Shown here: positions 1 through 64,000 of the stretch, one piece after another
Numbering within the stretch: the first letter of the stretch is position 1
Layout of the letters: the number at the start of each line of letters is the position of its first letter
Assembly: GCF_033842475.1 (NCBI RefSeq)
Contig: NZ_JAWXYB010000018.1
Span: 248,001 to 312,000 of the forward strand
Direction: 5' to 3'
DNA: 64,000 nt
Origin: Acidiphilium acidophilum
Lineage (GTDB): Bacteria; Pseudomonadota; Alphaproteobacteria; Acetobacterales; Acetobacteraceae
Translations under genes and position numbers: made by a program
The notes under the pieces: generated by a model
The model's database searches: none
Told to the model about the DNA's origin: nothing
Seen by the model: only the letters and a program-made list of their open reading frames with translations

Positions 1-768
1 TCGACCACGCCGGTCAGTACCCAGGTCGATGTCTACGATGCGCTCGGCAACATGCAGCAGCTCAGCCTGAACTGGACCCAGGGCACCGCAGCCAATAGTT
101 GGAACCTCAACGTCACCTCGCCCAACGCCACCGCCAACCCGATCGCCTCGGCCACCATGGTCTTCGGCCCGACCGGTGCCGATACCGCCGCCGCGAGCGG
201 CACCCTCAGTACCCTGAAGACCAGTACCGCCAATGCGAGCGCAACCCCCAACACCGATGGCAACGAGGCCACCCTGACGATCCCCGCCGATTTCGGCAGC
301 GGCGCGCAACCGATCACCCTAAATTTCGGCACCTATGGCGGCACCGCCGGCCTGACCCAGTATGCCGGGACCAGTCTCAACCTCCAGGGCGCGACCCAGG
401 ATGGTTCGCCCCCCGGCAATTTCAGCAATCTTTCGATCGATACCCAGGGCAACATCACGGTGAATTACAGCAACGGCTTCTCGAAATCGGTCGCCCAGAT
501 CCCGATCGCGACATTCGATGCGCCGGATGCGCTGCAAAACCAGAGCGGTCAGCTCTACACCGCGAGCCAGGGCTCCGGCGCCGCGACGGTCAATGCGGTT
601 GGCAGCAACGGCAGCAGTCTGGTCACCGGTTCGATCGAAAGCTCGAACGTCGATATCGCGACCCAGTTCACCAACCTGATCACCGCCCAGCAGGCCTATA
701 CCGCCAATTCCAAAGTCATCACCACGGCGCAGCAGCTCCTCCAGACCGTCGTGAACATGGTCCAGTAA
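1..768 (+). CDS. flgE: Flagellar hook protein FlgE, C-terminal part (5' end outside window)
   Basis: FlgE subunits build the extracellular hook joining the flagellar rod to the filament. The frame is open from base 1 and gives 255 residues before TAA, so the gene starts upstream of the window. The last 45 residues carry the flagellar basal-body/hook C-terminal signature, with NVDIATQFTNLITAQQAY and a closing helix rich in Gln and Ala, as in FlgE/FlgG proteins. The middle is a Thr/Asn/Ala-rich beta domain typical of hook proteins. flgK follows after about 40 bases in the same direction. Family-level assignment is firm; FlgE rather than another rod/hook paralogue is inferred from the large variable domain and the flgK/flgL neighbours. 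Confidence 0.88.
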   Translation, partial: STTPVSTQVDVYDALGNMQQLSLNWTQGTAANSWNLNVTSPNATANPIASATMVFGPTGADTAAASGTLSTLKTSTANASATPNTDGNEATLTIPADFGSGAQPITLNFGTYGGTAGLTQYAGTSLNLQGATQDGSPPGNFSNLSIDTQGNITVNYSNGFSKSVAQIPIATFDAPDALQNQSGQLYTASQGSGAATVNAVGSNGSSLVTGSIESSNVDIATQFTNLITAQQAYTANSKVITTAQQLLQTVVNMVQ

Positions 769-808
769 ATAAACCGAGCGTTAATCATTTCAGCGGATAC
801 TTCCCATC

Positions 809-2149
809 ATGAGCATCGCATCCGGTCTGTCCATCGCCAATAGCGGCCTTGCTGCGATCGAGGCGCAACTCTCGGTCGTCTCGCAGAATGTCGCAAACGC
901 CAACACCGCCGGCTATTCGGCCGAGTCGGTCTCCCTCACCGCCACCTCGGCGCAGGGGCTCGGCACCGGCGTCAGCGCCGGGCCGGCGATCCAGCTGGTC
1001 AACACCAGCATCCAATCCCAGCTCAACGCCTCGGTCGCCGATCAGTCGTTCCAGCAGACCACCGCTTCCGCACTCACCGGGATCGATCAGGTCATGGGTA
1101 CCCCCGGTCAGGGCAACGATCTGTCGAGCCTGCTCGGCAATCTCCAGTCGGGGTTTACCACCCTGCTGAGCGATCCCGGCAATACCGTCCAGCAATCGGC
1201 GGTCGTCGGGACGGCGCAGAACCTGTCCAACCAGATCAACACCATCGCCAGCGCGCTGGGCAGCGCGGTCACGACCTCTCAGGGCAATGTGGTCGCCGGG
1301 ATCAAATCCCTCAACGCGTCGCTCACCCAGGTCGGCACCCTCAACAACCAGATCATCAGCCTCGCCCAGCAAGGCAGGAGCACCGCGGATCTGCAGAACC
1401 AGCGCGATGCCCTCGTGCAGACCATTGCCGGGCTGACCGGCGCGAAATTGATCGCTCAGCCCACCGGCGCGATCGCGCTCTACACCCCGTCGGGCCTGCA
1501 GTTGCCGACCTCCGGCGCCCCACAGCTGAGCGTTTCCGGAACCGGGGCGGTGATGCTCGGCACCCGGAACGTGACCGCCAGTATCACCACAGGGTCGATC
1601 GGCGCCAACCTGGAGCTTGCATCGAGCACCTTGCCCGATCTCCAATCCGGTCTCGACAATGTCGCCGCCACCCTGGCCAACAGCTTCACCGCCTCAGGTC
1701 TGACCCTGTTCACGCCTGCGGGTGCCAGCGCCACGGCGGCATCCGGCTTTTCCAGCCAGATCACCGTCAATCCCGCCGTGACGCAAAATCCGGCTCTGAT
1801 CCGCGACGGTACGCCGGCGAACGTCAATACGAGTGGTGATGCGGGGTTCACCGGCCTGATCGGCACCATCCTGTCCAATACCCTCAACGGCAGCACCGGC
1901 ACTCTCGCCACCACGACCACCGGATTCACCGCTCAGGAAGCGTCGGTCAGCAGCGCGGCCCAAACCGCCAGTACCGCCGCCACGTCGCTCACCAGCGCGC
2001 TGACCACCCAGGCGTCCACCACCAGCGGCGTCAGCGTCGATCAGCAGATGGGCCTGCTAGTCACGTTACAGAACGCCTACGCGGCAAATGCAAAAGTCGT
2101 CAGCATCGCCCAGCAGATGTGGCAGACCGAGGAGGCGATGATCTCATGA
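809..2149 (+). CDS. flgK: Flagellar hook-associated protein 1 FlgK
   Basis: FlgK is the first hook-filament junction protein, exported through the flagellar type III apparatus. The 446-residue product opens with the rod/hook N-terminal motif (NSGLAAIEAQLSVVSQNVAN followed by NTAGYS) and ends with the matching C-terminal helix (NAYAANAKVVSIAQQMWQT). Both ends form the coiled coil of axial proteins. At 446 residues it is shorter than the roughly 550 of enterobacterial FlgK, the loss being in the variable middle. Its TGA overlaps the flgL ATG in an ATGA junction at 2146-2149, so the two junction proteins are probably translationally coupled. Confidence 0.9.
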   Translation: MSIASGLSIANSGLAAIEAQLSVVSQNVANANTAGYSAESVSLTATSAQGLGTGVSAGPAIQLVNTSIQSQLNASVADQSFQQTTASALTGIDQVMGTPGQGNDLSSLLGNLQSGFTTLLSDPGNTVQQSAVVGTAQNLSNQINTIASALGSAVTTSQGNVVAGIKSLNASLTQVGTLNNQIISLAQQGRSTADLQNQRDALVQTIAGLTGAKLIAQPTGAIALYTPSGLQLPTSGAPQLSVSGTGAVMLGTRNVTASITTGSIGANLELASSTLPDLQSGLDNVAATLANSFTASGLTLFTPAGASATAASGFSSQITVNPAVTQNPALIRDGTPANVNTSGDAGFTGLIGTILSNTLNGSTGTLATTTTGFTAQEASVSSAAQTASTAATSLTSALTTQASTTSGVSVDQQMGLLVTLQNAYAANAKVVSIAQQMWQTEEAMIS

Positions 2150-3219
2150 GCGGTTCAATTTCCGGGCTGACCGGCGGCAGTTACGGGCTGATGCAGCAGC
2201 TGATCGCCGATTCCGGGGCGACCTACGCACGGCTCAGCCAACTCACCACCCAATCATCCACCGGATATGTCGCCGGCACTTATGCCGGGCTCGACAACGC
2301 AACGACCGGCTCGGCTGCCGGGGCGCTCTCGATCGCGCCACAGATCGCCGGGATCAATAACACGGTCTCCACGCTCAACGCGGTTGCCGGCCAGATGGGC
2401 GTGCAGCAATCCACGATCACCACGATCAGCCAGATCGCGACTGCGGCGCTGAGCCAGTTCCAGCAAGTCAACGCCATCAGTCCGCAGAGCATGACGACGG
2501 CGGCGGCCAGCGCCAGACAGGCGATGGTCCAGATTGCCGGGCTGCTCAATACCCAGGACGGATCGACCTATATCTTCGGCGGTCAGAACAGCGGCACCGC
2601 ACCGGTCCCGAATGCGCCCGCCATCACGAGTTCCAGCTTTTTCACCGCGATCCAGAGCGCGGTATCGGGGCTTGCGACCAGTGGCGCGAGCGCGACCACC
2701 GCGGCGATATTCAGTGCCGCAAGCACCCGGAGCCCGTTCAACGCGCCGATCGGCACGAATACGCCCTTACCTCAGGTCGCAGGCGCTGACGGGGCCATGA
2801 TCACGACCGGAATTTCGGCCACCGCGAATGCCTTCGTCCCATCCACCGGACCTGACACGACCGGGTCCTACATGGGTGACATCATGACCGCGCTGGCCAC
2901 CATCGGCAGCATGAGTACTGCCGATGTCGGGACCTCGGGCTTTGCCGGCTTCGCGGCCACCACCGCGAATACGTTGAGCAGCGCTATCGGCACCATGGCC
3001 CAGGATGCCGGGGTCCTCGGCAACAACCAGGCCTCGCTCGCCACGCAATCGACCAACCTGCAAGCGACCTCCACCGCGCTCAGCACCCAGCTCGCCAGTT
3101 TCGATCAGGTCGACATGACCAGCACACTGGCCAACCTGTCATCGACGCAGACGCAGTTGCAGGCATCGTACCAACTCATCGCCGCGATGAAAACAATGTC
3201 CCTCACCCAGTATATTTGA
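2146..3219 (+). CDS. flgL: Flagellar hook-associated protein 3 FlgL
   Basis: FlgL is the second hook-filament junction protein. I place the start at the ATG at 2146, inside the flgK stop, because the protein then begins MSGSISGLTGGSYGLMQQL and lines up with flagellin-like N-termini; a longer reading from 2119 would overlap flgK further with no gain. The product is 357 residues. The N-terminal helix region has the flagellin-family spacing (QLTTQSSTGYVAGTYAGLD), and the C-terminal helix region includes LASFDQVDMTSTLANLSSTQ, typical of FlgL. It lies between flgK and the flagellin gene, the usual position. Confidence 0.87.
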   Translation: MSGSISGLTGGSYGLMQQLIADSGATYARLSQLTTQSSTGYVAGTYAGLDNATTGSAAGALSIAPQIAGINNTVSTLNAVAGQMGVQQSTITTISQIATAALSQFQQVNAISPQSMTTAAASARQAMVQIAGLLNTQDGSTYIFGGQNSGTAPVPNAPAITSSSFFTAIQSAVSGLATSGASATTAAIFSAASTRSPFNAPIGTNTPLPQVAGADGAMITTGISATANAFVPSTGPDTTGSYMGDIMTALATIGSMSTADVGTSGFAGFAATTANTLSSAIGTMAQDAGVLGNNQASLATQSTNLQATSTALSTQLASFDQVDMTSTLANLSSTQTQLQASYQLIAAMKTMSLTQYI

Positions 3220-3315
3220 GGGATTGTCTTCACCGGGCGTTAATCTGTTCGGCGCAATATACGCCATCCCCGCAAAATGCGGATCTACAGTTAAAATATA
3301 TCCAAGGAAAATACC

Positions 3316-4194
3316 ATGTCTGGTGTTATCAGCTCCGTCATCACCAACTCCGCCGCAATGGTTGCGGTCGAGTCGCTCAACTCGATCAACACAGCGTTGC
3401 AGACCACTCAAACGGCGGTTTCGACCGGTTACTCGGTCAATCAGGCGTCGGACAATGGTGCCGCCTACGCGGTCGCCCAGTCGATCCGCACCAATATTTC
3501 GGGCCTCACCGCCGCCAACCAGCAGCTCGGCGACACTCAGGGCCTGCTCGCGACCACCAACACTGCCCTGACTCAGGTTTCCGACCTGATGCAGAGCATG
3601 GATCAGACGCTCGTCAATTTGTCGAGCGGCACGTTGTCGAGCTCGCAGCGCACCCAGTATGCAGCGCAATTCTCCTCGCAGCTTTCGAACATCAAATCGT
3701 TCATCACTGGTGCCAGCTACAACGGCACGGCTTTGATCGGCAGCAGCACGGGCACCCTGACCCCCACTTCGGCCACATTCAAAACCGGCATCACTGTCTC
3801 GATCGACGCTTCGGGCAGTACGCTGGGAATCGCTGCGACCAGCCTGACGGCCGTTTACACCGCAATGAGTACCATCAACACCGGCCTCGCATCGGCGGCG
3901 TCCTCCACGGTCGGCAAATTCCTCTCGGCCACCGGCGGCTTCACCACGGCGGTCGCCTCGGTTGGGGGCTACATGAACACCTACGGTAATCTGACCAACC
4001 AGATCAACAGCCAGATCACCTACAACCAGAACAAGATGGATGCGTTGAGCAACGGGCTCGGCGCGCTGGTCGATGCCAACATGGCCGCCGAATCCGCCAC
4101 GTTGCAATCGCTCCAGATCCAGCAGCAGCTGGCCACCTCCTCGCTTTCGATCGCGGATCAGTCGCCGTCGCTGCTGACCAAGCTCTTCCCGTAA
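3316..4194 (+). CDS. fliC: Flagellin
   Basis: This is the structural subunit of the flagellar filament. The 292-residue protein has the two conserved flagellin ends. The N-terminal D0/D1 helices run over about residues 1-110 (SLNSINTALQTTQTAVSTGY, then VNQASDNGAAYAVAQ). The C-terminal D1/D0 region ends with DANMAAESATLQSLQIQQQL and STSLSIADQ-like residues. The surface domain between them is small and Ser/Thr-rich (residues about 130-200), offering many hydroxyl side chains for O-glycosylation. An AAGGAAA ribosome site lies just before the ATG. flbT and flaF follow directly, as usual for alphaproteobacterial flagellin genes. Confidence 0.93.
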   Translation: MSGVISSVITNSAAMVAVESLNSINTALQTTQTAVSTGYSVNQASDNGAAYAVAQSIRTNISGLTAANQQLGDTQGLLATTNTALTQVSDLMQSMDQTLVNLSSGTLSSSQRTQYAAQFSSQLSNIKSFITGASYNGTALIGSSTGTLTPTSATFKTGITVSIDASGSTLGIAATSLTAVYTAMSTINTGLASAASSTVGKFLSATGGFTTAVASVGGYMNTYGNLTNQINSQITYNQNKMDALSNGLGALVDANMAAESATLQSLQIQQQLATSSLSIADQSPSLLTKLFP

Positions 4195-4207
4195 TCCAGT
4201 CCGCGTC

Positions 4208-4232
4208 TCCGGCCCGCCAGCGGCGGGTCGGA
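4208..4232 (+). terminator. Hairpin between flagellin and flbT
   Basis: An 11-bp GC-rich inverted repeat (4208-4218 and 4222-4232, one G-U pair, three-base loop) lies 14 bases after the flagellin stop and is followed by a short GTTT. It could act as a partial terminator or as a 3' stabiliser that sets high flagellin and lower flbT/flaF expression. The T-run is weak, so full termination is doubtful. Confidence 0.5.
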
Positions 4233-4263
4233 GCTCGTTTCATGAAAGCGCCAGGAAAATCCG

Positions 4264-4662
4264 ATGTCGGTGTTGGTACTCGAACTGCGTCAGGGCGATG
4301 TCATGGTCCTCAACGGGGCACCGATCCGGTTCCGGACCAAGTCGCGGATCGAACTCACCGCCAAGGCGCGGTTCATGTTCGGCAAGCAGATCCTCCGCCC
4401 CGACGAAGTCGATTCGCCGGCGAAGCGGATCTATTTCGCCCTGCAGACCGCCTATATCGGCACCGAAGACGAACGCGCAGTCGCGCTCGTGCGCGCCCAA
4501 TCCCTCATCGAGGAGTTCAAGGCGGCGACCACCTCGGCTCTCGCCCGCGAAATCCTTGACAAGGCCCTCGGCTTCGCCCGTGCCGATGATTGCTACGAAG
4601 CCCTGAAACTCGCGCGTCGGATCATGCGGCACGAAGCCGCTGTCCTGCAAGCCAACCAGTGA
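4264..4662 (+). CDS. flbT: Flagellin synthesis regulator FlbT
   Basis: FlbT post-transcriptionally controls flagellin in Caulobacter and relatives by binding the 5' region of flagellin mRNA. The 132-residue product matches FlbT along its length: an N-terminal beta part (ELRQGDVMVLNGAPIRF), the conserved RIYFALQTAYIG stretch around residue 60, and a helical C-terminus (YEALKLARRIMRHEA). I use the ATG at 4264, preceded by CCAGGAAAA. A reading from 4242 exists in another frame and is discarded. It sits between the flagellin gene and flaF, the standard arrangement. Confidence 0.92.
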   Translation: MSVLVLELRQGDVMVLNGAPIRFRTKSRIELTAKARFMFGKQILRPDEVDSPAKRIYFALQTAYIGTEDERAVALVRAQSLIEEFKAATTSALAREILDKALGFARADDCYEALKLARRIMRHEAAVLQANQ

Positions 4663-4678
4663 TCAAAAAGGATCGAAC

Positions 4679-5020
4679 ATGTCTTCAACCTCCCGTGTTC
4701 TGAAAGCCTACGGTTCCGCCTCCGCCCTGCGCAGCCAGCGTGAGCAGGACGCCGAAATCTTCCGCCGCGTCAGCGCCGGACTGCGCTCGGTGTCCGACGA
4801 AATGAGCAAGGTCCGCGCGATCGCGGATGCACGGCGGCTCTGGCAGACCGTTCTCGCCGCCAACCACGATCCCCTCAACCCGCTGCCCGCGCCCCTGCGC
4901 GCCCAGATTATCGCGGTTGCCAACACAGCACTCCGCACCACCGATGATGCCCAGCCCAACCTGCCGTTCCTTGCCGAGATCGCCGATAATTTCGCGGCTG
5001 GTCTCAGCGGGCAGCGCTGA
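4679..5020 (+). CDS. flaF: Flagellar biosynthesis regulator FlaF
   Basis: FlaF is a small cytoplasmic protein that promotes flagellin synthesis or secretion and works opposite to FlbT in Caulobacter-type systems. The 113-residue product shows the family pattern: a Tyr-containing start (VLKAYGSASALRSQREQDAE), a central LWQTVLAANHDPLNPLP block and a C-terminal helix beginning PNLPFLAEIADN. An AAGGATC ribosome site precedes the ATG by six bases. It follows flbT by 16 bases, so the two are co-transcribed. Confidence 0.9.
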   Translation: MSSTSRVLKAYGSASALRSQREQDAEIFRRVSAGLRSVSDEMSKVRAIADARRLWQTVLAANHDPLNPLPAPLRAQIIAVANTALRTTDDAQPNLPFLAEIADNFAAGLSGQR

Positions 5021-5075
5021 CTGGTCGGCATCACAATGCATCATGCAATGACGGCCAGTTAGAGGAGGCGGCATC

Positions 5076-5969
5076 GTGTCGGTCAGCTTCACAGGATTGC
5101 CCACCAATCTCGCCAGCCTGTTCTCGCCCCTCTCGGCGACCGGGGCGAGTTCTGCTGCCAGCATCACCTCGATCCTGAACGCGGCCTACGCCGGCACCAC
5201 CACGGCCGCGACCGGTGCCGCTTCGGAAAATCCGATCATTGCGTTGCAGATTGCGCAACGCAACCAGACTTCGGACGTCAAGGCCGAAACACTGCAACCC
5301 GCAGTCCAGCGTGACATCGCGGCGTTCACCAAAGCCGTGCAGACCGCCAAAACACCGCAGCAGCTCCTGTCCAATCCCACCGTGCTGACCGTGCTGCTGA
5401 CCGCCAACGGACTTGGTTCCGATGCGAGCTATCCCGCCCTCGCACAGAAGGCGCTGATGTCCAACCCATCCGATCCCAACTCGCTTGCCAATCAGCTCTC
5501 GGGCAGCAATTCGCAATGGCTTTCAGCCGCTCAGACCTATCAGTTCGCGACCAAGGGGCTATCGATCATCCAGGACCCGAAAGTGCTCAGCACCATCACC
5601 AACGGCTATGCCGAAGTCCTCTGGCGACAGTCGCTCGACCAGCAGACCCCCGGCCTCTCCAACGCCCTCTACTTCATCCAGAACGCCAGCACCTTCACAT
5701 CGGCCAACCAGATCCTCGGTGATTCCGTCGCGCGTTCGGTCGTCACCACGGCGCTCGGCATCCCTCAGCAGCTCGCCTACCAGCCGCTCAGCGCGCAACA
5801 GCAGGCCATCACCAGCCAGTTGACGATTTCGGATCTGCAGAACCCGAAATTCGTTCAGTCCTTCGCCGACCGTTATCTCGCCGTCATGCAATCCACCGCG
5901 CAGAGCAGTTCCGGATCGGCCTCCAGCCTCTCATCCCTCGCGGTCCAGTCTCAGGGACTGATCGCCTAA
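5076..5969 (+). CDS. DUF1217 flagellar-locus protein
   Basis: This 297-residue protein belongs, from its sequence pattern, to DUF1217, a family found in alphaproteobacterial flagellar clusters with unknown biochemical role. Supporting blocks are the early NPIIALQIAQRNQT segment, the central TYQFATKGLSIIQDPKVL region and the C-terminal LGIPQQLAYQPLSAQQQAI followed by NPKFVQSFADRYLAVMQ. The start is GTG at 5076, chosen because a strong AGAGGAGG ribosome site lies at 5061-5068. It is in line with flaF and the TPR gene downstream, consistent with one flagellar transcript. Confidence 0.78.
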   Translation: MSVSFTGLPTNLASLFSPLSATGASSAASITSILNAAYAGTTTAATGAASENPIIALQIAQRNQTSDVKAETLQPAVQRDIAAFTKAVQTAKTPQQLLSNPTVLTVLLTANGLGSDASYPALAQKALMSNPSDPNSLANQLSGSNSQWLSAAQTYQFATKGLSIIQDPKVLSTITNGYAEVLWRQSLDQQTPGLSNALYFIQNASTFTSANQILGDSVARSVVTTALGIPQQLAYQPLSAQQQAITSQLTISDLQNPKFVQSFADRYLAVMQSTAQSSSGSASSLSSLAVQSQGLIA

Positions 5970-5992
5970 CCCACGGTTAAAGGACATAAAAC

Positions 5993-6742
5993 ATGACCGC
6001 CGTTCCCCATCTCCAGGAAGCGACTCCCCCCGATTTCTCAACGACGCTGATCGAGCGCATCCGCAGCCTGATCGGGCGGGGCCAGTTCAACGCCGCATCC
6101 CTGCTGCTTCCCACGCTTGAGAAACTCGGGGTTCCGGCGGAACGGATATCGTTTCTGCGGGTGGAGATCGCGCTCGGTCGCGGTGATCAGGACGCGGCGC
6201 GCAGCGCGATCGATGCGGGCCTCGCCCGCGATCCGCACAGTGCCGATCTTCTCGTCCTGCGTGCCCGCTTCGCGCTCGCCAACCGCGATCTGGTCGGTGC
6301 GGCGCTTGCAGCGGCGGACGCGATCACCGCAGCACCCGATCATGGTGCCGCGAAATCACTTCTCGGTCAGGCTCTGCTGGCTCTCGGCCAGACCGAACAG
6401 GCCGTGATCTGCCTGCGCGAGGCCGCCGATGATCTGCCGGGGGATTTCGGCACGATCGAGGCGCTCACCACTGCAGCACCGCGCGAGGCCGTGGCAGCGA
6501 TCCGTGAGTGGATCGCGGGTGGTCACGCCGGAACCCCGATCCGCAACCTTCTGATCAATGCGCTGCTCGCCGCCGGTGAAACCGAGATGGCGACGGCGGA
6601 AATTCGCACCCTGACCGCCGCCGGGCTCGGCGACGGCCAGACCAGCCTTCTCGCGGTCAAGGCCGCGATCGATGCGGAAAACTGGTCCGAAGCGACCACC
6701 CTGTTCAACGCCACCACCCGTCATCTGCCCCGTCATGCTTGA
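5993..6742 (+). CDS. TPR-repeat protein in flagellar operon
   Basis: The 249-residue product consists almost wholly of alpha-helical tetratricopeptide-like repeats, for example LIGRGQFNAASLLLPTLEKL, GDQDAARSAIDAGLARDPHS and GQTEQAVICLREAADDLPG. TPR scaffolds bind proteins. No catalytic domain is visible. Its last eight bases overlap the start of the TPR-glycosyltransferase gene, so the two are probably translationally coupled, and it may help present flagellin or another substrate to that enzyme. That role is inference from position only. An AAAGGACAT ribosome site precedes the ATG. Confidence 0.72.
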   Translation: MTAVPHLQEATPPDFSTTLIERIRSLIGRGQFNAASLLLPTLEKLGVPAERISFLRVEIALGRGDQDAARSAIDAGLARDPHSADLLVLRARFALANRDLVGAALAAADAITAAPDHGAAKSLLGQALLALGQTEQAVICLREAADDLPGDFGTIEALTTAAPREAVAAIREWIAGGHAGTPIRNLLINALLAAGETEMATAEIRTLTAAGLGDGQTSLLAVKAAIDAENWSEATTLFNATTRHLPRHA

Positions 6743-8948
6743 TGCGGCGTCATCGCCCGCCGAACTCACCGACCCCACCGCGATTCTGACGCAGGCCATC
6801 CTGCTCGATCAGGAGGGGGAGGCGGCAACGGCCCGGGCGCTGATGCGCTCGGTTGCCGCACTCCGGCCCGATTGGGACGAACCCTGGCTGCGGATCGGCC
6901 AGAGCCTGCGCCGGGACGGCGCGCCGGATGAGGCCATCCGTGCCTATGACATGGCACTCGCCCGCAATCCGGCGCGGGTCGAGGCCTTGCTCGCGCGTAG
7001 CACGCTGGCTCTCGGCAATCAGGATCCGAGCGGCGCGGTCGACTTGCTGTGCCGCGCGACCACGATCGACCCGAACTGCCACGAAGCCTGGCACGCCCTG
7101 GGATACGCCTATTTCGCGCGACAGCTGCCCGAAGCGGCACTTCACGCGCTGGCCAATGCGGGCCGGTTGGCACCCGACTGTTTCCGCTATGCGTGCGATC
7201 TGACCGAACTTGCCGAACAGATCGGTCCATCCGTCGCCGTCACCGTGCCCGACTGGTCGGACGGCGTCGGCCTCGCGCTCGCGGGCCGCGCCGCCCGACG
7301 GCGTGGCGACCTCGACGAAGCGGTGGATACGCTTGAGGCCGCGTCGGCCCTGATGCCCGATGAGCCATGGGTGCTCAAGGAACTCGCCGATGTCTATCTC
7401 AGCGCGCTGCGGCCCGAAGCCGCCGAGCCGGTCCTGCGCGAGGCTCTCCGCCGGGAACCCGGTAACCTGACCCTCTTGAATGATCTCGGCGTGTGTCTCG
7501 GCCGCCAATACCGTTTCGGCGAGGCGGAGGCGGTGCTCAACCGCATGCGCGATACCGAGCAAATGTCTGCCGTCATGCTGTTCAACCGGGCGATGATGCG
7601 CGCCTCCGCGGGCGATCTCGCCGGGTCCTGCGCCGATATCGAAATCGCCAAGGGCCGCTCGACCGATGTGGTCGCGGCCCTGATCGCGGAATGCACCCTG
7701 CTGCCTTATCGTGGGGGCATGACTGCCGCCACGCTGCGCGACGCGATGACCCTGCTGGGCAACGCCTTGCCGCGGCCCGATCAACCGGCTGTGCACAGCC
7801 GAGCCGTCACGCAGGCCGATCGCGACCGGACGCTGCGGGTCGGGCTGCTCTCCAACACCTTGCGCCAGCACCCGGTCGGCTGGCTGACCTTCGCCGGATT
7901 TCAGGCGCTCGATCCGGCGGATTTCGCGCTGCATTGCTTCGGCAAGTACGACGAAAACGACCGGTTCGCGCAGGATTTCGCCCGCCATGTCGCTGCGTGG
8001 CATTCAATCGCAAGCCGCGACGATGCCGCGATCGCGGCACTGATCGCCGATCAGCAGATCGATATCCTGATCGACCTCAGCGGCTTCTGCGATGGCGGGC
8101 GCGTGGCGGTGCTGGCCCAGCGTGCAGCGCCGGTGCAGATGAAATGGGTCGGTTCGCAGGCCAGCACCACCGGGGTTGCCGAAATCGACTGGATGATCAC
8201 CGATCGGTGGGAGACCCCGCCCGGCTTTGAGACCTTCTACACCGAAAATCTGCTCCGCCTCGCCGATGGCTATGTCTGTTACATGCCGCCCGCAGCCGCG
8301 CCCGAGGTCAGCGCCTTACCCGCTCTGGCCAATGCGCACATCACCTTCGGCTGCTTCAACAATCTCGCCAAGCTCACCGATGACACGCTGCGCCTCTGGG
8401 CCGCCGTGCTCGACCGTGTGCCCAACGCCCGTCTCACCCTGCGCTGTCCGCAATTCTCCGAGGCCAATGTGCGGGACCGGTTTCCTGGCCGCGCGCAGGC
8501 GCTCGGTATCGACCCGTCCCGCCTCACGCTCGAAGGTCGCGCTCCTCATCGGGAATTCATGGCGGCCTATCGCGGGGTGGATATCGCGCTCGACCCCTAC
8601 CCCTATTCCGGCGGCCTCACCACGTGCGAGGCGATGTTCATGGGGGTGCCGGTGATCACCCTGGCGGGCGATTTCTTTGCTGCCCGCCACTCGGTCAGTC
8701 ACCTCTCCAATGTCGGTCTGTGCGACTGCATCGCGACCACGCCGGAGACCTACATCGACCGTGCGGTTTCCCTCGCCGCCGACCTGCCTGCCTTGGCCCA
8801 TCTGCGGGCCGATCTGCGCCGGCGCATGCTGGCCAGCCCCCTGTGCGACGCCCCGCGTTTCGGTCGGAGCCTCGGCACGGCGCTCCGAAGGGTCTGGCAT
8901 GACCATTGCGACCACCACCTCGTCGCCCACGAACCGGAGCGGGCTTGA
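6735..8948 (+). CDS. TPR-GT41 (SPINDLY/OGT-like) glycosyltransferase, probable flagellin glycosyltransferase
   Basis: The 737-residue protein has TPR repeats over about residues 30-340 and a GT41-type catalytic region from about 365. Visible catalytic landmarks are RVGLLSNTLRQHPVGW near 370 (with the conserved His), FGCFNNLAKLTDDTLRLW near 540, and the sugar-nucleotide-binding DPYPYSGGLTTCEAMFMG near 620. GT41 enzymes attach sugars to Ser/Thr of proteins. Caulobacter FlmG has the same TPR plus OGT-like layout and glycosylates flagellin, so flagellin encoded a few genes upstream is the likely substrate (inference). I chose ATG 6735 over an upstream reading from 6672 because it overlaps the preceding stop by eight bases. 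Confidence 0.83.
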   Translation: MLDAASSPAELTDPTAILTQAILLDQEGEAATARALMRSVAALRPDWDEPWLRIGQSLRRDGAPDEAIRAYDMALARNPARVEALLARSTLALGNQDPSGAVDLLCRATTIDPNCHEAWHALGYAYFARQLPEAALHALANAGRLAPDCFRYACDLTELAEQIGPSVAVTVPDWSDGVGLALAGRAARRRGDLDEAVDTLEAASALMPDEPWVLKELADVYLSALRPEAAEPVLREALRREPGNLTLLNDLGVCLGRQYRFGEAEAVLNRMRDTEQMSAVMLFNRAMMRASAGDLAGSCADIEIAKGRSTDVVAALIAECTLLPYRGGMTAATLRDAMTLLGNALPRPDQPAVHSRAVTQADRDRTLRVGLLSNTLRQHPVGWLTFAGFQALDPADFALHCFGKYDENDRFAQDFARHVAAWHSIASRDDAAIAALIADQQIDILIDLSGFCDGGRVAVLAQRAAPVQMKWVGSQASTTGVAEIDWMITDRWETPPGFETFYTENLLRLADGYVCYMPPAAAPEVSALPALANAHITFGCFNNLAKLTDDTLRLWAAVLDRVPNARLTLRCPQFSEANVRDRFPGRAQALGIDPSRLTLEGRAPHREFMAAYRGVDIALDPYPYSGGLTTCEAMFMGVPVITLAGDFFAARHSVSHLSNVGLCDCIATTPETYIDRAVSLAADLPALAHLRADLRRRMLASPLCDAPRFGRSLGTALRRVWHDHCDHHLVAHEPERA

Positions 8949-8979
8949 TCCGTCGGGGCCGATGTGGTCCTGCACCTGC

Positions 8980-10179
8980 ATGTCAGGTTTCACCGCACGG
9001 ATCCGCCGCACCCGCCCGGCCGCCACCTTCGCCATGGCCGCCCGCGCCCGCGCCCTGCGTGCCGCCGGGCATGACGTGATCTCGCTCTCGATCGGCGAGC
9101 CCGACCTGCCGACCCCGGATCATGTGATCGCCGCCGCCCACGCGGCCGCTTGCGCGGGCGAAACGCGCTATCCGCCGATCGCCGGCACCGAAGCCTGCCG
9201 CGCCGCCGTCGCTCGTAAATTCACCCACGATCTGAACCGCCCGGTCGCGCCGAACCAGGTGCTGATCACCAACGGCGGCAAGCAGGCGATCTTCAACGCC
9301 GTGATGGCCCTGATCGAGCCGGGTAACACCGTGCTGATCCCGGCACCCTGCTGGGCCGGCTATATTCAGGTCGTCGAATTTGCCGGCGGCACGCCGGTTT
9401 TTCTGCCATGCAGCGCCTCATCGGGTTTCCGTCTCGACCCGGCCCGGCTCGAAGCCGCCATCACCCCGGCGAGCCGGCTGCTTCTGCTCAACTACCCGAA
9501 CAACCCCTCCGGCGCGGTCGCCGATCCCGCCATGCTCGAAGCCATCGCCGGGGTGCTGCGCCGCCACCCGCATGTGCATGTCATCGCCGATGACATCTAC
9601 GAACACCTGATCTTCGAGGGTGCCTATCACACGATCGCCGGCATCGCGCCGGACCTCGCGGATCGCATCGTCACGCTCAGCGGCGTATCGAAATCCTACG
9701 CGATGACCGGCTGGCGTCTCGGCTTCTGCACCGGTCCCGCCGACTGGCTCGCGGCGATGGGTCTGGTGCAGGGCACCGCCACCGCCGGTGTGTCCACCAT
9801 CAGCCAGGCCGCCGCCGTCGCCGCGCTCGATGGCCCGCAGGACCTGCTGATCGAACGCCGCGCGATCTATCGCCATCGGCGCGACCTCGTTCTCGCCGGC
9901 CTCGCTGCCGCGCCGCATCTGACCTTCACCAGGCCGGACGGGGCATTCTACGCCTTCCCCTCGATCGCCGGGTTGCTGGGCCGGACCTCGCCGGCGGGCC
10001 GCCGCCTCGCCACGGATGACGATGTCGCCGATGCCCTGCTCGACGAAGCGCTGGTCGCCACCGTCCCCGGCTCGGCGTTCGCCATGCCCGGCCATATCAG
10101 GCTTTCCACGGCTGCGAGCGATGACGCGCTCACCCGGGCCTGCGCCCGCATCGCCCAATTCTGCGGCGCGGTAAAATGA
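8980..10179 (+). CDS. PLP-dependent aminotransferase, class I/II
   Basis: A fold-type I aminotransferase of the aspartate aminotransferase family, 399 residues from ATG 8980. Seen are SIGEPDLPTPDHVI near residue 30, TNGGKQAIFNAVMALI for cofactor phosphate contacts, the NYPNNPSGA loop near 171, and the Schiff-base lysine in SGVSKSYAMTGWRLGF at about residue 237. The substrate cannot be read from sequence. An in-frame ATG at 8962 is an alternative start; a far longer reading from 8677 overlaps the glycosyltransferase and is rejected. Its stop overlaps the acetyltransferase start (ATGA, 10176-10179). It is not of the DegT type usual for sugar aminotransferases, so a flagellar-glycan role is not supported. 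Confidence 0.85.
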   Translation: MSGFTARIRRTRPAATFAMAARARALRAAGHDVISLSIGEPDLPTPDHVIAAAHAAACAGETRYPPIAGTEACRAAVARKFTHDLNRPVAPNQVLITNGGKQAIFNAVMALIEPGNTVLIPAPCWAGYIQVVEFAGGTPVFLPCSASSGFRLDPARLEAAITPASRLLLLNYPNNPSGAVADPAMLEAIAGVLRRHPHVHVIADDIYEHLIFEGAYHTIAGIAPDLADRIVTLSGVSKSYAMTGWRLGFCTGPADWLAAMGLVQGTATAGVSTISQAAAVAALDGPQDLLIERRAIYRHRRDLVLAGLAAAPHLTFTRPDGAFYAFPSIAGLLGRTSPAGRRLATDDDVADALLDEALVATVPGSAFAMPGHIRLSTAASDDALTRACARIAQFCGAVK

Positions 10180-10715
10180 CCGGGGCGCCCTGCGAAATCA
10201 TCGACGCGACCATCGATGATTTTGCAGCGCATCGTGCGTCATTCGCCGTCCTCTTTGAGCTTTGCGTCGCCGAAGGTCCGGCGCTCGGCTATCGAGCTCC
10301 TCTGACATCCACCCGCCGGGACGCAATCCTCGATTTACTGTCGCAGAGCCTCGCAACCGGCCAGGGCCGGCTTCTCCTCGCGCGGATCGATGATTGCGTC
10401 ATCGGTAGCATCATGATCCTCGACGATCGTGAAACCGAACCGTATCTCGGCCAGATCGCCAAACTCATGGTCCATCCCGCCCACCGTCGGCAGGGTTTCG
10501 CAACCCGCCTGCTCGCCGCTGCCGAATCCGTCGCCGCCGCGATCGGCAAGACCCGGCTCTATTTGTTCACCGGGGATGACGGCACCGCCGCCGCCCTCTA
10601 CGCCAGCAACCGCTACGAACTCTGCGGCCGCATCCCGGAAGGTGGCACAAGCGCCGAGGCCACCCGGATCGATGCGCTGATCTTCACCAAGGCCTTGATC
10701 CGCCCGGACCTTTAG
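10176..10715 (+). CDS. GNAT-family N-acetyltransferase
   Basis: A 179-residue GNAT acetyltransferase, which transfers acetyl from acetyl-CoA to an amine. Motif A is clear at KLMVHPAHRRQGFATRLLAAAE, with the RRQGFA pyrophosphate-binding turn, and a C-terminal LYASNRYELCGRIPE strand is typical of motif B. Substrate unknown. It is coupled to the aminotransferase by an ATGA overlap, so both may act on one amino compound. About 230 bases with no recognisable gene follow. Confidence 0.82.
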   Translation: MTGAPCEIIDATIDDFAAHRASFAVLFELCVAEGPALGYRAPLTSTRRDAILDLLSQSLATGQGRLLLARIDDCVIGSIMILDDRETEPYLGQIAKLMVHPAHRRQGFATRLLAAAESVAAAIGKTRLYLFTGDDGTAAALYASNRYELCGRIPEGGTSAEATRIDALIFTKALIRPDL

Positions 10716-10949
10716 CCACGTGAAGCGCCGGCTTGTTATCGAGCGAGGGATTCGTAGCGGAAAACACGTCGGTCAGGCCGAGACCGGGGCGATGCGCCAT
10801 CGGACAGCTGCCGCAGGGCGTGCAGAACCGCCGCTCGCTCGCCCGCGTTCTGGCGTACCTGCCGGACGTTCGGCACCTTCGGTGATCTTCACCGCGTCCA
10901 CCTGCCACAGGCTGAAGGCATTGACCGGCCCGCCTGATCAGGCCCTGAC

Positions 10950-11732
10950 TTGACAATCCCGTATCGTCCCCGCCTAAAAACCACATCACGGAGATTGAAT
11001 CTGCTTACAGTCAAGTACCGCCTGTTCGACCCCCGGCTCGCCCCGCGGCGTACCAAGCTCATGGTGCCGGGCTGGGGTGGTGAACCGCAGCCGCGCCGGG
11101 ACGGGTCGCTGGAACAGGCATGGCACTGCATGCCGTTCGTCGAATCCGCCCAATATGGCATCGAGTTATTCTACCCTTACGACAATGAGCTGCATGTCAC
11201 GCGCCGTGACGGCAAGGTCGTGCTCGAAGGCGACTTCGGCGACGCTCCTGACACCGGCCTGCAATGGCCGCCGTTCCGATCGTTCGGCGATGCCTATTAC
11301 ACTTATCAGCTGCTTCTGGACCTGATGGTGGAACCCGAAGTCGCGGTGCGGACCGAGCCGCACCCGCGATACTATACGAGCTTCGAGGACGACGTGCCGC
11401 TGGCGGTCCCGGCCCTGTTGCGAACGAGCTGGTGGCCGATGATCTCGTTCGTGGTTTTCAAGGCACCGCCGGAAGGCCGCACCCATGTCTTTCGCCCCGG
11501 CGAGCCGTTCATGCAACTGGTGATGCTGCCGGCCTCGCCGGATTTCACGCTGGTCGAGATGAACGAGGACGACGCGGCCGAACGGGAATTGCGCAGCCAG
11601 CGCATTCACGCGAGCCGCGAAACGCTGGGGGCGGACTCGCGATGGCTGTCATCGTCGGACACGGTGTTCGACGCGACGTATCGTCGGCTGCTGCGTGCCG
11701 CCATCGCGAAGTCGCGACAATCCTCCGACTGA
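10950..11732 (+). CDS. Uncharacterised protein resembling DUF6065
   Basis: The open frame gives up to 260 residues. Conserved-looking blocks are LMVPGWGGEPQPRRDGS, QAWHCMPFVESAQYGIEL and LLRTSWWPMISFVVFKAP, which recall DUF6065 proteins (no known function). No signal peptide or membrane helix is seen; the protein is probably cytoplasmic. The start is uncertain. The TTG at 10950 overlaps a TTGACA that may be a -35 box, and a CGGAG ribosome-site-like string at 10989-10993 suggests initiation near 11001; the first ATG is 11061. It stands alone between the acetyltransferase and the convergent His-tail gene. Confidence 0.6.
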   Translation: MTIPYRPRLKTTSRRLNLLTVKYRLFDPRLAPRRTKLMVPGWGGEPQPRRDGSLEQAWHCMPFVESAQYGIELFYPYDNELHVTRRDGKVVLEGDFGDAPDTGLQWPPFRSFGDAYYTYQLLLDLMVEPEVAVRTEPHPRYYTSFEDDVPLAVPALLRTSWWPMISFVVFKAPPEGRTHVFRPGEPFMQLVMLPASPDFTLVEMNEDDAAERELRSQRIHASRETLGADSRWLSSSDTVFDATYRRLLRAAIAKSRQSSD

Positions 11733-11770
11733 TCGACCCCGACCCACTCCGGGGTTCGCCACGCTCCCGC

Positions 11771-12139
11771 TCAGCGCTGCTGGTATCCGTGATGATGGTG
11801 GTGGTGATGATGGTGATGGTGATGATGGTGGTGGTGATGGTAGTAGGGGCCGGGATAGGGCGAGACCGGATAGGGATAGGCCGGTGGCGGCGGGGGAGGC
11901 GGCCCGTACTGGAACTGCAGATAGGCTTGGGCCAGCTCGATTTCCGGTTCCGGGCGTTGCCGCGCCGACTCTGCCTTCAGCAGGGCCGCCGCGTTCGGAA
12001 TCGGTTCGAGCAGTGCCGCGTACGAGGCCGCGCTGACCGGCCCGGCGGTGCCCGGGTCCTGGGCTGCAGCAGCGCTGCCCGGGGTCGTGAAAGCCGCACC
12101 GGCGAGGGCGCCGAGCAGGCTCAATGCCATTTTGTCCAT
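11771..12139 (-). CDS. Small exported protein with a natural 17-histidine C-terminal run
   Basis: From ATG at 12139 (preceded by GGAGGAGTC on the minus strand) the product is 122 residues. It has a signal peptide (MDKMALSLLGALAGAAFTTP, then an SAAAAQ cleavage region), an Ala-rich helical middle, a PPPPPPPAYPYPVSPYPGPYY segment, and then 17 consecutive histidines followed by GYQQR. I counted the His codons, a mix of CAT and CAC, so this is a selected amino-acid run and not a simple base repeat. Poly-His tails on periplasmic proteins bind Ni, Cu, Zn or Co; metal storage or buffering is the likely role (inference). A longer start at 12187 lacks a ribosome site. Confidence 0.75.
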   Translation of the reverse strand: MDKMALSLLGALAGAAFTTPGSAAAAQDPGTAGPVSAASYAALLEPIPNAAALLKAESARQRPEPEIELAQAYLQFQYGPPPPPPPAYPYPVSPYPGPYYHHHHHHHHHHHHHHHHHGYQQR

Positions 12140-12233
12140 AGACTCCTCCAATCGACAGTCACGCATCTGTGCAATCGACCGCGGCAAATTTATGGCTCGA
12201 CGATGCCGAAGATATGACCGGTTCGAAGACCCC

Positions 12234-12956
12234 TTACGAACCGCCGAACCAGTTATAGCCCTGTTTTTCCCAATAGCCGCTGGGAAACTGATTGGTCACG
12301 CCCAGCGCGACGATGGATTTGGCATTCTTGTAGCCGAGCTTGGTCGGTATCCGCAGGCGAACCGGGGCGCCGAAGGGAGCGGTCAGCGGCGCGCCGAGGA
12401 AATCCAGCGCAAGGATGGTCTGCGGTTGCAGGGCCGATGCCATGTCGATGCTCTCGAAATACCCGTCGGCGCATTGGAACGACACGTAGCGCGCCTTGAG
12501 ATCGGCATTGATCAGGCGCAGAAAATCACCGAGCCGCACACCGCCCCATTGTCCGACGACGCGCCAGCCCTCGACGCAGATGAGCCGGGTGATCTGGCTT
12601 TCCTGCGTCATGGCCCGCAGCTGCGCCAGCCGCCAGGGTTGTTTGTTGCCGATCCGCCCGGTGAGGTTCAGCCGCCAGGTCGCGGGATCGACCTGCGGGG
12701 CGCGATCGATGCCGTAGAACGCGTTGAACCGGGGCGGCCGGGTGATCTGCGAGGGTTTGAACGTCGGGGCCAGGGTATTCGGATCGAACAGCGCCGCCTG
12801 AACCTCGTTGTTCCAGCCCGACATCAGGCGCAGGAACTCATCGGCGAGGTCGGGATGCCGGAGATTGTCGAAGTCGCAACCGGCCAGGGGCGTCAGGGCA
12901 CCGAGGGCGAGGGCGCGGCCGAGCAGCTTGCGGCGGTCGAGAGTGAGCGGTTTCAT
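12234..12956 (-). CDS. Molybdopterin-dependent oxidoreductase, sulfite oxidase/MsrP-like lipoprotein
   Basis: A 240-residue member of the sulfite oxidase fold, which carries molybdopterin. The N-terminus reads DRRKLLGRALALGALTPLAGC: a twin-arginine motif and a lipobox with Cys27, so Tat export and membrane anchoring are likely. The probable Mo-ligand Cys127 lies in LICVEGWRVVGQWGG, the family motif. The C-terminal part (FLGAPLTAPFGAPVRLRIPT and KLGYKNAKSI) is typical of MsrP/YedY-like proteins. ATG 12956 overlaps the stop of the cytochrome b gene by four bases; a longer frame to 13427 runs through that gene and is rejected. The cytochrome b partner suggests electrons come from the quinone pool. 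Confidence 0.85.
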   Translation of the reverse strand: MKPLTLDRRKLLGRALALGALTPLAGCDFDNLRHPDLADEFLRLMSGWNNEVQAALFDPNTLAPTFKPSQITRPPRFNAFYGIDRAPQVDPATWRLNLTGRIGNKQPWRLAQLRAMTQESQITRLICVEGWRVVGQWGGVRLGDFLRLINADLKARYVSFQCADGYFESIDMASALQPQTILALDFLGAPLTAPFGAPVRLRIPTKLGYKNAKSIVALGVTNQFPSGYWEKQGYNWFGGS

Positions 12957-13564
12957 GAATGAGCCTCCGGCAGGCGCCCGCCGGTGATCATCGGCGGCAG
13001 CACGCGCGGCACCAGGGCGACCAGCAGCACGTGCACCGCGATGAACCCGACGATCGCGGTCATGGCGATGAAATGGACGATCCGCGAGATGAAAAACCCA
13101 CCGAACAGATCCGATAGCGGCCAGAGCTGCACCGGCTTCCACACGGCAAGTCCGGACAGCACCGCGAGGATGCCGGCGGCGATGACGCCGAGATAGAGCA
13201 GCCGCTGCACCGAATTGTACATGCCGACCTGATGCGGCAGGCGAAACCGCATCGCCGCCCAGATATCGTGGATCACGCCGCGCGGGGTGACCGGCAGCAA
13301 TTTGCGGCGAAGATGGCCGGTGGCGAACCCCCAGACCAGATAGGCGAGCCCGTTGAGCATCAACAGCCAGATCGCCGCGAGATGCCAGGCGATCGCGCCG
13401 CCGAGCCATTGGCCGATCGTCGCCCATTGCGGAAAGCTGAACGGCAGGAACGGGGACGCGTCATAAATCTCCCACCCGCTGCCGATCAGGATGACGATGG
13501 CAAGGGCGTTGAGCCAGTGCATCACCCGCAGCGGCAGGGGATGGATCGGGATGCGTGGGTTCAT
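12953..13564 (-). CDS. Cytochrome b561-type membrane subunit, partner of the molybdoenzyme
   Basis: This 203-residue integral membrane protein has four hydrophobic helices and paired histidines at HPLPLRVMHWLNA, in the second helix (AWHLAAIWLLMLNGL) and at RIVHFIAMTAIVGFIAVHVL, the pattern of b-type haem proteins of the Ni/Fe-hydrogenase or thiosulfate-reductase cytochrome b family. It is first in a two-gene operon with the molybdoenzyme (ATGA overlap at 12953-12956) and is expected to pass electrons between quinol and the periplasmic Mo centre. I use ATG 13564, preceded by GAGGAGACACGCC; an upstream frame to 13672 has no ribosome site. Confidence 0.84.
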   Translation of the reverse strand: MNPRIPIHPLPLRVMHWLNALAIVILIGSGWEIYDASPFLPFSFPQWATIGQWLGGAIAWHLAAIWLLMLNGLAYLVWGFATGHLRRKLLPVTPRGVIHDIWAAMRFRLPHQVGMYNSVQRLLYLGVIAAGILAVLSGLAVWKPVQLWPLSDLFGGFFISRIVHFIAMTAIVGFIAVHVLLVALVPRVLPPMITGGRLPEAHS

Positions 13565-13766
13565 GGCGTGTCTCCTCGGATCAGGGACGGTCCGGTCATG
13601 GACGATCCGGGGCAATTCATGCGCGCCGTTGCCATGGTGCGTCGAGGTATCGAAACGATGCTCAAACGGCATTGGCGCGGCGGCGGCTGTTGCGTCACAT
13701 CATCGGGGCATCGGAAGGCCGGCCCGGTCGTCCGCAGATGCAAAACCCACCATCAAGGAGACCGCC

Positions 13767-14036
13767 ATGAACCGCATTCTGCTCGCCACCACCCTCGCCC
13801 TCGGTGTTGCCGCTACCGGCATCGCCCATGCCCAGAGCACCGGCACGATGGCCAAGCCGGACACCATGAGCCACAGCACGATGAAGCATAGCGCGATGCA
13901 GCATCACGCCATGAAGCACGTCATGACCAAGCCCAACATGATGAAGCACAACGCCATGAATCATGACGCGATGAAGCACAGCACCATGAAGCACGATGCG
14001 ATGAAGCACGACACGATGAGCCACACGGCACAGTAA
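13767..14036 (+). CDS. Met/His-rich exported repeat protein (MXKDX pentapeptide type)
   Basis: The 89-residue product has a signal peptide (MNRILLATTLALGVAATG, cut after AHA) and then about 65 residues made of degenerate five-residue units of the form M-K-H-x-A/S/T (for example MKHDAMKHDTMSHTAQ). This resembles the pentapeptide MXKDX repeat family (TIGR02953), with His often replacing Asp or Lys. Regular Met and His spacing suits soft-metal binding such as Cu(I) or Ag(I), so a periplasmic metal buffer is likely (inference). AAGGAGACCGCC precedes the ATG. It is divergent from the cytochrome b/molybdoenzyme operon with a shared 200-base control region. Confidence 0.78.
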   Translation: MNRILLATTLALGVAATGIAHAQSTGTMAKPDTMSHSTMKHSAMQHHAMKHVMTKPNMMKHNAMNHDAMKHSTMKHDAMKHDTMSHTAQ

Positions 14037-14141
14037 CCGCCAGCGTGTCCCGGCCGGCCGGTGTCATCCCGGCGGTCGGGCCCCCCATCGAACCGGAAGG
14101 GCGAGCTATGGCAGACCTGCGTAACGCGTTATGATCCGCCG

Positions 14142-14792
14142 ATGAGCCTTCAGGACGAACTCGATGCCGAACGTGCCCGCCGCCTCGCCGATCAGGCGGT
14201 GCGGGCGGCATATGAGGAAACCGTGATCAGCCTGAACCGCAACGGTTTCATGTCCAACGTGCTGGCCGAAGAGGCGCAGTTTCCCGATTTCATGCTGCCG
14301 AATTCCGAGGGTCGGCTGGTGTCGCTGGCCGGGCTGCTGGCGCGCGGGCCGGTGATCGTCCAGTTCTTTCGCGGTGAATGGTGCCCCTATTGCCGGCTGA
14401 TGCTCGATGCGCTGGTGGCCGCGCTGCCGGAGATCGAGGCTCTCGGTGCCACGTTGATCGCGCTCACACCCGATACCGGCCCGTGGGCGCATGACGCCAA
14501 GGCGAATCACGGTGCGGCGTTCGATGTGCTCTCGGATGTCGATTGCGGGGTGGGGCTTGCCGCCGGCGTCGTGTTCCGCCTGCTGCCGCTGTACAAGGCC
14601 CGCCTCGTCAGCGTCGGTCTCGAAATCCCCGAGCGGCATGGTAACGACGCATGGTTCCTGCCGATACCCGCGGTCTTTCTGCTCGATCGGAGCGGCAAGG
14701 TCGCCTGGCGCTTCGCCGATGTCGATTTCACCTATCGCGCCCCGCCCGAACGGATCATCGCCGCCCTCCGTCAACTCGCCGAGGCCGGTTGA
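14142..14792 (+). CDS. AhpC/TSA-family peroxiredoxin-like protein
   Basis: A 216-residue thioredoxin-fold protein of the AhpC/TSA (peroxiredoxin) type. After a helical leader of about 45 residues comes the fold, with FFRGEWCPYCRLML carrying Cys81 and Cys84 (a CxxC pair), then LGATLIALTPDT and VLSDVDCGVGLAAGVVFRL. The C-terminal PAVFLLDRSGKVAWRFADVDFTYRAPP strand-helix is standard for this family. The CxxC pair suggests an atypical 2-Cys or thioredoxin-like mechanism for peroxide or disulfide reduction. The next gene, a LysR regulator, begins seven bases later and may control it. Confidence 0.82.
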   Translation: MSLQDELDAERARRLADQAVRAAYEETVISLNRNGFMSNVLAEEAQFPDFMLPNSEGRLVSLAGLLARGPVIVQFFRGEWCPYCRLMLDALVAALPEIEALGATLIALTPDTGPWAHDAKANHGAAFDVLSDVDCGVGLAAGVVFRLLPLYKARLVSVGLEIPERHGNDAWFLPIPAVFLLDRSGKVAWRFADVDFTYRAPPERIIAALRQLAEAG

Positions 14793-14798
14793 TCGCCG

Positions 14799-15689
14799 AT
14801 GGAACTCAGCCAGGTCCGGTATTTCGTCACCCTCAGCCGCCTGTTGAATTTCACCCGTGCGGCCGAAGCCTGCAATGTCAGCCAGCCGGCGCTCACCCGG
14901 GCGATCCAGCGCCTCGAAGACGAACTGGGCGGCGCGCTGCTGTTTCGCGAACGCAACACGACCCAGCTGACCGAACTGGGGCGGAGCATGCTGCCGCATC
15001 TCGATGCGATGCTGATGGCCGCCGACAGTGCGGCATCGCTGGCCGATGCGCGGCGCCGCCAACCGGTCGCGAGTTTGAAGATCGGGCTGGCACCGGGGAT
15101 CGGCTGCGGCGCGATCGCTTTCGCGATCGGGGAGGTTGCCGCGATCCTGCCCGATCTCATGATCCGCTTCGAGGAGGCCGCACCGGGCAGCCTGGTGGAG
15201 GCGATGCTCGCCGATATGCTCGACTGCGCCCTGCTGCCAGAGGATTGCGATCTGCCTGACCGGTTCAACCATTGGCCGCTCTATGAGGATCGGGCCGTCG
15301 CGGTACTGCCGGTGCACCATGCGCTGGCCGACCGTGCCAGCCTGACCGGGGACGATCTGCACGGCGAGACGCTGCTGCACGGCGAACGCTGCGGCGGGTT
15401 CGCGGCGAAGCTCGATCATCTGCAAACCGCCCGCTACCGCTTTCGCCGCTGCGATGGCGCCACCAGCCACCTGCTCGATCTGGTCGTCGCCGGAATCGGC
15501 GTGGCGCTGCTGTCCGAGCGCATCGCCCTGCCCGCACCGGTCACCGCCCGCCCGATCACCGATCCGGTGCTGACCCGCACGGTGCGGCTCGCGGTACTCG
15601 CGGGCCGCCCGCAGGAGCCTGCCGTTTCCGGGTTCATCAAGCTGTGCCGGGCGCGGCGCGGACATATCGGTGCGCCACGAACGGCATGA
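14799..15689 (+). CDS. LysR-family transcriptional regulator
   Basis: A 296-residue LysR-type regulator. The winged helix-turn-helix occupies about residues 1-62 (LSQVRYFVTLSRLLNFTRAA, then CNVSQPALTRAIQRLEDELG and FRERNTTQLTELG). The remainder is a periplasmic-binding-protein-like effector domain, with the first strand at VASLKIGLAPGIG. LysR proteins are usually DNA-bound tetramers that activate a target when a small molecule binds or, in OxyR, when cysteines oxidise. Co-directional with and seven bases after the peroxiredoxin gene, so redox control of that gene is possible, but the effector is unknown. Confidence 0.9.
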   Translation: MELSQVRYFVTLSRLLNFTRAAEACNVSQPALTRAIQRLEDELGGALLFRERNTTQLTELGRSMLPHLDAMLMAADSAASLADARRRQPVASLKIGLAPGIGCGAIAFAIGEVAAILPDLMIRFEEAAPGSLVEAMLADMLDCALLPEDCDLPDRFNHWPLYEDRAVAVLPVHHALADRASLTGDDLHGETLLHGERCGGFAAKLDHLQTARYRFRRCDGATSHLLDLVVAGIGVALLSERIALPAPVTARPITDPVLTRTVRLAVLAGRPQEPAVSGFIKLCRARRGHIGAPRTA

Positions 15690-15746
15690 CCGGCTTCGCG
15701 CCGGGTGCCGCTGGTCAACCGTCGCGGATTGGGCTGTTATCGCGGC

Positions 15747-16610
15747 ATGAACGCCCATGTCGCAACCTTGGTCGCCCGATTGCAGGAGCAGCCTTCGCAT
15801 ACCGGATCGCTCGTGCTCACCCTGATGGGCGACGCCATCATGCCGCGTGGCGGCTCGGTCGCGCTCTCGACCATTCTCGATCTCTGCGCCGGGCTCGATA
15901 TCGGCCCCGGCGTGGTCCGCACCGCCGTCTCACGCCTCGCCGCCGACGGCTGGCTGGTCGCCGAACGCCAGAGCCGTGCCAGTTTCTATGCCATCGGCCC
16001 CGACCGCCGGGGCGAATACGTCCGCGCCGCCCGCCATATTTTCGGACCGGCGCGCCATCCCCAGGTCGACCGCATGACGCTGATCCTGCTCGATCCCGGC
16101 GACTCCCGCGAATCGGTGCGCCACCGGCTGACGCGGCTCGGCTTCGTCGCCTGGCAGAATGTGATGATCGCGCCGGAACGCCCGCTGCCGCCCTCGGTCG
16201 CCGCCAGCGTCCTCGCGGTCACTGCCCAGGCCAATGCGGCGACCCTGCCGCGCCTTGCCGCCCGGGCCTGGCGGCTCGAATCCCTCGCCGGCCATTACGG
16301 CGGCTTCATCGAAACCTTCGGCCCGATCGCCCGCGCCGCACCCGAGCTCGAGCCGCGTGACGCCATCCTCACCCGGACCCTGCTGATCCACGATTACCGG
16401 CGGATCATGCTGCGCGACCCGCGCCTTCCCACCGCCTTCCTGCCGCCCGGCTGGATCGGCGATGGCGCCCGCCACCTCTGTGCTACCCTCTATGCGGCCC
16501 TGCGCCCCGCATCGGAACTCTGGCTCGATCGGGAAGCGATCACCCGCGCCGGGGGTCTGCCGCCGCCCGATTCATCGCTCGCTCATCGCTTCGCCGACGT
16601 CGCGCTCTGA
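15747..16610 (+). CDS. PaaX-family transcriptional regulator
   Basis: A 287-residue protein of the PaaX family, repressors that in E. coli sense phenylacetyl-CoA. Supporting segments are SLVLTLMGDAIMPRGGSVAL near residue 22, the winged-helix GPGVVRTAVSRLAADGWLVA, an ARHIFGPARHPQVDRMTLIL linker and the C-terminal RTLLIHDYRRIMLRDPRLP. ATG 15747 is preferred over a GTG at 15705. No phenylacetate catabolic genes are in the window, so this is an orphan copy here. Its 3' end overlaps the convergent TetR gene by 39 bases. Confidence 0.87.
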   Translation: MNAHVATLVARLQEQPSHTGSLVLTLMGDAIMPRGGSVALSTILDLCAGLDIGPGVVRTAVSRLAADGWLVAERQSRASFYAIGPDRRGEYVRAARHIFGPARHPQVDRMTLILLDPGDSRESVRHRLTRLGFVAWQNVMIAPERPLPPSVAASVLAVTAQANAATLPRLAARAWRLESLAGHYGGFIETFGPIARAAPELEPRDAILTRTLLIHDYRRIMLRDPRLPTAFLPPGWIGDGARHLCATLYAALRPASELWLDREAITRAGGLPPPDSSLAHRFADVAL

Positions 16611-17261
16611 GCCACGCGGCAACGCCCCCGCCAGAAACAGCTCGATCGCCCGCGCGATCCGCCGGTCGAGCGCGGCCTTGCCCGGGGCCTTGCCGATGCC
16701 GAGCAGCAGCTCGATGTGAATATTGCCGATCGTCATGCCATACAGCATCTGCGCCGCTTCTTCCGGATCGGCGATCGCGAGCCGCCCCTGATCGCGGAGG
16801 GCCGAAAAATACCCCTGCAATGCATCCCGGCATGGCTTGGCGCTCTCCCGGTCGAGCAGCCGCGACAGCGTCTTGCCATGGATATATTCGGCCATGATCA
16901 GCCGCAGCAGCGCCACCAGCGGCGGACTCAGCACGTGCTGCGCCCAGCCGCGCAACATATCGTGCAGCACATCCTCCATCCGCCGCCCTTCGGTCTCGAC
17001 CGAGAACTCGAACGGCTTGCGATGCCGCGCGAGCAGGGCGGTGAACAACTCCTCCTTGGATTCGACGAGCTGATACAAGGTTCGCTTGGAGATCCGCGCT
17101 GCCGCCGCAACGTCGTCCATCGTTGCGGCATGGTAGCCCCGCTTGCAGAACACCCGCTCCGCCGCCGCGATCAACGCCTCGCGCCGCGCCGCCTCGCACA
17201 CCGGCACCCGGTGCGCCCGGCCCGGCGAATGGTCCTCGATAGTTGCGGCGGGCAATCCCAT
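16572..17261 (-). CDS. TetR-family regulator, probable repressor of the adjacent RND pump
   Basis: A 229-residue TetR/AcrR-type regulator from ATG 17261. The helix-turn-helix lies at about residues 27-72 (EALIAAAERVFCKRGYHAAT, then MDDVAAAARISKRTLYQLV). The remainder is an all-helical ligand domain with LLRLIMAEYIHGKTLSRLL and a C-terminal LDRRIARAIELFLAG helix of the TetR_C type. It is transcribed away from the RND efflux operon at 17687-23589, the common layout for a local TetR repressor and its pump. A longer reading to 17354 is possible but has no better ribosome site. Confidence 0.85.
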   Translation of the reverse strand: MGLPAATIEDHSPGRAHRVPVCEAARREALIAAAERVFCKRGYHAATMDDVAAAARISKRTLYQLVESKEELFTALLARHRKPFEFSVETEGRRMEDVLHDMLRGWAQHVLSPPLVALLRLIMAEYIHGKTLSRLLDRESAKPCRDALQGYFSALRDQGRLAIADPEEAAQMLYGMTIGNIHIELLLGIGKAPGKAALDRRIARAIELFLAGALPRGSERDVGEAMSER

Positions 17262-17400
17262 GAAGTGGTGTCCTGGACGATCTCGCGAACGGCGATTGGT
17301 GGAGCCGGTCTTGGCGAACCCTTCACACATCGCAGAGACCCCCCCCGATTTCAAGCGGCTGGCGGCGGCACGGGATGCAAGTCGTCAAGGATAGGGGGAA

Positions 17401-17520
17401 GACTTCTTTTTGTGAACAAAAAGAAGCAAAAAAATTCGCTCCACCGGGACTATGCATGAGAAACGCCCGTGCCCCCCGGCAGAAAGTTTTTTGCTTCTTT
17501 TTTACAAAAAAGAAGCGCTT
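17401..17520. repeat. Twin-hairpin intergenic repeat, copy a
   Basis: Two AT-rich hairpins (17403-17426 and 17493-17516, stems of CTTCTTTTT type) face each other, separated by about 65 bases that include a GC-rich segment with GCCCGTGCCC. The inner sides carry an A-run and a T-run (AAAAAAATTC and AAAGTTTTTT), so the whole is an imperfect palindrome able to fold in either strand. It lies in the 425-base divergent region between the TetR gene and the RND operon, which otherwise holds only a short CTCAGC/GCTGAG inverted repeat near 17598-17619 and no gene. Same family as the copies at 25.8, 47.5 and 48.5 kb. Confidence 0.85.
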
Positions 17521-17686
17521 CCCTCGCTTGCTTCCTCTCGCTCCGGCCTTGCGTTCACGACCGCTTGACGGCTCCCCGGAAAACTCGGTAGTTTCCTCTC
17601 AGCACTTCAGGAGGCTGAGCCGCGCAGATGCTGGGACCCCGTTTCCGGGCCGAACATAGCCATGCGCGTCACAAGTATCATACGGC

Positions 17687-19216
17687 ATGATCGAAATCCC
17701 CCCCACGTCGCGGCGCGCCATGCGCCTTGCGTCCCGCCTGCTCACCACGATCGGCGGGGCCGCGCTGCTCGCCGGCTGCGCGGTCGGGCCGAATTTTCAT
17801 CGCCCGCCTGCGCCGGTGGTGAGCGGCTACACCGAGGCACCGCTGCCGGCCCGCACGGTCGGGGCCGCCGGCGGCGCGCAGCATCTCGTGGTCGGGGCGC
17901 GGATCGAGGGGGAATGGTGGAACCTGTTTCATTCGCCGCAGCTCGATCGGCTGATTGCGACGGCGCTGACCAACAACCCCAGCCTGCTCGCCGCCCAGAA
18001 CGCGCTTCTTGCCGCGCGTGACACCACCCGCGCCGAGCAGGGGTCGTTCTTTCCCTCGCTCAGCGGCAGTTTCCAATCGACCCGCGAACGCAGCCCGTTC
18101 GGCCTTACCGGCTCTACGGCCGCCAGCACCGGAAGTTCGCCGTTCACCCTGCTGAATACCAGCGTTTCGGTGTCCTACGCGCCGGATATTTTCGGCGGCG
18201 TCCGCCGTCAGGTCGAGGATCTTCGCGCCCAGGCCGAGGATCAGCGTTTCGCCCTCGAAGCCACCTACCTGTCACTCACCGCCAACATCGTGACCGCCGC
18301 GGTCACCGATGCCTCGCTGGTCGAACAGATCAAGGCGACCGACCAGATCATCGCCGCCGAGGAAAAGGTGCTGCGGGTGCTCCATGCGCAGGTGGCCCTC
18401 GGCGGCATTCCGGCCGCGAACGAACTGACCCAGGAAAGCCAGCTCGCCCAGACCCGCGCGACCCTGCCGCCGCTGCAGAGCCAACTCGCCCAGGAGCGCA
18501 ACCAGCTCGCCGCCTATGAAGGCGTGCTGCCGAGCCAGTTCCACCTCGCCAATTTCAACCTCGCCGATCTCGCCTTGCCGCACGCTTTGCCGCTCAGCCT
18601 GCCCTCCGAACTGGTGCGCCAGCGCCCGGATATCCGCGAAGCCGCCGCCGTGCTGCACGAGGATACCGCGCTGGTCGGGGTCGCGACCGCCAACATGCTG
18701 CCCCAGATCACCTTGAGCGGCAGCGTCGGCCACGAAGCCCTTACCGCCGCCTCGCTGTTCACGCCGCAGACCCTGCTCTGGAGCCTCGCCTCGGGCATCA
18801 CCCAGCCGCTGTTCCAGGGCGGCACCCTGCTCTACAAACGCCGCGCCGCCCTCGCCACCATGCGCGAGGCCGCCGCAAATTATCAGAACACCGTGGTGCT
18901 GGCGTTCCAGAACGTGTCGGACACGCTGCTCGCCCTGAATTACGACGCCTCGACCCTCGCAGCCGACCAGACCTACGAGCATTCGGCGAAACAGGCGCTC
19001 GCGGTCGTCGAGAACCAGTACCGTCTCGGCGGCGCGCCCTACACCTCCGTCCTCACCGCCGAGCAGACCTATGAAACCGCCGTCATCGCGCGGATCAAGG
19101 CAAGCGCGCAGCGCTATGCCGATACCGCCGCCCTGTTCCAGGCCCTCGGCGGCGGCTGGTGGAACCGCCAGGATGTTGCGAAAGACGTACAAAATTGCTG
19201 TGGAGTTCTCCCATGA
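17687..19216 (+). CDS. RND efflux outer-membrane factor lipoprotein (NodT/OprM type)
   Basis: The outer-membrane channel of a tripartite efflux pump. The product is 509 residues from ATG 17687, or 498 from ATG 17720, which gives a more compact signal peptide; the lipobox LLAGC puts the lipidated Cys at residue 31 or 20. Typical features are VGPNFHRPPAPV after the Cys, WWNLFHSPQLDRLIATAL, two TolC-like repeats with long helices (VEDLRAQAEDQRFALEATYL), the RPDIREAAAVLHEDTALVGVA block and VVENQYRLGGAPYTSVLTAEQ. Its TGA overlaps the next ATG (19213-19216), so it is coupled to the fusion protein. Confidence 0.9.
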   Translation: MIEIPPTSRRAMRLASRLLTTIGGAALLAGCAVGPNFHRPPAPVVSGYTEAPLPARTVGAAGGAQHLVVGARIEGEWWNLFHSPQLDRLIATALTNNPSLLAAQNALLAARDTTRAEQGSFFPSLSGSFQSTRERSPFGLTGSTAASTGSSPFTLLNTSVSVSYAPDIFGGVRRQVEDLRAQAEDQRFALEATYLSLTANIVTAAVTDASLVEQIKATDQIIAAEEKVLRVLHAQVALGGIPAANELTQESQLAQTRATLPPLQSQLAQERNQLAAYEGVLPSQFHLANFNLADLALPHALPLSLPSELVRQRPDIREAAAVLHEDTALVGVATANMLPQITLSGSVGHEALTAASLFTPQTLLWSLASGITQPLFQGGTLLYKRRAALATMREAAANYQNTVVLAFQNVSDTLLALNYDASTLAADQTYEHSAKQALAVVENQYRLGGAPYTSVLTAEQTYETAVIARIKASAQRYADTAALFQALGGGWWNRQDVAKDVQNCCGVLP

Positions 19217-20490
19217 CCGCGCAGGACCTTGAGCCGACATCGACCGGCCCGCTCGAACCGAAACCCGCGCCGGTCCGCGTCGTCGGCGCCAGGCCGCCGC
19301 GCCGCCCTTCGGTCACGCTGCGCATGATCATCATGCTCATCCTGGTCGGCATCGTGCTGTTCCTGATCTTCGGGTTCGGTGCCTTCCGCACCATCATGAT
19401 CGGGAAATTCCTTGCCACCCTGAAAAACCCGCCGCAGACGGTCGCGACCATGGTGGCGAAGGCGTCCAGCTTCCAGCCCGAACAGAATTCCACCGGCACG
19501 CTGATCGCCGAACAGGGCGCCAATCTGTCCGCCGAGGTCGCCGGCATCGTCGATACCATCAGTTTCAAATCCGGCCAGAACGTCAAGAAGGGCCAGGTTT
19601 TGCTCACTTTGCGCCCGAATAACGATCAGGCCCTGCTCGCCCAGTTGCGCGCCACCGCCTCGCTCGATCAGGTCACCTACCAGCGCGACCTCGCCCAGTA
19701 CCGTGCCCAGGCGGTCAGTATGCAGACCGTCGATACCGATCGCGCCAACCTCGCCAGCGCCCAGGCCAACGTGAACAGCCAGCTCGCCCTGATGGCGGAA
19801 AAAACCGTCAAGGCGCCGTTCTCCGGTCGTATCGGTATCCGCGCGGTCGATCTCGGCGAATATCTCGCCGCCGGCACCACCATCGCCTCGCTGCAGAAAC
19901 TCAACCCGATCGACATCGATTTCTACCTGCCCCAGGCCGCCCTGCGCACCATCCGGCCCGGCATGGCGGTGCAGGTCACGATCGAGTCCTTCGGCACCAC
20001 CCCGTTCGACGGCAAGATCATCGCGATCGACTCGGCGGTGAGCGCCACGACGCGCATGATCCAGATCCGCGCCCAACTGACCAACCCGCATGACGAACTC
20101 CGCCCCGGCATGTTCGCCCGCGTCGCCATCGCGGTCGGCGCGCCCGAACAGGTGGTCACCCTGCCGCAGACCGCGATCGCCTATAACTCGTTCGGCGACA
20201 CCGTGTTTATCGTCAAACGTGACAAATCCACCCCGGCCTCGACCACGAAGCCCGCCCCCAAGACCAAGCCGGGCAAGACCGCCCCGCCCAAGGCGACCCA
20301 CTATGTCGAGCAGGTCTTCGTCACCCTCGGCCAGACCCGGGGCGATCAGGTCGCGATCCTCAAGGGTGTTTCGCCCGGCGATCAGGTCGTCGTCGCCGGT
20401 CAGGTCAAGCTGCTGAACAAATCACCGGTGATCATCGACAACAAGATCATGCCCTCGGATTCGCCCGATCCCGTCGTGCCGAACGAGTGA
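19213..20490 (+). CDS. RND efflux periplasmic adaptor (membrane fusion protein)
   Basis: A 425-residue HlyD/MexE-type adaptor linking the inner-membrane pump to the outer-membrane channel. After a cytoplasmic tail there is one membrane helix at about residues 38-60 (MIIMLILVGIVLFLIFGFG). The biotinyl-lipoyl half motifs are SAEVAGIVDTISFKSGQNVK and KAPFSGRIGIRAVDLGEYL, with a helical hairpin between them and a beta-barrel (LPQAALRTIRPGMAVQVTIE) after. An unusual Lys/Pro/Thr-rich insert (about residues 340-363) interrupts the last domain. ATG 19213 overlaps the upstream stop; a longer frame from 19159 lies inside the channel gene. Confidence 0.9.
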   Translation: MTAQDLEPTSTGPLEPKPAPVRVVGARPPRRPSVTLRMIIMLILVGIVLFLIFGFGAFRTIMIGKFLATLKNPPQTVATMVAKASSFQPEQNSTGTLIAEQGANLSAEVAGIVDTISFKSGQNVKKGQVLLTLRPNNDQALLAQLRATASLDQVTYQRDLAQYRAQAVSMQTVDTDRANLASAQANVNSQLALMAEKTVKAPFSGRIGIRAVDLGEYLAAGTTIASLQKLNPIDIDFYLPQAALRTIRPGMAVQVTIESFGTTPFDGKIIAIDSAVSATTRMIQIRAQLTNPHDELRPGMFARVAIAVGAPEQVVTLPQTAIAYNSFGDTVFIVKRDKSTPASTTKPAPKTKPGKTAPPKATHYVEQVFVTLGQTRGDQVAILKGVSPGDQVVVAGQVKLLNKSPVIIDNKIMPSDSPDPVVPNE

Positions 20491-20502
20491 TCCGAGATCA
20501 TC

Positions 20503-23500
20503 ATGAAGAATTTCACTGCCCTGTTCATCCGCCGGCCGGTCCTGGCCATCGTGGTCAGCGCGATCATTCTGGTGCTCGGCCTGAAATCGGTGGGTTCCCT
20601 GCCGATCCTCGAATATCCGAAGACCGAAAACGCGACCATCACCATCACCACGACCTATCCGGGCGCCGACCCGAGCACGATGGCCGGCTTTGTCACCACG
20701 CCGATCGAAAACGCCGTCTCGCAGGTCAACGGCATCGATTACATGACCTCGACCAGCCAGACCAGCACCAGCACCATCGTGGTCAACCTCGTGCTGAACT
20801 ACAACACCAGCAAGGCGCTCACCGAAATCCAGGCGCAGATCCAGTCGGTCCTCAACCAGTTGCCGAGCGGCACCCAGCAGCCGCAGCTCGTCCTGCAGGT
20901 CGGCCAGACCCTCGATGCCATGTATATCGGCTTCAAGAGCGACGTGCTGACCACCAGCCAGATCACCGATTACCTCACCCGCATCGTCCAGCCCCAGCTT
21001 CAGTCGGTGCAGGGGGTCCAGGCCGCCACCATTCTCGGCGCGCAGAACTACGCCATGCGGATCTGGCTGGAACCCAACAAACTCGCGGCTTACGGCCTCA
21101 CCGCCAGCTCGGTGTTCACCGCGCTGAGCGGCAATGATTTCATCAGTGCGCTCGGCAACACCAAAGGCACGATGACGCAGACCTCGCTGACCGCCTCGAC
21201 CAGCCTGCACACCGCCGCCGAGTTCCGCAGGTTGATCGTCACCCAGTCCAACGGCGCCATCGTGCGTCTGGGCGATATCGCCCGTGTCGAGCTTGGCTCG
21301 AACACCTATGATTCCGAAGTCGCCTTCGATGGTAAATCCGGCGTCTATATCGGCATCGAAGTCGCCCCCGGCGCCGACCTCCTCACCGTGGTCGATGCCA
21401 TTTCCAAAAAATTTCCCGGGATCAAGGCGCAGCTACCCTCCGGCCTTCAGGGTTCGATCGTCTATAACTCCGCCGAATTCGTCAATTCCTCGATCCACGA
21501 CGTGATCGCGGCCCTGATCGAGGCCCTGCTGATCGTTATCGTCGTGGTCTTCGCCTTTCTCGGCACCCCGCGCTCGGTGATCATTCCGGTCGTCGCCATC
21601 CCGCTCTCGCTCATCGGCACTTTCGCCGCGATGGCGATGCTCGGCTTCACCATCAACCTGCTCACCCTGCTCGCGCTGGTCCTCGCCATCGGGCTGGTGG
21701 TGGATGACGCCATCATTGTCGTCGAAAACGTCAACCGCCATCTCGACATGGGCGAACCCCGCATCCAGGCCGCGATGAACGCCGCCGGCGAACTCGGTGG
21801 CCCGATCATCGCAATGACGGTGGTGCTCGCCGCGGTCTATGCCCCGATCGGCTTTCAGTCCGGCCTCACCGGTGCGCTGTTCACCGAATTCGCCTTCACC
21901 CTGGTCGCCGCCGTCACCATCTCGGCGATCATCGCCCTGACGTTATCGCCGATGCTCTCCTCGCGCATGCTTCGCCATATCCCGCGCGAGGATCACGGCT
22001 GGGAAGCAAGGCTGGTCCATTTCATCGACCGGCGGTTCGGCGAGGTCCACCGTATCTACATGCGCCTGCTGCGCGGCAGCCTCGCCACCCTGCCGGTCAC
22101 CCTCACTTTCGGCCTGATCATCCTGTGCAGCATCTATTTCCTCGCCGCCGGCTCGAAGAGCGAGCTTGCGCCGCAGGAGGATCAGGGCGTGGTCATCATG
22201 TCCTCCACCTCCGCCCCGAACGCGACGCTCGACCAGAAAGTGATGTGGGGCAAGGAGGTCAACCGCCTGATGCTGACCCATAAATCGGTCGCTCACACCT
22301 TCCAGTTCGAAACCACGACCTCCTCGATCGGCGGCATGGTCCTCACCCCGTGGGACGACCGCACCAAATCCGCCGCGGTGCTCCAGAAGGAAATCCAGGA
22401 ACAGGTCGATGACAACGTCGCCGGCCAGCAGGTCGTCGCCTTCCAGCCGCCATCGCTGCCTGGCTCGCAGGGCCTGCCGGTGCAATTCGTCATCAAGACC
22501 ACCGAACCCTTCGGCGCGCTCAACACGGTGTCGAAAAAAGTCCTCGCCGCCGCGCTCAAGACCGGCAAATTCATTTTTCTCCAGTCCGACCTGAAAATCG
22601 ATCAGCCCCAGTCCACCGTGGTGATCGACCGCGCCAAGGCCGCGACGCTCGGCCTCACGATGAGCCAGGTCGGTGCAGCACTCACCCAGGCGCTCGGCGG
22701 CCTGTACGTCAATTACTTCAGCCTCGACGACCGCTCCTACGAGGTTATCCCGCAAGTCTCGCAATCGAACCGCCTGAACTCGTCGCAGTTGCTCGATTAC
22801 CCGATCACCTCGGTCAACGGCGTGCCGATCCCGCTCAGCGCGGTCGCCCACATCACCAATCAGGTCATCCCGGAATCGGTCAACCACTTCCAGCAGCTCA
22901 ACTCGGCCACCATCCAGGGCGTCGCCGCCCCCGGCGTCTCCCAGGGCGAAACCGTCACCGTGCTCGACAGAATTGCCAAAAAACTCCTGCCGCCCACCGG
23001 CTACGACGTCGATTACGGTGGCCCGATGCGCCAGTTCGTCGAGGAACAGAGCGGCTTCCTCGGCACGTTCGGTTTCGCCGTCGTCGTGATCTTTCTCGCT
23101 CTCGCGGCCCTGTTCAATTCGTTCCGCGACCCGCTGATCATTCTCGTCTCGGTCCCGATGTCGATCGCCGGGGCGCTGATCTTCATCTATCTCGGCTTCG
23201 GCCTCAGCCTGAACATCTATACCGAGGTCGGCCTCGTCACCCTGATGGGCCTGATCAGCAAACACGGCATCCTGATCGTCGAGGTCGCCAACGAAGCCCA
23301 GATCGCCGGGATGACCAAGCGCGAAGCTATCGAACACGCCGTCGGCATCCGGCTCCGCCCCATCCTCATGACCACCTCGGCGATGGTCCTCGGCGTCGTG
23401 CCCCTCATCATCGCGACCGGTGCCGGTGCCGCCGCCCGCTACAATATGGGCATGGTCATTGCCACGGGCCTCGCGATCGGAACCCTGTTCACCCTTTTTG

Positions 23501-23589
23501 TCCTTCCTGCCGTCTATCTCCTCATCGGCCAACGCCATGTCAGAGCGGCGGATGTCCAGGGGCCGGTCACCACTGGAATCGGGACATGA
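20503..23589 (+). CDS. RND-family efflux transporter permease (HAE1/AcrB type)
   Basis: The 1028-residue inner-membrane pump, driven by the proton gradient. It starts with the family motif FIRRPVLAIVVSAIILVLG and shows the RND porter domains, a helix-4 GLVVDDAIIVVENV with the proton-relay Asp pair at about residues 399-400, and the second half with FRDPLIILVSVPMSIAGALI and a closing VGIRLRPILMTTSAMVLGV. Length and internal duplication match HAE1 multidrug pumps of the MexK/MdtB group. Third gene of the operon, 12 bases after the adaptor. The 3' end overlaps the convergent HAD gene by 23 bases. Substrate range unknown. Confidence 0.93.
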   Translation: MKNFTALFIRRPVLAIVVSAIILVLGLKSVGSLPILEYPKTENATITITTTYPGADPSTMAGFVTTPIENAVSQVNGIDYMTSTSQTSTSTIVVNLVLNYNTSKALTEIQAQIQSVLNQLPSGTQQPQLVLQVGQTLDAMYIGFKSDVLTTSQITDYLTRIVQPQLQSVQGVQAATILGAQNYAMRIWLEPNKLAAYGLTASSVFTALSGNDFISALGNTKGTMTQTSLTASTSLHTAAEFRRLIVTQSNGAIVRLGDIARVELGSNTYDSEVAFDGKSGVYIGIEVAPGADLLTVVDAISKKFPGIKAQLPSGLQGSIVYNSAEFVNSSIHDVIAALIEALLIVIVVVFAFLGTPRSVIIPVVAIPLSLIGTFAAMAMLGFTINLLTLLALVLAIGLVVDDAIIVVENVNRHLDMGEPRIQAAMNAAGELGGPIIAMTVVLAAVYAPIGFQSGLTGALFTEFAFTLVAAVTISAIIALTLSPMLSSRMLRHIPREDHGWEARLVHFIDRRFGEVHRIYMRLLRGSLATLPVTLTFGLIILCSIYFLAAGSKSELAPQEDQGVVIMSSTSAPNATLDQKVMWGKEVNRLMLTHKSVAHTFQFETTTSSIGGMVLTPWDDRTKSAAVLQKEIQEQVDDNVAGQQVVAFQPPSLPGSQGLPVQFVIKTTEPFGALNTVSKKVLAAALKTGKFIFLQSDLKIDQPQSTVVIDRAKAATLGLTMSQVGAALTQALGGLYVNYFSLDDRSYEVIPQVSQSNRLNSSQLLDYPITSVNGVPIPLSAVAHITNQVIPESVNHFQQLNSATIQGVAAPGVSQGETVTVLDRIAKKLLPPTGYDVDYGGPMRQFVEEQSGFLGTFGFAVVVIFLALAALFNSFRDPLIILVSVPMSIAGALIFIYLGFGLSLNIYTEVGLVTLMGLISKHGILIVEVANEAQIAGMTKREAIEHAVGIRLRPILMTTSAMVLGVVPLIIATGAGAAARYNMGMVIATGLAIGTLFTLFVLPAVYLLIGQRHVRAADVQGPVTTGIGT

Positions 23590-24469
23590 TGGTGGTGGGG
23601 CGGCAGGCGTAGCGGGTCATTTCGGCGGCGAGTGCGGCGTCGGAGGCGTGGGCGATGATGCCGGTGCGGGTGAGCACGCTGTTGCAGCCACGGGCGGCGG
23701 CACCGGCGACATCGTGTTCGATACTGTCGCCGACGCCGAAAATGCGCGGACGCGGGATGCCCGGAAGCAGGGCGAAGGCGGCGCGGTAGAGGCGGGGGTA
23801 GGGTTTGCCGTACCAGCGGACGTGACCACCCGCGTTGCGATAGGCTTCGGCGAGGGTTCCGGCACCGGGATGGAGTTGCCCTCCGGCGAGCATGAGCCTG
23901 TCGGGGTTGGTGCAGACCAGCGGGATGTTGCGGGCGATCCCCGGCCGGATGCGGTCCCACAGCGTGTCGTAGCCATAGAGGTCGGTCTGCGAGCCCGCGA
24001 GCATGATGAGGTCGGCGGACTCGACGGTATCGACCGGTTCGATGTCGAACCCTTCGAGAATGTCGAGCGAGGGGTCGCGGGCGAGGAGCAGGATGCGGCA
24101 ATGTTGCCGCAGGCAGGGCAGCGGGTCGGCGCGCAGGTCGGCCCAGCCGACTTCGCCGGAGCAGAGCGACGCGTCGTAGCAATCTGTGGTGAAGCCCATG
24201 GCGGCGAGGCGGGCATCGTTATTGGTGGCGCGGCGGCCCGAGTTGGACAGGAGAATGACTTTCTTGCCGGCGCTGCGGATGGCGTGAAGGGTTTCGATGG
24301 CATCCGGATAAGGGTGTTCGCCGTCGTGGATGGTGCCGAACTGGTCGATCAGGAAGGCGTCAGCATCTTCGCTGAGGGTGTCGAGGCCGGGGATTTCACT
24401 GGTCCGGCCCAGAAACGGGTTGGCCGTATCGGGTAATGGTTCGCCGTGGGCCGTGTCATCGGGTTTCAT
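23567..24469 (-). CDS. HAD hydrolase, class IIA (TIGR01459 type)
   Basis: A 300-residue HAD-superfamily phosphatase with the class IIA cap. The nucleophile motif is FLIDQFGTIHDGEHPYPDA (Asp42). The second Asp of the usual DxD is an aromatic residue, as in the DxWG form of this family. Motif II is VILLSNSGRR and the C-terminal motif is RIFGVGDSIEHDVAGAAARG, with LVCTNPDRLM in the cap. The family is often called sugar-phosphatase-like, but the substrate is unknown. It overlaps the FGGY kinase gene by four bases (24466-24469), so the pair is co-translated and a kinase/phosphatase couple on one sugar is plausible. Confidence 0.85.
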   Translation of the reverse strand: MKPDDTAHGEPLPDTANPFLGRTSEIPGLDTLSEDADAFLIDQFGTIHDGEHPYPDAIETLHAIRSAGKKVILLSNSGRRATNNDARLAAMGFTTDCYDASLCSGEVGWADLRADPLPCLRQHCRILLLARDPSLDILEGFDIEPVDTVESADLIMLAGSQTDLYGYDTLWDRIRPGIARNIPLVCTNPDRLMLAGGQLHPGAGTLAEAYRNAGGHVRWYGKPYPRLYRAAFALLPGIPRPRIFGVGDSIEHDVAGAAARGCNSVLTRTGIIAHASDAALAAEMTRYACRPTTIMSRFQW

Positions 24470-25731
24470 GCGGTATCCCGTCTCGTGATGCCGATGCGCG
24501 CGAGGCGTGCGGTGCCGACCGCGGCATCGGTCTGCGGAGCGGGAGCAACCGGGACGCCGAGGATACGGGAGCGCAGCGCGGTCCAGACGGGATTGATCGC
24601 ACCACCCCCGACCGTAAGGACACGGCGCAGCGGCGGCGCGCCGAGTTCGGCGAGGCGCTGGTAGCCGAGGGCTTCGATCCGGGCGAGGCCTTCGAGCATG
24701 CCGTGGAGGAAGCGGGCATCGTCATCCGGGCGGGGGGTGAGCCGGGGTTGCATTGCGGGATCGTTGATCGGGAAGCGCTCGCCCTGGGCGGGGAGCGGGT
24801 AGTAATCGAGGCCGGAATCCTGGGTCGGGTCGATGGCGCGGCTGAGTTCGGCGATCCCGGCGGGGGTGAAGTGTCGGGCGAGGATGGCCGCACCCGCGCT
24901 GGAGGCCCCGCCGGGCAGGAAGTTTCCGAGCAGCCGGTGGCTGTAGATGCCGTAATCGGGGGCAAAGACCGGCTGGTTCGACAGGAGTTTGATCGTGAGG
25001 GTGGAGCCGAGCGCGGTGACGCCATCGCCCGGCTGATCGGCCCCGGTGGCGAGAAACGAGGCGCAGCCATCGGTGGTGCCGGCGATCAGGCTGGTGGCGG
25101 GGTCGAAGCCGAAGCGCGCGGCGATGGCGGGGTCGATCGGGGCGAGATTGGTGCCGGGTTCCACCACGTGCGGGAGGGTGGCGGTGAGGCCCAGTCGGTC
25201 GATCCAGCCGGGCCAGGTGCCGGTGATGGGATCGTAGCCTGATTTCAGGGCGTTGTTGGCATCCGAGACGCCGAACGGCCCGCCGAGGCGGCAGGTGATC
25301 CAGTCCGCTTCGTGCAAGGCGTAACGCGGGCTCGTGGCCGGAGGCAGGTCGAGCAGCCGGGCGAGCGGCGAGGCGTTGCCGTGGGCGGCACTGTCGCGCG
25401 GGGCAATGGCCGCGATGCGGGCGACCGAGTCCGGGGTGGCGCGGTCGCTGTAGAGCGTGGCGGGGCCGATCGGCGTCGCCTGATCATCCGTGACGATGAG
25501 GGTGCCGGAAGTGCCGTCGATCGCGATGGCACGGATCGCCGGCATATAAATATGGGCCCGGAGCGCATCGAGCGCCGCGACGACGCCCCGCCAGATCGCT
25601 GCGGGATCGCGGCGATGCTCCGGCGCGATCCGGGCCGTGCCCTGACCGTGAATGGTGTCGCCCCCATCGATCGCGATGGCGCGAATGCCGGACGTGCCGA
25701 GGTCGATGCCGAGGGTGAGGAGGGCGGGCAT
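24466..25731 (-). CDS. FGGY-family carbohydrate kinase
   Basis: A 421-residue ATP-dependent sugar kinase of the FGGY/actin fold. Seen are the N-terminal phosphate-1 loop TLGIDLGTSGIRAIAIDGG, AIAIDGTSGTLIVTD, the substrate-domain ALHEADWITCRLGG and SGYDPITGTW, and the C-terminal adenosine motif RRVLTVGGGAINPVWTALRS. It is shorter than the roughly 480-500 residues of xylulokinase or glycerol kinase and nearer the size of the compact D-ribulokinase type, so D-ribulose or D-xylulose is the first guess. ATG 25731 is chosen; the frame runs on to 25935 only through a repeat element. Confidence 0.85.
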   Translation of the reverse strand: MPALLTLGIDLGTSGIRAIAIDGGDTIHGQGTARIAPEHRRDPAAIWRGVVAALDALRAHIYMPAIRAIAIDGTSGTLIVTDDQATPIGPATLYSDRATPDSVARIAAIAPRDSAAHGNASPLARLLDLPPATSPRYALHEADWITCRLGGPFGVSDANNALKSGYDPITGTWPGWIDRLGLTATLPHVVEPGTNLAPIDPAIAARFGFDPATSLIAGTTDGCASFLATGADQPGDGVTALGSTLTIKLLSNQPVFAPDYGIYSHRLLGNFLPGGASSAGAAILARHFTPAGIAELSRAIDPTQDSGLDYYPLPAQGERFPINDPAMQPRLTPRPDDDARFLHGMLEGLARIEALGYQRLAELGAPPLRRVLTVGGGAINPVWTALRSRILGVPVAPAPQTDAAVGTARLARIGITRRDTA

Positions 25732-25763
25732 CAGCGGGCGGGGGAACAGGAAAAGGGAGGGAA

Positions 25764-25890
25764 GGGCTTCTTTTTTGAAAAAAAGAAGCAAAAAACTTTT
25801 TTGAGTTGGGGCACAGCCGGTTTCGAGGGCGCGGGCCAGATTAAAGAGAGTTTTTTTGCTTCTTTTTTTGCAAAAAAAGAAGGGCTTTGC
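25764..25890. repeat. Twin-hairpin intergenic repeat, copy b
   Basis: Left hairpin 25766-25789 (GCTTC stem with a T/A run) and right hairpin 25859-25882, flanked inwardly by AAAAAACTTTT and GAGAGTTTTTTT. The centre holds GGGGCAC and GGGCGCGGGCC. It fills the space upstream of the FGGY kinase gene. The rest of the 25732-26150 interval has no gene that I can support, apart from the terminator at 26090-26127. Confidence 0.85.
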
Positions 25891-26089
25891 TTGCCTTCCC
25901 TGTTCAACATGGATGCAGCGCCGATCGTGCCGCAACGCAGCGCCGGATTTCCGCTTCGAACGATATATCGGCGATGGTCAAGCAGGGGTTAATCCTTCGA
26001 TCGTGGGTCGCTATCGTAGCAATCGAGGGTGGGATCGCCAAGAAGGCCCGATTGCAGGGCGCCGTCAGGGGCGTCCCTTTCGTGTCGAC

Positions 26090-26127
26090 CGGAAAAACGA
26101 AAGGTCAGGAGGCGGTGCCTCCTGACC
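26090..26127 (-). terminator. Rho-independent terminator of the nitronate-monooxygenase-like gene
   Basis: On the minus strand a perfect 10-bp stem (26118-26127 with 26103-26112, five-base loop) lies 24 bases past the stop of the flavoprotein gene and is followed by TTTCGTTTTT. This is a textbook intrinsic terminator for that gene. Confidence 0.85.
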
Positions 26128-26150
26128 TGTGCTGAAAACCCGTGGCGGGC

Positions 26151-27563
26151 TCAGCGCCCGGTCATGATCCGTTCGAACAATTGCTTCACGGTGGGGATGA
26201 AGCCGTTGGAATAGAACGGGTCGGTCGCGAAGCGGTAGCCGTTATGGCCGCTGAACATCAGGTTATGATCGACCGAGGCGGGGTTTTCGCCGTCATGCGC
26301 GATGTCCTGCAGGGTTTTCTGGATGCAGAAGCTCCGCGGGTCGGCTTTCTTGCCGGTCGAGAAATCGGGCTCTTCCTGCGACCAGTTGGAGAAGCGGCAA
26401 TGCGACAGGCAGCCCATGCAGTTGACCTGATCGAGACGGATGGCCTCGGAGGCTTCGGGGGTTTCGAAGATCAGGGTCGAATCCGGGGTGCGCAGGGCTT
26501 CGGTGAAGCCTTCGCGCTCCCAGCCGCGCACGCGCGCCAGATCGGGCGCGGTGAGCCATACCGGGCGTTTGCGCGGGCCGACGCCGTATTCGGCGGTGTG
26601 GGCGCCGACCGGTTCGGTGGTGTAGGCGACCTGTCGCTCGGAGCGGGCGCGCAGCCCCTGGATGAACTCGTTGTTCACCGCGCTGGAATAAAAGCCGGTG
26701 GGCGAGAAACGGTTGAGGAAAATGTCACCTTTTTTCAACGTGAGGAGTTTTTGTTTCCAGACCTCGCTGATCGGGCTTTCGCGGGTCAGCAGCGGGCGGG
26801 TGCCGAACTGGAAGGCGATCGGGCCGACATCGGGGTTGTCGAGCCAGTCCTCCCATTCCTCCAGCCACCAGACGCCGCCGGCCATGATGATCGGCGTGGC
26901 ATCGAGCCCGAATTCGCGCATCTGCTTGCGCAGCGCGATGACGCGGGGCAGCGGGTTTTCCGGGCGGGTCGGATCTTCGGAGTTGGAGAGGCCGTTATGG
27001 CCGCCGGCGAGCCAGGGGTCTTCATAGACCACGCCGCCCATCAGGTCGGCGGCCTTGTGGTAGGCGCGGCGCCAGAGGGCGTTGAAGGCGCGGGCGGAAG
27101 AGACGATCGGGTAGTAATGGACGTTGAAGCGCGCGGCGATTTCGGAGAGCTTGTAGGGCATGCCGGCACCACAGGTGATGCCGTTGATCAGCCCCTTGGC
27201 CCCTTCGAGAATGCCGTTGATCACCCGTTCGGCCCCGCCCATTTCCCAAAGGATATTGGCGTGGATCCGGCCCTGGCCGCCGGATTCCTCGTGGGCGCGC
27301 TGCGCCTGGGCGATGCCGCCGTCGATCGCGTAGGCGACGAGTTCCTCATGGCGGGCGCGGCGGGTGCTGCCGTGATAGAGCTGCGGAATGGCCCGGCCGT
27401 TCTCATCATACGCATCGGCGTTGACCGCGCTGAACGTGCCGACGCCGCCGGACGCCGCCCATTGACCGGCGGACAGCCCGTTGGAAATCGCGACGCCCTT
27501 GCCGCCCTCGACCAGCGGCAGGACATCGATTCCGCCCATACGGATCGGGTTGATCGTTTTCAT
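26151..27563 (-). CDS. Nitronate monooxygenase-family flavoprotein with C-terminal Cys cluster
   Basis: A 470-residue FMN-dependent TIM-barrel protein of the nitronate monooxygenase/YrpB family, whose better-known members oxidise alkyl nitronates. Barrel features include GKGVAISNGLSAGQWAASGG near the start, ITCGAGMPYKLSEIA, VHYYPIVSSARAF, PIIMAGGVWW and GPIAFQFGTRPLLT for the flavin phosphate. It is over 100 residues longer than classic family members. The extra C-terminal part has Cys382, Cys385 and Cys389 (NCMGCLSHCRFSNW) and Cys413, which could bind metal or an Fe-S cluster. ATG 27563 is the chosen start; the region up to 27701 looks non-coding. Substrate unknown. Confidence 0.82.
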   Translation of the reverse strand: MKTINPIRMGGIDVLPLVEGGKGVAISNGLSAGQWAASGGVGTFSAVNADAYDENGRAIPQLYHGSTRRARHEELVAYAIDGGIAQAQRAHEESGGQGRIHANILWEMGGAERVINGILEGAKGLINGITCGAGMPYKLSEIAARFNVHYYPIVSSARAFNALWRRAYHKAADLMGGVVYEDPWLAGGHNGLSNSEDPTRPENPLPRVIALRKQMREFGLDATPIIMAGGVWWLEEWEDWLDNPDVGPIAFQFGTRPLLTRESPISEVWKQKLLTLKKGDIFLNRFSPTGFYSSAVNNEFIQGLRARSERQVAYTTEPVGAHTAEYGVGPRKRPVWLTAPDLARVRGWEREGFTEALRTPDSTLIFETPEASEAIRLDQVNCMGCLSHCRFSNWSQEEPDFSTGKKADPRSFCIQKTLQDIAHDGENPASVDHNLMFSGHNGYRFATDPFYSNGFIPTVKQLFERIMTGR

Positions 27564-27840
27564 GCTCGGGGCAACCTGTTCATCGCGCTGCGAAATATCC
27601 TGAAGTTTCAGACGGTTTGTAGCGGTACGCACGGAAAGTGGCCAATGCGGCACCACGTGGCCCCGTGGCCCGTGATACCGGATGCAGCCCGCGATACTCA
27701 CGATCGGGGTTGCCGCATCTGATCAGATATGGGGTGCCGCGACATTGCATCACCTGCGTCCCTCTCACATCCTTTACGGCGTTTTAGCACGATCTGGAGG
27801 CGTCAAACAGCGCCGATCGCAGGGTCGATAGGGGATTTCG

Positions 27841-28557
27841 TCACGATTTGTCCATACCGGGCGCCGCGCGATACCGCTGCCAGCCCGCGCGCCGCAGGTC
27901 GCAGGCCGGGCAGGCGCCGCAGCCATAGCCCCAGTCATGCAGGGTCGTGCGGGTGCCTTTGTAGCAACTATGGCTGCCGACCCGGATGATCTCGATCAGA
28001 GCGCCGCCGCCGAGGGTTTCGGCCAGATGCCAGGTGGCGGCCTTGTCGCGATACATCAGCGGGGTGTCGATGGTGATCGACCGGTCGAGCCCGAGGCCGA
28101 GCGCGGTCTGCATCGCGCCCATGGTATCGGACCGGCAGTCGGGGTAGCCGGAATAATCGGTCTCGCACATGCCGCCGACCAGCACACCGAGGTCGCGCCG
28201 GTAGGCCAGCGCGGCGGCATAGGTGAGAAACAGCAGGTTGCGGCCCGGAACGAACGTGTTGGGCAACCCGGCCTCTGTGGTGGCAATCTCGATATCCGCC
28301 GTCATCGCCGTCGCACCCAGCGCGGCAAGGGCGGGTTCGATATCGAGCATGTGGTCGGGACCGAGCTCGCAATTCCAGGATTTGAGTCCTGAAATGCCGT
28401 CCCGAAGCGGGATGCGGCATTCGAGTTCCACGGCGTGGCGCTGGCCGTAGAAGAACCCGATGGTCTCGACCCGGTCGTAGCGGTCGAGCGCGTAGGCGAG
28501 GCAGGTGGCGCTGTCCTGCCCGCCGGAGAACAATACCAGGGCGGCCTGATGGGTCAT
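27841..28557 (-). CDS. queC: 7-cyano-7-deazaguanine synthase QueC
   Basis: QueC converts 7-carboxy-7-deazaguanine to preQ0 using ATP and ammonia, a step in queuosine tRNA modification. The 238-residue product has the PP-loop [18 protein letters not shown] at residues 8-25, [29 protein letters not shown], and a C-terminal zinc site formed by SHSCYKG and [13 protein letters not shown]. Length is normal for QueC. ATG 28557 is used; a start at 28593 adds only a non-conserved leader. No other queuosine genes are nearby. Confidence 0.95.
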
Positions 28558-28615
28558 CGTCTCCCATCTGCCGTGCCTGCCCGCCGAGAGCAAGCCTCGG
28601 CGGGGGAGCGCGGGC

Positions 28616-29470
28616 TCAGACCTTGATGTGTTCGGCTGCGAATTGCGCGAGCACGAGACCGATCGCGGGGATGCGGCCGGAATTGGCGATGAACATGTCG
28701 CGGTAGCGCATTTTCAGCTGGTAGGGCACGCGGCCGATTTCGAGCACCTCGTCCTTGCCGCCGAACCAGACGTTCGAACGGATATAGAAGGCTTTGCCCG
28801 CGCCCATATCGCCGATGCACATGACCACCGGTTCCAGTTTCTGGTCGGCTTTTTCGGCGCTCAGATGGCCGAGATCCTTCGCGATCTGCATCGCGACGAT
28901 TTCGGCTTCCTGATGCCCGATCGCGCCGAGTTTCGGCACCGTGACCGCCGCGCAGTCGCCGGCGGCGAAGACGTTGGGGTATTTCGGGTTGCGCATCAGC
29001 AGGTCGGTGATGATGAAGCCCTGATCGTCGGAAATCGGCAGGCCCTTGAGGAAATCATGGGCGACCCAGTCGGGCAGAAGGATTTTCAGCTCGGCATCGA
29101 TGGTTTCGCCATTGGCGAATTCGATGGTGGTGGCGGTGAGTTTTTTGATGTCCTGAACATTGTTCTTGTATTTCATGCCCATGCCGCCGGCGAGCCCGAG
29201 GAATTTTTTCACAATCTCCAGGCCGGCATCCTCGGCGATGGTCTCGCCGGGGGTGAAGATGGTGATCTGCTCGGGGCCACCGGTTTTCTGTTCGCCCATC
29301 CACGTCGCCATCGACATCGCAAGTTCGAGCGGCGGGCCTTCGCAGGCGGCGAGGGCGTTGGGGATCGAGCCGCCCGGATAGGGCGCGAGGCCGTCCGCGC
29401 CGTTGCCCTGATGGAATCGCGCCGACCCGATCGCGACCGGGCCGCCCTTGTAGCCGCCGTCATAAAGGTA
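28616..29470 (-). pseudogene. Flavin oxidoreductase (SQR/NDH-2-like), C-terminal fragment cut off by IS
   Basis: This fragment and 30500-30963 are one gene split by the IS at 29471-30499. Deleting the IS and one copy of the 8-bp duplication TAAAGGTA rejoins them in frame as KYLYDGGYKGGPV, giving a 436-residue FAD/NAD-binding oxidoreductase of the sulfide:quinone oxidoreductase/type II NADH dehydrogenase group. This half carries the second nucleotide-binding region and the FAD motif VFAAGDCAAVTVPKLGAIG, then a C-terminal membrane-contact part ([16 protein letters not shown]). Such enzymes pass electrons from sulfide or NADH to quinone. Disrupted as it stands; the natural electron donor is uncertain. 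Confidence 0.9.
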
Positions 29471-30499
29471 CCTGCTTACCCATAAACCTCCGCCAGTTTC
29501 AGCAGTCTGTATGGCATTGGCGGGGCGTGGACGACGGCGTATCCGAGCCTTGGGATCATGCTGGCGAGATCGTATCGGCGATTATAGCGGTACTCGAATT
29601 CGGCGAGATATCGCGGCGTGTGTTTGCTGCTGATGGCCCGGTAGGTGCCGACGATCGCGGACTTGATGTTCCCAAGGGTTGTGTTGACCCATCGGAACAC
29701 CGGGTGACGCGCGGCTTCGGCACCGCCTCCGGTGACGATTGCCTGATGCGCACACCCGGCGTCGGTGACCCGATGAAAGCAGGCCAACCCGTCACTGACC
29801 ACATTGCAGGCGGGATCGAGACTGCGCAACGCGAAACGCGAAATCTCCTGGCCGGTGAACCCCGCGACCCGGCGCAGTTTCAACTGGACCGCCTTGCCGT
29901 CTTCGGTCGTCTCGACCGCCGCGACAAACGGGGTTTTGCCTGGCGCGCCGCGTCCTCGCTTACCACCGGAGCGCTGACCGCCGAGAACCGCGTCGTCGAT
30001 CTCGATCCGCCCTTTCAGACGTTTGCGTCCGTCACGCTCCATCATCGCCTGCTGCAGCTTGTGCTTGAGCATCCACGCCGTCGTCTGGCGGACACCGAGG
30101 CGTCGGCCGAGCTCGATCGAGGAGATCCCCTGTTTGCTCTGCGTCATGTGGTACATCGCCCGGAACCACGTACGCAGCGGCAATTTCGTCGCAGCGAAGA
30201 TCGTTCCCGCGGTCGGCGAGGTCTGCCGACGGCAGCGCGTGCATTGAAACAGCCCCCGCGATGTGTGGATGCTGTGCGACGTCCCACCGCAGACCGGACA
30301 GGAAAAGCCGTTCGGCCACCGCAGCTTGATCACCACCGCCCGGCATTGCTCCTCCGTGCCGTAAAGCCCGTCGAATTCAGCCTCGCTCAGCCCTTTCTGA
30401 AATTGCACAGCGTTGCGCGCCATCGAAACCTCCAGATCATATCGCTATGTTCCCGTTTCGTACCGCAGAGAAATCGGCGGATCAAGATGGGTAAGCAGG
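29471..30499 (-). mobile_element. IS1595-family insertion sequence, intact, with 8-bp target duplication
   Basis: The element is 1029 bp. Its ends are 24-bp inverted repeats (29471-29494 and 30476-30499; 19 of 24 positions match, the outer 13 perfectly). The 8-bp sequence TAAAGGTA lies directly outside both ends (29463-29470 and 30500-30507), the duplication size known for IS1595-type elements. It carries one transposase gene and interrupts a flavin oxidoreductase gene. Confidence 0.95.
29476..30423 (-). CDS. IS1595-family transposase
   Basis: A 315-residue transposase of the IS1595 (ISXO2-like) type. An N-terminal zinc ribbon (CPVCGG and CTRCRRQ at about residues 42-65) is followed by a helix-turn-helix-like stretch (ELGRRLGVRQTTAWMLKHKL) and the catalytic domain, with the first Asp in GRIEIDDAVLGGQRSGGK, the second in VVSDGLACFHRV, and a C-terminal FRWVNTTLGNIKSAIVGTY that supplies the third metal ligand. 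The reading frame is complete, so the element may still be active. Confidence 0.93.
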   Translation of the reverse strand: MARNAVQFQKGLSEAEFDGLYGTEEQCRAVVIKLRWPNGFSCPVCGGTSHSIHTSRGLFQCTRCRRQTSPTAGTIFAATKLPLRTWFRAMYHMTQSKQGISSIELGRRLGVRQTTAWMLKHKLQQAMMERDGRKRLKGRIEIDDAVLGGQRSGGKRGRGAPGKTPFVAAVETTEDGKAVQLKLRRVAGFTGQEISRFALRSLDPACNVVSDGLACFHRVTDAGCAHQAIVTGGGAEAARHPVFRWVNTTLGNIKSAIVGTYRAISSKHTPRYLAEFEYRYNRRYDLASMIPRLGYAVVHAPPMPYRLLKLAEVYG

Positions 30500-30963
30500 T
30501 AAAGGTATTTGCGGAGTTTTTCACCGTGATAGAGGTCGCTGACGGTGTGGCCGTATTCGGCGAAACCCTCGATCCGGTCGAACGAGAGGCGGTTGCCGAG
30601 CGCGATGACCAGATAATCGTAGGTCAGCGTTTCGGTCTCTTCGCCGGAGCGCTCATTGGGCACGAAGGTGACCGATTTCGCATCGACGTCGATCGCGCCG
30701 ATCTCCGCCTGAATGAACGTGACGTCGGATTTCTTCAGGATCGGGCGGATCGGAACGATCTGGTGGTCCGCCGGGTTGCGGTTGGCGAACACGTCGGCGG
30801 GAATGTTCGGGATGAACAACAGATAGTCGCGCCGGTCGATCAGGGTGATCCGGACCGCATCGCCGCAGAGGCGTCGAACATCCTGCGCCGCCGCGAGGCC
30901 AGCGAAATTACCGCCGAGGACGAGGATATGCGGCTGGCCCTGGTGCGTGTCGTGATCCGGCAT
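30500..30963 (-). pseudogene. Flavin oxidoreductase (SQR/NDH-2-like), N-terminal fragment
   Basis: This is the start of the gene whose remainder lies at 28616-29470. It begins at ATG 30963 after an AGGAG ribosome site and shows the FAD dinucleotide motif HILVLGGNFAGLAAAQDVR, LIDRRDYLLFIPNIPADVF and the YDYLVIALGNRLSF strand typical of pyridine-nucleotide-disulfide oxidoreductases. Translation now runs into the IS and stops at 30445 after about 15 foreign residues. An inverted repeat (31042-31048 and 31067-31073) in the upstream AT-rich region may be an operator. Confidence 0.9.
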
Positions 30964-31150
30964 GGGTGATCTCCTATTTGATACGCTCCTCAATTGGGCG
31001 GTGCGGGCCGGTAGATCAATTCGTTTCACGACGATGATATAATGATTAGCTTAAATGTCGCTTTTGTAATCATGATGTCGTGATCCGGCCCGGACCGCGC
31101 CCCCTTGATCGATCGGGCAGGCGGTGCGATTCGGGGCTATGGAGTGGGGT

Positions 31151-31927
31151 ATGGATCTGAGTTTCAGCGAAGCCGAGATCGCCCGCTATTCGCGCCATAT
31201 ATTGTTGCGCGAGGTGGGCGGGACCGGGCAGGCGAAGTTGCGCGCGGCTTCGGCATTGATCGTCGGGGCGGGCGGGCTCGGCAGCCCGGCGGCGCTGTAT
31301 CTCGCGGCGGCGGGGATCGGGCGGATTTCGATCATCGATCACGATACGCTGGAGCTTTCCAACCTGCAGCGCCAGATCGCACATTCGATGGCCTCGATCG
31401 GCCAGGGCAAGGCCGCAAGCGCGGCGGGGGCGATGCGCGGGATCAATCCCGAGATCGATGTCACACCGATCGCCGGGCGCATCGGGGCGGATAACGTGGC
31501 GGATCTGGTGGGCGGGCATGACATCGTGCTCGACGGCACCGATAATTTCGCAACCCGGTTTCTCGTGGCGGATGCCTGCGTGCGGGCGCGGGTGACGCTG
31601 GTTTCCGCGGCGGTGCTGCGGTTCGAGGGCCAGATTTCGACGTTCAAGCCGCATGCGGGGCCGGACTGCCCGTGCTACCGGTGCCTCTATCCCGAGCCGC
31701 CGCCCGAGGGGATGGTGCCGAGCTGTTCGGAAGCCGGGGTGCTCGGGCCGGTGACCGGGGTGATGGGCTGCCTGCAGGCGAGCGAGGCGATCAAGGAAAT
31801 CCTCGGCATCGGCGTGTCGCTCGCCGGGCGGCTGCTGTTGTGGGATGCGCTGGATATGCGGTTCCGGATGATCGGGGTGCCGCGCGAACCCGGCTGCGCG
31901 GTCTGCGGCGGGCAGGCAACACCATGA
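31151..31927 (+). CDS. moeB: ThiF/MoeB-family adenylyltransferase
   Basis: A 258-residue E1-like enzyme that adenylates the C-terminal Gly of a sulfur-carrier protein such as MoaD or ThiS. Seen are RYSRHILLREVGGTGQAKL, the ATP-binding ALIVGAGGLGSPAALYLA, DTLELSNLQRQIAHS, the VLDGTDNFATRFLVAD strand and zinc cysteines in CPCYRCLYP and GCAVCGG. MoeB (molybdopterin) is favoured because a Mo enzyme occurs in the window, but ThiF (thiamine) cannot be excluded. ATG 31151 is used, preceded by GGAG at 31141. Its TGA overlaps the next ATG. Confidence 0.85.
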   Translation: MDLSFSEAEIARYSRHILLREVGGTGQAKLRAASALIVGAGGLGSPAALYLAAAGIGRISIIDHDTLELSNLQRQIAHSMASIGQGKAASAAGAMRGINPEIDVTPIAGRIGADNVADLVGGHDIVLDGTDNFATRFLVADACVRARVTLVSAAVLRFEGQISTFKPHAGPDCPCYRCLYPEPPPEGMVPSCSEAGVLGPVTGVMGCLQASEAIKEILGIGVSLAGRLLLWDALDMRFRMIGVPREPGCAVCGGQATP

Positions 31928-32448
31928 AATGGCAGCGCGCCGCCGGGCTGATGCTGCTCGCCTTGATGCTGGGCGGGTGGCACGCGGTCAATCCCGGCAC
32001 CGGGCCGGGACCGGGCAAGGGCAGCGCCACCGGCTGGCCGGTGCCGCGCTTTGCCAGCCTGCGCTCGAACGAGATCTATATGCGGGCGGGGCCGGGGTTT
32101 CAGTATCCGATCATCTGGGTCTACCACCGGTTCGACCTGCCGGTGGAAATCACCGGCGAATTCAACGTGTGGCGCCATGTTCTGGCGCCGGATGGCGGGG
32201 TGGGCTGGGTGCACGAGGCGTTGCTGCACGCGGTGCGCAGCTTCATCGTGATCGGCGGGCGGCACACCATGCGCGCCGCCCCGCGCGCGGATGCCGCACC
32301 GGTCGCCTATCTCGATAAAGGTGTGATCGGGCTGATCACGTCATGCCGGCAGGATGCAAGCTGGTGCGCGGTGGAGGCCGGCCACCGGCATGGCTGGCTG
32401 CGCCGGGCGGATTTCTGGGGCAGCTTCCCCGGTGAGGCGATCAAATAA
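31924..32448 (+). CDS. Exported SH3-domain protein
   Basis: A 174-residue protein with an N-terminal hydrophobic signal (AAGLMLLALMLGGWHAV) and two SH3-like units: FASLRSNEIYMRAGPGFQYP continuing to GGVGWVHEALL, and RHTMRAAPRADAAPVAYLDK continuing to CAVEAGHRHGWLRRADFWG. Such SH3b modules bind peptidoglycan or proteins outside the cytoplasm. This matches the alphaproteobacterial SH3-domain family of unknown role. The ATG overlaps the moeB stop (ATGA), so it is translationally coupled, although no functional tie to sulfur-carrier activation is known. Confidence 0.82.
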   Translation: MKWQRAAGLMLLALMLGGWHAVNPGTGPGPGKGSATGWPVPRFASLRSNEIYMRAGPGFQYPIIWVYHRFDLPVEITGEFNVWRHVLAPDGGVGWVHEALLHAVRSFIVIGGRHTMRAAPRADAAPVAYLDKGVIGLITSCRQDASWCAVEAGHRHGWLRRADFWGSFPGEAIK

Positions 32449-32564
32449 GCGCGCCGAAATAAACGGAGTTTTCCACAGATATCTCGACTCCAGGCCACAA
32501 CAATATATTGAGTGCCGCAGGCAAATGCCCTACTCTATATTGTATCAACCATGAGGACATGGCC

Positions 32565-33122
32565 ATGGAATGGACAGACGACGCAATCATCCGGCTCCGC
32601 AATCTATGGGATGAGGGCCTGTCCACCGCCGAGATCGGGCGGCGGCTGAGCATCTCGAAGAATTCGGTGGTCGGCAAGGCCCACCGGCTGGAACTGCCGG
32701 CCCGACCCTCGCCGATCCGGCGCGATCCGGCGGCGGCTGCGGTGCGGGAACCCGCGCCGCGCCGGGTTTCCGGCCCCACCCTGCCGTCTCTCGCCGCCCC
32801 GGCGGAACCGGAAGCGCCGCGCGTGGTCGCCCGGGCAATGCCGCCGGTTTCAGCCGAGGCGCCATCGGATCGGGCGCCGGTGCCGCGCCCCTCGACCCCG
32901 GCGATGCGCCCGATGCTCGCCGCTGTAAGCGGAAACACAAGCGGGCCGCAACCCGTCCGGCTTGCGCCGCGCACACCTTCGTGCTGCTGGCCGATCGGCG
33001 AGCCGGGCACCCCGAATTTCCGCTTCTGCGGCGATCCGGCCCTGGCCAACAAACCTTATTGCGGCCCCCATGCCGAAATCGCCTATGTGCGGGTTCGCGA
33101 CCGGCGTGAGGATGTCGCCTGA
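32565..33122 (+). CDS. gcrA: GcrA cell-cycle regulator
   Basis: GcrA is an alphaproteobacterial transcription factor that binds sigma70 holoenzyme and acts at CcrM-methylated GANTC sites. The 185-residue protein has the N-terminal helix-turn-helix WTDDAIIRLRNLWDEGLSTA and IGRRLSISKNSVVGKAHRL over residues 3-45, a long Pro/Ala-rich linker, and the C-terminal SCCWPIGEPGTPNFRFCGD with KPYCGPHAEIAYV, a Cys/His-rich sigma-contacting part. A GAGGA string lies upstream of ATG 32565; ATG 32559 is an alternative. Confidence 0.93.
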   Translation: MEWTDDAIIRLRNLWDEGLSTAEIGRRLSISKNSVVGKAHRLELPARPSPIRRDPAAAAVREPAPRRVSGPTLPSLAAPAEPEAPRVVARAMPPVSAEAPSDRAPVPRPSTPAMRPMLAAVSGNTSGPQPVRLAPRTPSCCWPIGEPGTPNFRFCGDPALANKPYCGPHAEIAYVRVRDRREDVA

Positions 33123-33339
33123 TCGGCCCGGCGCGCGGCATGAGCCCTTGTTGCCTGTTGCGCAAGGGCTACAACCCAGGCTCGTGATCCGCTGGCCCGC
33201 CTGATCGGGCCATTGCTACTTGCATGCGGGCGGTGCATCCCCCACAACATGGCGGCGTCCACGAATTTGTGAGGCGCGGAAGCCTGCTGCGGGGGTGCCG
33301 TGGCCCGGCGCCGGTGACCGACAGGAGATGCGTGCGTCC

Positions 33340-34011
33340 ATGAGCGATACTTTCAAGACAGGTCGGGCCGACCCGCTCGCCGCGAGCAGCCTCGATGCCG
33401 ATGCGGTGCGCGCGGCGTATCGCCGCTGGGCGGGCGTTTACGACAATGTGTTCGGCGCGATTTCCGGACCGGCGCGCCGGGCGGCAGTGGCGGCGGTCAA
33501 TCGCGCGCCGGGGCTAAATGTGCTGGAGGTCGGCGTCGGCACCGGTCTCGCTCTGCCGCTCTACCGCAGCGAGAAGCGGATTACCGGGATCGATCTCTCG
33601 GCCGAAATGCTCGACCGCGCCCGTATCCGGGTGCGCGAGCAAAGTCTTTCCAATGTCGATCACCTGCTCGAACTCGACGCCGAGGATACCGGGTTCGAGG
33701 CTGACCGGTTCGATATCGCGGTGGCGATGTTCGTCGCCTCGGTGGTGCCGCATCCGCGCAAACTGGCCGATGAGCTGCGTCGTGTGGTTCGTCCGGGCGG
33801 CACCATCCTGTTCGTCAATCATTTCGCTGCCGATGGCGGGCCGGTCTGGTGGGTCGAGCGGGCGATGGCGCCGGCCTCGCGCGCGCTGGGCTGGCATCCC
33901 GATTTCACGATCGACCGGCTGATCGCGCCGGACGACGCGACGGCGCTGGTGACGACGAAAATGCGGCCATTCGGTCTGTTCCGGCTGGTTTCGATGGTCA
34001 ATCCCGCCTGA
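33340..34011 (+). CDS. pmtA: PmtA-like phospholipid N-methyltransferase
   Basis: A 223-residue SAM-dependent methyltransferase. It has AYRRWAGVYDNVFGAISGPA at about residues 22-41, which is characteristic of Rhodobacter-type phosphatidylethanolamine N-methyltransferase, then motif I LNVLEVGVGTGLALPLY, GIDLSAEMLDRARIRV and the post-motif VVRPGGTILFVNHF. It would methylate phosphatidylethanolamine toward phosphatidylcholine at the membrane face. ATG 33340 is chosen because ACAGGAG lies at 33321-33327; ATG 33328 is too close to that site. It is a single gene ahead of the oxidase cluster. Confidence 0.82.
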   Translation: MSDTFKTGRADPLAASSLDADAVRAAYRRWAGVYDNVFGAISGPARRAAVAAVNRAPGLNVLEVGVGTGLALPLYRSEKRITGIDLSAEMLDRARIRVREQSLSNVDHLLELDAEDTGFEADRFDIAVAMFVASVVPHPRKLADELRRVVRPGGTILFVNHFAADGGPVWWVERAMAPASRALGWHPDFTIDRLIAPDDATALVTTKMRPFGLFRLVSMVNPA

Positions 34012-34193
34012 ATCGTGAGATCGATCACCTTTTTCGGTCAGACCTTGATCCACACGGAACAGTGAGATATCACCAACATTGAATACGGGTGAAGTTCACG
34101 TAATCGCTTCGTCCGTTTCAAGGAAACCGACCCAATAAGATGACCCATTTGGCTGCGGCCCCGTAGCCTGAAGCAACGGAACTGGCGGGATTG

Positions 34194-35132
34194 ATGAAGC
34201 GTTCTAACCGATATCTGCTCCTGGCGCTCGGCACTGCACTTGCGGGTGCCGTGCTCGTTCATCCGGCTCTCGCCGCGACATTTCCCAAGAACAGCGCAGG
34301 ATTTCCGATCCATGCGCCGAAGCCCTGGGAATGGTGGTTCCAGCCGGCGGCCAGCCCGATCCAGAAAAGCATCAACTGGATGATGCAGTTCGTGCTGTGG
34401 ATCATGTTCGGCGTCGTGCTGCTGGTCGCCGGGTTGCTCGGCTATATTATGGTGCGGTTCAACGCCAAGCGAAACCCGGTTCCTTCGACCACGACACACA
34501 ATACCTTGATCGAAGTGCTGTGGACCGTGGTGCCAGCCTTGTTGCTGGTGGTGATTTTCGTCCCCTCGCTCAACATGATCTATCAGCAGTCGGACTACAA
34601 AAACCCTTACATGACAGTGCGGGTGACCGGACATCAATGGTATTGGGAATACAAGTATATGCAGGCGAAATCGGTCGATTTCACCTCCTATGCGATTCCG
34701 CCGAACCAGCTCAAGCCGGGTCAGATCAAGCAATTGTCGGTCGATCATCCGCTCGTCGTGCCGGCGAACAAAAAGATCGTGTTCCAGATCACCAGCGGCG
34801 ACGTGCTGCACTCCTTTTTCATTCCCTCGCTCGGCGTGCAGCGTTACGCGATTCCCGGCCAGTACTGGCATCAATGGACCAAGATCGACGCGCCGGGGAT
34901 TTATTACGGCGAGTGCAACCAGATCTGCGGCATGAACCATGACGACATGCCGATCGAGATCGTGGCCCTGCCGATGGCGCAGTTCCAGTCATGGCTGGCG
35001 GAAGCGAAAAAAGACGCGGCGCAGGGCGACGTGCCGCCGATCCACAAATACGAGGTCATGGCCGAAGCCGCCGCTGCCAAGGATGCCAGCGCGGATCGCC
35101 CGGGCATCGCCCTCGCCAGCGCAGGAAACTAA
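34194..35132 (+). CDS. ctaC: Cytochrome c oxidase subunit II
   Basis: Subunit II of aa3-type cytochrome c oxidase takes electrons from cytochrome c through the CuA centre. The 312-residue protein has a signal sequence, two membrane helices (IQKSINWMMQFVLWIMFG and IEVLWTVVPALLLVVIFV), the GHQWYWEYKY aromatic patch and the CuA ligands in GDVLHSFFIPSLG and YGECNQICGMNHDDMP (C-x3-C-x3-H-x2-M). The presence of CuA marks a cytochrome c rather than quinol oxidase. ATG 34194 is used. First gene of the oxidase operon. Confidence 0.95.
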   Translation: MKRSNRYLLLALGTALAGAVLVHPALAATFPKNSAGFPIHAPKPWEWWFQPAASPIQKSINWMMQFVLWIMFGVVLLVAGLLGYIMVRFNAKRNPVPSTTTHNTLIEVLWTVVPALLLVVIFVPSLNMIYQQSDYKNPYMTVRVTGHQWYWEYKYMQAKSVDFTSYAIPPNQLKPGQIKQLSVDHPLVVPANKKIVFQITSGDVLHSFFIPSLGVQRYAIPGQYWHQWTKIDAPGIYYGECNQICGMNHDDMPIEIVALPMAQFQSWLAEAKKDAAQGDVPPIHKYEVMAEAAAAKDASADRPGIALASAGN

Positions 35133-35171
35133 ACGAAACGTTCATTCTTTCCAGGTAAACCACTGGGGTTC

Positions 35172-36773
35172 ATGCCAATGTCAGCGACCGCCATTCATCA
35201 CGACCATGCCGACCACAGCCATCAGCCCGGCTTCGTCCGCCGCTGGCTGATGAGCACGAACCACAAGGATATCGGCACCCTCTACATTACCTGGGCGATC
35301 ATCGCCGGGATCGAGGGCGGCGTGCTCTCGATGATCATGCGGGCACAGCTCGCGGAGCCGAACAATTCGCTGGTGACCAACGGGCAGGCCTGGAACGCGA
35401 TTGTCACCGCGCACGGGCTGCTGATGATCTTTTTCCTGGTGATGCCCGCGCTGATCGGCGGATTCGGCAACTGGATGGTGCCGATGATGATCGGCGCACC
35501 GGACATGGCCTTCCCGCGGCTGAACAACATGAGCTTCTGGTTCCTGTTCATGGGGTTCATTTTCGTCAATCTCGGCCTGCTGGTCGGCGCGGGATCGGGC
35601 ATCGGGTGGACGCTGTATCCGCCATTGTCGGACATCACCTATTCACCGGGACCATCGGTCGATTTCACCCTGTTCTCGCTGCATCTCGCCGGTATCTCCT
35701 CGCTGCTCGGCGCGATCAATTTCATCGCGACCATTCTGAACATGCGCGCGCCCGGCATGACCATGCACAAGATGCCGCTGTTCGTCTGGTCGATCCTGGT
35801 GACCGCCTTCCTGTTGCTGCTCGCCATTCCGGTTCTGGCCGGCGCGATCACCATGCTGATCATGGACCGTAATTTCGGCACATCGTTCTTCGAGCCGGCG
35901 GGCGGCGGCGACCCGGTGCTGTTCCAGCATCTGTTCTGGTTCTTCGGACATCCCGAAGTCTATATCATGATCCTGCCGGCGTTCGGCATCGTCAGCCATG
36001 TGGTTTCGACCTTCTCGAAAAAGCCGATCTTCGGCTATCTCGGCATGGTTTACGCCATGGTCGCGATCGGGTTCGTCGGCTTCGTGGTCTGGGCGCATCA
36101 CATGTTCGTCTCCGGTATCTCGATGGACAGCAAGGTCTATTTCGAGGCGGCGACGCTGGTGATCGCGGTGCCGACCGGGGTGAAAGTGTTCTCCTGGGTC
36201 GCAACCATGTGGGGCGGATCGGTCGAATTGAAGACGCCGATGCTCTGGGCGATCGGGTTCATCTTCATGTTCGTGGTCGGCGGCGCGACCGGTATCGTGC
36301 TGGCCAATGCCGGCCTCGATACCGAACTGCACAATACCTATTTCGTGATCGCGCACTTTCACTACGTGCTGTCGATGGGGTCGGTGTTCGCGATCTTCGC
36401 CGGGTTCTATTACTGGATCGGCAAAATGTACGGCCAGCAGTATAATGAAACACTCGGCAAGCTGCATTTCTGGCTGTTCTTCATCGGGGTCAACCTGACC
36501 TTCTTCCCGCAGCATTTCCTCGGTCTCGCGGGCATGCCGCGCCGCTACCCCGATTATCCGACCGCGTTTGCCGGATGGAACATGGTCTCCTCGGTCGGCG
36601 CGATGATCTCGGGGGTCAGCACACTTGTGTTCTTCGTGGTGCTGTACAAAATCTTCACGGGGAAGCAGAAGCTGGCGGGCAATTATTGGGGTGCCGGTGC
36701 GACCACTCTGGAGTGGACCGTTCCGTCCCCTGCTCCCCACCACACGTTCGAAGACGTGCCGGTGATCCGCTGA
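35172..36773 (+). CDS. ctaD: Cytochrome c oxidase subunit I
   Basis: The catalytic subunit, with haem a, haem a3 and CuB. The 533-residue protein has twelve hydrophobic segments and the canonical signatures: [20 protein letters not shown] with the haem a His, [18 protein letters not shown] with the CuB His and cross-linked Tyr, [14 protein letters not shown] with two CuB His residues, and [17 protein letters not shown] with the haem ligands. ATG 35172 is used; ATG 35178 is equally possible. It follows ctaC by 39 bases. Confidence 0.97.
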
Positions 36774-36810
36774 GCGGATCGCCGTATCGTCCCCACTGAT
36801 CGGATACGAC

Positions 36811-37767
36811 ATGAGCGATACCATCCTGCGGACCAGTGCACCGGCGATTACGCCGGACCCGGAATTGTTCGACCAGGCAATTCTGGGCGCGACGACGCGG
36901 GACTGGCTCGCTCTGCTCAAGCCACGTGTGCTCTATCTCGTGGTGTATACCGGTGCCGCCGGCCTGTTGATCGCGCCCGGGCCGATCAACCCGATCATCG
37001 CGTTCACCGCCATCCTGTGTATCGCGATGGCGGCGGGTGCGGCGGGGTCGATCAATATGTGGTACGACCGCGATATCGACGCGATCATGCGCCGGACTGC
37101 GAAGCGCCCGGTCCCCTCGGGGCGGATTTCGCCCTCCGGCGCGCTCGGCTTCGGTGTCGGGTTGTCGGTGCTGTCAGTCCTGCTGATGTGGCTCGCGACC
37201 AATTTTCTGGCAGCCGTGGTGCTGGCGATTTCGATCGCGTTCTATGTGTTCATCTACACGATGTGGCTGAAGCGGCGGACCCCGCAGAACATCGTGATCG
37301 GTGGTGCCGCCGGCGCCTTTCCGCCGATCATCGGGTGGGTCGCGGTCACCGGGCATCTGGCGCTGATGCCGATCGTGCTGTTCGCCATCATTTTCATCTG
37401 GACGCCGCCGCATTTCTGGGCGCTGTCGCTGTTCGCCTCGGCCGATTACGAAAAGGCAGGTGTGCCGATGCTGCCGGTGGTTGCCGGTGCCAAAGCGACC
37501 CGGCTGGCGGTGATGCGCTATACGTTGTGGATGGTGCCGATTTCGCTGCTGCCCTATGTGCTGCATCTCGCAGGACCGTTCTATGGCGCGAGCGCGCTGA
37601 TCCTCGGTCTCGTGTTCGTCTGGTATTCGCTGGGAGTGGTGCGTGACAAGCAGGACGCCGCGGGGGTCAGCCTGACGCGCGATGCCCCGGCCAAGGCAGC
37701 GTTCAAATACTCGATCCTTTATCTGTTCATGATCTTCGGCGCCCTTGTGGTGGATCATTTCCTGTGA
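36811..37767 (+). CDS. ctaB: Haem o synthase (protohaem IX farnesyltransferase)
   Basis: CtaB farnesylates protohaem IX to haem o, the precursor of haem a. The 318-residue UbiA-type membrane protein has LLKPRVLYLVVYTGAAGLL, the Asp-rich prenyl diphosphate motif NMWYDRDIDAIMRRTAKRP, and the second motif near ASADYEKAGVPMLPVV. The cluster position between ctaD and ctaE is standard. Its stop overlaps the GTG of the next small gene. Confidence 0.95.
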   Translation: MSDTILRTSAPAITPDPELFDQAILGATTRDWLALLKPRVLYLVVYTGAAGLLIAPGPINPIIAFTAILCIAMAAGAAGSINMWYDRDIDAIMRRTAKRPVPSGRISPSGALGFGVGLSVLSVLLMWLATNFLAAVVLAISIAFYVFIYTMWLKRRTPQNIVIGGAAGAFPPIIGWVAVTGHLALMPIVLFAIIFIWTPPHFWALSLFASADYEKAGVPMLPVVAGAKATRLAVMRYTLWMVPISLLPYVLHLAGPFYGASALILGLVFVWYSLGVVRDKQDAAGVSLTRDAPAKAAFKYSILYLFMIFGALVVDHFL

Positions 37768-37949
37768 CCGATCCCGATCGGGTCATCGTTTCGGTCACGA
37801 CGCCGCAATGGACGGAGGAGCAGAAGGCCGAGTTCAACAAGCGCCGGCGGGGTCGCAACTGGGCACTGTTCGCCGCAATGGCCGCGCTGTGCGCCCTGAT
37901 CTATGCAATTGCCGTGGTCAAGCTCTATCATGCCGGCCATATGTGGTGA
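37764..37949 (+). CDS. Small CoxF-like membrane protein of the oxidase operon
   Basis: This 61-residue protein has a charged N-terminus (TPQWTEEQKAEFNKRRRGRN) and one membrane helix (WALFAAMAALCALIYAIAVV). Small one-helix proteins of this form lie after ctaB in alphaproteobacterial oxidase clusters and are called CoxF. The start is GTG at 37764, overlapping the ctaB stop (GTGA). In most relatives ctaG (Cox11) follows at this point; here only 39 bases separate it from ctaE. Confidence 0.75.
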   Translation: MTDPDRVIVSVTTPQWTEEQKAEFNKRRRGRNWALFAAMAALCALIYAIAVVKLYHAGHMW

Positions 37950-37988
37950 AACCACAGGCGGTTGGCGGAATTCTGGGAGGAATATTCG

Positions 37989-38840
37989 ATGAGTGCTGAC
38001 ATCCATACCGCCGAAAGCCAGATAGCCGGCACGGTGCCGCATCCCTATCATATGGTGGAGCCGAGTATCTGGCCGCTGTTCGGGGCGGTTTCGGCTATCC
38101 TGATCGCCACCGGGATCATTTTCGTCGCTCATTACGACGATTACTGGTTCCTCGGCTTCGGCTTCGTCGGCGCGGTCAGCACGATGGCGGTGTGGTGGCG
38201 GGATGTGGTGCGCGAAAGCCGCACCCCCGGCCTGCACAAGCTGGTGACCCAAATCGGCATGCGCTACGGCATGGCGCTGTTCATCACCTCCGAGGTGATG
38301 TTTTTCGTCTCGTTCTTCTGGGCCTATTTCAACTTCTTCTTCTTTCCCAGCCATATGGGATACGCGTTCGCGGCGGTCTGGCCACCGCAGCATATCACCA
38401 CGATCGATCCGTTTGCGGTGCCGCTGTTCAACACGATGGTGCTGCTGCTCTCCGGCACCACCATCACTTGGTCGCACCATGCTCTGCTTGAGAACGATCG
38501 CCGCGGCATGATCATGGGGCTGGGCGTGACCGTGCTGCTGGGAATCACGTTCCTGTGCGGTCAGGGTTACGAATATACCCATTCGCCGTTCAATTTTTAT
38601 CATGGCGGGATCTTTCCCTCGGTGTTTTTCATCGCCACCGGGTTCCACGGGTTCCATGTCATCGTCGGCACGACCTTCCTGACCGTGAATTTCTTCCGGG
38701 CGCTCAAGGGGCAGTTCAGCGTCAAGCGCCATTTCGGCTTCGAGGCGGCGGCCTGGTACTGGCACTTCGTCGATGTCGTGTGGCTGTTCCTGTTCGTCTG
38801 CATCTATTATTTCGGTGCCAGCGCCATCACTGCGGCATGA
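37989..38840 (+). CDS. ctaE: Cytochrome c oxidase subunit III
   Basis: A 283-residue seven-helix subunit III that stabilises the proton-pumping core. Seen are YHMVEPSIWPLFGAVSA at the start, MRYGMALFITSEVMFFVSFF with the conserved Glu, TIDPFAVPLFNTMVLLLSG, HSPFNFYHGGIFPSVFFI, ATGFHGFHVIVGT and a final AAAWYWHFVDVVWLFLFV. ATG 37989 is chosen over 37962 because GGGAGGAAT lies directly upstream. Confidence 0.96.
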   Translation: MSADIHTAESQIAGTVPHPYHMVEPSIWPLFGAVSAILIATGIIFVAHYDDYWFLGFGFVGAVSTMAVWWRDVVRESRTPGLHKLVTQIGMRYGMALFITSEVMFFVSFFWAYFNFFFFPSHMGYAFAAVWPPQHITTIDPFAVPLFNTMVLLLSGTTITWSHHALLENDRRGMIMGLGVTVLLGITFLCGQGYEYTHSPFNFYHGGIFPSVFFIATGFHGFHVIVGTTFLTVNFFRALKGQFSVKRHFGFEAAAWYWHFVDVVWLFLFVCIYYFGASAITAA

Positions 38841-38843
38841 TTG

Positions 38844-39572
38844 ATGCCTGACAGCTTCAACCGGTCGGCGCCGCCGCGCGCGCGGTGGCGGCGCCTGATC
38901 GGAATGGGGATCTTCAGCCTTGTGATGTTCGTGCTGCTGATGGCCCTCGGCATCTGGCAGGTGCATCGCTGGCATTACAAGGACCGCATCCAGCGCGAAA
39001 TCGTGGCGGCGCAGATGTTGCCGCCGATACCGCTGCCGGATCACCCGACGCCCTATCAGAAAGTCGCGATCACCGGCCATTGGCTGGCCGACAAAGCGGC
39101 GTTCTACGGGGATCAGATCAGGAATTCGCCCGCCGGGGAATTACAGGGCGCGCAACTCGTCATGCCGTTCAGGCGCGACAATGGCGATGTCGTGATGGTC
39201 GATCTCGGATGGGTCGAGGGACGCTCGCCGCGCCCGGCCCCGGTGCCGGCGGGGCCCGCGATGGTTTCGGGCTATATCCAGAGGGCGCAGAATTTCGGTC
39301 CTTTCGCCGCAAAGAGCGATCCGGCGAAGGGGATTTTCTATACGCTCGATCCGGTCCGGATCGGTGCGGCGCTGGGCCTCGATCGTGTCGCGCCCTACAC
39401 CCTGATCGTGCTGGGACCCAAGCCGATCGCGGGTGGCCCGGTGCCGGCGGCGAGCCTGCCCGAGCCGCCGAACAACTCCCAGCAATATGCGCTGACATGG
39501 TTCGGGCTTGCCATTGTCGTCGTAATCGAGTTCCTGTTCTACGCCCGAAAGCGATTGAGAGACCCCGCATGA
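38844..39572 (+). CDS. SURF1-family oxidase assembly protein
   Basis: Surf1 proteins help insert haem a into subunit I. The 242-residue product has the two-helix layout of the family: an N-terminal helix with GIFSLVMFVLLMALGIWQVH, a periplasmic domain with YQKVAITGHWLADKAAFYGD and VMVDLGWVEGRSP, and a C-terminal helix after NNSQQYALTWFGLAIVVVIE. The start is ATG 38844 or TTG 38841, three to six bases after the ctaE stop. Its own stop overlaps the ATG of the carboxypeptidase gene. Confidence 0.9.
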   Translation: MPDSFNRSAPPRARWRRLIGMGIFSLVMFVLLMALGIWQVHRWHYKDRIQREIVAAQMLPPIPLPDHPTPYQKVAITGHWLADKAAFYGDQIRNSPAGELQGAQLVMPFRRDNGDVVMVDLGWVEGRSPRPAPVPAGPAMVSGYIQRAQNFGPFAAKSDPAKGIFYTLDPVRIGAALGLDRVAPYTLIVLGPKPIAGGPVPAASLPEPPNNSQQYALTWFGLAIVVVIEFLFYARKRLRDPA

Positions 39573-41086
39573 ACGATATGGCAACCAACACCGATCCCCG
39601 CGCCTATGACCGCCTGACCGCCCGGTTTGCCCGAATGGCAACGGTGGAGGAGGCGATGTCGATGCTCGGCTGGGACCAGGCGGCGGTGATGCCGGATGGC
39701 GGCTCCGATGCGCGGGCCGATCAACTTGCCGTGCTTTCAGGCCTCGCCCATACCATGCTGACCGACACCGTGGCCGCTGAGGATCTCGATGCCGCGGAAG
39801 CGGCCCCGCCCGGTGATCCGGCAGCACGCCGCAATCTGGAACTGATGCGCCGGGCCCATCGGCAAGCTAACGCCGTGCCGGGGGATCTGGTCGAGGCGCT
39901 GACCCGCCATGCCGCGACCTGCGAGAATATCTGGCGCGGGGCGCGCAAGGCGTCCGATTTCAAAATGGTCGCAACGCCGCTCGCGGACCTGCTCGCCCTG
40001 ACCCGCGAGAAGGCGGCGGCGCTGGCGGCGGTCTCAGGGCTCGATCGGTATGACGCGCTGATCGACACGTATCAGCCCGGGATCACCGCCGGGGAGATTA
40101 CGCCGGTTTTCGCGCGGTACGAGGCGTTTCTCCGGGAGGCGCTGCCGCGTGCCGAGGCGTTGCAAGCGGCGCGGGATCACCAGCGGCCCGGTGCGGCACC
40201 GTTTGCCGAAGCGGCGCAGGAGGCGTTGTGCCGCCGACTCGCGGCGCAGGTGGGGCTCGATTTCACCGGGGCGCGGCTCGACCGCTCGACCCATCCGTTC
40301 TGTGGCGGCACGCCGACCGATATCCGGATCACCACGCGCTACGATGAGGCCGATTTCGCGTCGGCGTTGATGGGCGTGCTCCATGAGACCGGGCATGCGC
40401 TTTACGAGGCGGGTCTGCCGCGCGACCATGCCCGCCAACCGGTCGGCACCGCGGCGGGGATGGCGGCGCATGAGAGTCAGTCGCTCATCATCGAGATGCA
40501 GGCGGCGCGGTCGGACGCGTATCTGGGATTTCTCGGACCGGTTCTGGCCGAAGCGTTCGGTCAGGAGGTCGCGGCCTTCGCGCCGGACCGGCTCGCGGCA
40601 CGGTTGCGGCATGTCGGGCGGAGTTTCATCCGGGTCGAGGCCGATGAAATGACCTATCCGGCCCATGTGATCCTGCGGTATCGGCTCGAAGCTGCGATGA
40701 TCGCGGGGGATCTGGCGGTGACGGACCTGCCGGGCGCGTGGAACGAGGGGATGCGGGATTTGTTGGGGATCACCCCGCCCGACGATGCGCGCGGGTGCCT
40801 GCAGGATATTCACTGGTATTGCGGCCTGTTCGGCTATTTTCCGTCCTATACGCTGGGCGCGATGGCGGCGGCGCAACTGATGGCGGCGGCGCGGGCGGCG
40901 GTGCCGACGATCGATGCCGGGCTGGCGCGAGGCGATTTCGGGCCGCTGCTTGGCTGGCTGCGGACCCATGTGCATCGGCACGGCGCGGCTTACGGGTTCA
41001 ACGATCTGCTGCGACAGGCGACCGGCAAGCCACTCGATCCGGCGGATTTCGAGGCGCACCTGACGGCTCGCTACCTCACCGCCTGA
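39569..41086 (+). CDS. M32-family metallocarboxypeptidase
   Basis: A 505-residue zinc carboxypeptidase of the Taq/Pfu (M32) family, which removes C-terminal residues from peptides in the cytoplasm. The zinc motif is GVLHETGHALYEAGLP (HETGH) near residue 273. Other family blocks are MLGWDQAAVMPDGG at the start, HPFCGGTPTDIRITTRY, GTAAGMAAHESQSLIIE and IHWYCGLFGYFPSYTLG. Length is normal. It begins inside the surf1 stop (ATGA), so it is expressed with the oxidase genes, with no obvious functional link. Confidence 0.93.
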   Translation: MNDMATNTDPRAYDRLTARFARMATVEEAMSMLGWDQAAVMPDGGSDARADQLAVLSGLAHTMLTDTVAAEDLDAAEAAPPGDPAARRNLELMRRAHRQANAVPGDLVEALTRHAATCENIWRGARKASDFKMVATPLADLLALTREKAAALAAVSGLDRYDALIDTYQPGITAGEITPVFARYEAFLREALPRAEALQAARDHQRPGAAPFAEAAQEALCRRLAAQVGLDFTGARLDRSTHPFCGGTPTDIRITTRYDEADFASALMGVLHETGHALYEAGLPRDHARQPVGTAAGMAAHESQSLIIEMQAARSDAYLGFLGPVLAEAFGQEVAAFAPDRLAARLRHVGRSFIRVEADEMTYPAHVILRYRLEAAMIAGDLAVTDLPGAWNEGMRDLLGITPPDDARGCLQDIHWYCGLFGYFPSYTLGAMAAAQLMAAARAAVPTIDAGLARGDFGPLLGWLRTHVHRHGAAYGFNDLLRQATGKPLDPADFEAHLTARYLTA

Positions 41087-41101
41087 GGCGGTGCGGCGCG
41101 G

Positions 41102-41783
41102 TCAGTGGATCATTTCGCGGATCTTGCTGGCGAGCGCGTGCAGGGCGAAGGGTTTGGTCATCACGTCCATTCCGTGTTCGAGCAGGCCGTTGCCGACCGC
41201 GGCTTTTTCGGCGTAGCCGGTGATGAACAGGACGCGCAGATCGTGCTGGTTCTGCCGGGCGGCGTCGGCGAGCTGGCGGCCGTTCATGCCGTTGGGTAGG
41301 CCGACATCGGTGATCAGAAGATTGATCCCGTTGGTCGAGCGCAGGATTTTCAGCGCGTGGCTGCCATCCTCGGCTTCGAGGGCGGCGTAGCCGAGTTCGG
41401 CGAGAACCTCGCGGACCAGGACGCGGATGGCCGATTCGTCATCGACGATCAGCACGGTCTCGCCCGCTTCGGCGCGCGGCATGCCGATGGTCGCGAAGCG
41501 GGCTGCGGGATCGGCCACCACGCCGCGATGGCGGGGCAGATAGATGCGGATGGTGCTGCCCTGGCCGACTTCGCTGTAGATGCGCAGATGGCCGCTCGAT
41601 TGCTTGGCGAAGCCATAGACCATCGACAGGCCGAGGCCGGTGCCGGCGCCGAGCGGCTTGGTGGTGAAGAACGGATCGAACGCGCGGGCGACGATTTCGG
41701 GTGACATGCCGGTGCCGGTATCGCTGACGCTGAGGACGACATAGTCGCCGGGGTCGAGGTCGCCGTGGGCGGCGGCGTAGGGG
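41102..41783 (-). pseudogene. Hybrid histidine kinase, C-terminal fragment cut off by IS
   Basis: Rejoined with 42998-44041 by removing the IS at 41784-42997 and one copy of its 10-bp duplication, this makes one 571-residue hybrid sensor kinase reading DTPYA then AAHGDLDPGDYV across the scar. This half has the ATP-lid boxes VSDTGTGMSPEIVARAF and GAGTGLGLSMVYGFAKQSSG, then a full receiver domain (VLIVDDESAIRVLVREVL, phospho-acceptor Asp in LLITDVGLPNGMNG, Lys in MTKPFALHAL). The break falls inside the ATP-binding domain between its N and G1 boxes, so neither half can work as a kinase. Confidence 0.93.
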
Positions 41784-42997
41784 CAGGGCAATCGCACTTC
41801 AGAATAGTTGTAGGAGGCTGGTGAGGTAGGCATCATCCCATCCGGCCCGTTTGAATTTGCCGCGCAGGGAGCCCCTGGTGGCGTTCTCTTTTTGCATGAC
41901 GTTCAGGGCCATATGTCGCAGGACTGCGAGATTATTTGGGCTATTGCCCAATCTGCTTCGATCCTGATCCTCGTTCATGACGACATCGAGCCTCCAATGG
42001 AGCCGGTTTTCAATGCCCCAATGTGACCGGACAACCTCATTGAAGCGTTCGCTGGAGAGCACAGTGCTGAGCAGGTAGTAGGCGGTCTCAGTCGTGGTTT
42101 TGGTGGAGGTTTCGCGCATACGGACAATTTTGCCGATGGCGGCAAGACCCGGCCATCGGTGTCCCTCCTGCAACCAGGCGATATCGTCTGAAACGGTTGC
42201 GGTGCGGGTCTCGATACGACCATGATCAGCATCGACTGTGCGCGTCGTATTGGTTTCGTCGCACGGCACGCCGTTGAGAAACATGGAGACATCACCATGC
42301 AAGTTGCCTTGGTTCCCCTTCAGCGCGAGAACGTAATCACCTCCTTGATCGACGATTTGTTGCGCGATCGCACGCTGGCAGTTCAACGCATCGGTTGTCA
42401 CGATCGTGCCTTTCAATGATAGCAACTTCAACAGTTTCGGCACTGCGGTGATTTCATTGGATTTGACGTCTGTGGCGATCTGCGCCAGCACGAGACGCTG
42501 TTCGCAACCCCAAGCGCTGACCATATGCAACGCCGATTTGCCGCGGGCATGATCGAAAGATCGACGAAGGACTTTCCCATCGATCGCCACAACACCCTCG
42601 ATCGTCTTGGAAAATCGAGCCATGAACCGCTGAAACGCAGCGCTGAACTGCTCCGGATCGATCTGACGAAATAGCCGGCTGAACGTGTCATGGCTGGGTA
42701 GTCCGTTCTCAAGCTTCAGAAACCCCCGCAGAAACGACTCTTTCGCGCGGGCAAACAGCGCCATGTCGACAGCGCATTGGCCACCGCACAGAACCGTGCA
42801 CAAGGCTATCATCAAAAGCTCATGGAAGTTGTGCAAAGCGGCATTACTGGTCCGCGGATCTTCCAAACCCTGCCAGCACGCAGCAAATTCCTCCAACGTG
42901 TCCTCCCCTGAAGTGTTTCACACGCCGTCGGTAGAATCGCTCCCGCTCAGTCACGCAAGCCCCCCTTATTCTGAAAATTTCAAGTGCGATTCCCCTG
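41784..42997 (-). mobile_element. ISAs1-family insertion sequence with 10-bp target duplication
   Basis: The element is 1214 bp and begins and ends with CAGGG. Outer inverted ends read CAGGG-N-AATCGCACTT on both sides. The 10-bp sequence GGCGTAGGGG is present directly outside each end (41774-41783 and 42998-43007). One intact transposase gene is inside. It interrupts the hybrid histidine kinase gene next to the KaiC-like gene. Confidence 0.94.
41799..42896 (-). CDS. ISAs1-family transposase
   Basis: A 365-residue transposase of the ISAs1 (H-repeat-associated) family. It opens with LEDPRTSNAALHNFHELLMI and MALFARAKESFLRGFLKL, typical of the family N-terminus. Catalytic residues are visible in VVAIDGKVLRRSFDHARGK (Asp), GTIVTTDALNCQRAIAQQI (Asp) and RSHWGIENRLHWRLDVVMNE (Glu). 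The frame is complete, so mobility may be retained. Confidence 0.93.
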   Translation of the reverse strand: MEEFAACWQGLEDPRTSNAALHNFHELLMIALCTVLCGGQCAVDMALFARAKESFLRGFLKLENGLPSHDTFSRLFRQIDPEQFSAAFQRFMARFSKTIEGVVAIDGKVLRRSFDHARGKSALHMVSAWGCEQRLVLAQIATDVKSNEITAVPKLLKLLSLKGTIVTTDALNCQRAIAQQIVDQGGDYVLALKGNQGNLHGDVSMFLNGVPCDETNTTRTVDADHGRIETRTATVSDDIAWLQEGHRWPGLAAIGKIVRMRETSTKTTTETAYYLLSTVLSSERFNEVVRSHWGIENRLHWRLDVVMNEDQDRSRLGNSPNNLAVLRHMALNVMQKENATRGSLRGKFKRAGWDDAYLTSLLQLF

Positions 42998-44041
42998 GGC
43001 GTAGGGGGTATCGAGGTTGACGTTGCCGAGTTCGATGGTGAGCACCCCGCCTTCGGGCATCGCGTCGCGCGCGTTGATCACGAGGTTGAGGATGGCGCTT
43101 TCGAGCTGGTGCGGATCGCAGAGGGTCGGCCAGATATCGTCGGCTTGCGGCAGGTCGACCCGGATGGTGGGGCCGACGGTGCCGGTGATCAGCGTGGTCA
43201 TGGATTCCAGCAGGGCGACCGTGTCGGTCGGTTTCGGGCTGAGGGTCTGGCGGCGCGAGAAGGCGAGCAGGCGGTGGGTGAGGGCGGCGGCGCGGTTGGC
43301 GGCGGTGGCGGCGATGTCGACGTAGCGGCCGAGATCGGCGTAGCGTTCCTGGTCGATCCGCCGGCGCATGAGTTCGAGACTGCCGGTGATACCGGCGAGC
43401 ATGTTGTTGAAGTCGTGGGCGAGGCCGCCGGTGAGCTGGCCGACCGCCTCCATTTTCTGGGCCTGACGGAGGGCGGCTTCGGTCTTCTCGCGTTCGGTGA
43501 TCTGCTGGAGGAGTTCGGCATTGGTGGCTTCGAGCCGGCGGGTGCGGTCCTCCACCAGTTGTTCGAGCCTGACCGCGACCTGGGCGCGGGAGGCGAGGTA
43601 GTGGCGGACTTCGTACTGGCGGCGGCGGGCGCGCAGCGCGGAGGTGGCGGCGCTCGACAAGGTGAGGGCATCGAGCGGGCGTTCGAGCATCGAGGCGTTG
43701 CGAAGGGCGCCGAGGGTGCGGTGACGCCAGATCTGCACTTCCGCGCGGACCTCGCGGCTGGTGAGCACGATGAAGGGAAGATCGGACCAGGGGGGTTGGG
43801 CTTCGACCCACGCGGCGACGGCGTCGGCACCGGCGCCGAACAGGGATTCCTCGGTGACGATCGCCGCACCTGCACCATCTTCGAGCACGCGGATCAGGCA
43901 GGCGGCATCGGCGCAGGATTCGGCGATGACCCCGGCGCGGCCCAGCACATCCGTGATGGCAGCGTTGTCCCGCCCGATCGGGGCGAGGACGGCGATGCGG
44001 GCTTCGAACGGGGTCTCCGGCTGCTTTTCAGGATTCGGCAT
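42998..44041 (-). pseudogene. Hybrid histidine kinase, N-terminal fragment
   Basis: This half begins at ATG 44041, overlapping the end of the KaiC-like gene by 14 bases. About 150 residues of receiver-like or sensory sequence come first (IAVLAPIGRDNAAITDVLGR), then a coiled coil (LVEDRTRRLEATNAELLQQI), the phospho-His box [20 protein letters not shown] and the N box AILNLVINARDAMPEGG. The frame now stops 18 bases into the IS, at 42980. Genes of this type often accompany KaiC-like ATPases in proteobacteria and form their output kinase (established association). Confidence 0.92.
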
Positions 44042-45587
44042 GATCGGCCGGGTGATAGGTGGTCGCGTCGGGCTCGGCCTCATTGAGGAGCGGCTCCGGG
44101 CCGCCGGTATAGACCGGGGTGCCGGAGAGGATGCCGGTAAACTGGGTGAGGGGTGCGCCGATCACGATGCCCTGCGCGGTGAGGCGGAATTCGCGGATGG
44201 TGTGTTCGTGGGGACCGCTGCGTTTTTTCACGACCGAGAGGGCGCGGCGGATGGTGCCGGCGACTTCGAAGTAGCGGAGCAGGACGACGGAATCGCTGAG
44301 ATAGCTGATGTCGAGCGGGGTTTCCGTGGTGCCGACCAGCCCGTGCTGGGCGAGGATCATGATGGTGAGAACGCCGAGCTGGCTCATGTAGCTGAGCAGT
44401 TCGTGCATCTGCAGGACGAGGAACCTGCCGTCTGGCATGGCGTTGAGGTAGCCGTTCAGACTGTCGATCACGACGATGCGGGCGTGCCCGACTTCGACCT
44501 CGTGGCGGACCTGCTGGGCGAATTCGCCCGGGGAGAGTTCGGCGGGATCGACCTGGCGGATATGGACCAGGCCGGCCTCGATCGCGGTGGTGAGGTCCAT
44601 GCCGAGGGCTTTGGCGCGGGCGCGGATGGTGCTGGCACCTTCGTCGAACGCGAAGAGTACCGAGTGTTCGCCGCGTTCCGCCGCTTCCATGACGTAGGTG
44701 AGGGCGAGGGAGGATTTGCCGACGCCGGCGGCGCCGATCAGCAGGGTGTTGGTGCCGCGTTCGAGGCCGCCGCCGAGCAGGCGGTCGAGATCGGGGTTGC
44801 CGCTTTCGGTGAAGCTGTTGTCGAAATCGCGGTGGTGTTCGGCGGCGATGAGGCGCGGGTAGATGGCGAGGCCGCCGGTTTCGATGGTGAAATCGTGGAA
44901 GCCGCCGCGGAATTTGATGCCGCGCATTTTTATGACGCGCAGGCGGCGGCGCTCGGCCCCGTAATCGATGGCGAGTTGTTCGAGCAGGACGACGCCGTGG
45001 GAGATCGAATGGACCTGGAGGTCGTTCTGGGAGGAGGAGAGGTCATCGAGCAGGATGACGGTGCAGCTGCGGCCGGCGAAGAAATGTTTCAGGCCGAGGA
45101 TCTGGCGGCGGTAGCGCAGCGGGCTCTGGGCGAGGAGGCGCATTTCGGAGAGGCTGTCGAACACCACCCGGGTGGGGTTGGTTTCGGTCACGCGGTCGAA
45201 CACCATTTTGGTGGTTTCGTTCAGCTCCATTTCCGCCGGGTGCAGGACGGTCAGTTCGCGTCCGGGATCGAGCAGGCTTTCGGGGGCGGAGAGTTCGAAA
45301 ACGTCGATCCCTTCGAGGGACCAGCCGTGGCGCTCGGCGACGCCGAAGAGTTCGACGCGGGTTTCCGAGAGGGTGACGTAGAGGGTGCGTTCGCCGTGGC
45401 GGACTCCTTCGAGCAGGAATTGCAGGGCGAGGGTGGTTTTGCCGGTGCCGGGGCGGCCTTCGTAGAGATAGACCCGATCGGCATCGAGGCCGCCGCCGAG
45501 AATATCGTCGAGCCCCTCGCTGCCGGTGGAGATGCGTGGGTTCATCTGGCCGGGGGCTGCTTGGTGGGCCGATCGTCGGTCATTCAT
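44028..45587 (-). CDS. KaiC-like double-domain RecA-superfamily ATPase
   Basis: A 519-residue protein with two KaiC/RadA-type ATPase domains. Domain 1 has Walker A YEGRPGTGKTTLALQFL at about residue 42 and VVFDSLSEMRLLA. Domain 2 has Walker A LIGAAGVGKSSLALTYV near 280 and Walker B RIVVIDSLNGYLNAMPDG. Each domain has the paired catalytic-acid segment (YVTLSETRVELFG and LFAFDEGASTIRARA). It is the size of cyanobacterial KaiC, but no kaiA or kaiB is adjacent. In proteobacteria such KaiC homologues pair with a hybrid histidine kinase; that partner is here the IS-disrupted gene overlapping its 3' end. Stress or light signalling is possible, not shown. Confidence 0.9.
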   Translation of the reverse strand: MNDRRSAHQAAPGQMNPRISTGSEGLDDILGGGLDADRVYLYEGRPGTGKTTLALQFLLEGVRHGERTLYVTLSETRVELFGVAERHGWSLEGIDVFELSAPESLLDPGRELTVLHPAEMELNETTKMVFDRVTETNPTRVVFDSLSEMRLLAQSPLRYRRQILGLKHFFAGRSCTVILLDDLSSSQNDLQVHSISHGVVLLEQLAIDYGAERRRLRVIKMRGIKFRGGFHDFTIETGGLAIYPRLIAAEHHRDFDNSFTESGNPDLDRLLGGGLERGTNTLLIGAAGVGKSSLALTYVMEAAERGEHSVLFAFDEGASTIRARAKALGMDLTTAIEAGLVHIRQVDPAELSPGEFAQQVRHEVEVGHARIVVIDSLNGYLNAMPDGRFLVLQMHELLSYMSQLGVLTIMILAQHGLVGTTETPLDISYLSDSVVLLRYFEVAGTIRRALSVVKKRSGPHEHTIREFRLTAQGIVIGAPLTQFTGILSGTPVYTGGPEPLLNEAEPDATTYHPADHAES

Positions 45588-45820
45588 TCAAATCCCCTGT
45601 GCGGTGGAGGCGGGTTCCGCAATGGTGCAGACCCGCGCGCCGATCCTGCGGGTAAGGACGAGCGGGCCGTGATGTTGCGGATATGGGCGGGTGGGACAAG
45701 GCAATCAAGCGTGAGGTCGCGTCATGTTGCGTCCATGCGCGGCGGGTTGGATACGATTTGGTAATGCATCCGCCGGGCGCTTGTTGGGAGGTGATGCACT
45801 CACCATTTTGCGATTGGAGG

Positions 45821-47189
45821 CTCAGGACTCCCCTCATTCCTATATCGTACCGAAGGTTCCATTGAAAACTGACTGTTGAGCGAGGTTTTGGGCGAAGTTT
45901 TCGATCAATGGGCGGAGACGATGCTCTGGCATATTGGGGATGAGCTCGTAGAGCATGCATCCTTGCCGAAAGAGCGAGTGGGTCCGCCGCTTTGAGGTAT
46001 TGGATTTGAGGTGCCTGTCATAGCCAAGTTCTTCTCCGGTGGCACCGAGCAGAGTGAGCAGGGCGACAGCGAAGGCATTGAGCAGCCACAGGCGATCGCG
46101 CCGCTCCGGGGTGCTGACGTGGAGGGCGCCCATCCCCATGCCGAAGCGCAAATTTTTGGTGTCGCGGAAACCCGGTTCAATGGTCCAGCGTTTCGCGTAG
46201 AGATTGATCAGTTGGCGCGCGGTATCATCGGTGGTGCTCGCGGCCACGCACCACGGTTCCTTCATACCTTTGTCCCGCACGCAAACCACCGTGCCGACGG
46301 TGAACCGTTCCGCGGTGACGGCGGCTGCGCGGAGTGTTCTGGCGCGTCCGGCGGCCATCACCCACTCAGCGGCTGGTCTGGCCTCGCCGCTCGCCGCGGT
46401 GACCAGGATATTGCCGCGAAAGCGGATCACGTAGTCGAACTTCAACTCCTCCGTCAGCACCCGGTAGAGCTTATGATCGCCGAACCCACGATCGGCGACG
46501 ATGCAGACGCTTGTTTCGGCCGGCACGATTTCCGCCAGCGCGACCAGCAAGCGGTATTCCTCTTCATTGCGCCGGTTCTTCAGATTGGCCTTATCAACCG
46601 TATGCCAGATCAGCGGCGTCGCGCGACCGTGCGAACTCAGCAGCGAGAGCATCAGCGTCGCCTGCCCATCGGCGTCGAATTCGGTCCAATCCATCGCGAC
46701 AACGATACGCTCACGCGTCCCGATCACGAACGATACCCACCGCCGCAGCACGACGTCCAGATCAATCCCGGGGTTCGAGAGCATGCGATCGACCTGCTTG
46801 ATCGCATGCTTGGTCAGTCGCCCACGTGCCAGAGCCAGCCCCTGGCCAATCGCGCCAATCGCCAGCGATGCGGTCTCGATGACCCCCAGTGTTGCTCCTG
46901 CCAGGGACAGGATCCGCTTGGCATGCAGGTCCTCCCCCAGCAAACCTTCCAGAAAGCGCTGAACATCGTCAAACGACATGGGTCTCCTCCTGGCAGCCAT
47001 CCGATCCTCCAGAAACCAGACTGATTGCCGGGCAACCTTGGAATCGTGCACCGAGGAACAAGGGCAGCCAGAAAATTCGAACGAAAAGAACCTGGATCAA
47101 CCGATCCCGATTCCTTCCGAAAATCCAACCCGGCCCTCTCGATTCTCTTTAAACGATAGTTGCGAATTCAATATGAGGGGATGAATGAG
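45821..47189 (-). mobile_element. IS4-family insertion sequence (copy C), 9-bp target duplication
   Basis: The element is 1369 bp. Its ends are imperfect inverted repeats of the form CTCA-N3-NTCCCCTCAT, and the 9-bp GATTGGAGG is repeated directly outside (45812-45820 and 47190-47198). It lies between the KaiC-like gene and the small membrane gene at 47260, in what would have been a divergent intergenic region. Its ends resemble those of copies A and B below, but its transposase differs. Confidence 0.93.
45840..46979 (-). CDS. IS4-family transposase (copy C)
   Basis: From ATG 46979, chosen because CAGGAGGAGACCC precedes it, the product is 379 residues; an ATG at 47051 is possible. The DDE residues of IS4-type enzymes appear in VVAMDWTEFDADGQATLML, CIVADRGFGDHKLYRVLTEE and the YREK-like LYAKRWTIEPGFRDTKNLRF. 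Related to, but clearly different from, the transposase of copies A and B (for example GMGMGALHVSTPERRDRLWL against GMGMAEIRIAEPERRDRLLL). Confidence 0.93.
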   Translation of the reverse strand: MSFDDVQRFLEGLLGEDLHAKRILSLAGATLGVIETASLAIGAIGQGLALARGRLTKHAIKQVDRMLSNPGIDLDVVLRRWVSFVIGTRERIVVAMDWTEFDADGQATLMLSLLSSHGRATPLIWHTVDKANLKNRRNEEEYRLLVALAEIVPAETSVCIVADRGFGDHKLYRVLTEELKFDYVIRFRGNILVTAASGEARPAAEWVMAAGRARTLRAAAVTAERFTVGTVVCVRDKGMKEPWCVAASTTDDTARQLINLYAKRWTIEPGFRDTKNLRFGMGMGALHVSTPERRDRLWLLNAFAVALLTLLGATGEELGYDRHLKSNTSKRRTHSLFRQGCMLYELIPNMPEHRLRPLIENFAQNLAQQSVFNGTFGTI

Positions 47190-47259
47190 GATTGGAGGAT
47201 GAGTCCTGGGTAGACTTTGGAAGCGTCTTTCGTGTCAATATAATTTTACGGAGGTTGTC

Positions 47260-47436
47260 GTGGGACTTATTCTGCTGATCATTCTGCTGGTCATTTTATT
47301 TGGCGGCGGCGGTGGTTATTATGGGTATAATCGGTACGGCGGCCGTGGGCTCGGCGGCGTGCTGGGGATCGTGCTGATCGTGCTGATCATCGTGTGGCTG
47401 GCTGGTGGGCTCGGGTATCATGGCGGGATGCGTTAG
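47260..47436 (+). CDS. Small Gly-rich membrane protein, DUF3309-like
   Basis: A 58-residue protein starting with GTG at 47260, seven bases after GGAGG. It has two hydrophobic helices (LILLIILLVILF and VLGIVLIVLIIVWLAGG) around a Gly/Tyr-rich loop (GGGGGYYGYNRYGGRGLGG). This pattern matches DUF3309, small inner-membrane proteins of unknown role. It stands directly beside IS copy C, which may have displaced its promoter. Confidence 0.72.
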   Translation: MGLILLIILLVILFGGGGGYYGYNRYGGRGLGGVLGIVLIVLIIVWLAGGLGYHGGMR

Positions 47437-47467
47437 AGCGGGACGGTCGGGGTTCAGGGGAGGTAGG

Positions 47468-47595
47468 AAGGCTTCTTTTTTGTAAAAAAGAAGCAAAAAA
47501 CTTCCCTTCGCTGAGGCACGGGCGTTGAAACCGGCACGGGCCCAAAGGAGCAAAGTTTTTTTGTTTCTTTTTGTTCACAAAAAGAAGTCTTGCCT
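47468..47595. repeat. Twin-hairpin intergenic repeat, copy c
   Basis: Left hairpin 47471-47494 (GCTTC stem, TTTTTTGTAAAAAA centre), right hairpin about 47564-47587 (TTTCTTTTT stem with GTTCAC loop). The inside shows AAAAAACTTCC, a GGCACGGGCG / GGCACGGGCCC pair and AAAGTTTTTTT. It lies between convergent genes ending at 47436 and 47709; no gene was found in that 272-base interval. Confidence 0.83.
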
Positions 47596-47708
47596 TGGCT
47601 TTTTTTCCTGATTCGACAAAAACTGATGGGTAGCACGCGCTACCCATCATGCGTTGTGCTTATTAGTTACGATAACGTAACGATTTAGGCGTGCGAAGTT
47701 GCCTTCGG

Positions 47709-48371
47709 TCAGGCGTAAATTTTTCGGTATTTTCGTCGGGGTGGCCAGAAGCGGTTGCCGGGGCCGAAATGGACGCCGTGGTAGTTGGCGGCGGGGATGC
47801 GGATGTCGGCGGGGTCGAGGGGAATCGGCCAGATGATGCGTTTGGGTTTCGGGTTGGGGTTGGGTTTGCGCTCGCGGCGTTGGCGGGGTGGCGGGCGGAG
47901 GTGGTCGGGGAGGTTCACGCCGAACATGCGGCAGATCGGGCGGAGGATGCGACCGAGGCTTGGCTTGGCGGCGAGCAAAGCGATCAACTCGGGGGAATTG
48001 ACGAACGCGATCAGGTCGTAATGGGCCTGTGCGGCGACGACGCCGGTGGTCGGGGTGGTCGGCAGCAGGTGCAGCAGCCAGGCGAATTGGGTGGAGAACG
48101 GCGAGGGTTTGCGCGGGCGGGAGGGTTTCGGCGGCGCGGTCTCGGGGTTGTCCGGTGTGGCTTCGCGGATCGGGCGCGGTGGCGCTGCGGGTTTGGCGGC
48201 GGAGCGGGCGAAGCGGATCACCACGCGGTTGAAATAACCCAGCAACAGGGTGACCATCGGCATTGCGGCCCGGTGGTGGTGGGCCAGCCGGACCGCCTCG
48301 CGATGAAAGCCCGCAAAGATGGCTTTGAGGGTTTCGGTCAAGGCTTCATGAGGGCGGGGTGCTTCGGTCAC
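47709..48371 (-). CDS. Hypothetical protein, Pro/Arg-rich
   Basis: The frame runs 220 residues from a GTG at 48371. I do not recognise it. The N-terminal third is helical (ALTETLKAIFAGFHREAVRL), the middle is Pro-rich and basic, then a helical FAWLLHLLPTTPTTGVVAAQ and a basic Pro-rich end (RPPPRQRRERKPNPNPKPKR) follow. No signal peptide or clear catalytic motif. The composition could be partly a high-GC artefact, but codon use and the lack of a better frame on the other strand favour a real gene, perhaps limited to close relatives. Confidence 0.5.
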   Translation of the reverse strand: MTEAPRPHEALTETLKAIFAGFHREAVRLAHHHRAAMPMVTLLLGYFNRVVIRFARSAAKPAAPPRPIREATPDNPETAPPKPSRPRKPSPFSTQFAWLLHLLPTTPTTGVVAAQAHYDLIAFVNSPELIALLAAKPSLGRILRPICRMFGVNLPDHLRPPPRQRRERKPNPNPKPKRIIWPIPLDPADIRIPAANYHGVHFGPGNRFWPPRRKYRKIYA

Positions 48372-48445
48372 ATGGGACTATAAGCATAACGGGCGGGGGG
48401 TGAGAAAGCGGGAAAAGGTTAGGGGAAGGTAAGGAAGGCGAGGGG

Positions 48446-48562
48446 GGGCTACTTTTTTGAAAAAAAGTAGCAAAAAACTTTTGTTAGTTGGGGCACGGGC
48501 GTTCGAGAGGCACGTGCCCCGAGTCAGAGAGTTTTTTGGTTCTTTTTTGCAAAAAAGAACTC
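48446..48562. repeat. Twin-hairpin intergenic repeat, copy d (compensated stems)
   Basis: Left hairpin 48448-48471 reads GCTACTTTTTT / AAAAAAGTAGC and right hairpin 48539-48560 reads GTTCTTTTTT / AAAAAAGAAC. Compared with the GCTTC/GAAGC stem of other copies, both strands of each stem have changed together, so pairing is kept. The centre has an 8-bp inverted repeat (48490-48497 and 48513-48520). The region 48372-48994 otherwise holds only a doubtful 33-codon frame (48701-48802). Confidence 0.85.
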
Positions 48563-48966
48563 ATTGCCTCGCCTCGCCTTTCTGCGGGAGGCAGGTGGAT
48601 GGGTTTTGGGGTTGTGATCGATGGGCTTCGCAAGGGCTCTGCCCATCCTACGGTTTGCTGGATTCGCGCGGACCTCGGGGGGCCGCGCGCGCCCTTCAGC
48701 ATGGACGAGACGATTCCGCAATTGGTGGAAACGCTGCTGGCGCAACAGGGGGTGCCGGGGTTGCGCTTCATCGACCGGCATGGGGTGACGGTGGCGTGGT
48801 GATGGGTGGATTATGGCTGTTCCTATTGTTTCGGCAGAGGGTGATGGGGGGAAGGGCTAGCTGTCTTTGAGATAGAATATGAAGTAAGAAGACATTGCGG
48901 AGCGTCCAAAATCTACGTCACAATGCAGTGCTTCAAAGGGGGTCGGACGGCCGTCGCGTAGAACCT

Positions 48967-48996
48967 TTGCCCCAATTGAACTTTCACCTCTATAAT
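48967..48996 (+). promoter_or_regulatory. Possible sigma70-type promoter of the dioxygenase/HEPN pair
   Basis: TTGCCC (48967-48972) and a perfect TATAAT (48991-48996) are 18 bases apart just before the dioxygenase frame. If used, transcription would start near 49003, which would make ATG 49037 (after GAAGAG) the real start rather than ATG 48995, which overlaps the TATAAT. Confidence 0.35.
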
Positions 48997-49075
48997 GACG
49001 CCGAGGGGGCTCAGCTTGCGCAGCATTCGCGAAGAGATGAATGAAAAGGGATGGGCAAAGCTACCCAGTTGGGAC
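48995..49075 (+). pseudogene. TauD-like Fe(II)/2-oxoglutarate dioxygenase, fragment 1 (N-terminus)
   Basis: Fragments 48995-49075, 50368-50862 and 52155-52256 join into a single 225-codon frame when IS copies A and B and one copy of each 9-bp duplication are removed. This first part gives 27 residues (LRSIREEMNEKGWAKLPSWD at its end). An in-frame stop at 48977-48979 limits the start to ATG 48995 or ATG 49037. The reconstructed protein has the 2-oxoglutarate oxygenase set: His79 and Asp81 in PPHTDGAHLVSPPRYIALRC, His203 in ILIDNWRTLHARGSG, and Arg215 and Arg219 twelve and sixteen residues later, where TauD-type enzymes hold 2-oxoglutarate. Its substrate cannot be inferred. Confidence 0.85.
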
Positions 49076-50358
49076 CTCACTCATCCCCTCATTACGTAGC
49101 CGGCATGGAATTGCCGAATATGCCGCTGCTGCGCAGCATTTCCGTGAACCGCCGCATCAGGGGCAGTAGCCGGTGCTTCGGCATGTTCGGGATCAATTCA
49201 TAGAGCATGCACCCCTGACGGAACAACGAGTGTGAGCGGGTCTTCGAAGTGTTGGACTTGAGCTGTCGATCCATTCCCAGGCTCTCGCCTGCCGTCCCGA
49301 GCATGGTCAGCAGCGCCATCGCAAACGCGCTGATGAGCAGCAGCCGATCGCGCCGCTCTGGTTCGGCGATGCGGATCTCAGCCATCCCCATCCCAAAACG
49401 CAAATCCTTGACGTCCCTGAAGCTGGGTTCGATCGTCCAGCGCCGGGAATATTGCTTGATCAATGTCCCTGCAGACGCCACGGCGTCACTGCTCGCCAGG
49501 CACCACGGCTCCTTCATGTCACGCGCATGTACGCACACCACGGCACCGACCTGATAGGCGTGCGAGGCGGTGACGCGCGCACCACGCAGTTTGCGCGCCC
49601 GGCCCGATTTGCCGACCCAGTCCGCCGCGGTTCGCGTCTCGCCTGCGGCATCGGTGACATGGATGTTGCCGCGGAAGCGAATGATATAGGCAAAGCCAAG
49701 CTCCGTAAGATACGCGAACAGCTTGTGGTCACCGAAGCCGCGGTCGGCCAGGATGGTCACGCGGCAGCCGGGCGGGACAACCTCCGACAGGCGGCGCAGG
49801 CAAGTATCCTCGATGGCGTTGCGCTGATCTTTCAATTCCTCTTTCCACATCGACAGCCACAACAGAGGCATCGCCCGGCCATGCTTGCTCACCAGGTTGA
49901 GCGCCAACGTTGCCTGATCGTCGCCGTCGAAATCCGTCCAGTCCATGGCAACGACGATGTCGGTCTGCGAACCCACCAGATGCGGTACCCAACGGGCGAA
50001 GCTTTCCCAGACGTCGATACTCTCGTTACTGAGCATGCGATCAACCTGCTTGATCGCGTGCTTGGTCACCAGCCCGCGCGCCTGTGCCAACGCCTGACCG
50101 ATCATCGCGACGGCGAGCGACGCGCCGGTCATCACGCCCAGTGTCGCAGCAGACAGGGAGTCAACGCGTTTGGCGTGGAGATCGTGGGCATACAACTCGT
50201 CAATGAATGCGCGGATGTCCTTCAACCGCCCACCATCACGCTTTTTCGATGCTGCAATTCCCATGATCCACCCTCATCCATGCATTCCAACGCTTGGTAG
50301 AGAATCGCAGCGAATCGGCGCAATACCTGGACCTATGGAAAATGGGGGGATTCCTGAG
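49076..50358 (-). mobile_element. IS4-family insertion sequence (copy A), 9-bp target duplication
   Basis: The element is 1283 bp. End sequences are CTCACTCATCCCCTCATT at the left and the complement of CTCAGGAATCCCCCCATT at the right. AGTTGGGAC is repeated directly outside (49067-49075 and 50359-50367). It appears identical in length and protein to copy B, which lies inverted 504 bases away. It interrupts the dioxygenase gene after codon 27. Confidence 0.95.
49092..50264 (-). CDS. IS4-family transposase (copy A)
   Basis: A 390-residue transposase with the IS4 catalytic residues in VVAMDWTDFDGDDQATLALN (Asp), VTILADRGFGDHKLFAYLTE (Asp) and YSRRWTIEPSFRDVKDLRFG (Glu, YREK-like). The start ATG follows GAGGGTGGATC on the minus strand. 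The protein is identical to that of copy B. The frame is intact. Confidence 0.94.
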   Translation of the reverse strand: MGIAASKKRDGGRLKDIRAFIDELYAHDLHAKRVDSLSAATLGVMTGASLAVAMIGQALAQARGLVTKHAIKQVDRMLSNESIDVWESFARWVPHLVGSQTDIVVAMDWTDFDGDDQATLALNLVSKHGRAMPLLWLSMWKEELKDQRNAIEDTCLRRLSEVVPPGCRVTILADRGFGDHKLFAYLTELGFAYIIRFRGNIHVTDAAGETRTAADWVGKSGRARKLRGARVTASHAYQVGAVVCVHARDMKEPWCLASSDAVASAGTLIKQYSRRWTIEPSFRDVKDLRFGMGMAEIRIAEPERRDRLLLISAFAMALLTMLGTAGESLGMDRQLKSNTSKTRSHSLFRQGCMLYELIPNMPKHRLLPLMRRFTEMLRSSGIFGNSMPAT

Positions 50359-50862
50359 AGTTGGGACGGCATATCCACAATGGTGCTTAACGAGCGTCAT
50401 CGCGATCTGTTGGGCACCGATTCGTTGCGTCCAGCACGATATTTTTTGCGACCAAAAAGCAGGGCAGACGCTAAACGTGGCACAATGTCTTCGGTAACGG
50501 GGCTTGGTCCCCAGCCACCTCACACAGACGGAGCTCACCTTGTATCGCCGCCGCGCTACATCGCACTTCGATGTGACGCAATCGGTGCCGAACCCTGCCC
50601 GACAGTTTTGTGGAGCCTAGATAAAAAGGCTTTGACGCTCTCACCACCAAAATTGCTTCTGCAACCGGGATGGGTTGTCCGCCGCTCTGCAAGCATGAAA
50701 TTCTACAGTCAGGTTCTTGAATTCATGCATGCTGGACTCTTTCGGATAAGGTTTGATCCGATTTGTATGTCATTACCGAGCATACCCAACGCAATTGGCG
50801 AAGTGGGGCAATCGCTTATCGCGAATTCAATTGAATCGCGGTATGAGTGGTCCGTTGGGGAT
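50359..50862 (+). pseudogene. TauD-like dioxygenase, fragment 2 (core with HxD motif)
   Basis: This segment, between the two inverted IS copies, encodes residues 25-192 of the restored protein, including His79-x-Asp81. It reads continuously in one frame from the duplicated SWD codons at 50359 to the duplicated VGD codons at 50854-50862. It is visibly richer in A+T than the surrounding chromosome, a sign of transfer. It has no start or stop of its own. Confidence 0.85.
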
Positions 50863-52145
50863 CTCAGGAATCCCCCCATTTTCCATAGGTCCAGGTATTG
50901 CGCCGATTCGCTGCGATTCTCTACCAAGCGTTGGAATGCATGGATGAGGGTGGATCATGGGAATTGCAGCATCGAAAAAGCGTGATGGTGGGCGGTTGAA
51001 GGACATCCGCGCATTCATTGACGAGTTGTATGCCCACGATCTCCACGCCAAACGCGTTGACTCCCTGTCTGCTGCGACACTGGGCGTGATGACCGGCGCG
51101 TCGCTCGCCGTCGCGATGATCGGTCAGGCGTTGGCACAGGCGCGCGGGCTGGTGACCAAGCACGCGATCAAGCAGGTTGATCGCATGCTCAGTAACGAGA
51201 GTATCGACGTCTGGGAAAGCTTCGCCCGTTGGGTACCGCATCTGGTGGGTTCGCAGACCGACATCGTCGTTGCCATGGACTGGACGGATTTCGACGGCGA
51301 CGATCAGGCAACGTTGGCGCTCAACCTGGTGAGCAAGCATGGCCGGGCGATGCCTCTGTTGTGGCTGTCGATGTGGAAAGAGGAATTGAAAGATCAGCGC
51401 AACGCCATCGAGGATACTTGCCTGCGCCGCCTGTCGGAGGTTGTCCCGCCCGGCTGCCGCGTGACCATCCTGGCCGACCGCGGCTTCGGTGACCACAAGC
51501 TGTTCGCGTATCTTACGGAGCTTGGCTTTGCCTATATCATTCGCTTCCGCGGCAACATCCATGTCACCGATGCCGCAGGCGAGACGCGAACCGCGGCGGA
51601 CTGGGTCGGCAAATCGGGCCGGGCGCGCAAACTGCGTGGTGCGCGCGTCACCGCCTCGCACGCCTATCAGGTCGGTGCCGTGGTGTGCGTACATGCGCGT
51701 GACATGAAGGAGCCGTGGTGCCTGGCGAGCAGTGACGCCGTGGCGTCTGCAGGGACATTGATCAAGCAATATTCCCGGCGCTGGACGATCGAACCCAGCT
51801 TCAGGGACGTCAAGGATTTGCGTTTTGGGATGGGGATGGCTGAGATCCGCATCGCCGAACCAGAGCGGCGCGATCGGCTGCTGCTCATCAGCGCGTTTGC
51901 GATGGCGCTGCTGACCATGCTCGGGACGGCAGGCGAGAGCCTGGGAATGGATCGACAGCTCAAGTCCAACACTTCGAAGACCCGCTCACACTCGTTGTTC
52001 CGTCAGGGGTGCATGCTCTATGAATTGATCCCGAACATGCCGAAGCACCGGCTACTGCCCCTGATGCGGCGGTTCACGGAAATGCTGCGCAGCAGCGGCA
52101 TATTCGGCAATTCCATGCCGGCTACGTAATGAGGGGATGAGTGAG
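50863..52145 (+). mobile_element. IS4-family insertion sequence (copy B), 9-bp target duplication
   Basis: The element is 1283 bp, inverted relative to copy A. GTTGGGGAT is repeated directly outside (50854-50862 and 52146-52154). Because copies A and B each have their own duplication, they are two separate insertions and not the ends of one composite transposon. It interrupts the dioxygenase gene after codon 192, just before the distal iron-binding His. Confidence 0.95.
50957..52129 (+). CDS. IS4-family transposase (copy B)
   Basis: A 390-residue transposase with the same residues as copy A throughout, so the duplication is recent. Intact catalytic triad as described for copy A. The stop lies 16 bases before the right end of the element. 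Confidence 0.94.
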   Translation: MGIAASKKRDGGRLKDIRAFIDELYAHDLHAKRVDSLSAATLGVMTGASLAVAMIGQALAQARGLVTKHAIKQVDRMLSNESIDVWESFARWVPHLVGSQTDIVVAMDWTDFDGDDQATLALNLVSKHGRAMPLLWLSMWKEELKDQRNAIEDTCLRRLSEVVPPGCRVTILADRGFGDHKLFAYLTELGFAYIIRFRGNIHVTDAAGETRTAADWVGKSGRARKLRGARVTASHAYQVGAVVCVHARDMKEPWCLASSDAVASAGTLIKQYSRRWTIEPSFRDVKDLRFGMGMAEIRIAEPERRDRLLLISAFAMALLTMLGTAGESLGMDRQLKSNTSKTRSHSLFRQGCMLYELIPNMPKHRLLPLMRRFTEMLRSSGIFGNSMPAT

Positions 52146-52256
52146 GTTGGGGATACAATTTTGATCGATAACTGGCGCACACTTCACGCGCGTGGCTCCG
52201 GTGCCGGGGGGGCTTTACTACGTCAATTATCACGCTGGACTTCGGGAGATTTATAA
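52146..52256 (+). pseudogene. TauD-like dioxygenase, fragment 3 (C-terminus)
   Basis: The last 33 codons supply His203 and the 2-oxoglutarate-binding arginines (ILIDNWRTLHARGSG, then GGALLRQLSRWTSGDL). The TAA at 52254-52256 overlaps the ATG of the next gene by one base (TAATG). The exact end-to-start fit shows that this was a coupled two-gene operon before the insertions. Confidence 0.85.
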
Positions 52257-53212
52257 TGGATTGGAGCGCTGACACTCTTAAGGCCAAGGCGAAGCTATAT
52301 GGTCAGCGCGCCCACGAGCAGCAGATCGAATCAGCTCAGTTCGGGTTTTGGATGAGTTTATGCCTTGAATTACTGGCGCGAGCAGCCCTCGCTAAGCTCC
52401 ACCCTGTTCTCTTGGCCGACCCCCGCGATGAAGGCAACATCCATTATTCTTTTGGCATAATTCCAAAAGGAAATGTTCGGTCGGTTCAGGCTAAAACTGT
52501 ATTTGCCCGATGTTCAATATTTGTCCCCGGATATACGGATAAGATGTCGGCGCATTGTCTCATTCTCGCAGATCGGCGAAATCGCGAACTACATACGGGT
52601 GTGGCGGCTTTCGAAGGCCATGATGCCTCGACTTGGCTACCGCAGACATACGGAGTCATGGAGGTACTCCTAAAATACCTCGACGACGATTTTACTGGTC
52701 TGTTTGGAAATGAACAGGCGCGCGTCGCGCAAATGATGCTGAAAGATCGACGCAGCCAGACAAAGTCGGAAGTTCAGTCGAAGATTGCGGCGGCACGTAA
52801 AGCTTTTGAAACCCTTAACGGGCAAGAAAAAAGCGAACGAGCATCTAAGGCTCAGGAAATGCTGGTTTCGTGGGTGGCCAAAAGTGCTCTGCGTAAGGCA
52901 ACTAAATGTCCGTCTTGCGGGTTTAACGCGGCTCTGTCAGGCGAGTCGCAAAATCGCGGGCCTGTCCAGATCGACGAGGCGGCTGCGACGATTACACGTG
53001 AAGTTCGAGTGCTTCCACACGCCCTTACGTGTCCGACCTGCGGGTTAAAATTGGATGGTTATCAAGAGCTGTTGGAAGCAAATCTTGGTCAGATTTTTAC
53101 TACTGTAGAAGAGGAGGATCCAATCGAGTTTTTTGGCATAGTGCCTGAAGAACACGTTGATGTAGATGCTCTCGTTCGTCGGTATCACGAGGACGAATAC
53201 AACAACGAGTGA
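52256..53212 (+). CDS. Predicted HEPN-like protein with zinc ribbons, partner of the dioxygenase
   Basis: A 318-residue protein that I do not recognise as a named family. Residues about 1-150 are mostly helical (FGFWMSLCLELLARAALAKL near 30-49) and contain LADRRNRELHTG with Arg108 and His113, the R-x4-H signature of HEPN ribonuclease-type domains. A charged helix follows (about 155-210). Two CxxC knuckles, Cys218/Cys221 (KCPSCGFN) and Cys259/Cys262 (CPTCGLKL), can form a zinc ribbon. An acidic tail ends the protein. Composition is A+T-rich compared with neighbours, suggesting transfer. The start overlaps the dioxygenase stop, so the pair is coupled. RNA cleavage or binding in a defence or stress module is inference. 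Confidence 0.72.
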   Translation: MDWSADTLKAKAKLYGQRAHEQQIESAQFGFWMSLCLELLARAALAKLHPVLLADPRDEGNIHYSFGIIPKGNVRSVQAKTVFARCSIFVPGYTDKMSAHCLILADRRNRELHTGVAAFEGHDASTWLPQTYGVMEVLLKYLDDDFTGLFGNEQARVAQMMLKDRRSQTKSEVQSKIAAARKAFETLNGQEKSERASKAQEMLVSWVAKSALRKATKCPSCGFNAALSGESQNRGPVQIDEAAATITREVRVLPHALTCPTCGLKLDGYQELLEANLGQIFTTVEEEDPIEFFGIVPEEHVDVDALVRRYHEDEYNNE

Positions 53213-53294
53213 AATTGGATAGACATACATTGAGGTCACATTGAAGAAGCCTACCACCGTCGGCTGTGATCGCTCCGCTGCCCTCGCAATATGC

Positions 53295-53726
53295 TCAGGG
53301 CAAGCGGGCGAACGGGTCGTGCACGGGTATTCCCAATGGGGCGAAGTGCCGCAGGTTGCGGGTCAGGATCGTCATTCCGTGGTGTTGTGCGGTGGCGGCG
53401 ATGATGATGTCGGCGAAGCCTGGGGCGTGTCCCTGGGCTCGGGCTTGGTCTGATAGATGACCGGCGAGGCGGGCGGTTGGGAGGTCGAACGGGAGGATGC
53501 GGGGCGCGTAGAGGTGGAGTGTGGTTTCGAGCCAGGCGGCGAGGTTGATTGCTTTGCGGGTTGCTCCCTCGCGTTTGGCTTTGGCGATGCCATTCTCGAT
53601 TTCGGCGATCGTGACGGTGGAGAGGAACAAGTCGGCTGAGTGGGCGTGCATCCAGGTGGTCAGTTCGGGCAGGGGAACGCGTGAGGGCGCGGGGGCCGAG
53701 ATGACGTTGGTGTCGACGAGGTACAA
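53295..53726 (-). CDS. VapC-type PIN-domain toxin
   Basis: A 143-residue PIN-domain ribonuclease. The four acidic positions are visible: Asp5 in YLVDTNVISAP, Glu in TVTIAEIENGIAKA, Asp in GHAPGFADIIIAATAQHH, and the closing LTRNLRHFAPLGIPVHDPF. PIN toxins cut RNA, often initiator tRNA or rRNA, when freed of antitoxin. The antitoxin gene lies immediately upstream with a three-base gap, giving a standard pair. Confidence 0.9.
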   Translation of the reverse strand: MYLVDTNVISAPAPSRVPLPELTTWMHAHSADLFLSTVTIAEIENGIAKAKREGATRKAINLAAWLETTLHLYAPRILPFDLPTARLAGHLSDQARAQGHAPGFADIIIAATAQHHGMTILTRNLRHFAPLGIPVHDPFARLP

Positions 53727-53729
53727 TGA

Positions 53730-53972
53730 TCAGAGGCCGCTATCACGGGGTGGGGTGGTGTTGCGGGGTGGGAGATCGGCTTCGTCGAGAGGTGCTGCCA
53801 TCAGCAATTGGCCGAAGGAGGGTACGTGCGAGAGACGTTGCCATTCCGCGAAGCTTAATAGTACGGCCTCGGGTTTGCCGTGGCGGGTGATGATGGCGGG
53901 TTCGCCGCGTACTGCATCGTCCACCATGGCGGACAGGCTGGCCTTGGCGTCGCGAAGCTGGATTTCCCGCAT
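53730..53972 (-). CDS. Phd/YefM-type antitoxin
   Basis: An 80-residue antitoxin from ATG 53972 (a start at 54008 adds 12 residues). It has the Phd/YefM fold signature MREIQLRDAKASLSAMVDDA followed by EPAIITRHGKPEAVLLSFAEW. The C-terminal PLDEADLPPRN segment would wrap the toxin. It is the first gene of the pair and is expected to repress its own promoter. Confidence 0.88.
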   Translation of the reverse strand: MREIQLRDAKASLSAMVDDAVRGEPAIITRHGKPEAVLLSFAEWQRLSHVPSFGQLLMAAPLDEADLPPRNTTPPRDSGL

Positions 53973-54204
53973 GGCCGACTCCGAACAAGATGAGACTACA
54001 ATGGTCATATTTAGGGCTGTGGGCTGGCGCGGGCAAGGGTGATGTTCGGGGCGGCGGCTCGTTACACGCGCATGGCGGGCGGGGCAGGAGGTTGTTGCAA
54101 GGCCATGTCCGACACCGAACGACGCTCAACATGCGGTCGGTTCGGGCCGATCTGGTTGGACCGAGGCAAGCAAGCTTTCAACAGCACTCGGATTCAAAAG
54201 AGTT

Positions 54205-54235
54205 TTTTGCTTCTTTTTTGCAAAAAAGAAGTGCT
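54205..54235. repeat. Single-arm copy of the hairpin repeat (copy e)
   Basis: AGAGTTTTTTGCTTC leads into a perfect hairpin, CTTCTTTTTTG / CAAAAAAGAAG, at 54210-54231, then TGCTTGCC. This equals the right half of copies a-d; no left half is present. It lies downstream of the ABC transporter gene, in an otherwise empty 260-base interval between it and the antitoxin gene. Confidence 0.75.
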
Positions 54236-54269
54236 TGCCTTGCCCTTGCCTTGGTCCCGCGCCGGGCCG

Positions 54270-56132
54270 TCACGCGTCGATTTGCATGGCGCCGGATTGG
54301 CGGCGCCAGAGGCTGGCGTAGATGCCGTTCTGGTTCAGGAGGGAGTCGTGGGTTCCGGTTTCGACGATGCGGCCGGCGTCGAGGATGATCAGGCGGTCCA
54401 TGCGGGCGATGGTGGAGAGGCGGTGGGCGATGGCGATGACGGTGCGGCCTTCCATGAGGCCGGCGAGTTGTTCCTGGATGGCGGCTTCGACTTCGGAATC
54501 GAGGGCGGAGGTGGCTTCGTCGAGCACGAGGATGGGGGCGTCCTTGAGGATGACGCGGGCGATGGCGATGCGTTGGCGCTGGCCGCCGGAGAGTTTGACG
54601 CCGCGTTCGCCGACATGGGCGTCGAAGCCGCGCCGGCCGTCCCAGTCTTCGAGTTCCTCGATGAAATCGAAGGCGTGGGCTTCGCGGGCGGCGTCGATCA
54701 CGTCCTGCATGGAGGCTTCGGGGCGGCCGTAGCGGATGTTTTCGGCGATCGAGCGGTGGAGGAGGGAGGTGTCCTGGGTGACCATGCCGATGGCGCCGCG
54801 CAGGGATTCCTGGGTGAGGGTTTTGATGTTCTGCCCGTCGATGGTGATGCGCCCGGTGGCGGGGTCGTGGAAGCGGAGCAGGAGGTTGACCAGGGTTGAT
54901 TTGCCGGCGCCGGAGCGGCCGATGAGGCCGACGCGTTCGCCGGGTTCGATGGTCAGGCTGAGGTCGTGCAGGACGCCGCCGCGGGCACCCTGGTCGCGGA
55001 TGCGGCCGTAATCGAAGGTGACGTGGTCGAATTCGATGCGGCCCTGGTGGAATTTGAAGGGGGTTGCGTCCGGGGCATCGCCCATCTGGCGGGGTTGGGC
55101 GATGGAGCGCATGCCGTCCTGCACCACGCCGAGGTTTTCGAAGATGGCGGAGATGTTCATGGAGATCCAGCCGGAGAAGTTCGCCATGTTCCAGGCCATC
55201 GGCAGGGCGGTGGCGACGGCGGCGAGGGCGATTTTGCCGTTGACCCAGAGGGCGAGGGCGACGGTGGCGGTGCCGGCGATCATCAGCGCGTTGAGGGTGG
55301 TGAGGGAGAAGATCCAGCCGGTGACCATGCGGGTCTGGCGGCGGAAGATTTTGGTGTGTCTGTCGACGGTTTCCTGGACGAAGGCATCTTCGTCGGCGGA
55401 GCGGGCGAAGAGTTTGACGGTGAGGATGTTGGTGTAGCTGTCCACGATGCGGCCGGTGAGGGCGGAGCGGGCTTCGGAGACGGCGCGGGAGCGTTCGCGC
55501 AGGCGGGGGACGGTGTAGATCATGAGGCCGATATAGGCGAGCAGCCAGGCGAGGATGGGCAGGCCGAGCCGCCAGTCCGCGTGGGTGAGGACGAGGATGG
55601 CGGCGGTGCCGTAGACGATGAAGTACCAGACCGCGTTGGTGGCGGAGACCATGGATTCGCGCAGGGCCGGTCCGGTCTGCATGACGCGGTTGGCGATGCG
55701 TCCGGCGAAGTCGTTCTGGAAGAAGGTCCAGCTCTGGCGGACGAGGTGGAAGTGGTTCTGCCAGCGGATGAGGTTGGTGAGGCCGGGGTTGATGGCCTGG
55801 TTGGTGAAGAGATCCTGCATCAGGCGGGCGCCGGGGCGCAGGAGCAGGACGACGACGGCCATGAGGAGGAGTTCGCGCCAGTGGGTGGCGAGGAGTTGTT
55901 TCGGCGCGGTGTGGGTAAGCATGGCGGTGATCTGGCCGATGAAGAGCGGCAGGGTGAGATCGAGTCCGGCGACCATGATGCCGGAGACGAACAGGCCGAC
56001 GATCAGCCACGGGGCCTGGCGGAGGAAATGGACGTAGAAGCGGACGAGGGCGCGGGGTTCGCCGAGCACCGGCAGGGTGCGGTGAGGCGGGCGGGCGGTG
56101 GGGTTGAGGAGGGATTCGAAAAAGGAGAACAT
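54270..56132 (-). CDS. ABC transporter, fused permease and ATP-binding exporter
   Basis: A 620-residue half-type exporter. The membrane domain (about residues 40-330) has six hydrophobic segments, starting with APWLIVGLFVSGIMVAGLDL. The nucleotide-binding domain has Walker A GLIGRSGAGKSTLVNLLL, Q-loop MVTQDTSLLHRSI, signature VKLSGGQRQRIAIARVIL, Walker B ILVLDEATSALDSE and H-loop IAIAHRLSTIARM. It would work as a homodimer or heterodimer, exporting lipids, peptides or drugs; the substrate is unknown. It stands alone, bracketed by two toxin-antitoxin pairs. Confidence 0.93.
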   Translation of the reverse strand: MFSFFESLLNPTARPPHRTLPVLGEPRALVRFYVHFLRQAPWLIVGLFVSGIMVAGLDLTLPLFIGQITAMLTHTAPKQLLATHWRELLLMAVVVLLLRPGARLMQDLFTNQAINPGLTNLIRWQNHFHLVRQSWTFFQNDFAGRIANRVMQTGPALRESMVSATNAVWYFIVYGTAAILVLTHADWRLGLPILAWLLAYIGLMIYTVPRLRERSRAVSEARSALTGRIVDSYTNILTVKLFARSADEDAFVQETVDRHTKIFRRQTRMVTGWIFSLTTLNALMIAGTATVALALWVNGKIALAAVATALPMAWNMANFSGWISMNISAIFENLGVVQDGMRSIAQPRQMGDAPDATPFKFHQGRIEFDHVTFDYGRIRDQGARGGVLHDLSLTIEPGERVGLIGRSGAGKSTLVNLLLRFHDPATGRITIDGQNIKTLTQESLRGAIGMVTQDTSLLHRSIAENIRYGRPEASMQDVIDAAREAHAFDFIEELEDWDGRRGFDAHVGERGVKLSGGQRQRIAIARVILKDAPILVLDEATSALDSEVEAAIQEQLAGLMEGRTVIAIAHRLSTIARMDRLIILDAGRIVETGTHDSLLNQNGIYASLWRRQSGAMQIDA

Positions 56133-56300
56133 CAGGATTGATTGCGGGGGCGGGGCTGGGCGTCAAGGGAAAAAGATCGGGTGGGGATCACGAGGTTGTC
56201 AGGGGTGGGTTGCGGGGTTCGGGGGGCGGATGACGGTGCGCGGGCGTTGACTGGCGCATTATGACCGGGCATATTTCCGGGTATAGATGTGGAGTGGGTC

Positions 56301-56600
56301 ATGGGGTCGTCGCAGAAGAAGGCTGTTCAGGCGTATCGAAGCCGGCTTGGGGCGCGGGGTCTGGCGCGGTTCGAGGTGGTGGGGTGCGAGGCGGATCGGG
56401 CGTTGATCCGGGCGCTGGCGCGGCGGTTGGCGGAATCGGGGCCGGAGGCGGCGCGGTTGCGGGAAGCGGTCAGTGAGCGGTTGACCGGGGCGGGGGCGGA
56501 AACCGGGGGGATCGTTGCGGCGTTGCGGCGGTCGCCGCTGGTCGGGGCCGATCTGGAGATCGGGCGGGTGCGCGAGGGCGGGCGTGATGTGACGTTCTGA
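56301..56600 (+). CDS. Putative antitoxin partner of the following PIN toxin
   Basis: This 99-residue protein is helical and charged (KKAVQAYRSRLGARGLARFE, then CEADRALIRALARRLAESGP). The C-terminal GADLEIGRVREGGRDVTF looks like a toxin-binding tail. It resembles small antitoxins that precede PIN toxins in Acetobacteraceae, but no DNA-binding fold is certain. ATG 56301 has GGAG six bases upstream. Its TGA overlaps the toxin ATG by one base (TGATG). Confidence 0.7.
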   Translation: MGSSQKKAVQAYRSRLGARGLARFEVVGCEADRALIRALARRLAESGPEAARLREAVSERLTGAGAETGGIVAALRRSPLVGADLEIGRVREGGRDVTF

Positions 56601-57025
56601 TGCGGTATCTGCTCGATACCAATATCATCAGCAATATCACGAGGCCGGTGCCGTCCGACCGGCTGATGGGGTGGATGGCGGCGCGGCATGATGCGGACTT
56701 GTTCATCAGTTCGCTGACGGTTGCGGAGATCAGGCGCGGGGTGCTGGAGATGCCGGAGGGGCGGCGGCGCGATGGGTTGGAGGCGTGGTTCAGTGGGGCG
56801 GAGGGGCCGCAGGCGCTGTTTGCCGGGCGGGTATTGGGGTTCGATGTGGCGGCGGGCTTGATCTGGGCGCGGTTGATGGCCGAGGGCAGGGCGCGGGGGC
56901 ATCCGCGGAGTGCGTTCGACATGATCATCGCAGCGACCGCGCTGGCCAATGATTGCGTGGTGGTGACGGATAATGAGAAGGATTTCGCGGGGATCGAGAT
57001 CGTCAATCCGGTGCGGCGCGGCTGA
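56600..57025 (+). CDS. VapC-type PIN-domain toxin
   Basis: A 141-residue PIN ribonuclease with Asp6 in MRYLLDTNIISNI, Glu in SSLTVAEIRRGVLEM, Asp in SAFDMIIAATALANDCVVVT and the final DNEKDFAGIEIVNPVR. It is translationally coupled to the antitoxin gene. It is only modestly like the PIN toxin at 53295, so the two pairs are not recent duplicates. Confidence 0.9.
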   Translation: MRYLLDTNIISNITRPVPSDRLMGWMAARHDADLFISSLTVAEIRRGVLEMPEGRRRDGLEAWFSGAEGPQALFAGRVLGFDVAAGLIWARLMAEGRARGHPRSAFDMIIAATALANDCVVVTDNEKDFAGIEIVNPVRRG

Positions 57026-57040
57026 GTGCGCTGGCTGGGC

Positions 57041-57075
57041 CTTGTTTTGGTCACAAGAAGAAGGCCTTGCCTGGC
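57041..57075. repeat. Decayed copy of the hairpin repeat (copy f)
   Basis: CCTTGTTTTGGTCACAAGAAGAAGGCCTTGCCT keeps the loop (GTCAC), a partial stem and the outer CTTGCC tail of the family, but pairing is broken. Identification is tentative. The rest of 57026-57249 holds the upstream region of the transketolase gene and no other gene. Confidence 0.35.
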
Positions 57076-57249
57076 TCTGTCCGGCGGGCTCCCTTCACGC
57101 TTGATTGGCTTGAACTCGGGGTGGGGGATGCCAAGGGTATGACGGGGTGGCGGGCTGGATTCACATTCATTCATACTGAATGTATGTAATTTATCTATTG
57201 CCGTGATGGCCGTCGCCCCTTATGAGCTTTCCGCAACAGGAGGAACGAT

Positions 57250-59286
57250 ATGGCCAGCAGCGGCGACCATGCCAGTAATGAAATTGCGCTCGAATTCCAG
57301 AAGAAGGTGTTGTCGCGCCCGATGACCGAGGTGCGGATGATGGCGAATGCCGTCCGCGCTCTGGCGATCGATGGGGTGCAGAAGGCCAATTCCGGTCATC
57401 CGGGCATGCCGATGGGCATGGCGGACGTGGCGACGGTGTTGTGGACCAAGTTCATGAAATACGATGCGGCCGACCCGCATTGGGCGGATCGGGACCGGTT
57501 CATTCTCTCGGCGGGCCATGGCTCGATGCTGCTGTATTCGCTGCTGCATCTGACCGGCTACGAGAATATGTCGATCGAGGATCTGAAGAATTTCCGCCAG
57601 TTGGGCTCGCATACCGCCGGGCATCCGGAGCGCGAGGAGCATCCGGCGATCGAGATGACCACCGGGCCGCTGGGCCAGGGGATTTCGACCGCGACGGGGT
57701 TTGCGCTCGCCGAGAAGATGCTGGCGGCGCGGTTCGGCAAGTCGCTGGTGGATCACCGGACCTGGGTGATCGCCTCCGACGGCGACATGATGGAGGGCGT
57801 GAGCCACGAGGCCTGCGCGATTGCCGGGCATCTGGCGCTGAACAAGATTTGCGTGCTGTACGACGATAATTCGATCTCGATCGATGGCAGTACCGAGATT
57901 GCGATGACCGATGACGTGGTCAGGCGGTTTATCGGGTATGGCTGGGCGGCCAAGCGGATCGACGGGCATGATCCGGTGGCGATCGAGGAGGCGATCAAGT
58001 GGGCGATGCGGAACCGCAAGCCGACGCTGATCGCGTGCAAGACGATCATCGGGTTCGGCGCGCCGACCAAGGCGGGGACCTCGGGCACGCATGGCTCGCC
58101 GCTGGGCAATGACGAGGCCGCGGCGGCGAAGGCGTTGCTCGGCTGGACCGCGCCGCCGTTCGTGGTGCCGGAAGAGGTGCTGACGCCGTGGCGTGCGGCG
58201 GGGGCCAGAGGCGAGGGCGCGCGGCGGGCGTGGCTGAAGCGGCTGGCGGGGAGCAATCGCCGCGCCGAGTTCGATGCCGCGATGGCGAGCGAATTGCCGG
58301 CGGCCTACAGCGAGGCGATGGACGCGCTGCGCGCGAAGATCGCCGAGACCAAGCCCAATCTTGCAACACGGGTGGCGAGCCAGATGGCGCTCGATGCGAT
58401 CGTGCCGGTGGTGCCGGAGATGGTCGGCGGGTCGGCGGATCTGACGCCCTCGAACAACACGTTCGTCAAATCGATGGGGACGTGCCTGCCGGGGGATTAT
58501 TCCGGGCGGTACATCCATTTCGGGGTGCGCGAGCATGGGATGGGCACGACGCTGAACGGGCTGGCGCTGCATGGCGGGCTGATTCCGTATGGCGGGACGT
58601 TCTTTATTTTCTCGGATTACTGCCGTCCGGCGATCCGGCTGGCGGCGCTGATGCGGGCGCGGTCGATCTTTGTGCTCACGCATGACAGTATCGGGTTGGG
58701 CGAGGATGGGCCGACTCATCAGCCGGTGGAGCATCTGGCGTCGTTCCGGGCGATGCCGAACGTGCTGGTGATGCGGCCGGGCGATGCGATGGAGACCGCC
58801 GAGTGCTGGGATGTCGCGATGCATCACAAGGACGGGCCGGTGCTGATGGTGCTGAGCCGCCAGAACATGCCGACCCTGCCGCGCGATCATGGGGCCGAGA
58901 ACTTGTCGGCGCGTGGCGGGTATGTGGTGATCGGGGCGAAGCATCAGCGCAAGGCGACGCTGATTGCGACCGGGTCGGAAGTGGCGATCGCGGTGCAGGC
59001 GCATGAGATGCTGGCGAAAGAGGGCATCGATGTGACGGTGTCTTCGGTGCCGAGTTTCGAGCTGTTCGACAAGCAGGATGCCGGGTATCGGGAAGAGGTG
59101 CTCGGTGAGGCGCCGCGGATCGGGATCGAGGCGGCGGTCGGGTATGGCTGGGACCGGTATCTGGGTGATAACGGCACGTTCATCGGGATGCACAGTTTCG
59201 GGGCGAGCGCGCCTTATCAGAAATTGTACCAGCATTTCGGAATTACTGCCGAGGCCGTCGTTGCCGCTGTGAAGGCGAAACTTTAA
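57250..59286 (+). CDS. tkt: Transketolase
   Basis: Transketolase moves two-carbon ketol units between sugar phosphates with thiamine diphosphate, in the pentose phosphate or Calvin cycle. The 678-residue protein has KANSGHPGMPMGMADVATVL, SAGHGSMLLYSLLHLTGY, GPLGQGISTATGFALAEKML, the ThDP motif VIASDGDMMEGVSHEACAIA with YDDNSISIDG, and in the pyrimidine domain RYIHFGVREHGMGTTLNGLA. CAGGAGGA lies before the ATG. It is the first gene of a tkt-gap-pgk run. Confidence 0.95.
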   Translation: MASSGDHASNEIALEFQKKVLSRPMTEVRMMANAVRALAIDGVQKANSGHPGMPMGMADVATVLWTKFMKYDAADPHWADRDRFILSAGHGSMLLYSLLHLTGYENMSIEDLKNFRQLGSHTAGHPEREEHPAIEMTTGPLGQGISTATGFALAEKMLAARFGKSLVDHRTWVIASDGDMMEGVSHEACAIAGHLALNKICVLYDDNSISIDGSTEIAMTDDVVRRFIGYGWAAKRIDGHDPVAIEEAIKWAMRNRKPTLIACKTIIGFGAPTKAGTSGTHGSPLGNDEAAAAKALLGWTAPPFVVPEEVLTPWRAAGARGEGARRAWLKRLAGSNRRAEFDAAMASELPAAYSEAMDALRAKIAETKPNLATRVASQMALDAIVPVVPEMVGGSADLTPSNNTFVKSMGTCLPGDYSGRYIHFGVREHGMGTTLNGLALHGGLIPYGGTFFIFSDYCRPAIRLAALMRARSIFVLTHDSIGLGEDGPTHQPVEHLASFRAMPNVLVMRPGDAMETAECWDVAMHHKDGPVLMVLSRQNMPTLPRDHGAENLSARGGYVVIGAKHQRKATLIATGSEVAIAVQAHEMLAKEGIDVTVSSVPSFELFDKQDAGYREEVLGEAPRIGIEAAVGYGWDRYLGDNGTFIGMHSFGASAPYQKLYQHFGITAEAVVAAVKAKL

Positions 59287-59323
59287 TCAATCAAACTGAT
59301 GCGTTAACCGGGAGAATGAATTC

Positions 59324-60337
59324 ATGGCTGTGAAAGTCGCGATCAACGGGTTTGGCCGGATCGGCAGGTTGTTGTTGCGGGCGATGATCGAGAGCGGGCG
59401 GACCGACCTCGAATGCGTGCTGATCAACGATCTGGGCAGTGTCGAGGATAACGCGCATCTGTTGCGGTATGACTCGGTGCATGGCCGCTTTCCAGGGCAT
59501 GTCGAGGTCAAGGGTGACAGCATCATCATCACCCATAACGGTCGGGCCTATGCGCCGATCAAGGTTTCGGCGGAGCGCGATCCGAGCAAGGTGCCGTTGC
59601 AGGGCGTCGATGTCGCGATGGAGTGCACCGGGCTGTTCACCAAGCGCGAGGCGGCGGCCAAGCTGATCGAGGCCGGGGCGCGCAAGGTGCTGGTTTCGGC
59701 GCCGGCGGACGGGGTGGATGCGACGATCGTCTACGGCGTGAACCACGATACGCTGACCAAGGAGATGACGATCATTTCCAATGCGTCGTGCACGACGAAC
59801 TGCCTCGCGCCGATGGCGATGGTGCTGCACGAGGCGTTCGGGATCGAGCGCGGATATATGGTGACGATCCATTCCTATACCGGCGATCAGAAGACGGTGG
59901 ATACGCTGCACAAGGACCGTCACCGGGCGCGGGCGGCGGCGCTGTCAATGATTCCGACCTCGACCGGGGCGGCCAAGGCGGTGGGGCTGGTGCTGCCGGA
60001 TCTGAAGGGCAAGCTGGACGGGACCGCGATCCGGGTGCCGACGCCGAATGTCTCGCTGGTGTCGCTCGATGTGAACTTGAAGAAGCATGCGACCAAGGAC
60101 GAGATCAACGCGGCCATGAAGGCGGCGAGCGAGGGCAAGCTCAAGGGGATCATGGGGTATTCGACCGAGGCGCTGGTCAGCTCCGATTTCAACCATGTCG
60201 CTTATTCGTGCAGCTTCGATGCGCCGCAGACCGCCGTGGTCGATCATGCGCTGGCGCGGGTGATGGGCTGGTACGACAATGAATGGGGCTTCTCGAACCG
60301 GATGTGCGACACGGTCGCGTTGTTCGGGTCGCTCTGA
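59324..60337 (+). CDS. gap: Glyceraldehyde-3-phosphate dehydrogenase, type I
   Basis: This enzyme interconverts glyceraldehyde 3-phosphate and 1,3-bisphosphoglycerate. The 337-residue product has the NAD(P) fold [19 protein letters not shown], the active-site Cys in [16 protein letters not shown] and the closing [17 protein letters not shown]. An adenine-binding-loop region reading [19 protein letters not shown] follows the first strand. ACCGGGAGAAT lies upstream. The pgk ATG overlaps its stop. Confidence 0.96.
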
Positions 60338-61527
60338 TGGCGGCGTACCGGACCCTCGACGGGGTGGATGTTGCGGGGAAACGCGTGCTGATGCGCGCGG
60401 ACCTCAATGTGCCGCTGCGGGATGGGCGGATTACCGACCTCACGCGGCTGGAGCGGCTTTCGCCCACCATCGTCGAATTGTCCGGCAAGGGTGCGAAGGT
60501 GATCGTGCTGTCGCATTTCGACCGGCCGAAGGGCAAACGGGTGGAGAGCATGTCGCTCCGCCCGGTGGCGGGCGCGCTGGGCGAGGTGCTGGGGCGCGAG
60601 GTCGGGTTCGTCGAGGATTGCGTCGGCGATGCGGTGGCCGCGGCGGTCGGGGCGATGCAGGACGGCGATGTGCTCGTGCTGGAGAACACCCGGTTCCACG
60701 AGGGCGAGGAAGCCAATGACGTGGCACTTGCCATGCTGATCGCGACGCATGGCGAGATGTTCGTCAATGACGCGTTTTCCGCGGCGCATCGGGCGCACGC
60801 GACGACCGAGGGGATTGCGCGGCTGCTGCCCTCGTATGCCGGGCGGCTGATGCAGGCGGAACTCGATGCGCTGAATGCCGCGCTCGGCACGCCGCAGCGA
60901 CCGGTGGGCGCGATCGTGGGCGGATCGAAAGTCTCGACCAAGCTCGATCTGCTGACCAATCTGATCACCAAGGTCGATCTGCTGGTGATCGGCGGGGCGA
61001 TGGCCAATACGTTCCTGGCGGCGCAGGGGGCGGAACTCGGCAAGTCGTTGCAGGAGACCGCGCTGCATCCGACCGCGCTGGAGATTCTGGCGGCGGCGGA
61101 GAAACACGGGTGCCGGATATTGTTGCCGGTGGATTTCGTGGTGAGCGAGACCTTCGCCGCCAATCCGCCGACCGAGGTGGTCTCCGCGCGCAATGTGCCG
61201 GCGAACGCCATGGCGCTTGATGTGGGGCCGGCGACGACAGATGAGATCATCGAGGCGGTGAAGGGGTTGAAGACGCTGATCTGGAACGGGCCGCTCGGCG
61301 CGTTCGAGACGCCGCCCTTCGATACCGCGACGATGCGGCTGGCGGCGGCGGTGGCCGAGGCGACCGAGGCCGGGATGATTTCGGTGGGCGGCGGCGGGGA
61401 TACCGTGGCGGCGCTCAAGCAGGCCGGGATCATCGAGCGGATGACCTATGTGTCGAGCGCGGGCGGTGCGTTTCTGGAATGGATGGAAGGCAAGGCGCTG
61501 CCGGGGGTTGCGGCGCTCGCGGCCTGA
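60337..61527 (+). CDS. pgk: Phosphoglycerate kinase
   Basis: Pgk transfers phosphate between 1,3-bisphosphoglycerate and ADP. The 396-residue protein has [19 protein letters not shown] with the substrate-binding motif, [18 protein letters not shown], the hinge region [18 protein letters not shown] and nucleotide site [17 protein letters not shown] with [15 protein letters not shown] 60337 overlaps the gap stop (TGATG); a frame from 60283 lies inside gap. It ends one base before the convergent mntH stop. Confidence 0.96.
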
Positions 61528-62829
61528 TCAGCCGAGGAACGGGATCGGCAGACCGAAGGTCTGGGCGATCAGGATGAGGTTGAGGATCAGGATGATCGCG
61601 GCGCCGAGCAGGGCCGCGACATCCGTGATGCCGCGATTGGCGTGAGCGCCCATCAGTGATTTTTTGCGGGTGAACCAGACCAGAGCCAGCATCGGCACCG
61701 GCAGGGCGAGGCTGAGGATGACCTGGCTGATGATCAGGGCGCGGGTGGGATCGACCCCGAGGCCGACCACGATGAAGGCGGGGATCATGGTCAGAACCCG
61801 GCGCAGCCAGATCGGGATGGTGAAGCCGACGAAGCCCTGCATGATGAGCTGACCGGCCATGGTGCCGACCACGGAGCTTGAAATGCCCGAGGCGAGCAGC
61901 GAGACCAGAAAGATCGCGGCGGCTCCGGCACCGAGCAGCGGGACCAGCGTGTGGTAGGCCGCGCCGATATCGGCGATGCCGGAATGGCCGAGATGAAAGG
62001 CGCTGGAGGCCATGATCACCATGGCCATGTTGACCAAGCCCGCGATGCCGAGGGCGATGATGACTTCACGGTTGGAGAAGCGGAGCAGCAGGCGCTTTTC
62101 GGCGGGGTTGCGCGGGGCCACGCGGCCCCCGGTGAGGCCGGAGTGGAGATAGAGCGCGTGGGGCATGACGGTGGCGCCGACGATGCCGACCGCGATGGTG
62201 AGGGCGGCGGCGTTCGGGATGTTCGGCAGGACCGAATGCAGGGCGGTCTGGCCCCAATCGACCGGGGCGATGAACATTTCGGCGAGGTAGCAGAGGCTGA
62301 TCACCCCGACCAGCGCGCCGATGGCGATTTCCATCGGGCGGAAGCCGCGCCGGTCGAGCAGGAGGATCGCGTAGGTGATGAGGCCGGTGATCACCATGGC
62401 GGCGAAGAGCGGGATGTGGGTGAGCAATGAGATGCCGATGGCGCCGCCGAGGAATTCGGCGAGGTCGGTCGCCATCGCGGCGATTTCACTGACGATCCAC
62501 ATCGGGATGGTCAGGGTGGTCGGGAATTCGTCGCGGCAGAGTTCGGCGAGGTTGCGGCCGGTGACGATGCCGAGCTTGGCCGAGAGGGCCTGGAACAGCA
62601 TGGCGATCAGGCTCGCCATGACGACCACCCAGAGCAGGGTGTAGCCGTAGGCGGCGCCGGCCTGGATGTTGGTCGCGAAATTGCCGGGGTCCATGTAGGC
62701 GATCGAGACGACGACGGCGGGACCGACGAACAGCAGCGGATTGCGGCGGCGGACCGTGCCGGAGAGACGGTCGCTGATCGCGGCGGCGGTGCGGTCGCTC
62801 AGGCGGGTTCGGGTTCGGGTTTCGCTCAC
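61528..62829 (-). CDS. mntH: Nramp-type divalent metal transporter MntH
   Basis: A proton-coupled Mn(II)/Fe(II) importer of the inner membrane. The 433-residue protein has eleven hydrophobic segments with the two metal-binding motifs of Nramp proteins: SIAYMDPGNFATNIQAG in helix 1 (Asp and Asn ligands) and GATVMPHALYLHSGL in helix 6. Length and motifs are standard for bacterial MntH. It is monocistronic, and a palindromic operator-like site lies 29-44 bases upstream of its start. Confidence 0.95.
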   Translation of the reverse strand: MSETRTRTRLSDRTAAAISDRLSGTVRRRNPLLFVGPAVVVSIAYMDPGNFATNIQAGAAYGYTLLWVVVMASLIAMLFQALSAKLGIVTGRNLAELCRDEFPTTLTIPMWIVSEIAAMATDLAEFLGGAIGISLLTHIPLFAAMVITGLITYAILLLDRRGFRPMEIAIGALVGVISLCYLAEMFIAPVDWGQTALHSVLPNIPNAAALTIAVGIVGATVMPHALYLHSGLTGGRVAPRNPAEKRLLLRFSNREVIIALGIAGLVNMAMVIMASSAFHLGHSGIADIGAAYHTLVPLLGAGAAAIFLVSLLASGISSSVVGTMAGQLIMQGFVGFTIPIWLRRVLTMIPAFIVVGLGVDPTRALIISQVILSLALPVPMLALVWFTRKKSLMGAHANRGITDVAALLGAAIILILNLILIAQTFGLPIPFLG

Positions 62830-62857
62830 GCGGTCAATCCTGCATCGGTCTCTGATT

Positions 62858-62873
62858 TGTAGCCTTGGCTACA
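62858..62873 (-). promoter_or_regulatory. Palindrome upstream of mntH, likely MntR-type operator
   Basis: TGTAGCCTTGGCTACA is a 7-2-7 perfect palindrome in the mntH promoter region. Its TAGC-N4-GCTA core matches the core of the E. coli MntR operator (ATAGC-N4-GCTAT), which represses mntH in the presence of Mn(II). An alphaproteobacterial Mur/Fur regulator is the alternative reader. Confidence 0.65.
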
Positions 62874-62937
62874 TATAGCATGCGGCGTGCGGGGGTAAAC
62901 CCTGCGGCGGGGCGCGCCGGGTGATCCCTGCGTTGCG

Positions 62938-63546
62938 TCAGGCGAGGCCGCCGGTGTGGATGATGAAATCGGCGATGGCGGTGACGCCCTGACCGGTGCG
63001 GATATTGGTGAAGACGAAGGGGCGCTCGCCGCGCATGCGTTTCGCATCGCGGTCCATCACGCCGAGATCCGCGCCGACATAGGGGGCGAGGTCGATTTTG
63101 TTGATGACCAGCAGGTCGCTGCGGGTGATGCCGGGGCCGCCCTTGCGGGGGATTTTGTCGCCCGCCGAGACGTCGATCACGTAGATGGTGATGTCGGCGA
63201 GTTCGGGGCTGAAGGTGGCGGCGAGATTGTCGCCGCCGGATTCGATCAGGATGAGATCGAGGGCGGGGAAGCGGTGTTGCAGGTCGGCGACGCCGGCGAG
63301 GTTGGCGCTGGCATCCTCGCGGATCGCGGTGTGGGGGCAGCCGCCGGTTTCGATGCCGAGGATGCGCTCGGGGATCAACGAACCGGCGCGGGTGAGGAAT
63401 TCGGCGTCCTCCCGCGTGTAGATGTCGTTGGTGATTGCCGCGATGTCGAACCGGTCGCGGAAGGCGCGGCACAGCGCGTCCATCAGTGCGGTCTTGCCGG
63501 AGCCGACCGGGCCGCCGACGCCGACGCGTAATGCGGTTTTGCTCAT
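62938..63546 (-). CDS. ureG: Urease accessory GTPase UreG
   Basis: UreG hydrolyses GTP to drive nickel delivery to urease. The 202-residue product has the P-loop [34 protein letters not shown], the nickel-binding [17 protein letters not shown] (Cys-Pro-His), [19 protein letters not shown] and the base-specificity [20 protein letters not shown] 63546 overlaps the ureF stop (ATGA). A frame reaching 63885 runs through ureF and is rejected. Confidence 0.96.
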
Positions 63547-64000
63547 GAGCGGAACAGCCTCGTGTATTGGGTTTCGTGACGCATCGCGGCGATTTCGGCG
63601 ACGATGCAGGCGCTGGCGATGGCATCGAGCGGGAGGTTGCGGGTGAGGGCGGCGGTGGCGTGGAGGACCGGTTCGAGGGCGTGCTGCACGGCGAGGCCGG
63701 CGGTCTGGCCGAGCGGGATCAGGCGGACCCCGGCGGAGACGAGGTTGGCGGTCCAGGCGTGGAGGTAGGCGATTGTGGCGGCGTCTTCCTCGATGCCGGT
63801 GGCGGCGGCGAGGGCACCGACCGCGACGGGGTATGCGATCGGGCCGATGGCGGCGAAGGTTCGGGCCAGGGTATCGGGCAGCCAAAGCCGGGCGGCGGCG
63901 GTGAAGGCGCTGCCCTGATGGAGGGTTTCGGCGGCGAGTTCGCGCGCGGGGGCAGAGGCGGCGGCGAAGGCGGCGATGCTGGCGAGATCGTCGGTCCGGT
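63543..64000 (-). CDS. ureF: Urease accessory protein UreF, C-terminal part (5' end outside window)
   Basis: UreF bridges UreG and UreH/UreD on apo-urease. The minus-strand frame is open from the window edge and gives 151 residues before the TGA at 63543. It shows helical UreF features: [60 protein letters not shown] and the hallmark C-terminus [13 protein letters not shown]. It is upstream of and coupled to ureG. Earlier urease genes must lie beyond base 64000. Confidence 0.93.

What the first reader, a model, noticed from the sequence alone, without database searches (positions are those of the whole stretch)
48995..52256. A TauD-like dioxygenase gene cut twice by inverted, matching IS4 copies and fully recoverable in silico
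Removing 49076-50358 and 50863-52145 plus one copy of each 9-bp duplication (AGTTGGGAC, GTTGGGGAT) leaves one 225-codon frame. Its stop overlaps the next ATG by one base. The restored protein has His79-x-Asp81, His203, Arg215 and Arg219 in the spacing of Fe(II)/2-oxoglutarate oxygenases, although none of its three pieces would be recognised alone. Two hits in one small gene may mean that its loss was selected.
Basis: partly seen in the sequence, partly recalled or inferred. Interest (0 to 1): 0.85.

Follow-up and report, generated by a model that had tools for sequence, protein, structure and literature searches.

The report
Broken oxygenase–HEPN gene pair
A small oxygenase gene has been cut twice by the same jumping gene, and the gene after it proves to be the steady partner of such oxygenase genes in other bacteria, a probable RNA-cutting protein, so that the pair looks like a toxin-antitoxin or anti-phage unit of a kind I could not find described.

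Summary
Two identical inverted 1,283-bp IS copies, each with its own 9-bp duplication, interrupt one 225-codon frame. The read-through scores as TauD (Pfam 33 bits, cut-off 27). Intact relatives align across both junctions. A 40%-identical intact relative folds as a 2-oxoglutarate oxygenase. The named His/Asp/His/Arg/Arg are kept in 90-94 of 94 relatives.

The larger result lies outside the finding. The gene downstream (52256-53212; no family above cut-off in the libraries tried) is the partner of this oxygenase. In 101 of 104 loci collected by the partner, a TauD-like gene lies directly upstream. The partner has the HEPN marks (Ex3[KR], RN-x3-H, helical fold), also in loci not found by those motifs, plus a four-cysteine zinc ribbon. 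The partner gene is patchy (intact in 5 of 385 same-class genomes, this one included), spans eight phyla by record title plus Streptomyces, and on plasmids often lies beside defence or toxin-antitoxin genes.

I read it as a two-gene toxin-antitoxin or abortive-infection module in which an oxygenase controls a HEPN RNase. The module is well supported; its function is inferred. "Loss was selected" is not supported: this IS inserts in clusters.

The parts
48995..49075 (+). first piece of the oxygenase gene (codons 1-27), ending with the first copy of the 9-bp duplication AGTTGGGAC
49076..50358 (-). first IS copy (1,283 bp); transposase ORF 49092-50264 on the minus strand
   Evidence: family from the identical second copy; 9-bp duplication at 49067-49075 and 50359-50367
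50359..50862 (+). middle piece of the oxygenase gene, with His79-x-Asp81; starts with the second copy of AGTTGGGAC and ends with the first copy of GTTGGGGAT
   Evidence: found by the module's own profile at E 2.3e-25
50863..52145 (+). second IS copy, exact reverse complement of the first; transposase ORF 50957-52129
   Evidence: 9-bp duplication at 50854-50862 and 52146-52154
52146..52256 (+). last piece of the oxygenase gene, with His203, Arg215, Arg219 and stop TAA; starts with the second copy of GTTGGGGAT
   Evidence: weak TauD hit alone
52256..53212 (+). partner gene, 318 aa, intact: HEPN-type helical domain (E38-x3-R42, R108-N109-x3-H113), long helices, C-terminal zinc ribbon (C218, C221, C259, C262)

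Best explanation
48995-53212 is an IS-broken copy of a conserved, horizontally spread two-gene module: a minimal (~220 aa) Fe(II)/2-oxoglutarate oxygenase of the clavaminate-synthase/TauD kind, followed by a ~315 aa protein with a HEPN RNase-type domain and a zinc ribbon. Shown: both gene families, their near-constant neighbourhood, joint divergence, conserved active-site residues on both sides, patchy spread across phyla and plasmids. Inferred: the HEPN protein is an endoRNase toxin or effector that stops growth or phage replication; the oxygenase controls it, most likely as an enzymatic antidote that hydroxylates the HEPN protein or its RNA target, as MNT controls HEPN by AMPylation; the zinc ribbon binds RNA or the trigger. 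In this strain the oxygenase is lost and the HEPN gene, though intact, is probably silent or dependent on read-through from the second IS. My odds: conserved module 0.95; HEPN-type RNase partner 0.8; conflict function (defence or toxin-antitoxin) 0.7; oxygenase as antidote rather than activator or effector 0.4. The confidence below is for the module with a conflict function.
For: Partner-centred collection: 101 of 104 loci (not all distinct; 95 partners non-redundant besides the window's) have a TauD-like ORF directly upstream. Of the 3 misses, one shows the end of a TauD gene cut by the contig edge (L075); L059 and the decayed L047 have none. In 89 of 91 loci counted, the in-frame partner start nearest the TauD stop lies within 20 bp of it; 69 overlap, 54 of them by 4 bases. 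Pairwise identities of the two proteins correlate at r 0.88; 0 of 2000 label shuffles reach it (shared host descent is not controlled). HEPN marks as defined in PMC3710099 (passages read): R108 94/95, N109 95/95, H113 95/95; E38 95/95; residue 42 R or K in 95/95; four Cys 94/95 each. The genome and viral scans searched for two peptide patterns holding these motifs, so the test that counts is: in 16 loci from other searches E38 16, R/K42 16, R108 15, N109 16, H113 16, each Cys 15; in 12 found by the first pattern only, R, N and H 12 of 12; in 38 found by the second only, E38 and R/K42 38 of 38. Model pLDDT 94, with the motif at the end of a long helix. Foldseek's most probable listed hit is sacsin's HEPN domain (prob 0.72), and MtlR, 1wwp, HEPN-MNT 7ae9 and ST0689 are in the top 50. 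Oxygenase: best solved relatives are L-lysine 3-hydroxylase and clavaminate synthase. Spread: intact partner in 5 of 385 class genomes and 7 of 398 phylum genomes, own genome included in both; 52 and 46 plasmid records by two queries, 32 of them conjugative in each; 22 records in each are Agrobacterium. Of 13 annotated plasmid regions that I picked, 9 show defence or toxin-antitoxin genes within 8 kb: Gabija-like pair, ABC-3C + HNH + TrlF, TrlF + VapC (26), R-M and Fic (102), VapBC (100, 101), BrnTA (20); searches are one related lineage.
Against: No activity is shown. The partner's Foldseek matches are weak: none at E 0.001 or better, best HEPN E 0.85 at rank 3 behind two unrelated chains. 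Profile comparison with small DUF4145 (11) and PF05168 (6) sets found no link, and the PDB profile search found no HEPN. PADLOC knows neither protein: no hit for the read-through, only weak scattered ones for 75 partners (best E 0.0037). Four of 13 annotated plasmid regions show no known defence or toxin-antitoxin pair. The neighbour test is only suggestive: 96 PADLOC families hit among 150 neighbour proteins (of 556 eligible) against 28 among 141 control proteins (of 234), but the tool does not count distinct proteins and the controls come from 3 genomes. If the oxygenase were a strict antidote, an intact partner without it (this window; L059; L056, where it is split over two frames) should be harmful. 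Copies with a split partner and an oxygenase ORF present also exist (L027, L193), so decay does not say which is the toxin.
Confidence: 0.65

Rival explanations
1. The oxygenase is the effector or activator. It hydroxylates a free amino acid, aminoacyl group or RNA, and the HEPN/zinc-ribbon protein is the sensor or the RNase that acts only on the modified target. Loss of the oxygenase then simply switches the system off.
For: Nearest solved relatives of the oxygenase are named as amino-acid oxygenases: lysine 3-hydroxylase, arginine and asparagine hydroxylases, and clavaminate synthase. An intact partner without a working oxygenase exists here, in L059, and perhaps in L056. The oxygenase is the more diverged of the two in 927 of 932 closer pairs, as a target-facing part might be.
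Against: The partner keeps a complete RNase-type motif in nearly all members, as a catalytic effector would. Partner-split copies with an oxygenase ORF also persist (L027, L193).
Confidence: 0.3
2. A housekeeping or metabolic operon: the oxygenase modifies a metabolite and the partner is a non-catalytic RNA-binding regulator, as proposed for inactive MtlR-type HEPN proteins (PMC3710099, passage).
For: TauD-superfamily enzymes are mostly metabolic (recalled); MtlR is among the fold matches.
Against: Patchy occurrence with plasmids and IMG/VR contigs; no constant metabolic neighbour: the largest neighbour families occur in 6 of 93 loci; the RNase motif is kept, unlike in inactive MtlR.
Confidence: 0.15
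3. One reading: the double hit reflects selection for loss of the oxygenase in this strain.
For: Two independent insertions 504 bp apart.
Against: Three close pairs of this IS on the contig against 0.32 expected; nearly all copies identical, so a recent general burst; the second hit in an already dead gene is neutral (inference).
Confidence: 0.1

Closest known systems
HEPN-MNT (type VII) toxin-antitoxin modules
   Same: two-gene unit of a HEPN-type protein and an enzyme that could modify it
   Different: the partner enzyme is a 2-oxoglutarate oxygenase, not a nucleotidyltransferase; the HEPN protein carries a zinc ribbon and is longer (318 aa; HEPN chain of 7ae9 is 142); no inhibition shown
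Clavaminate-synthase-like / TauD oxygenases (lysine 3-hydroxylase KDO1, clavaminate synthase, arginine beta-hydroxylase)
   Same: 2OG-oxygenase fold, HxD...H iron site, C-terminal Arg; profile E down to 3.8e-16
   Different: about 220 residues against 273-403 for the solved relatives listed, one of 815 apart; beside the HEPN partner; substrate unknown
DUF4145/HEPN accessory proteins of restriction and abortive-infection systems (PMC3710099 table, passages seen)
   Same: HEPN RNase motif, zinc ribbons in some members, defence-type neighbours
   Different: no detectable profile link here; the paper's main text holds none of the words dioxygenase, oxygenase, 2OG or hydroxylase

Membership tests
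Fe(II)/2OG oxygenase, TauD/clavaminate-synthase-like | HxD...H iron-binding triad | tested here: met
   His79 94/94, Asp81 90/94 (Glu 4), His203 93/94 relatives; present in the read-through
Fe(II)/2OG oxygenase, TauD/clavaminate-synthase-like | 2OG-binding Arg after the distal His | tested here: met
   Arg215 92/94 and Arg219 93/94; which of them binds 2OG is not shown
Fe(II)/2OG oxygenase, TauD/clavaminate-synthase-like | double-stranded beta-helix fold | tested here: met
   on the intact relative L053: pLDDT 95.3, Foldseek E 1e-9 to solved 2OG oxygenases; the window's own read-through was not folded
Fe(II)/2OG oxygenase, TauD/clavaminate-synthase-like | iron and 2OG dependent activity | not testable with these tools
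   needs an enzyme assay
HEPN superfamily | Rx4-6H motif with polar residue after R, at the end of helix 3 | tested here: met
   R108 94/95, N109 95/95, H113 95/95; 15, 16 and 16 of 16 in loci not found by a motif pattern; end of model helix 95-114; criterion read
HEPN superfamily | acidic residue in helix 2, Ex3[KR] | tested here: met
   E38 95/95; R42 80 and K 15 of 95; helix 27-48; 16 of 16 in pattern-free loci and 38 of 38 in loci found by the other motif
HEPN superfamily | fold or profile match to known HEPN domains | tested here: inconclusive
   several HEPN structures among the top 50 Foldseek hits, all weak; no link by hhalign to small DUF4145 and PF05168 sets; PDB profile search negative
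Toxin-antitoxin module | two adjacent genes kept together | tested here: met
   101 of 104 partner loci; 89 of 91 within 20 bp; co-transcription itself inferred
Toxin-antitoxin module | one product toxic, the other neutralises it | not testable with these tools
   needs expression
Anti-phage defence system | match to a catalogued system | tested here: not met
   read-through and partner unknown to PADLOC-DB 2.0.0
Anti-phage defence system | lies in defence islands | tested here: inconclusive
   9 of 13 annotated plasmid regions picked show defence or toxin-antitoxin genes, 4 do not; the count against control regions is only suggestive

The most novel reading that the evidence does not exclude
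A new type of toxin-antitoxin or abortive-infection system in which a 2-oxoglutarate/O2-dependent oxygenase keeps a HEPN-zinc-ribbon RNase in check by hydroxylation. Infection, hypoxia, or loss of iron or 2-oxoglutarate would stop the hydroxylation and release the RNase.
Probability: 0.3. Interest if true: 0.88.

Novelty: new variant of a known kind. Interest (0 to 1): 0.64.

Why it matters
HEPN RNases are common effectors in bacterial conflict systems, but the control enzymes that I found described for them do not include an oxygenase. An oxygenase locked to a HEPN-type protein in about a hundred loci would bring hydroxylation chemistry, and so oxygen, iron and 2-oxoglutarate sensing, into bacterial immunity or toxin control. 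It is directly testable in laboratory E. coli. It also shows that a wreck made by insertion sequences can point to a conserved module that the catalogues used here lack.

Tried and rejected
Target-site preference: both duplications contain GTTGGG on the window's plus strand, but in IS orientation they differ. Of the 21 copies read here (of at least 27), 20 have a 9-bp duplication, all different, with no shared motif by eye; L011 has none.

A third constant gene: clustering 1,030 neighbour ORFs (crude gene calls) from 93 loci gave no family in more than 6 loci, so the module is two genes. TrlF + GIY-YIG recur in one plasmid lineage.

TauD without partner: the TauD profile in 385 class genomes gave hits in 8 at E 1e-15 or better. 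Five, counting the window's own, have the partner; G335 is a remnant cut short of the distal His, without partner; G270 and G403 are other TauD genes of weak score.

Phages and E. coli: no partner in 50,697 phage records; no DNA match of the Cedecea pair in E. coli genomes. PHROGs none for 7 proteins. NCBIfam: nothing near a cut-off for 5 proteins. Of the 7 class genomes, G171 is a short marginal match and G112 a decayed copy. A promoter/terminator scan of 48700-53300 found no more than shuffles give.

First hhalign run used wrongly oriented loci; repeated, still negative.

In print: the terms TauD and HEPN at word starts occur together in 7 held papers, none on such a subject by title; (40 papers, 15 listed) matched inside words, and its one HEPN paper held only an author's name. 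Wider searches: 33 (0 papers), 48 (20 listed of 42), (20 of 412; 25 of 159; 15 of 956; 15 of 18); no listed title or abstract start describes such a pair. Passages searched in PMC3710099, PMC8195603, PMC13092281 and PMC12839542; outline and abstract of PMC11586414. Supplements could not be read and most preprints are not held, so absence from print is not proven.

Rows dropped: L030-L042 as shorter copies of other loci or not kept; L047 from the partner alignment; L091 from A3, A4, the neighbour sample and the tree; L027 and L056 (with L047, L059, L075) from the gap and divergence counts. Of 122 relatives only the best 80 were returned.
Full report
What is there. The two IS copies are 1,283 bp, identical and inverted, each flanked by its own exact 9-bp duplication, so they are two separate insertions and not one composite transposon. 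Left out, the three pieces give one frame of 225 codons whose stop shares a base with the next ATG. The first and middle pieces ring in no Pfam model; the last rings TauD below the cut-off; the joined protein passes it (33 bits against 27). Intact relatives with 37-41% identity align across both cut sites (L053, L054, L055); 54 of 101 relatives do so by a local alignment.

The host. The window is part of a 4.16-Mb genome in 21 contigs. The middle piece finds nothing in the 59 other genomes searched, 11 of the same genus and 24 others of the family.

Is the double hit special? The IS has at least 27 near-full copies, 26 at 100%, so the burst is recent. On the main contig 25 copies include three neighbours closer than 2 kb (504, 571 and 1,482 bp), against 0.32 expected (P 0.004); a gap of 504 bp or less somewhere has probability 0.08 even under uniform insertion. 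A gene hit twice needs no selection. Once the first copy had landed, the second cost nothing.

The partner. Searches with the downstream protein (318 aa) and with the oxygenase brought up largely the same genera of plasmid hosts, and annotated regions show the two genes side by side. In 101 a TauD-like ORF lies directly upstream on the same strand; L075 is cut by the contig edge but shows the end of one; L059 and the decayed L047 have none. The collection was chosen by the partner, so these figures say that the partner almost always has the oxygenase. The reverse was tested in 385 class genomes: of 6 TauD hits at E 1e-24 or better, 5 (with the window's own) have the partner and the sixth is a truncated remnant. 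Taking the in-frame partner start nearest the TauD stop, the genes meet within 20 bp in 89 of 91 loci and overlap in 69. Their divergences run in parallel (r 0.88 over 4,095 pairs; 0 of 2,000 shuffles, which do not control for shared descent), the oxygenase being the more diverged in 927 of 932 closer pairs.

The oxygenase. Its relatives keep His79, Asp81, His203, Arg215 and Arg219 in 94, 90, 93, 92 and 93 of 94 non-redundant sequences; Glu replaces Asp81 in 4. The fold of L053 is confident (pLDDT 95.3, pTM 0.91) and matches solved 2OG oxygenases. By profile the nearest are L-lysine 3-hydroxylase, clavaminate synthase and arginine and asparagine hydroxylases, which act on amino acids or their derivatives (from their names and recall).

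The partner's nature. It has no family above cut-off in Pfam, NCBIfam, PADLOC or PHROGs, only weak scores, mostly zinc ribbons. [quoted passage not shown] The partner meets each: E38-x3-R/K42 and R108-N109-x3-H113, nearly invariant, at the right places in a confident model. One caution: the scans looked for peptide patterns that hold these very motifs, so their conservation there is partly built in. Tested apart from that, 16 loci from other searches keep E38 and R/K42 in 16, R108 in 15, N109 and H113 in 16; the 12 loci found by the first motif alone keep R, N and H in 12; the 38 found by the second alone keep E38 and R/K42 in 38. Six of the 50 listed fold matches are HEPN-type, the highest-probability one being sacsin's HEPN domain; five are named so in the hit titles or in PMC3710099 (3o10, MtlR 6kcr, 1wwp, 7ae9, 1wol), and TT1696 is recalled. 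All are weak (best E 0.85), and profile methods found no link, so I call it HEPN-type, probably an RNase. Two CxxC pairs complete a zinc ribbon.

Spread and setting. The partner is intact in 5 of 385 class genomes and decayed in one more, and present in 7 of 398 phylum genomes; own genome counted in both, and the sets overlap. There are 52 plasmid records by one query and 46 by another, 32 of them conjugative, many being near-copies from Agrobacterium; none in phage records, 7 in IMG/VR contigs. By record title the genome loci fall in eight phyla (Pseudomonadota, Acidobacteriota, Thermodesulfobacteriota, Verrucomicrobiota, Planctomycetota, Gemmatimonadota, Bdellovibrionota, Cyanobacteriota), and Streptomyces plasmids add a ninth. 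In the partner's tree the labels need 12 changes where 7 would be the least, and the window's clade holds two Acidobacteria. The partner is identical in Ketogulonicigenium and Paracoccus halophilus and 98% so in Roseinatronobacter. Of 13 annotated plasmid regions that I picked, 9 show defence or toxin-antitoxin genes: an OLD-type nuclease with UvrD helicase (Gabija-like, name recalled), HNH with an ABC-3C part, TIGR02391 and TrlF, TrlF and VapC, restriction endonuclease, methyltransferase and Fic, VapBC, BrnTA. Four show none. The PADLOC count is only suggestive: 96 families hit in 150 of 556 eligible neighbour proteins, 28 in 141 of 234 control proteins, without a count of distinct proteins.

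How it most likely works. A HEPN RNase-type effector with a zinc ribbon, held or armed by an oxygenase translated just before it. The nearest worked-out parallel is HEPN-MNT, where the second enzyme transfers NMP to the toxin (abstract of PMC11586414). I favour hydroxylation of the partner or its RNA target as the control step, at 0.4; activation or effector roles for the oxygenase come next. In this strain the control gene is gone and the effector gene is whole. That is either a silent toxin or a sign that the partner is harmless alone; RNA-seq would tell.

Novelty. TauD and HEPN occur together in 7 held papers, none on such a subject by title, and the wider searches named in Tried and rejected listed no such pair; supplements and most preprints were out of reach. 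Filed as a new variant of a known kind (HEPN-based two-gene modules), because activity is unproven.

Noticed in passing
G000:C18 297076/298863, 3342664/3344518, 3554542/3557307: The three closest pairs of this IS all have the same arrangement (first copy on the minus strand, second on the plus), and each copy has its own 9-bp duplication. The genes between the other two pairs were not identified.
   Followed up: partly
window 53295-54008: A PIN-domain toxin and Phd/YefM antitoxin pair lies just downstream of the partner gene, on the other strand.
   Followed up: partly
window 56289-57025: A second PIN-domain gene with a small ORF of unknown family before it.
   Followed up: partly
window 45840-47051: A second transposase of the same DDE_Tnp_1 kind, 66% identical in DNA over about 990 bases, so a different IS of the same group.
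   Followed up: partly
window 42980-45587: A double KaiC-type ATPase next to a histidine kinase.
   Followed up: no
L027 8629-9566; L193 7648-8793: On plasmid pRSB223 and a Rhizobium plasmid the partner gene is itself split while an oxygenase ORF is present; described only.
   Followed up: partly
L162 (G335): A lone oxygenase remnant without the distal His and without partner: a decaying module.
   Followed up: partly
L113 8931-11015 and five other loci: Six of 93 loci carry related genes directly after the partner. Two of the 150 neighbour proteins scanned hit HATPase_c_3, possibly members of this group.
   Followed up: partly
L024 7426-8004: On Agrobacterium pAt the oxygenase ORF is present but missing from the plasmid gene table used here.
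   Followed up: yes
L058 2661-4019: The oxygenase ORF is 452 codons, twice the usual length; whether this is a fusion was not examined.
   Followed up: no
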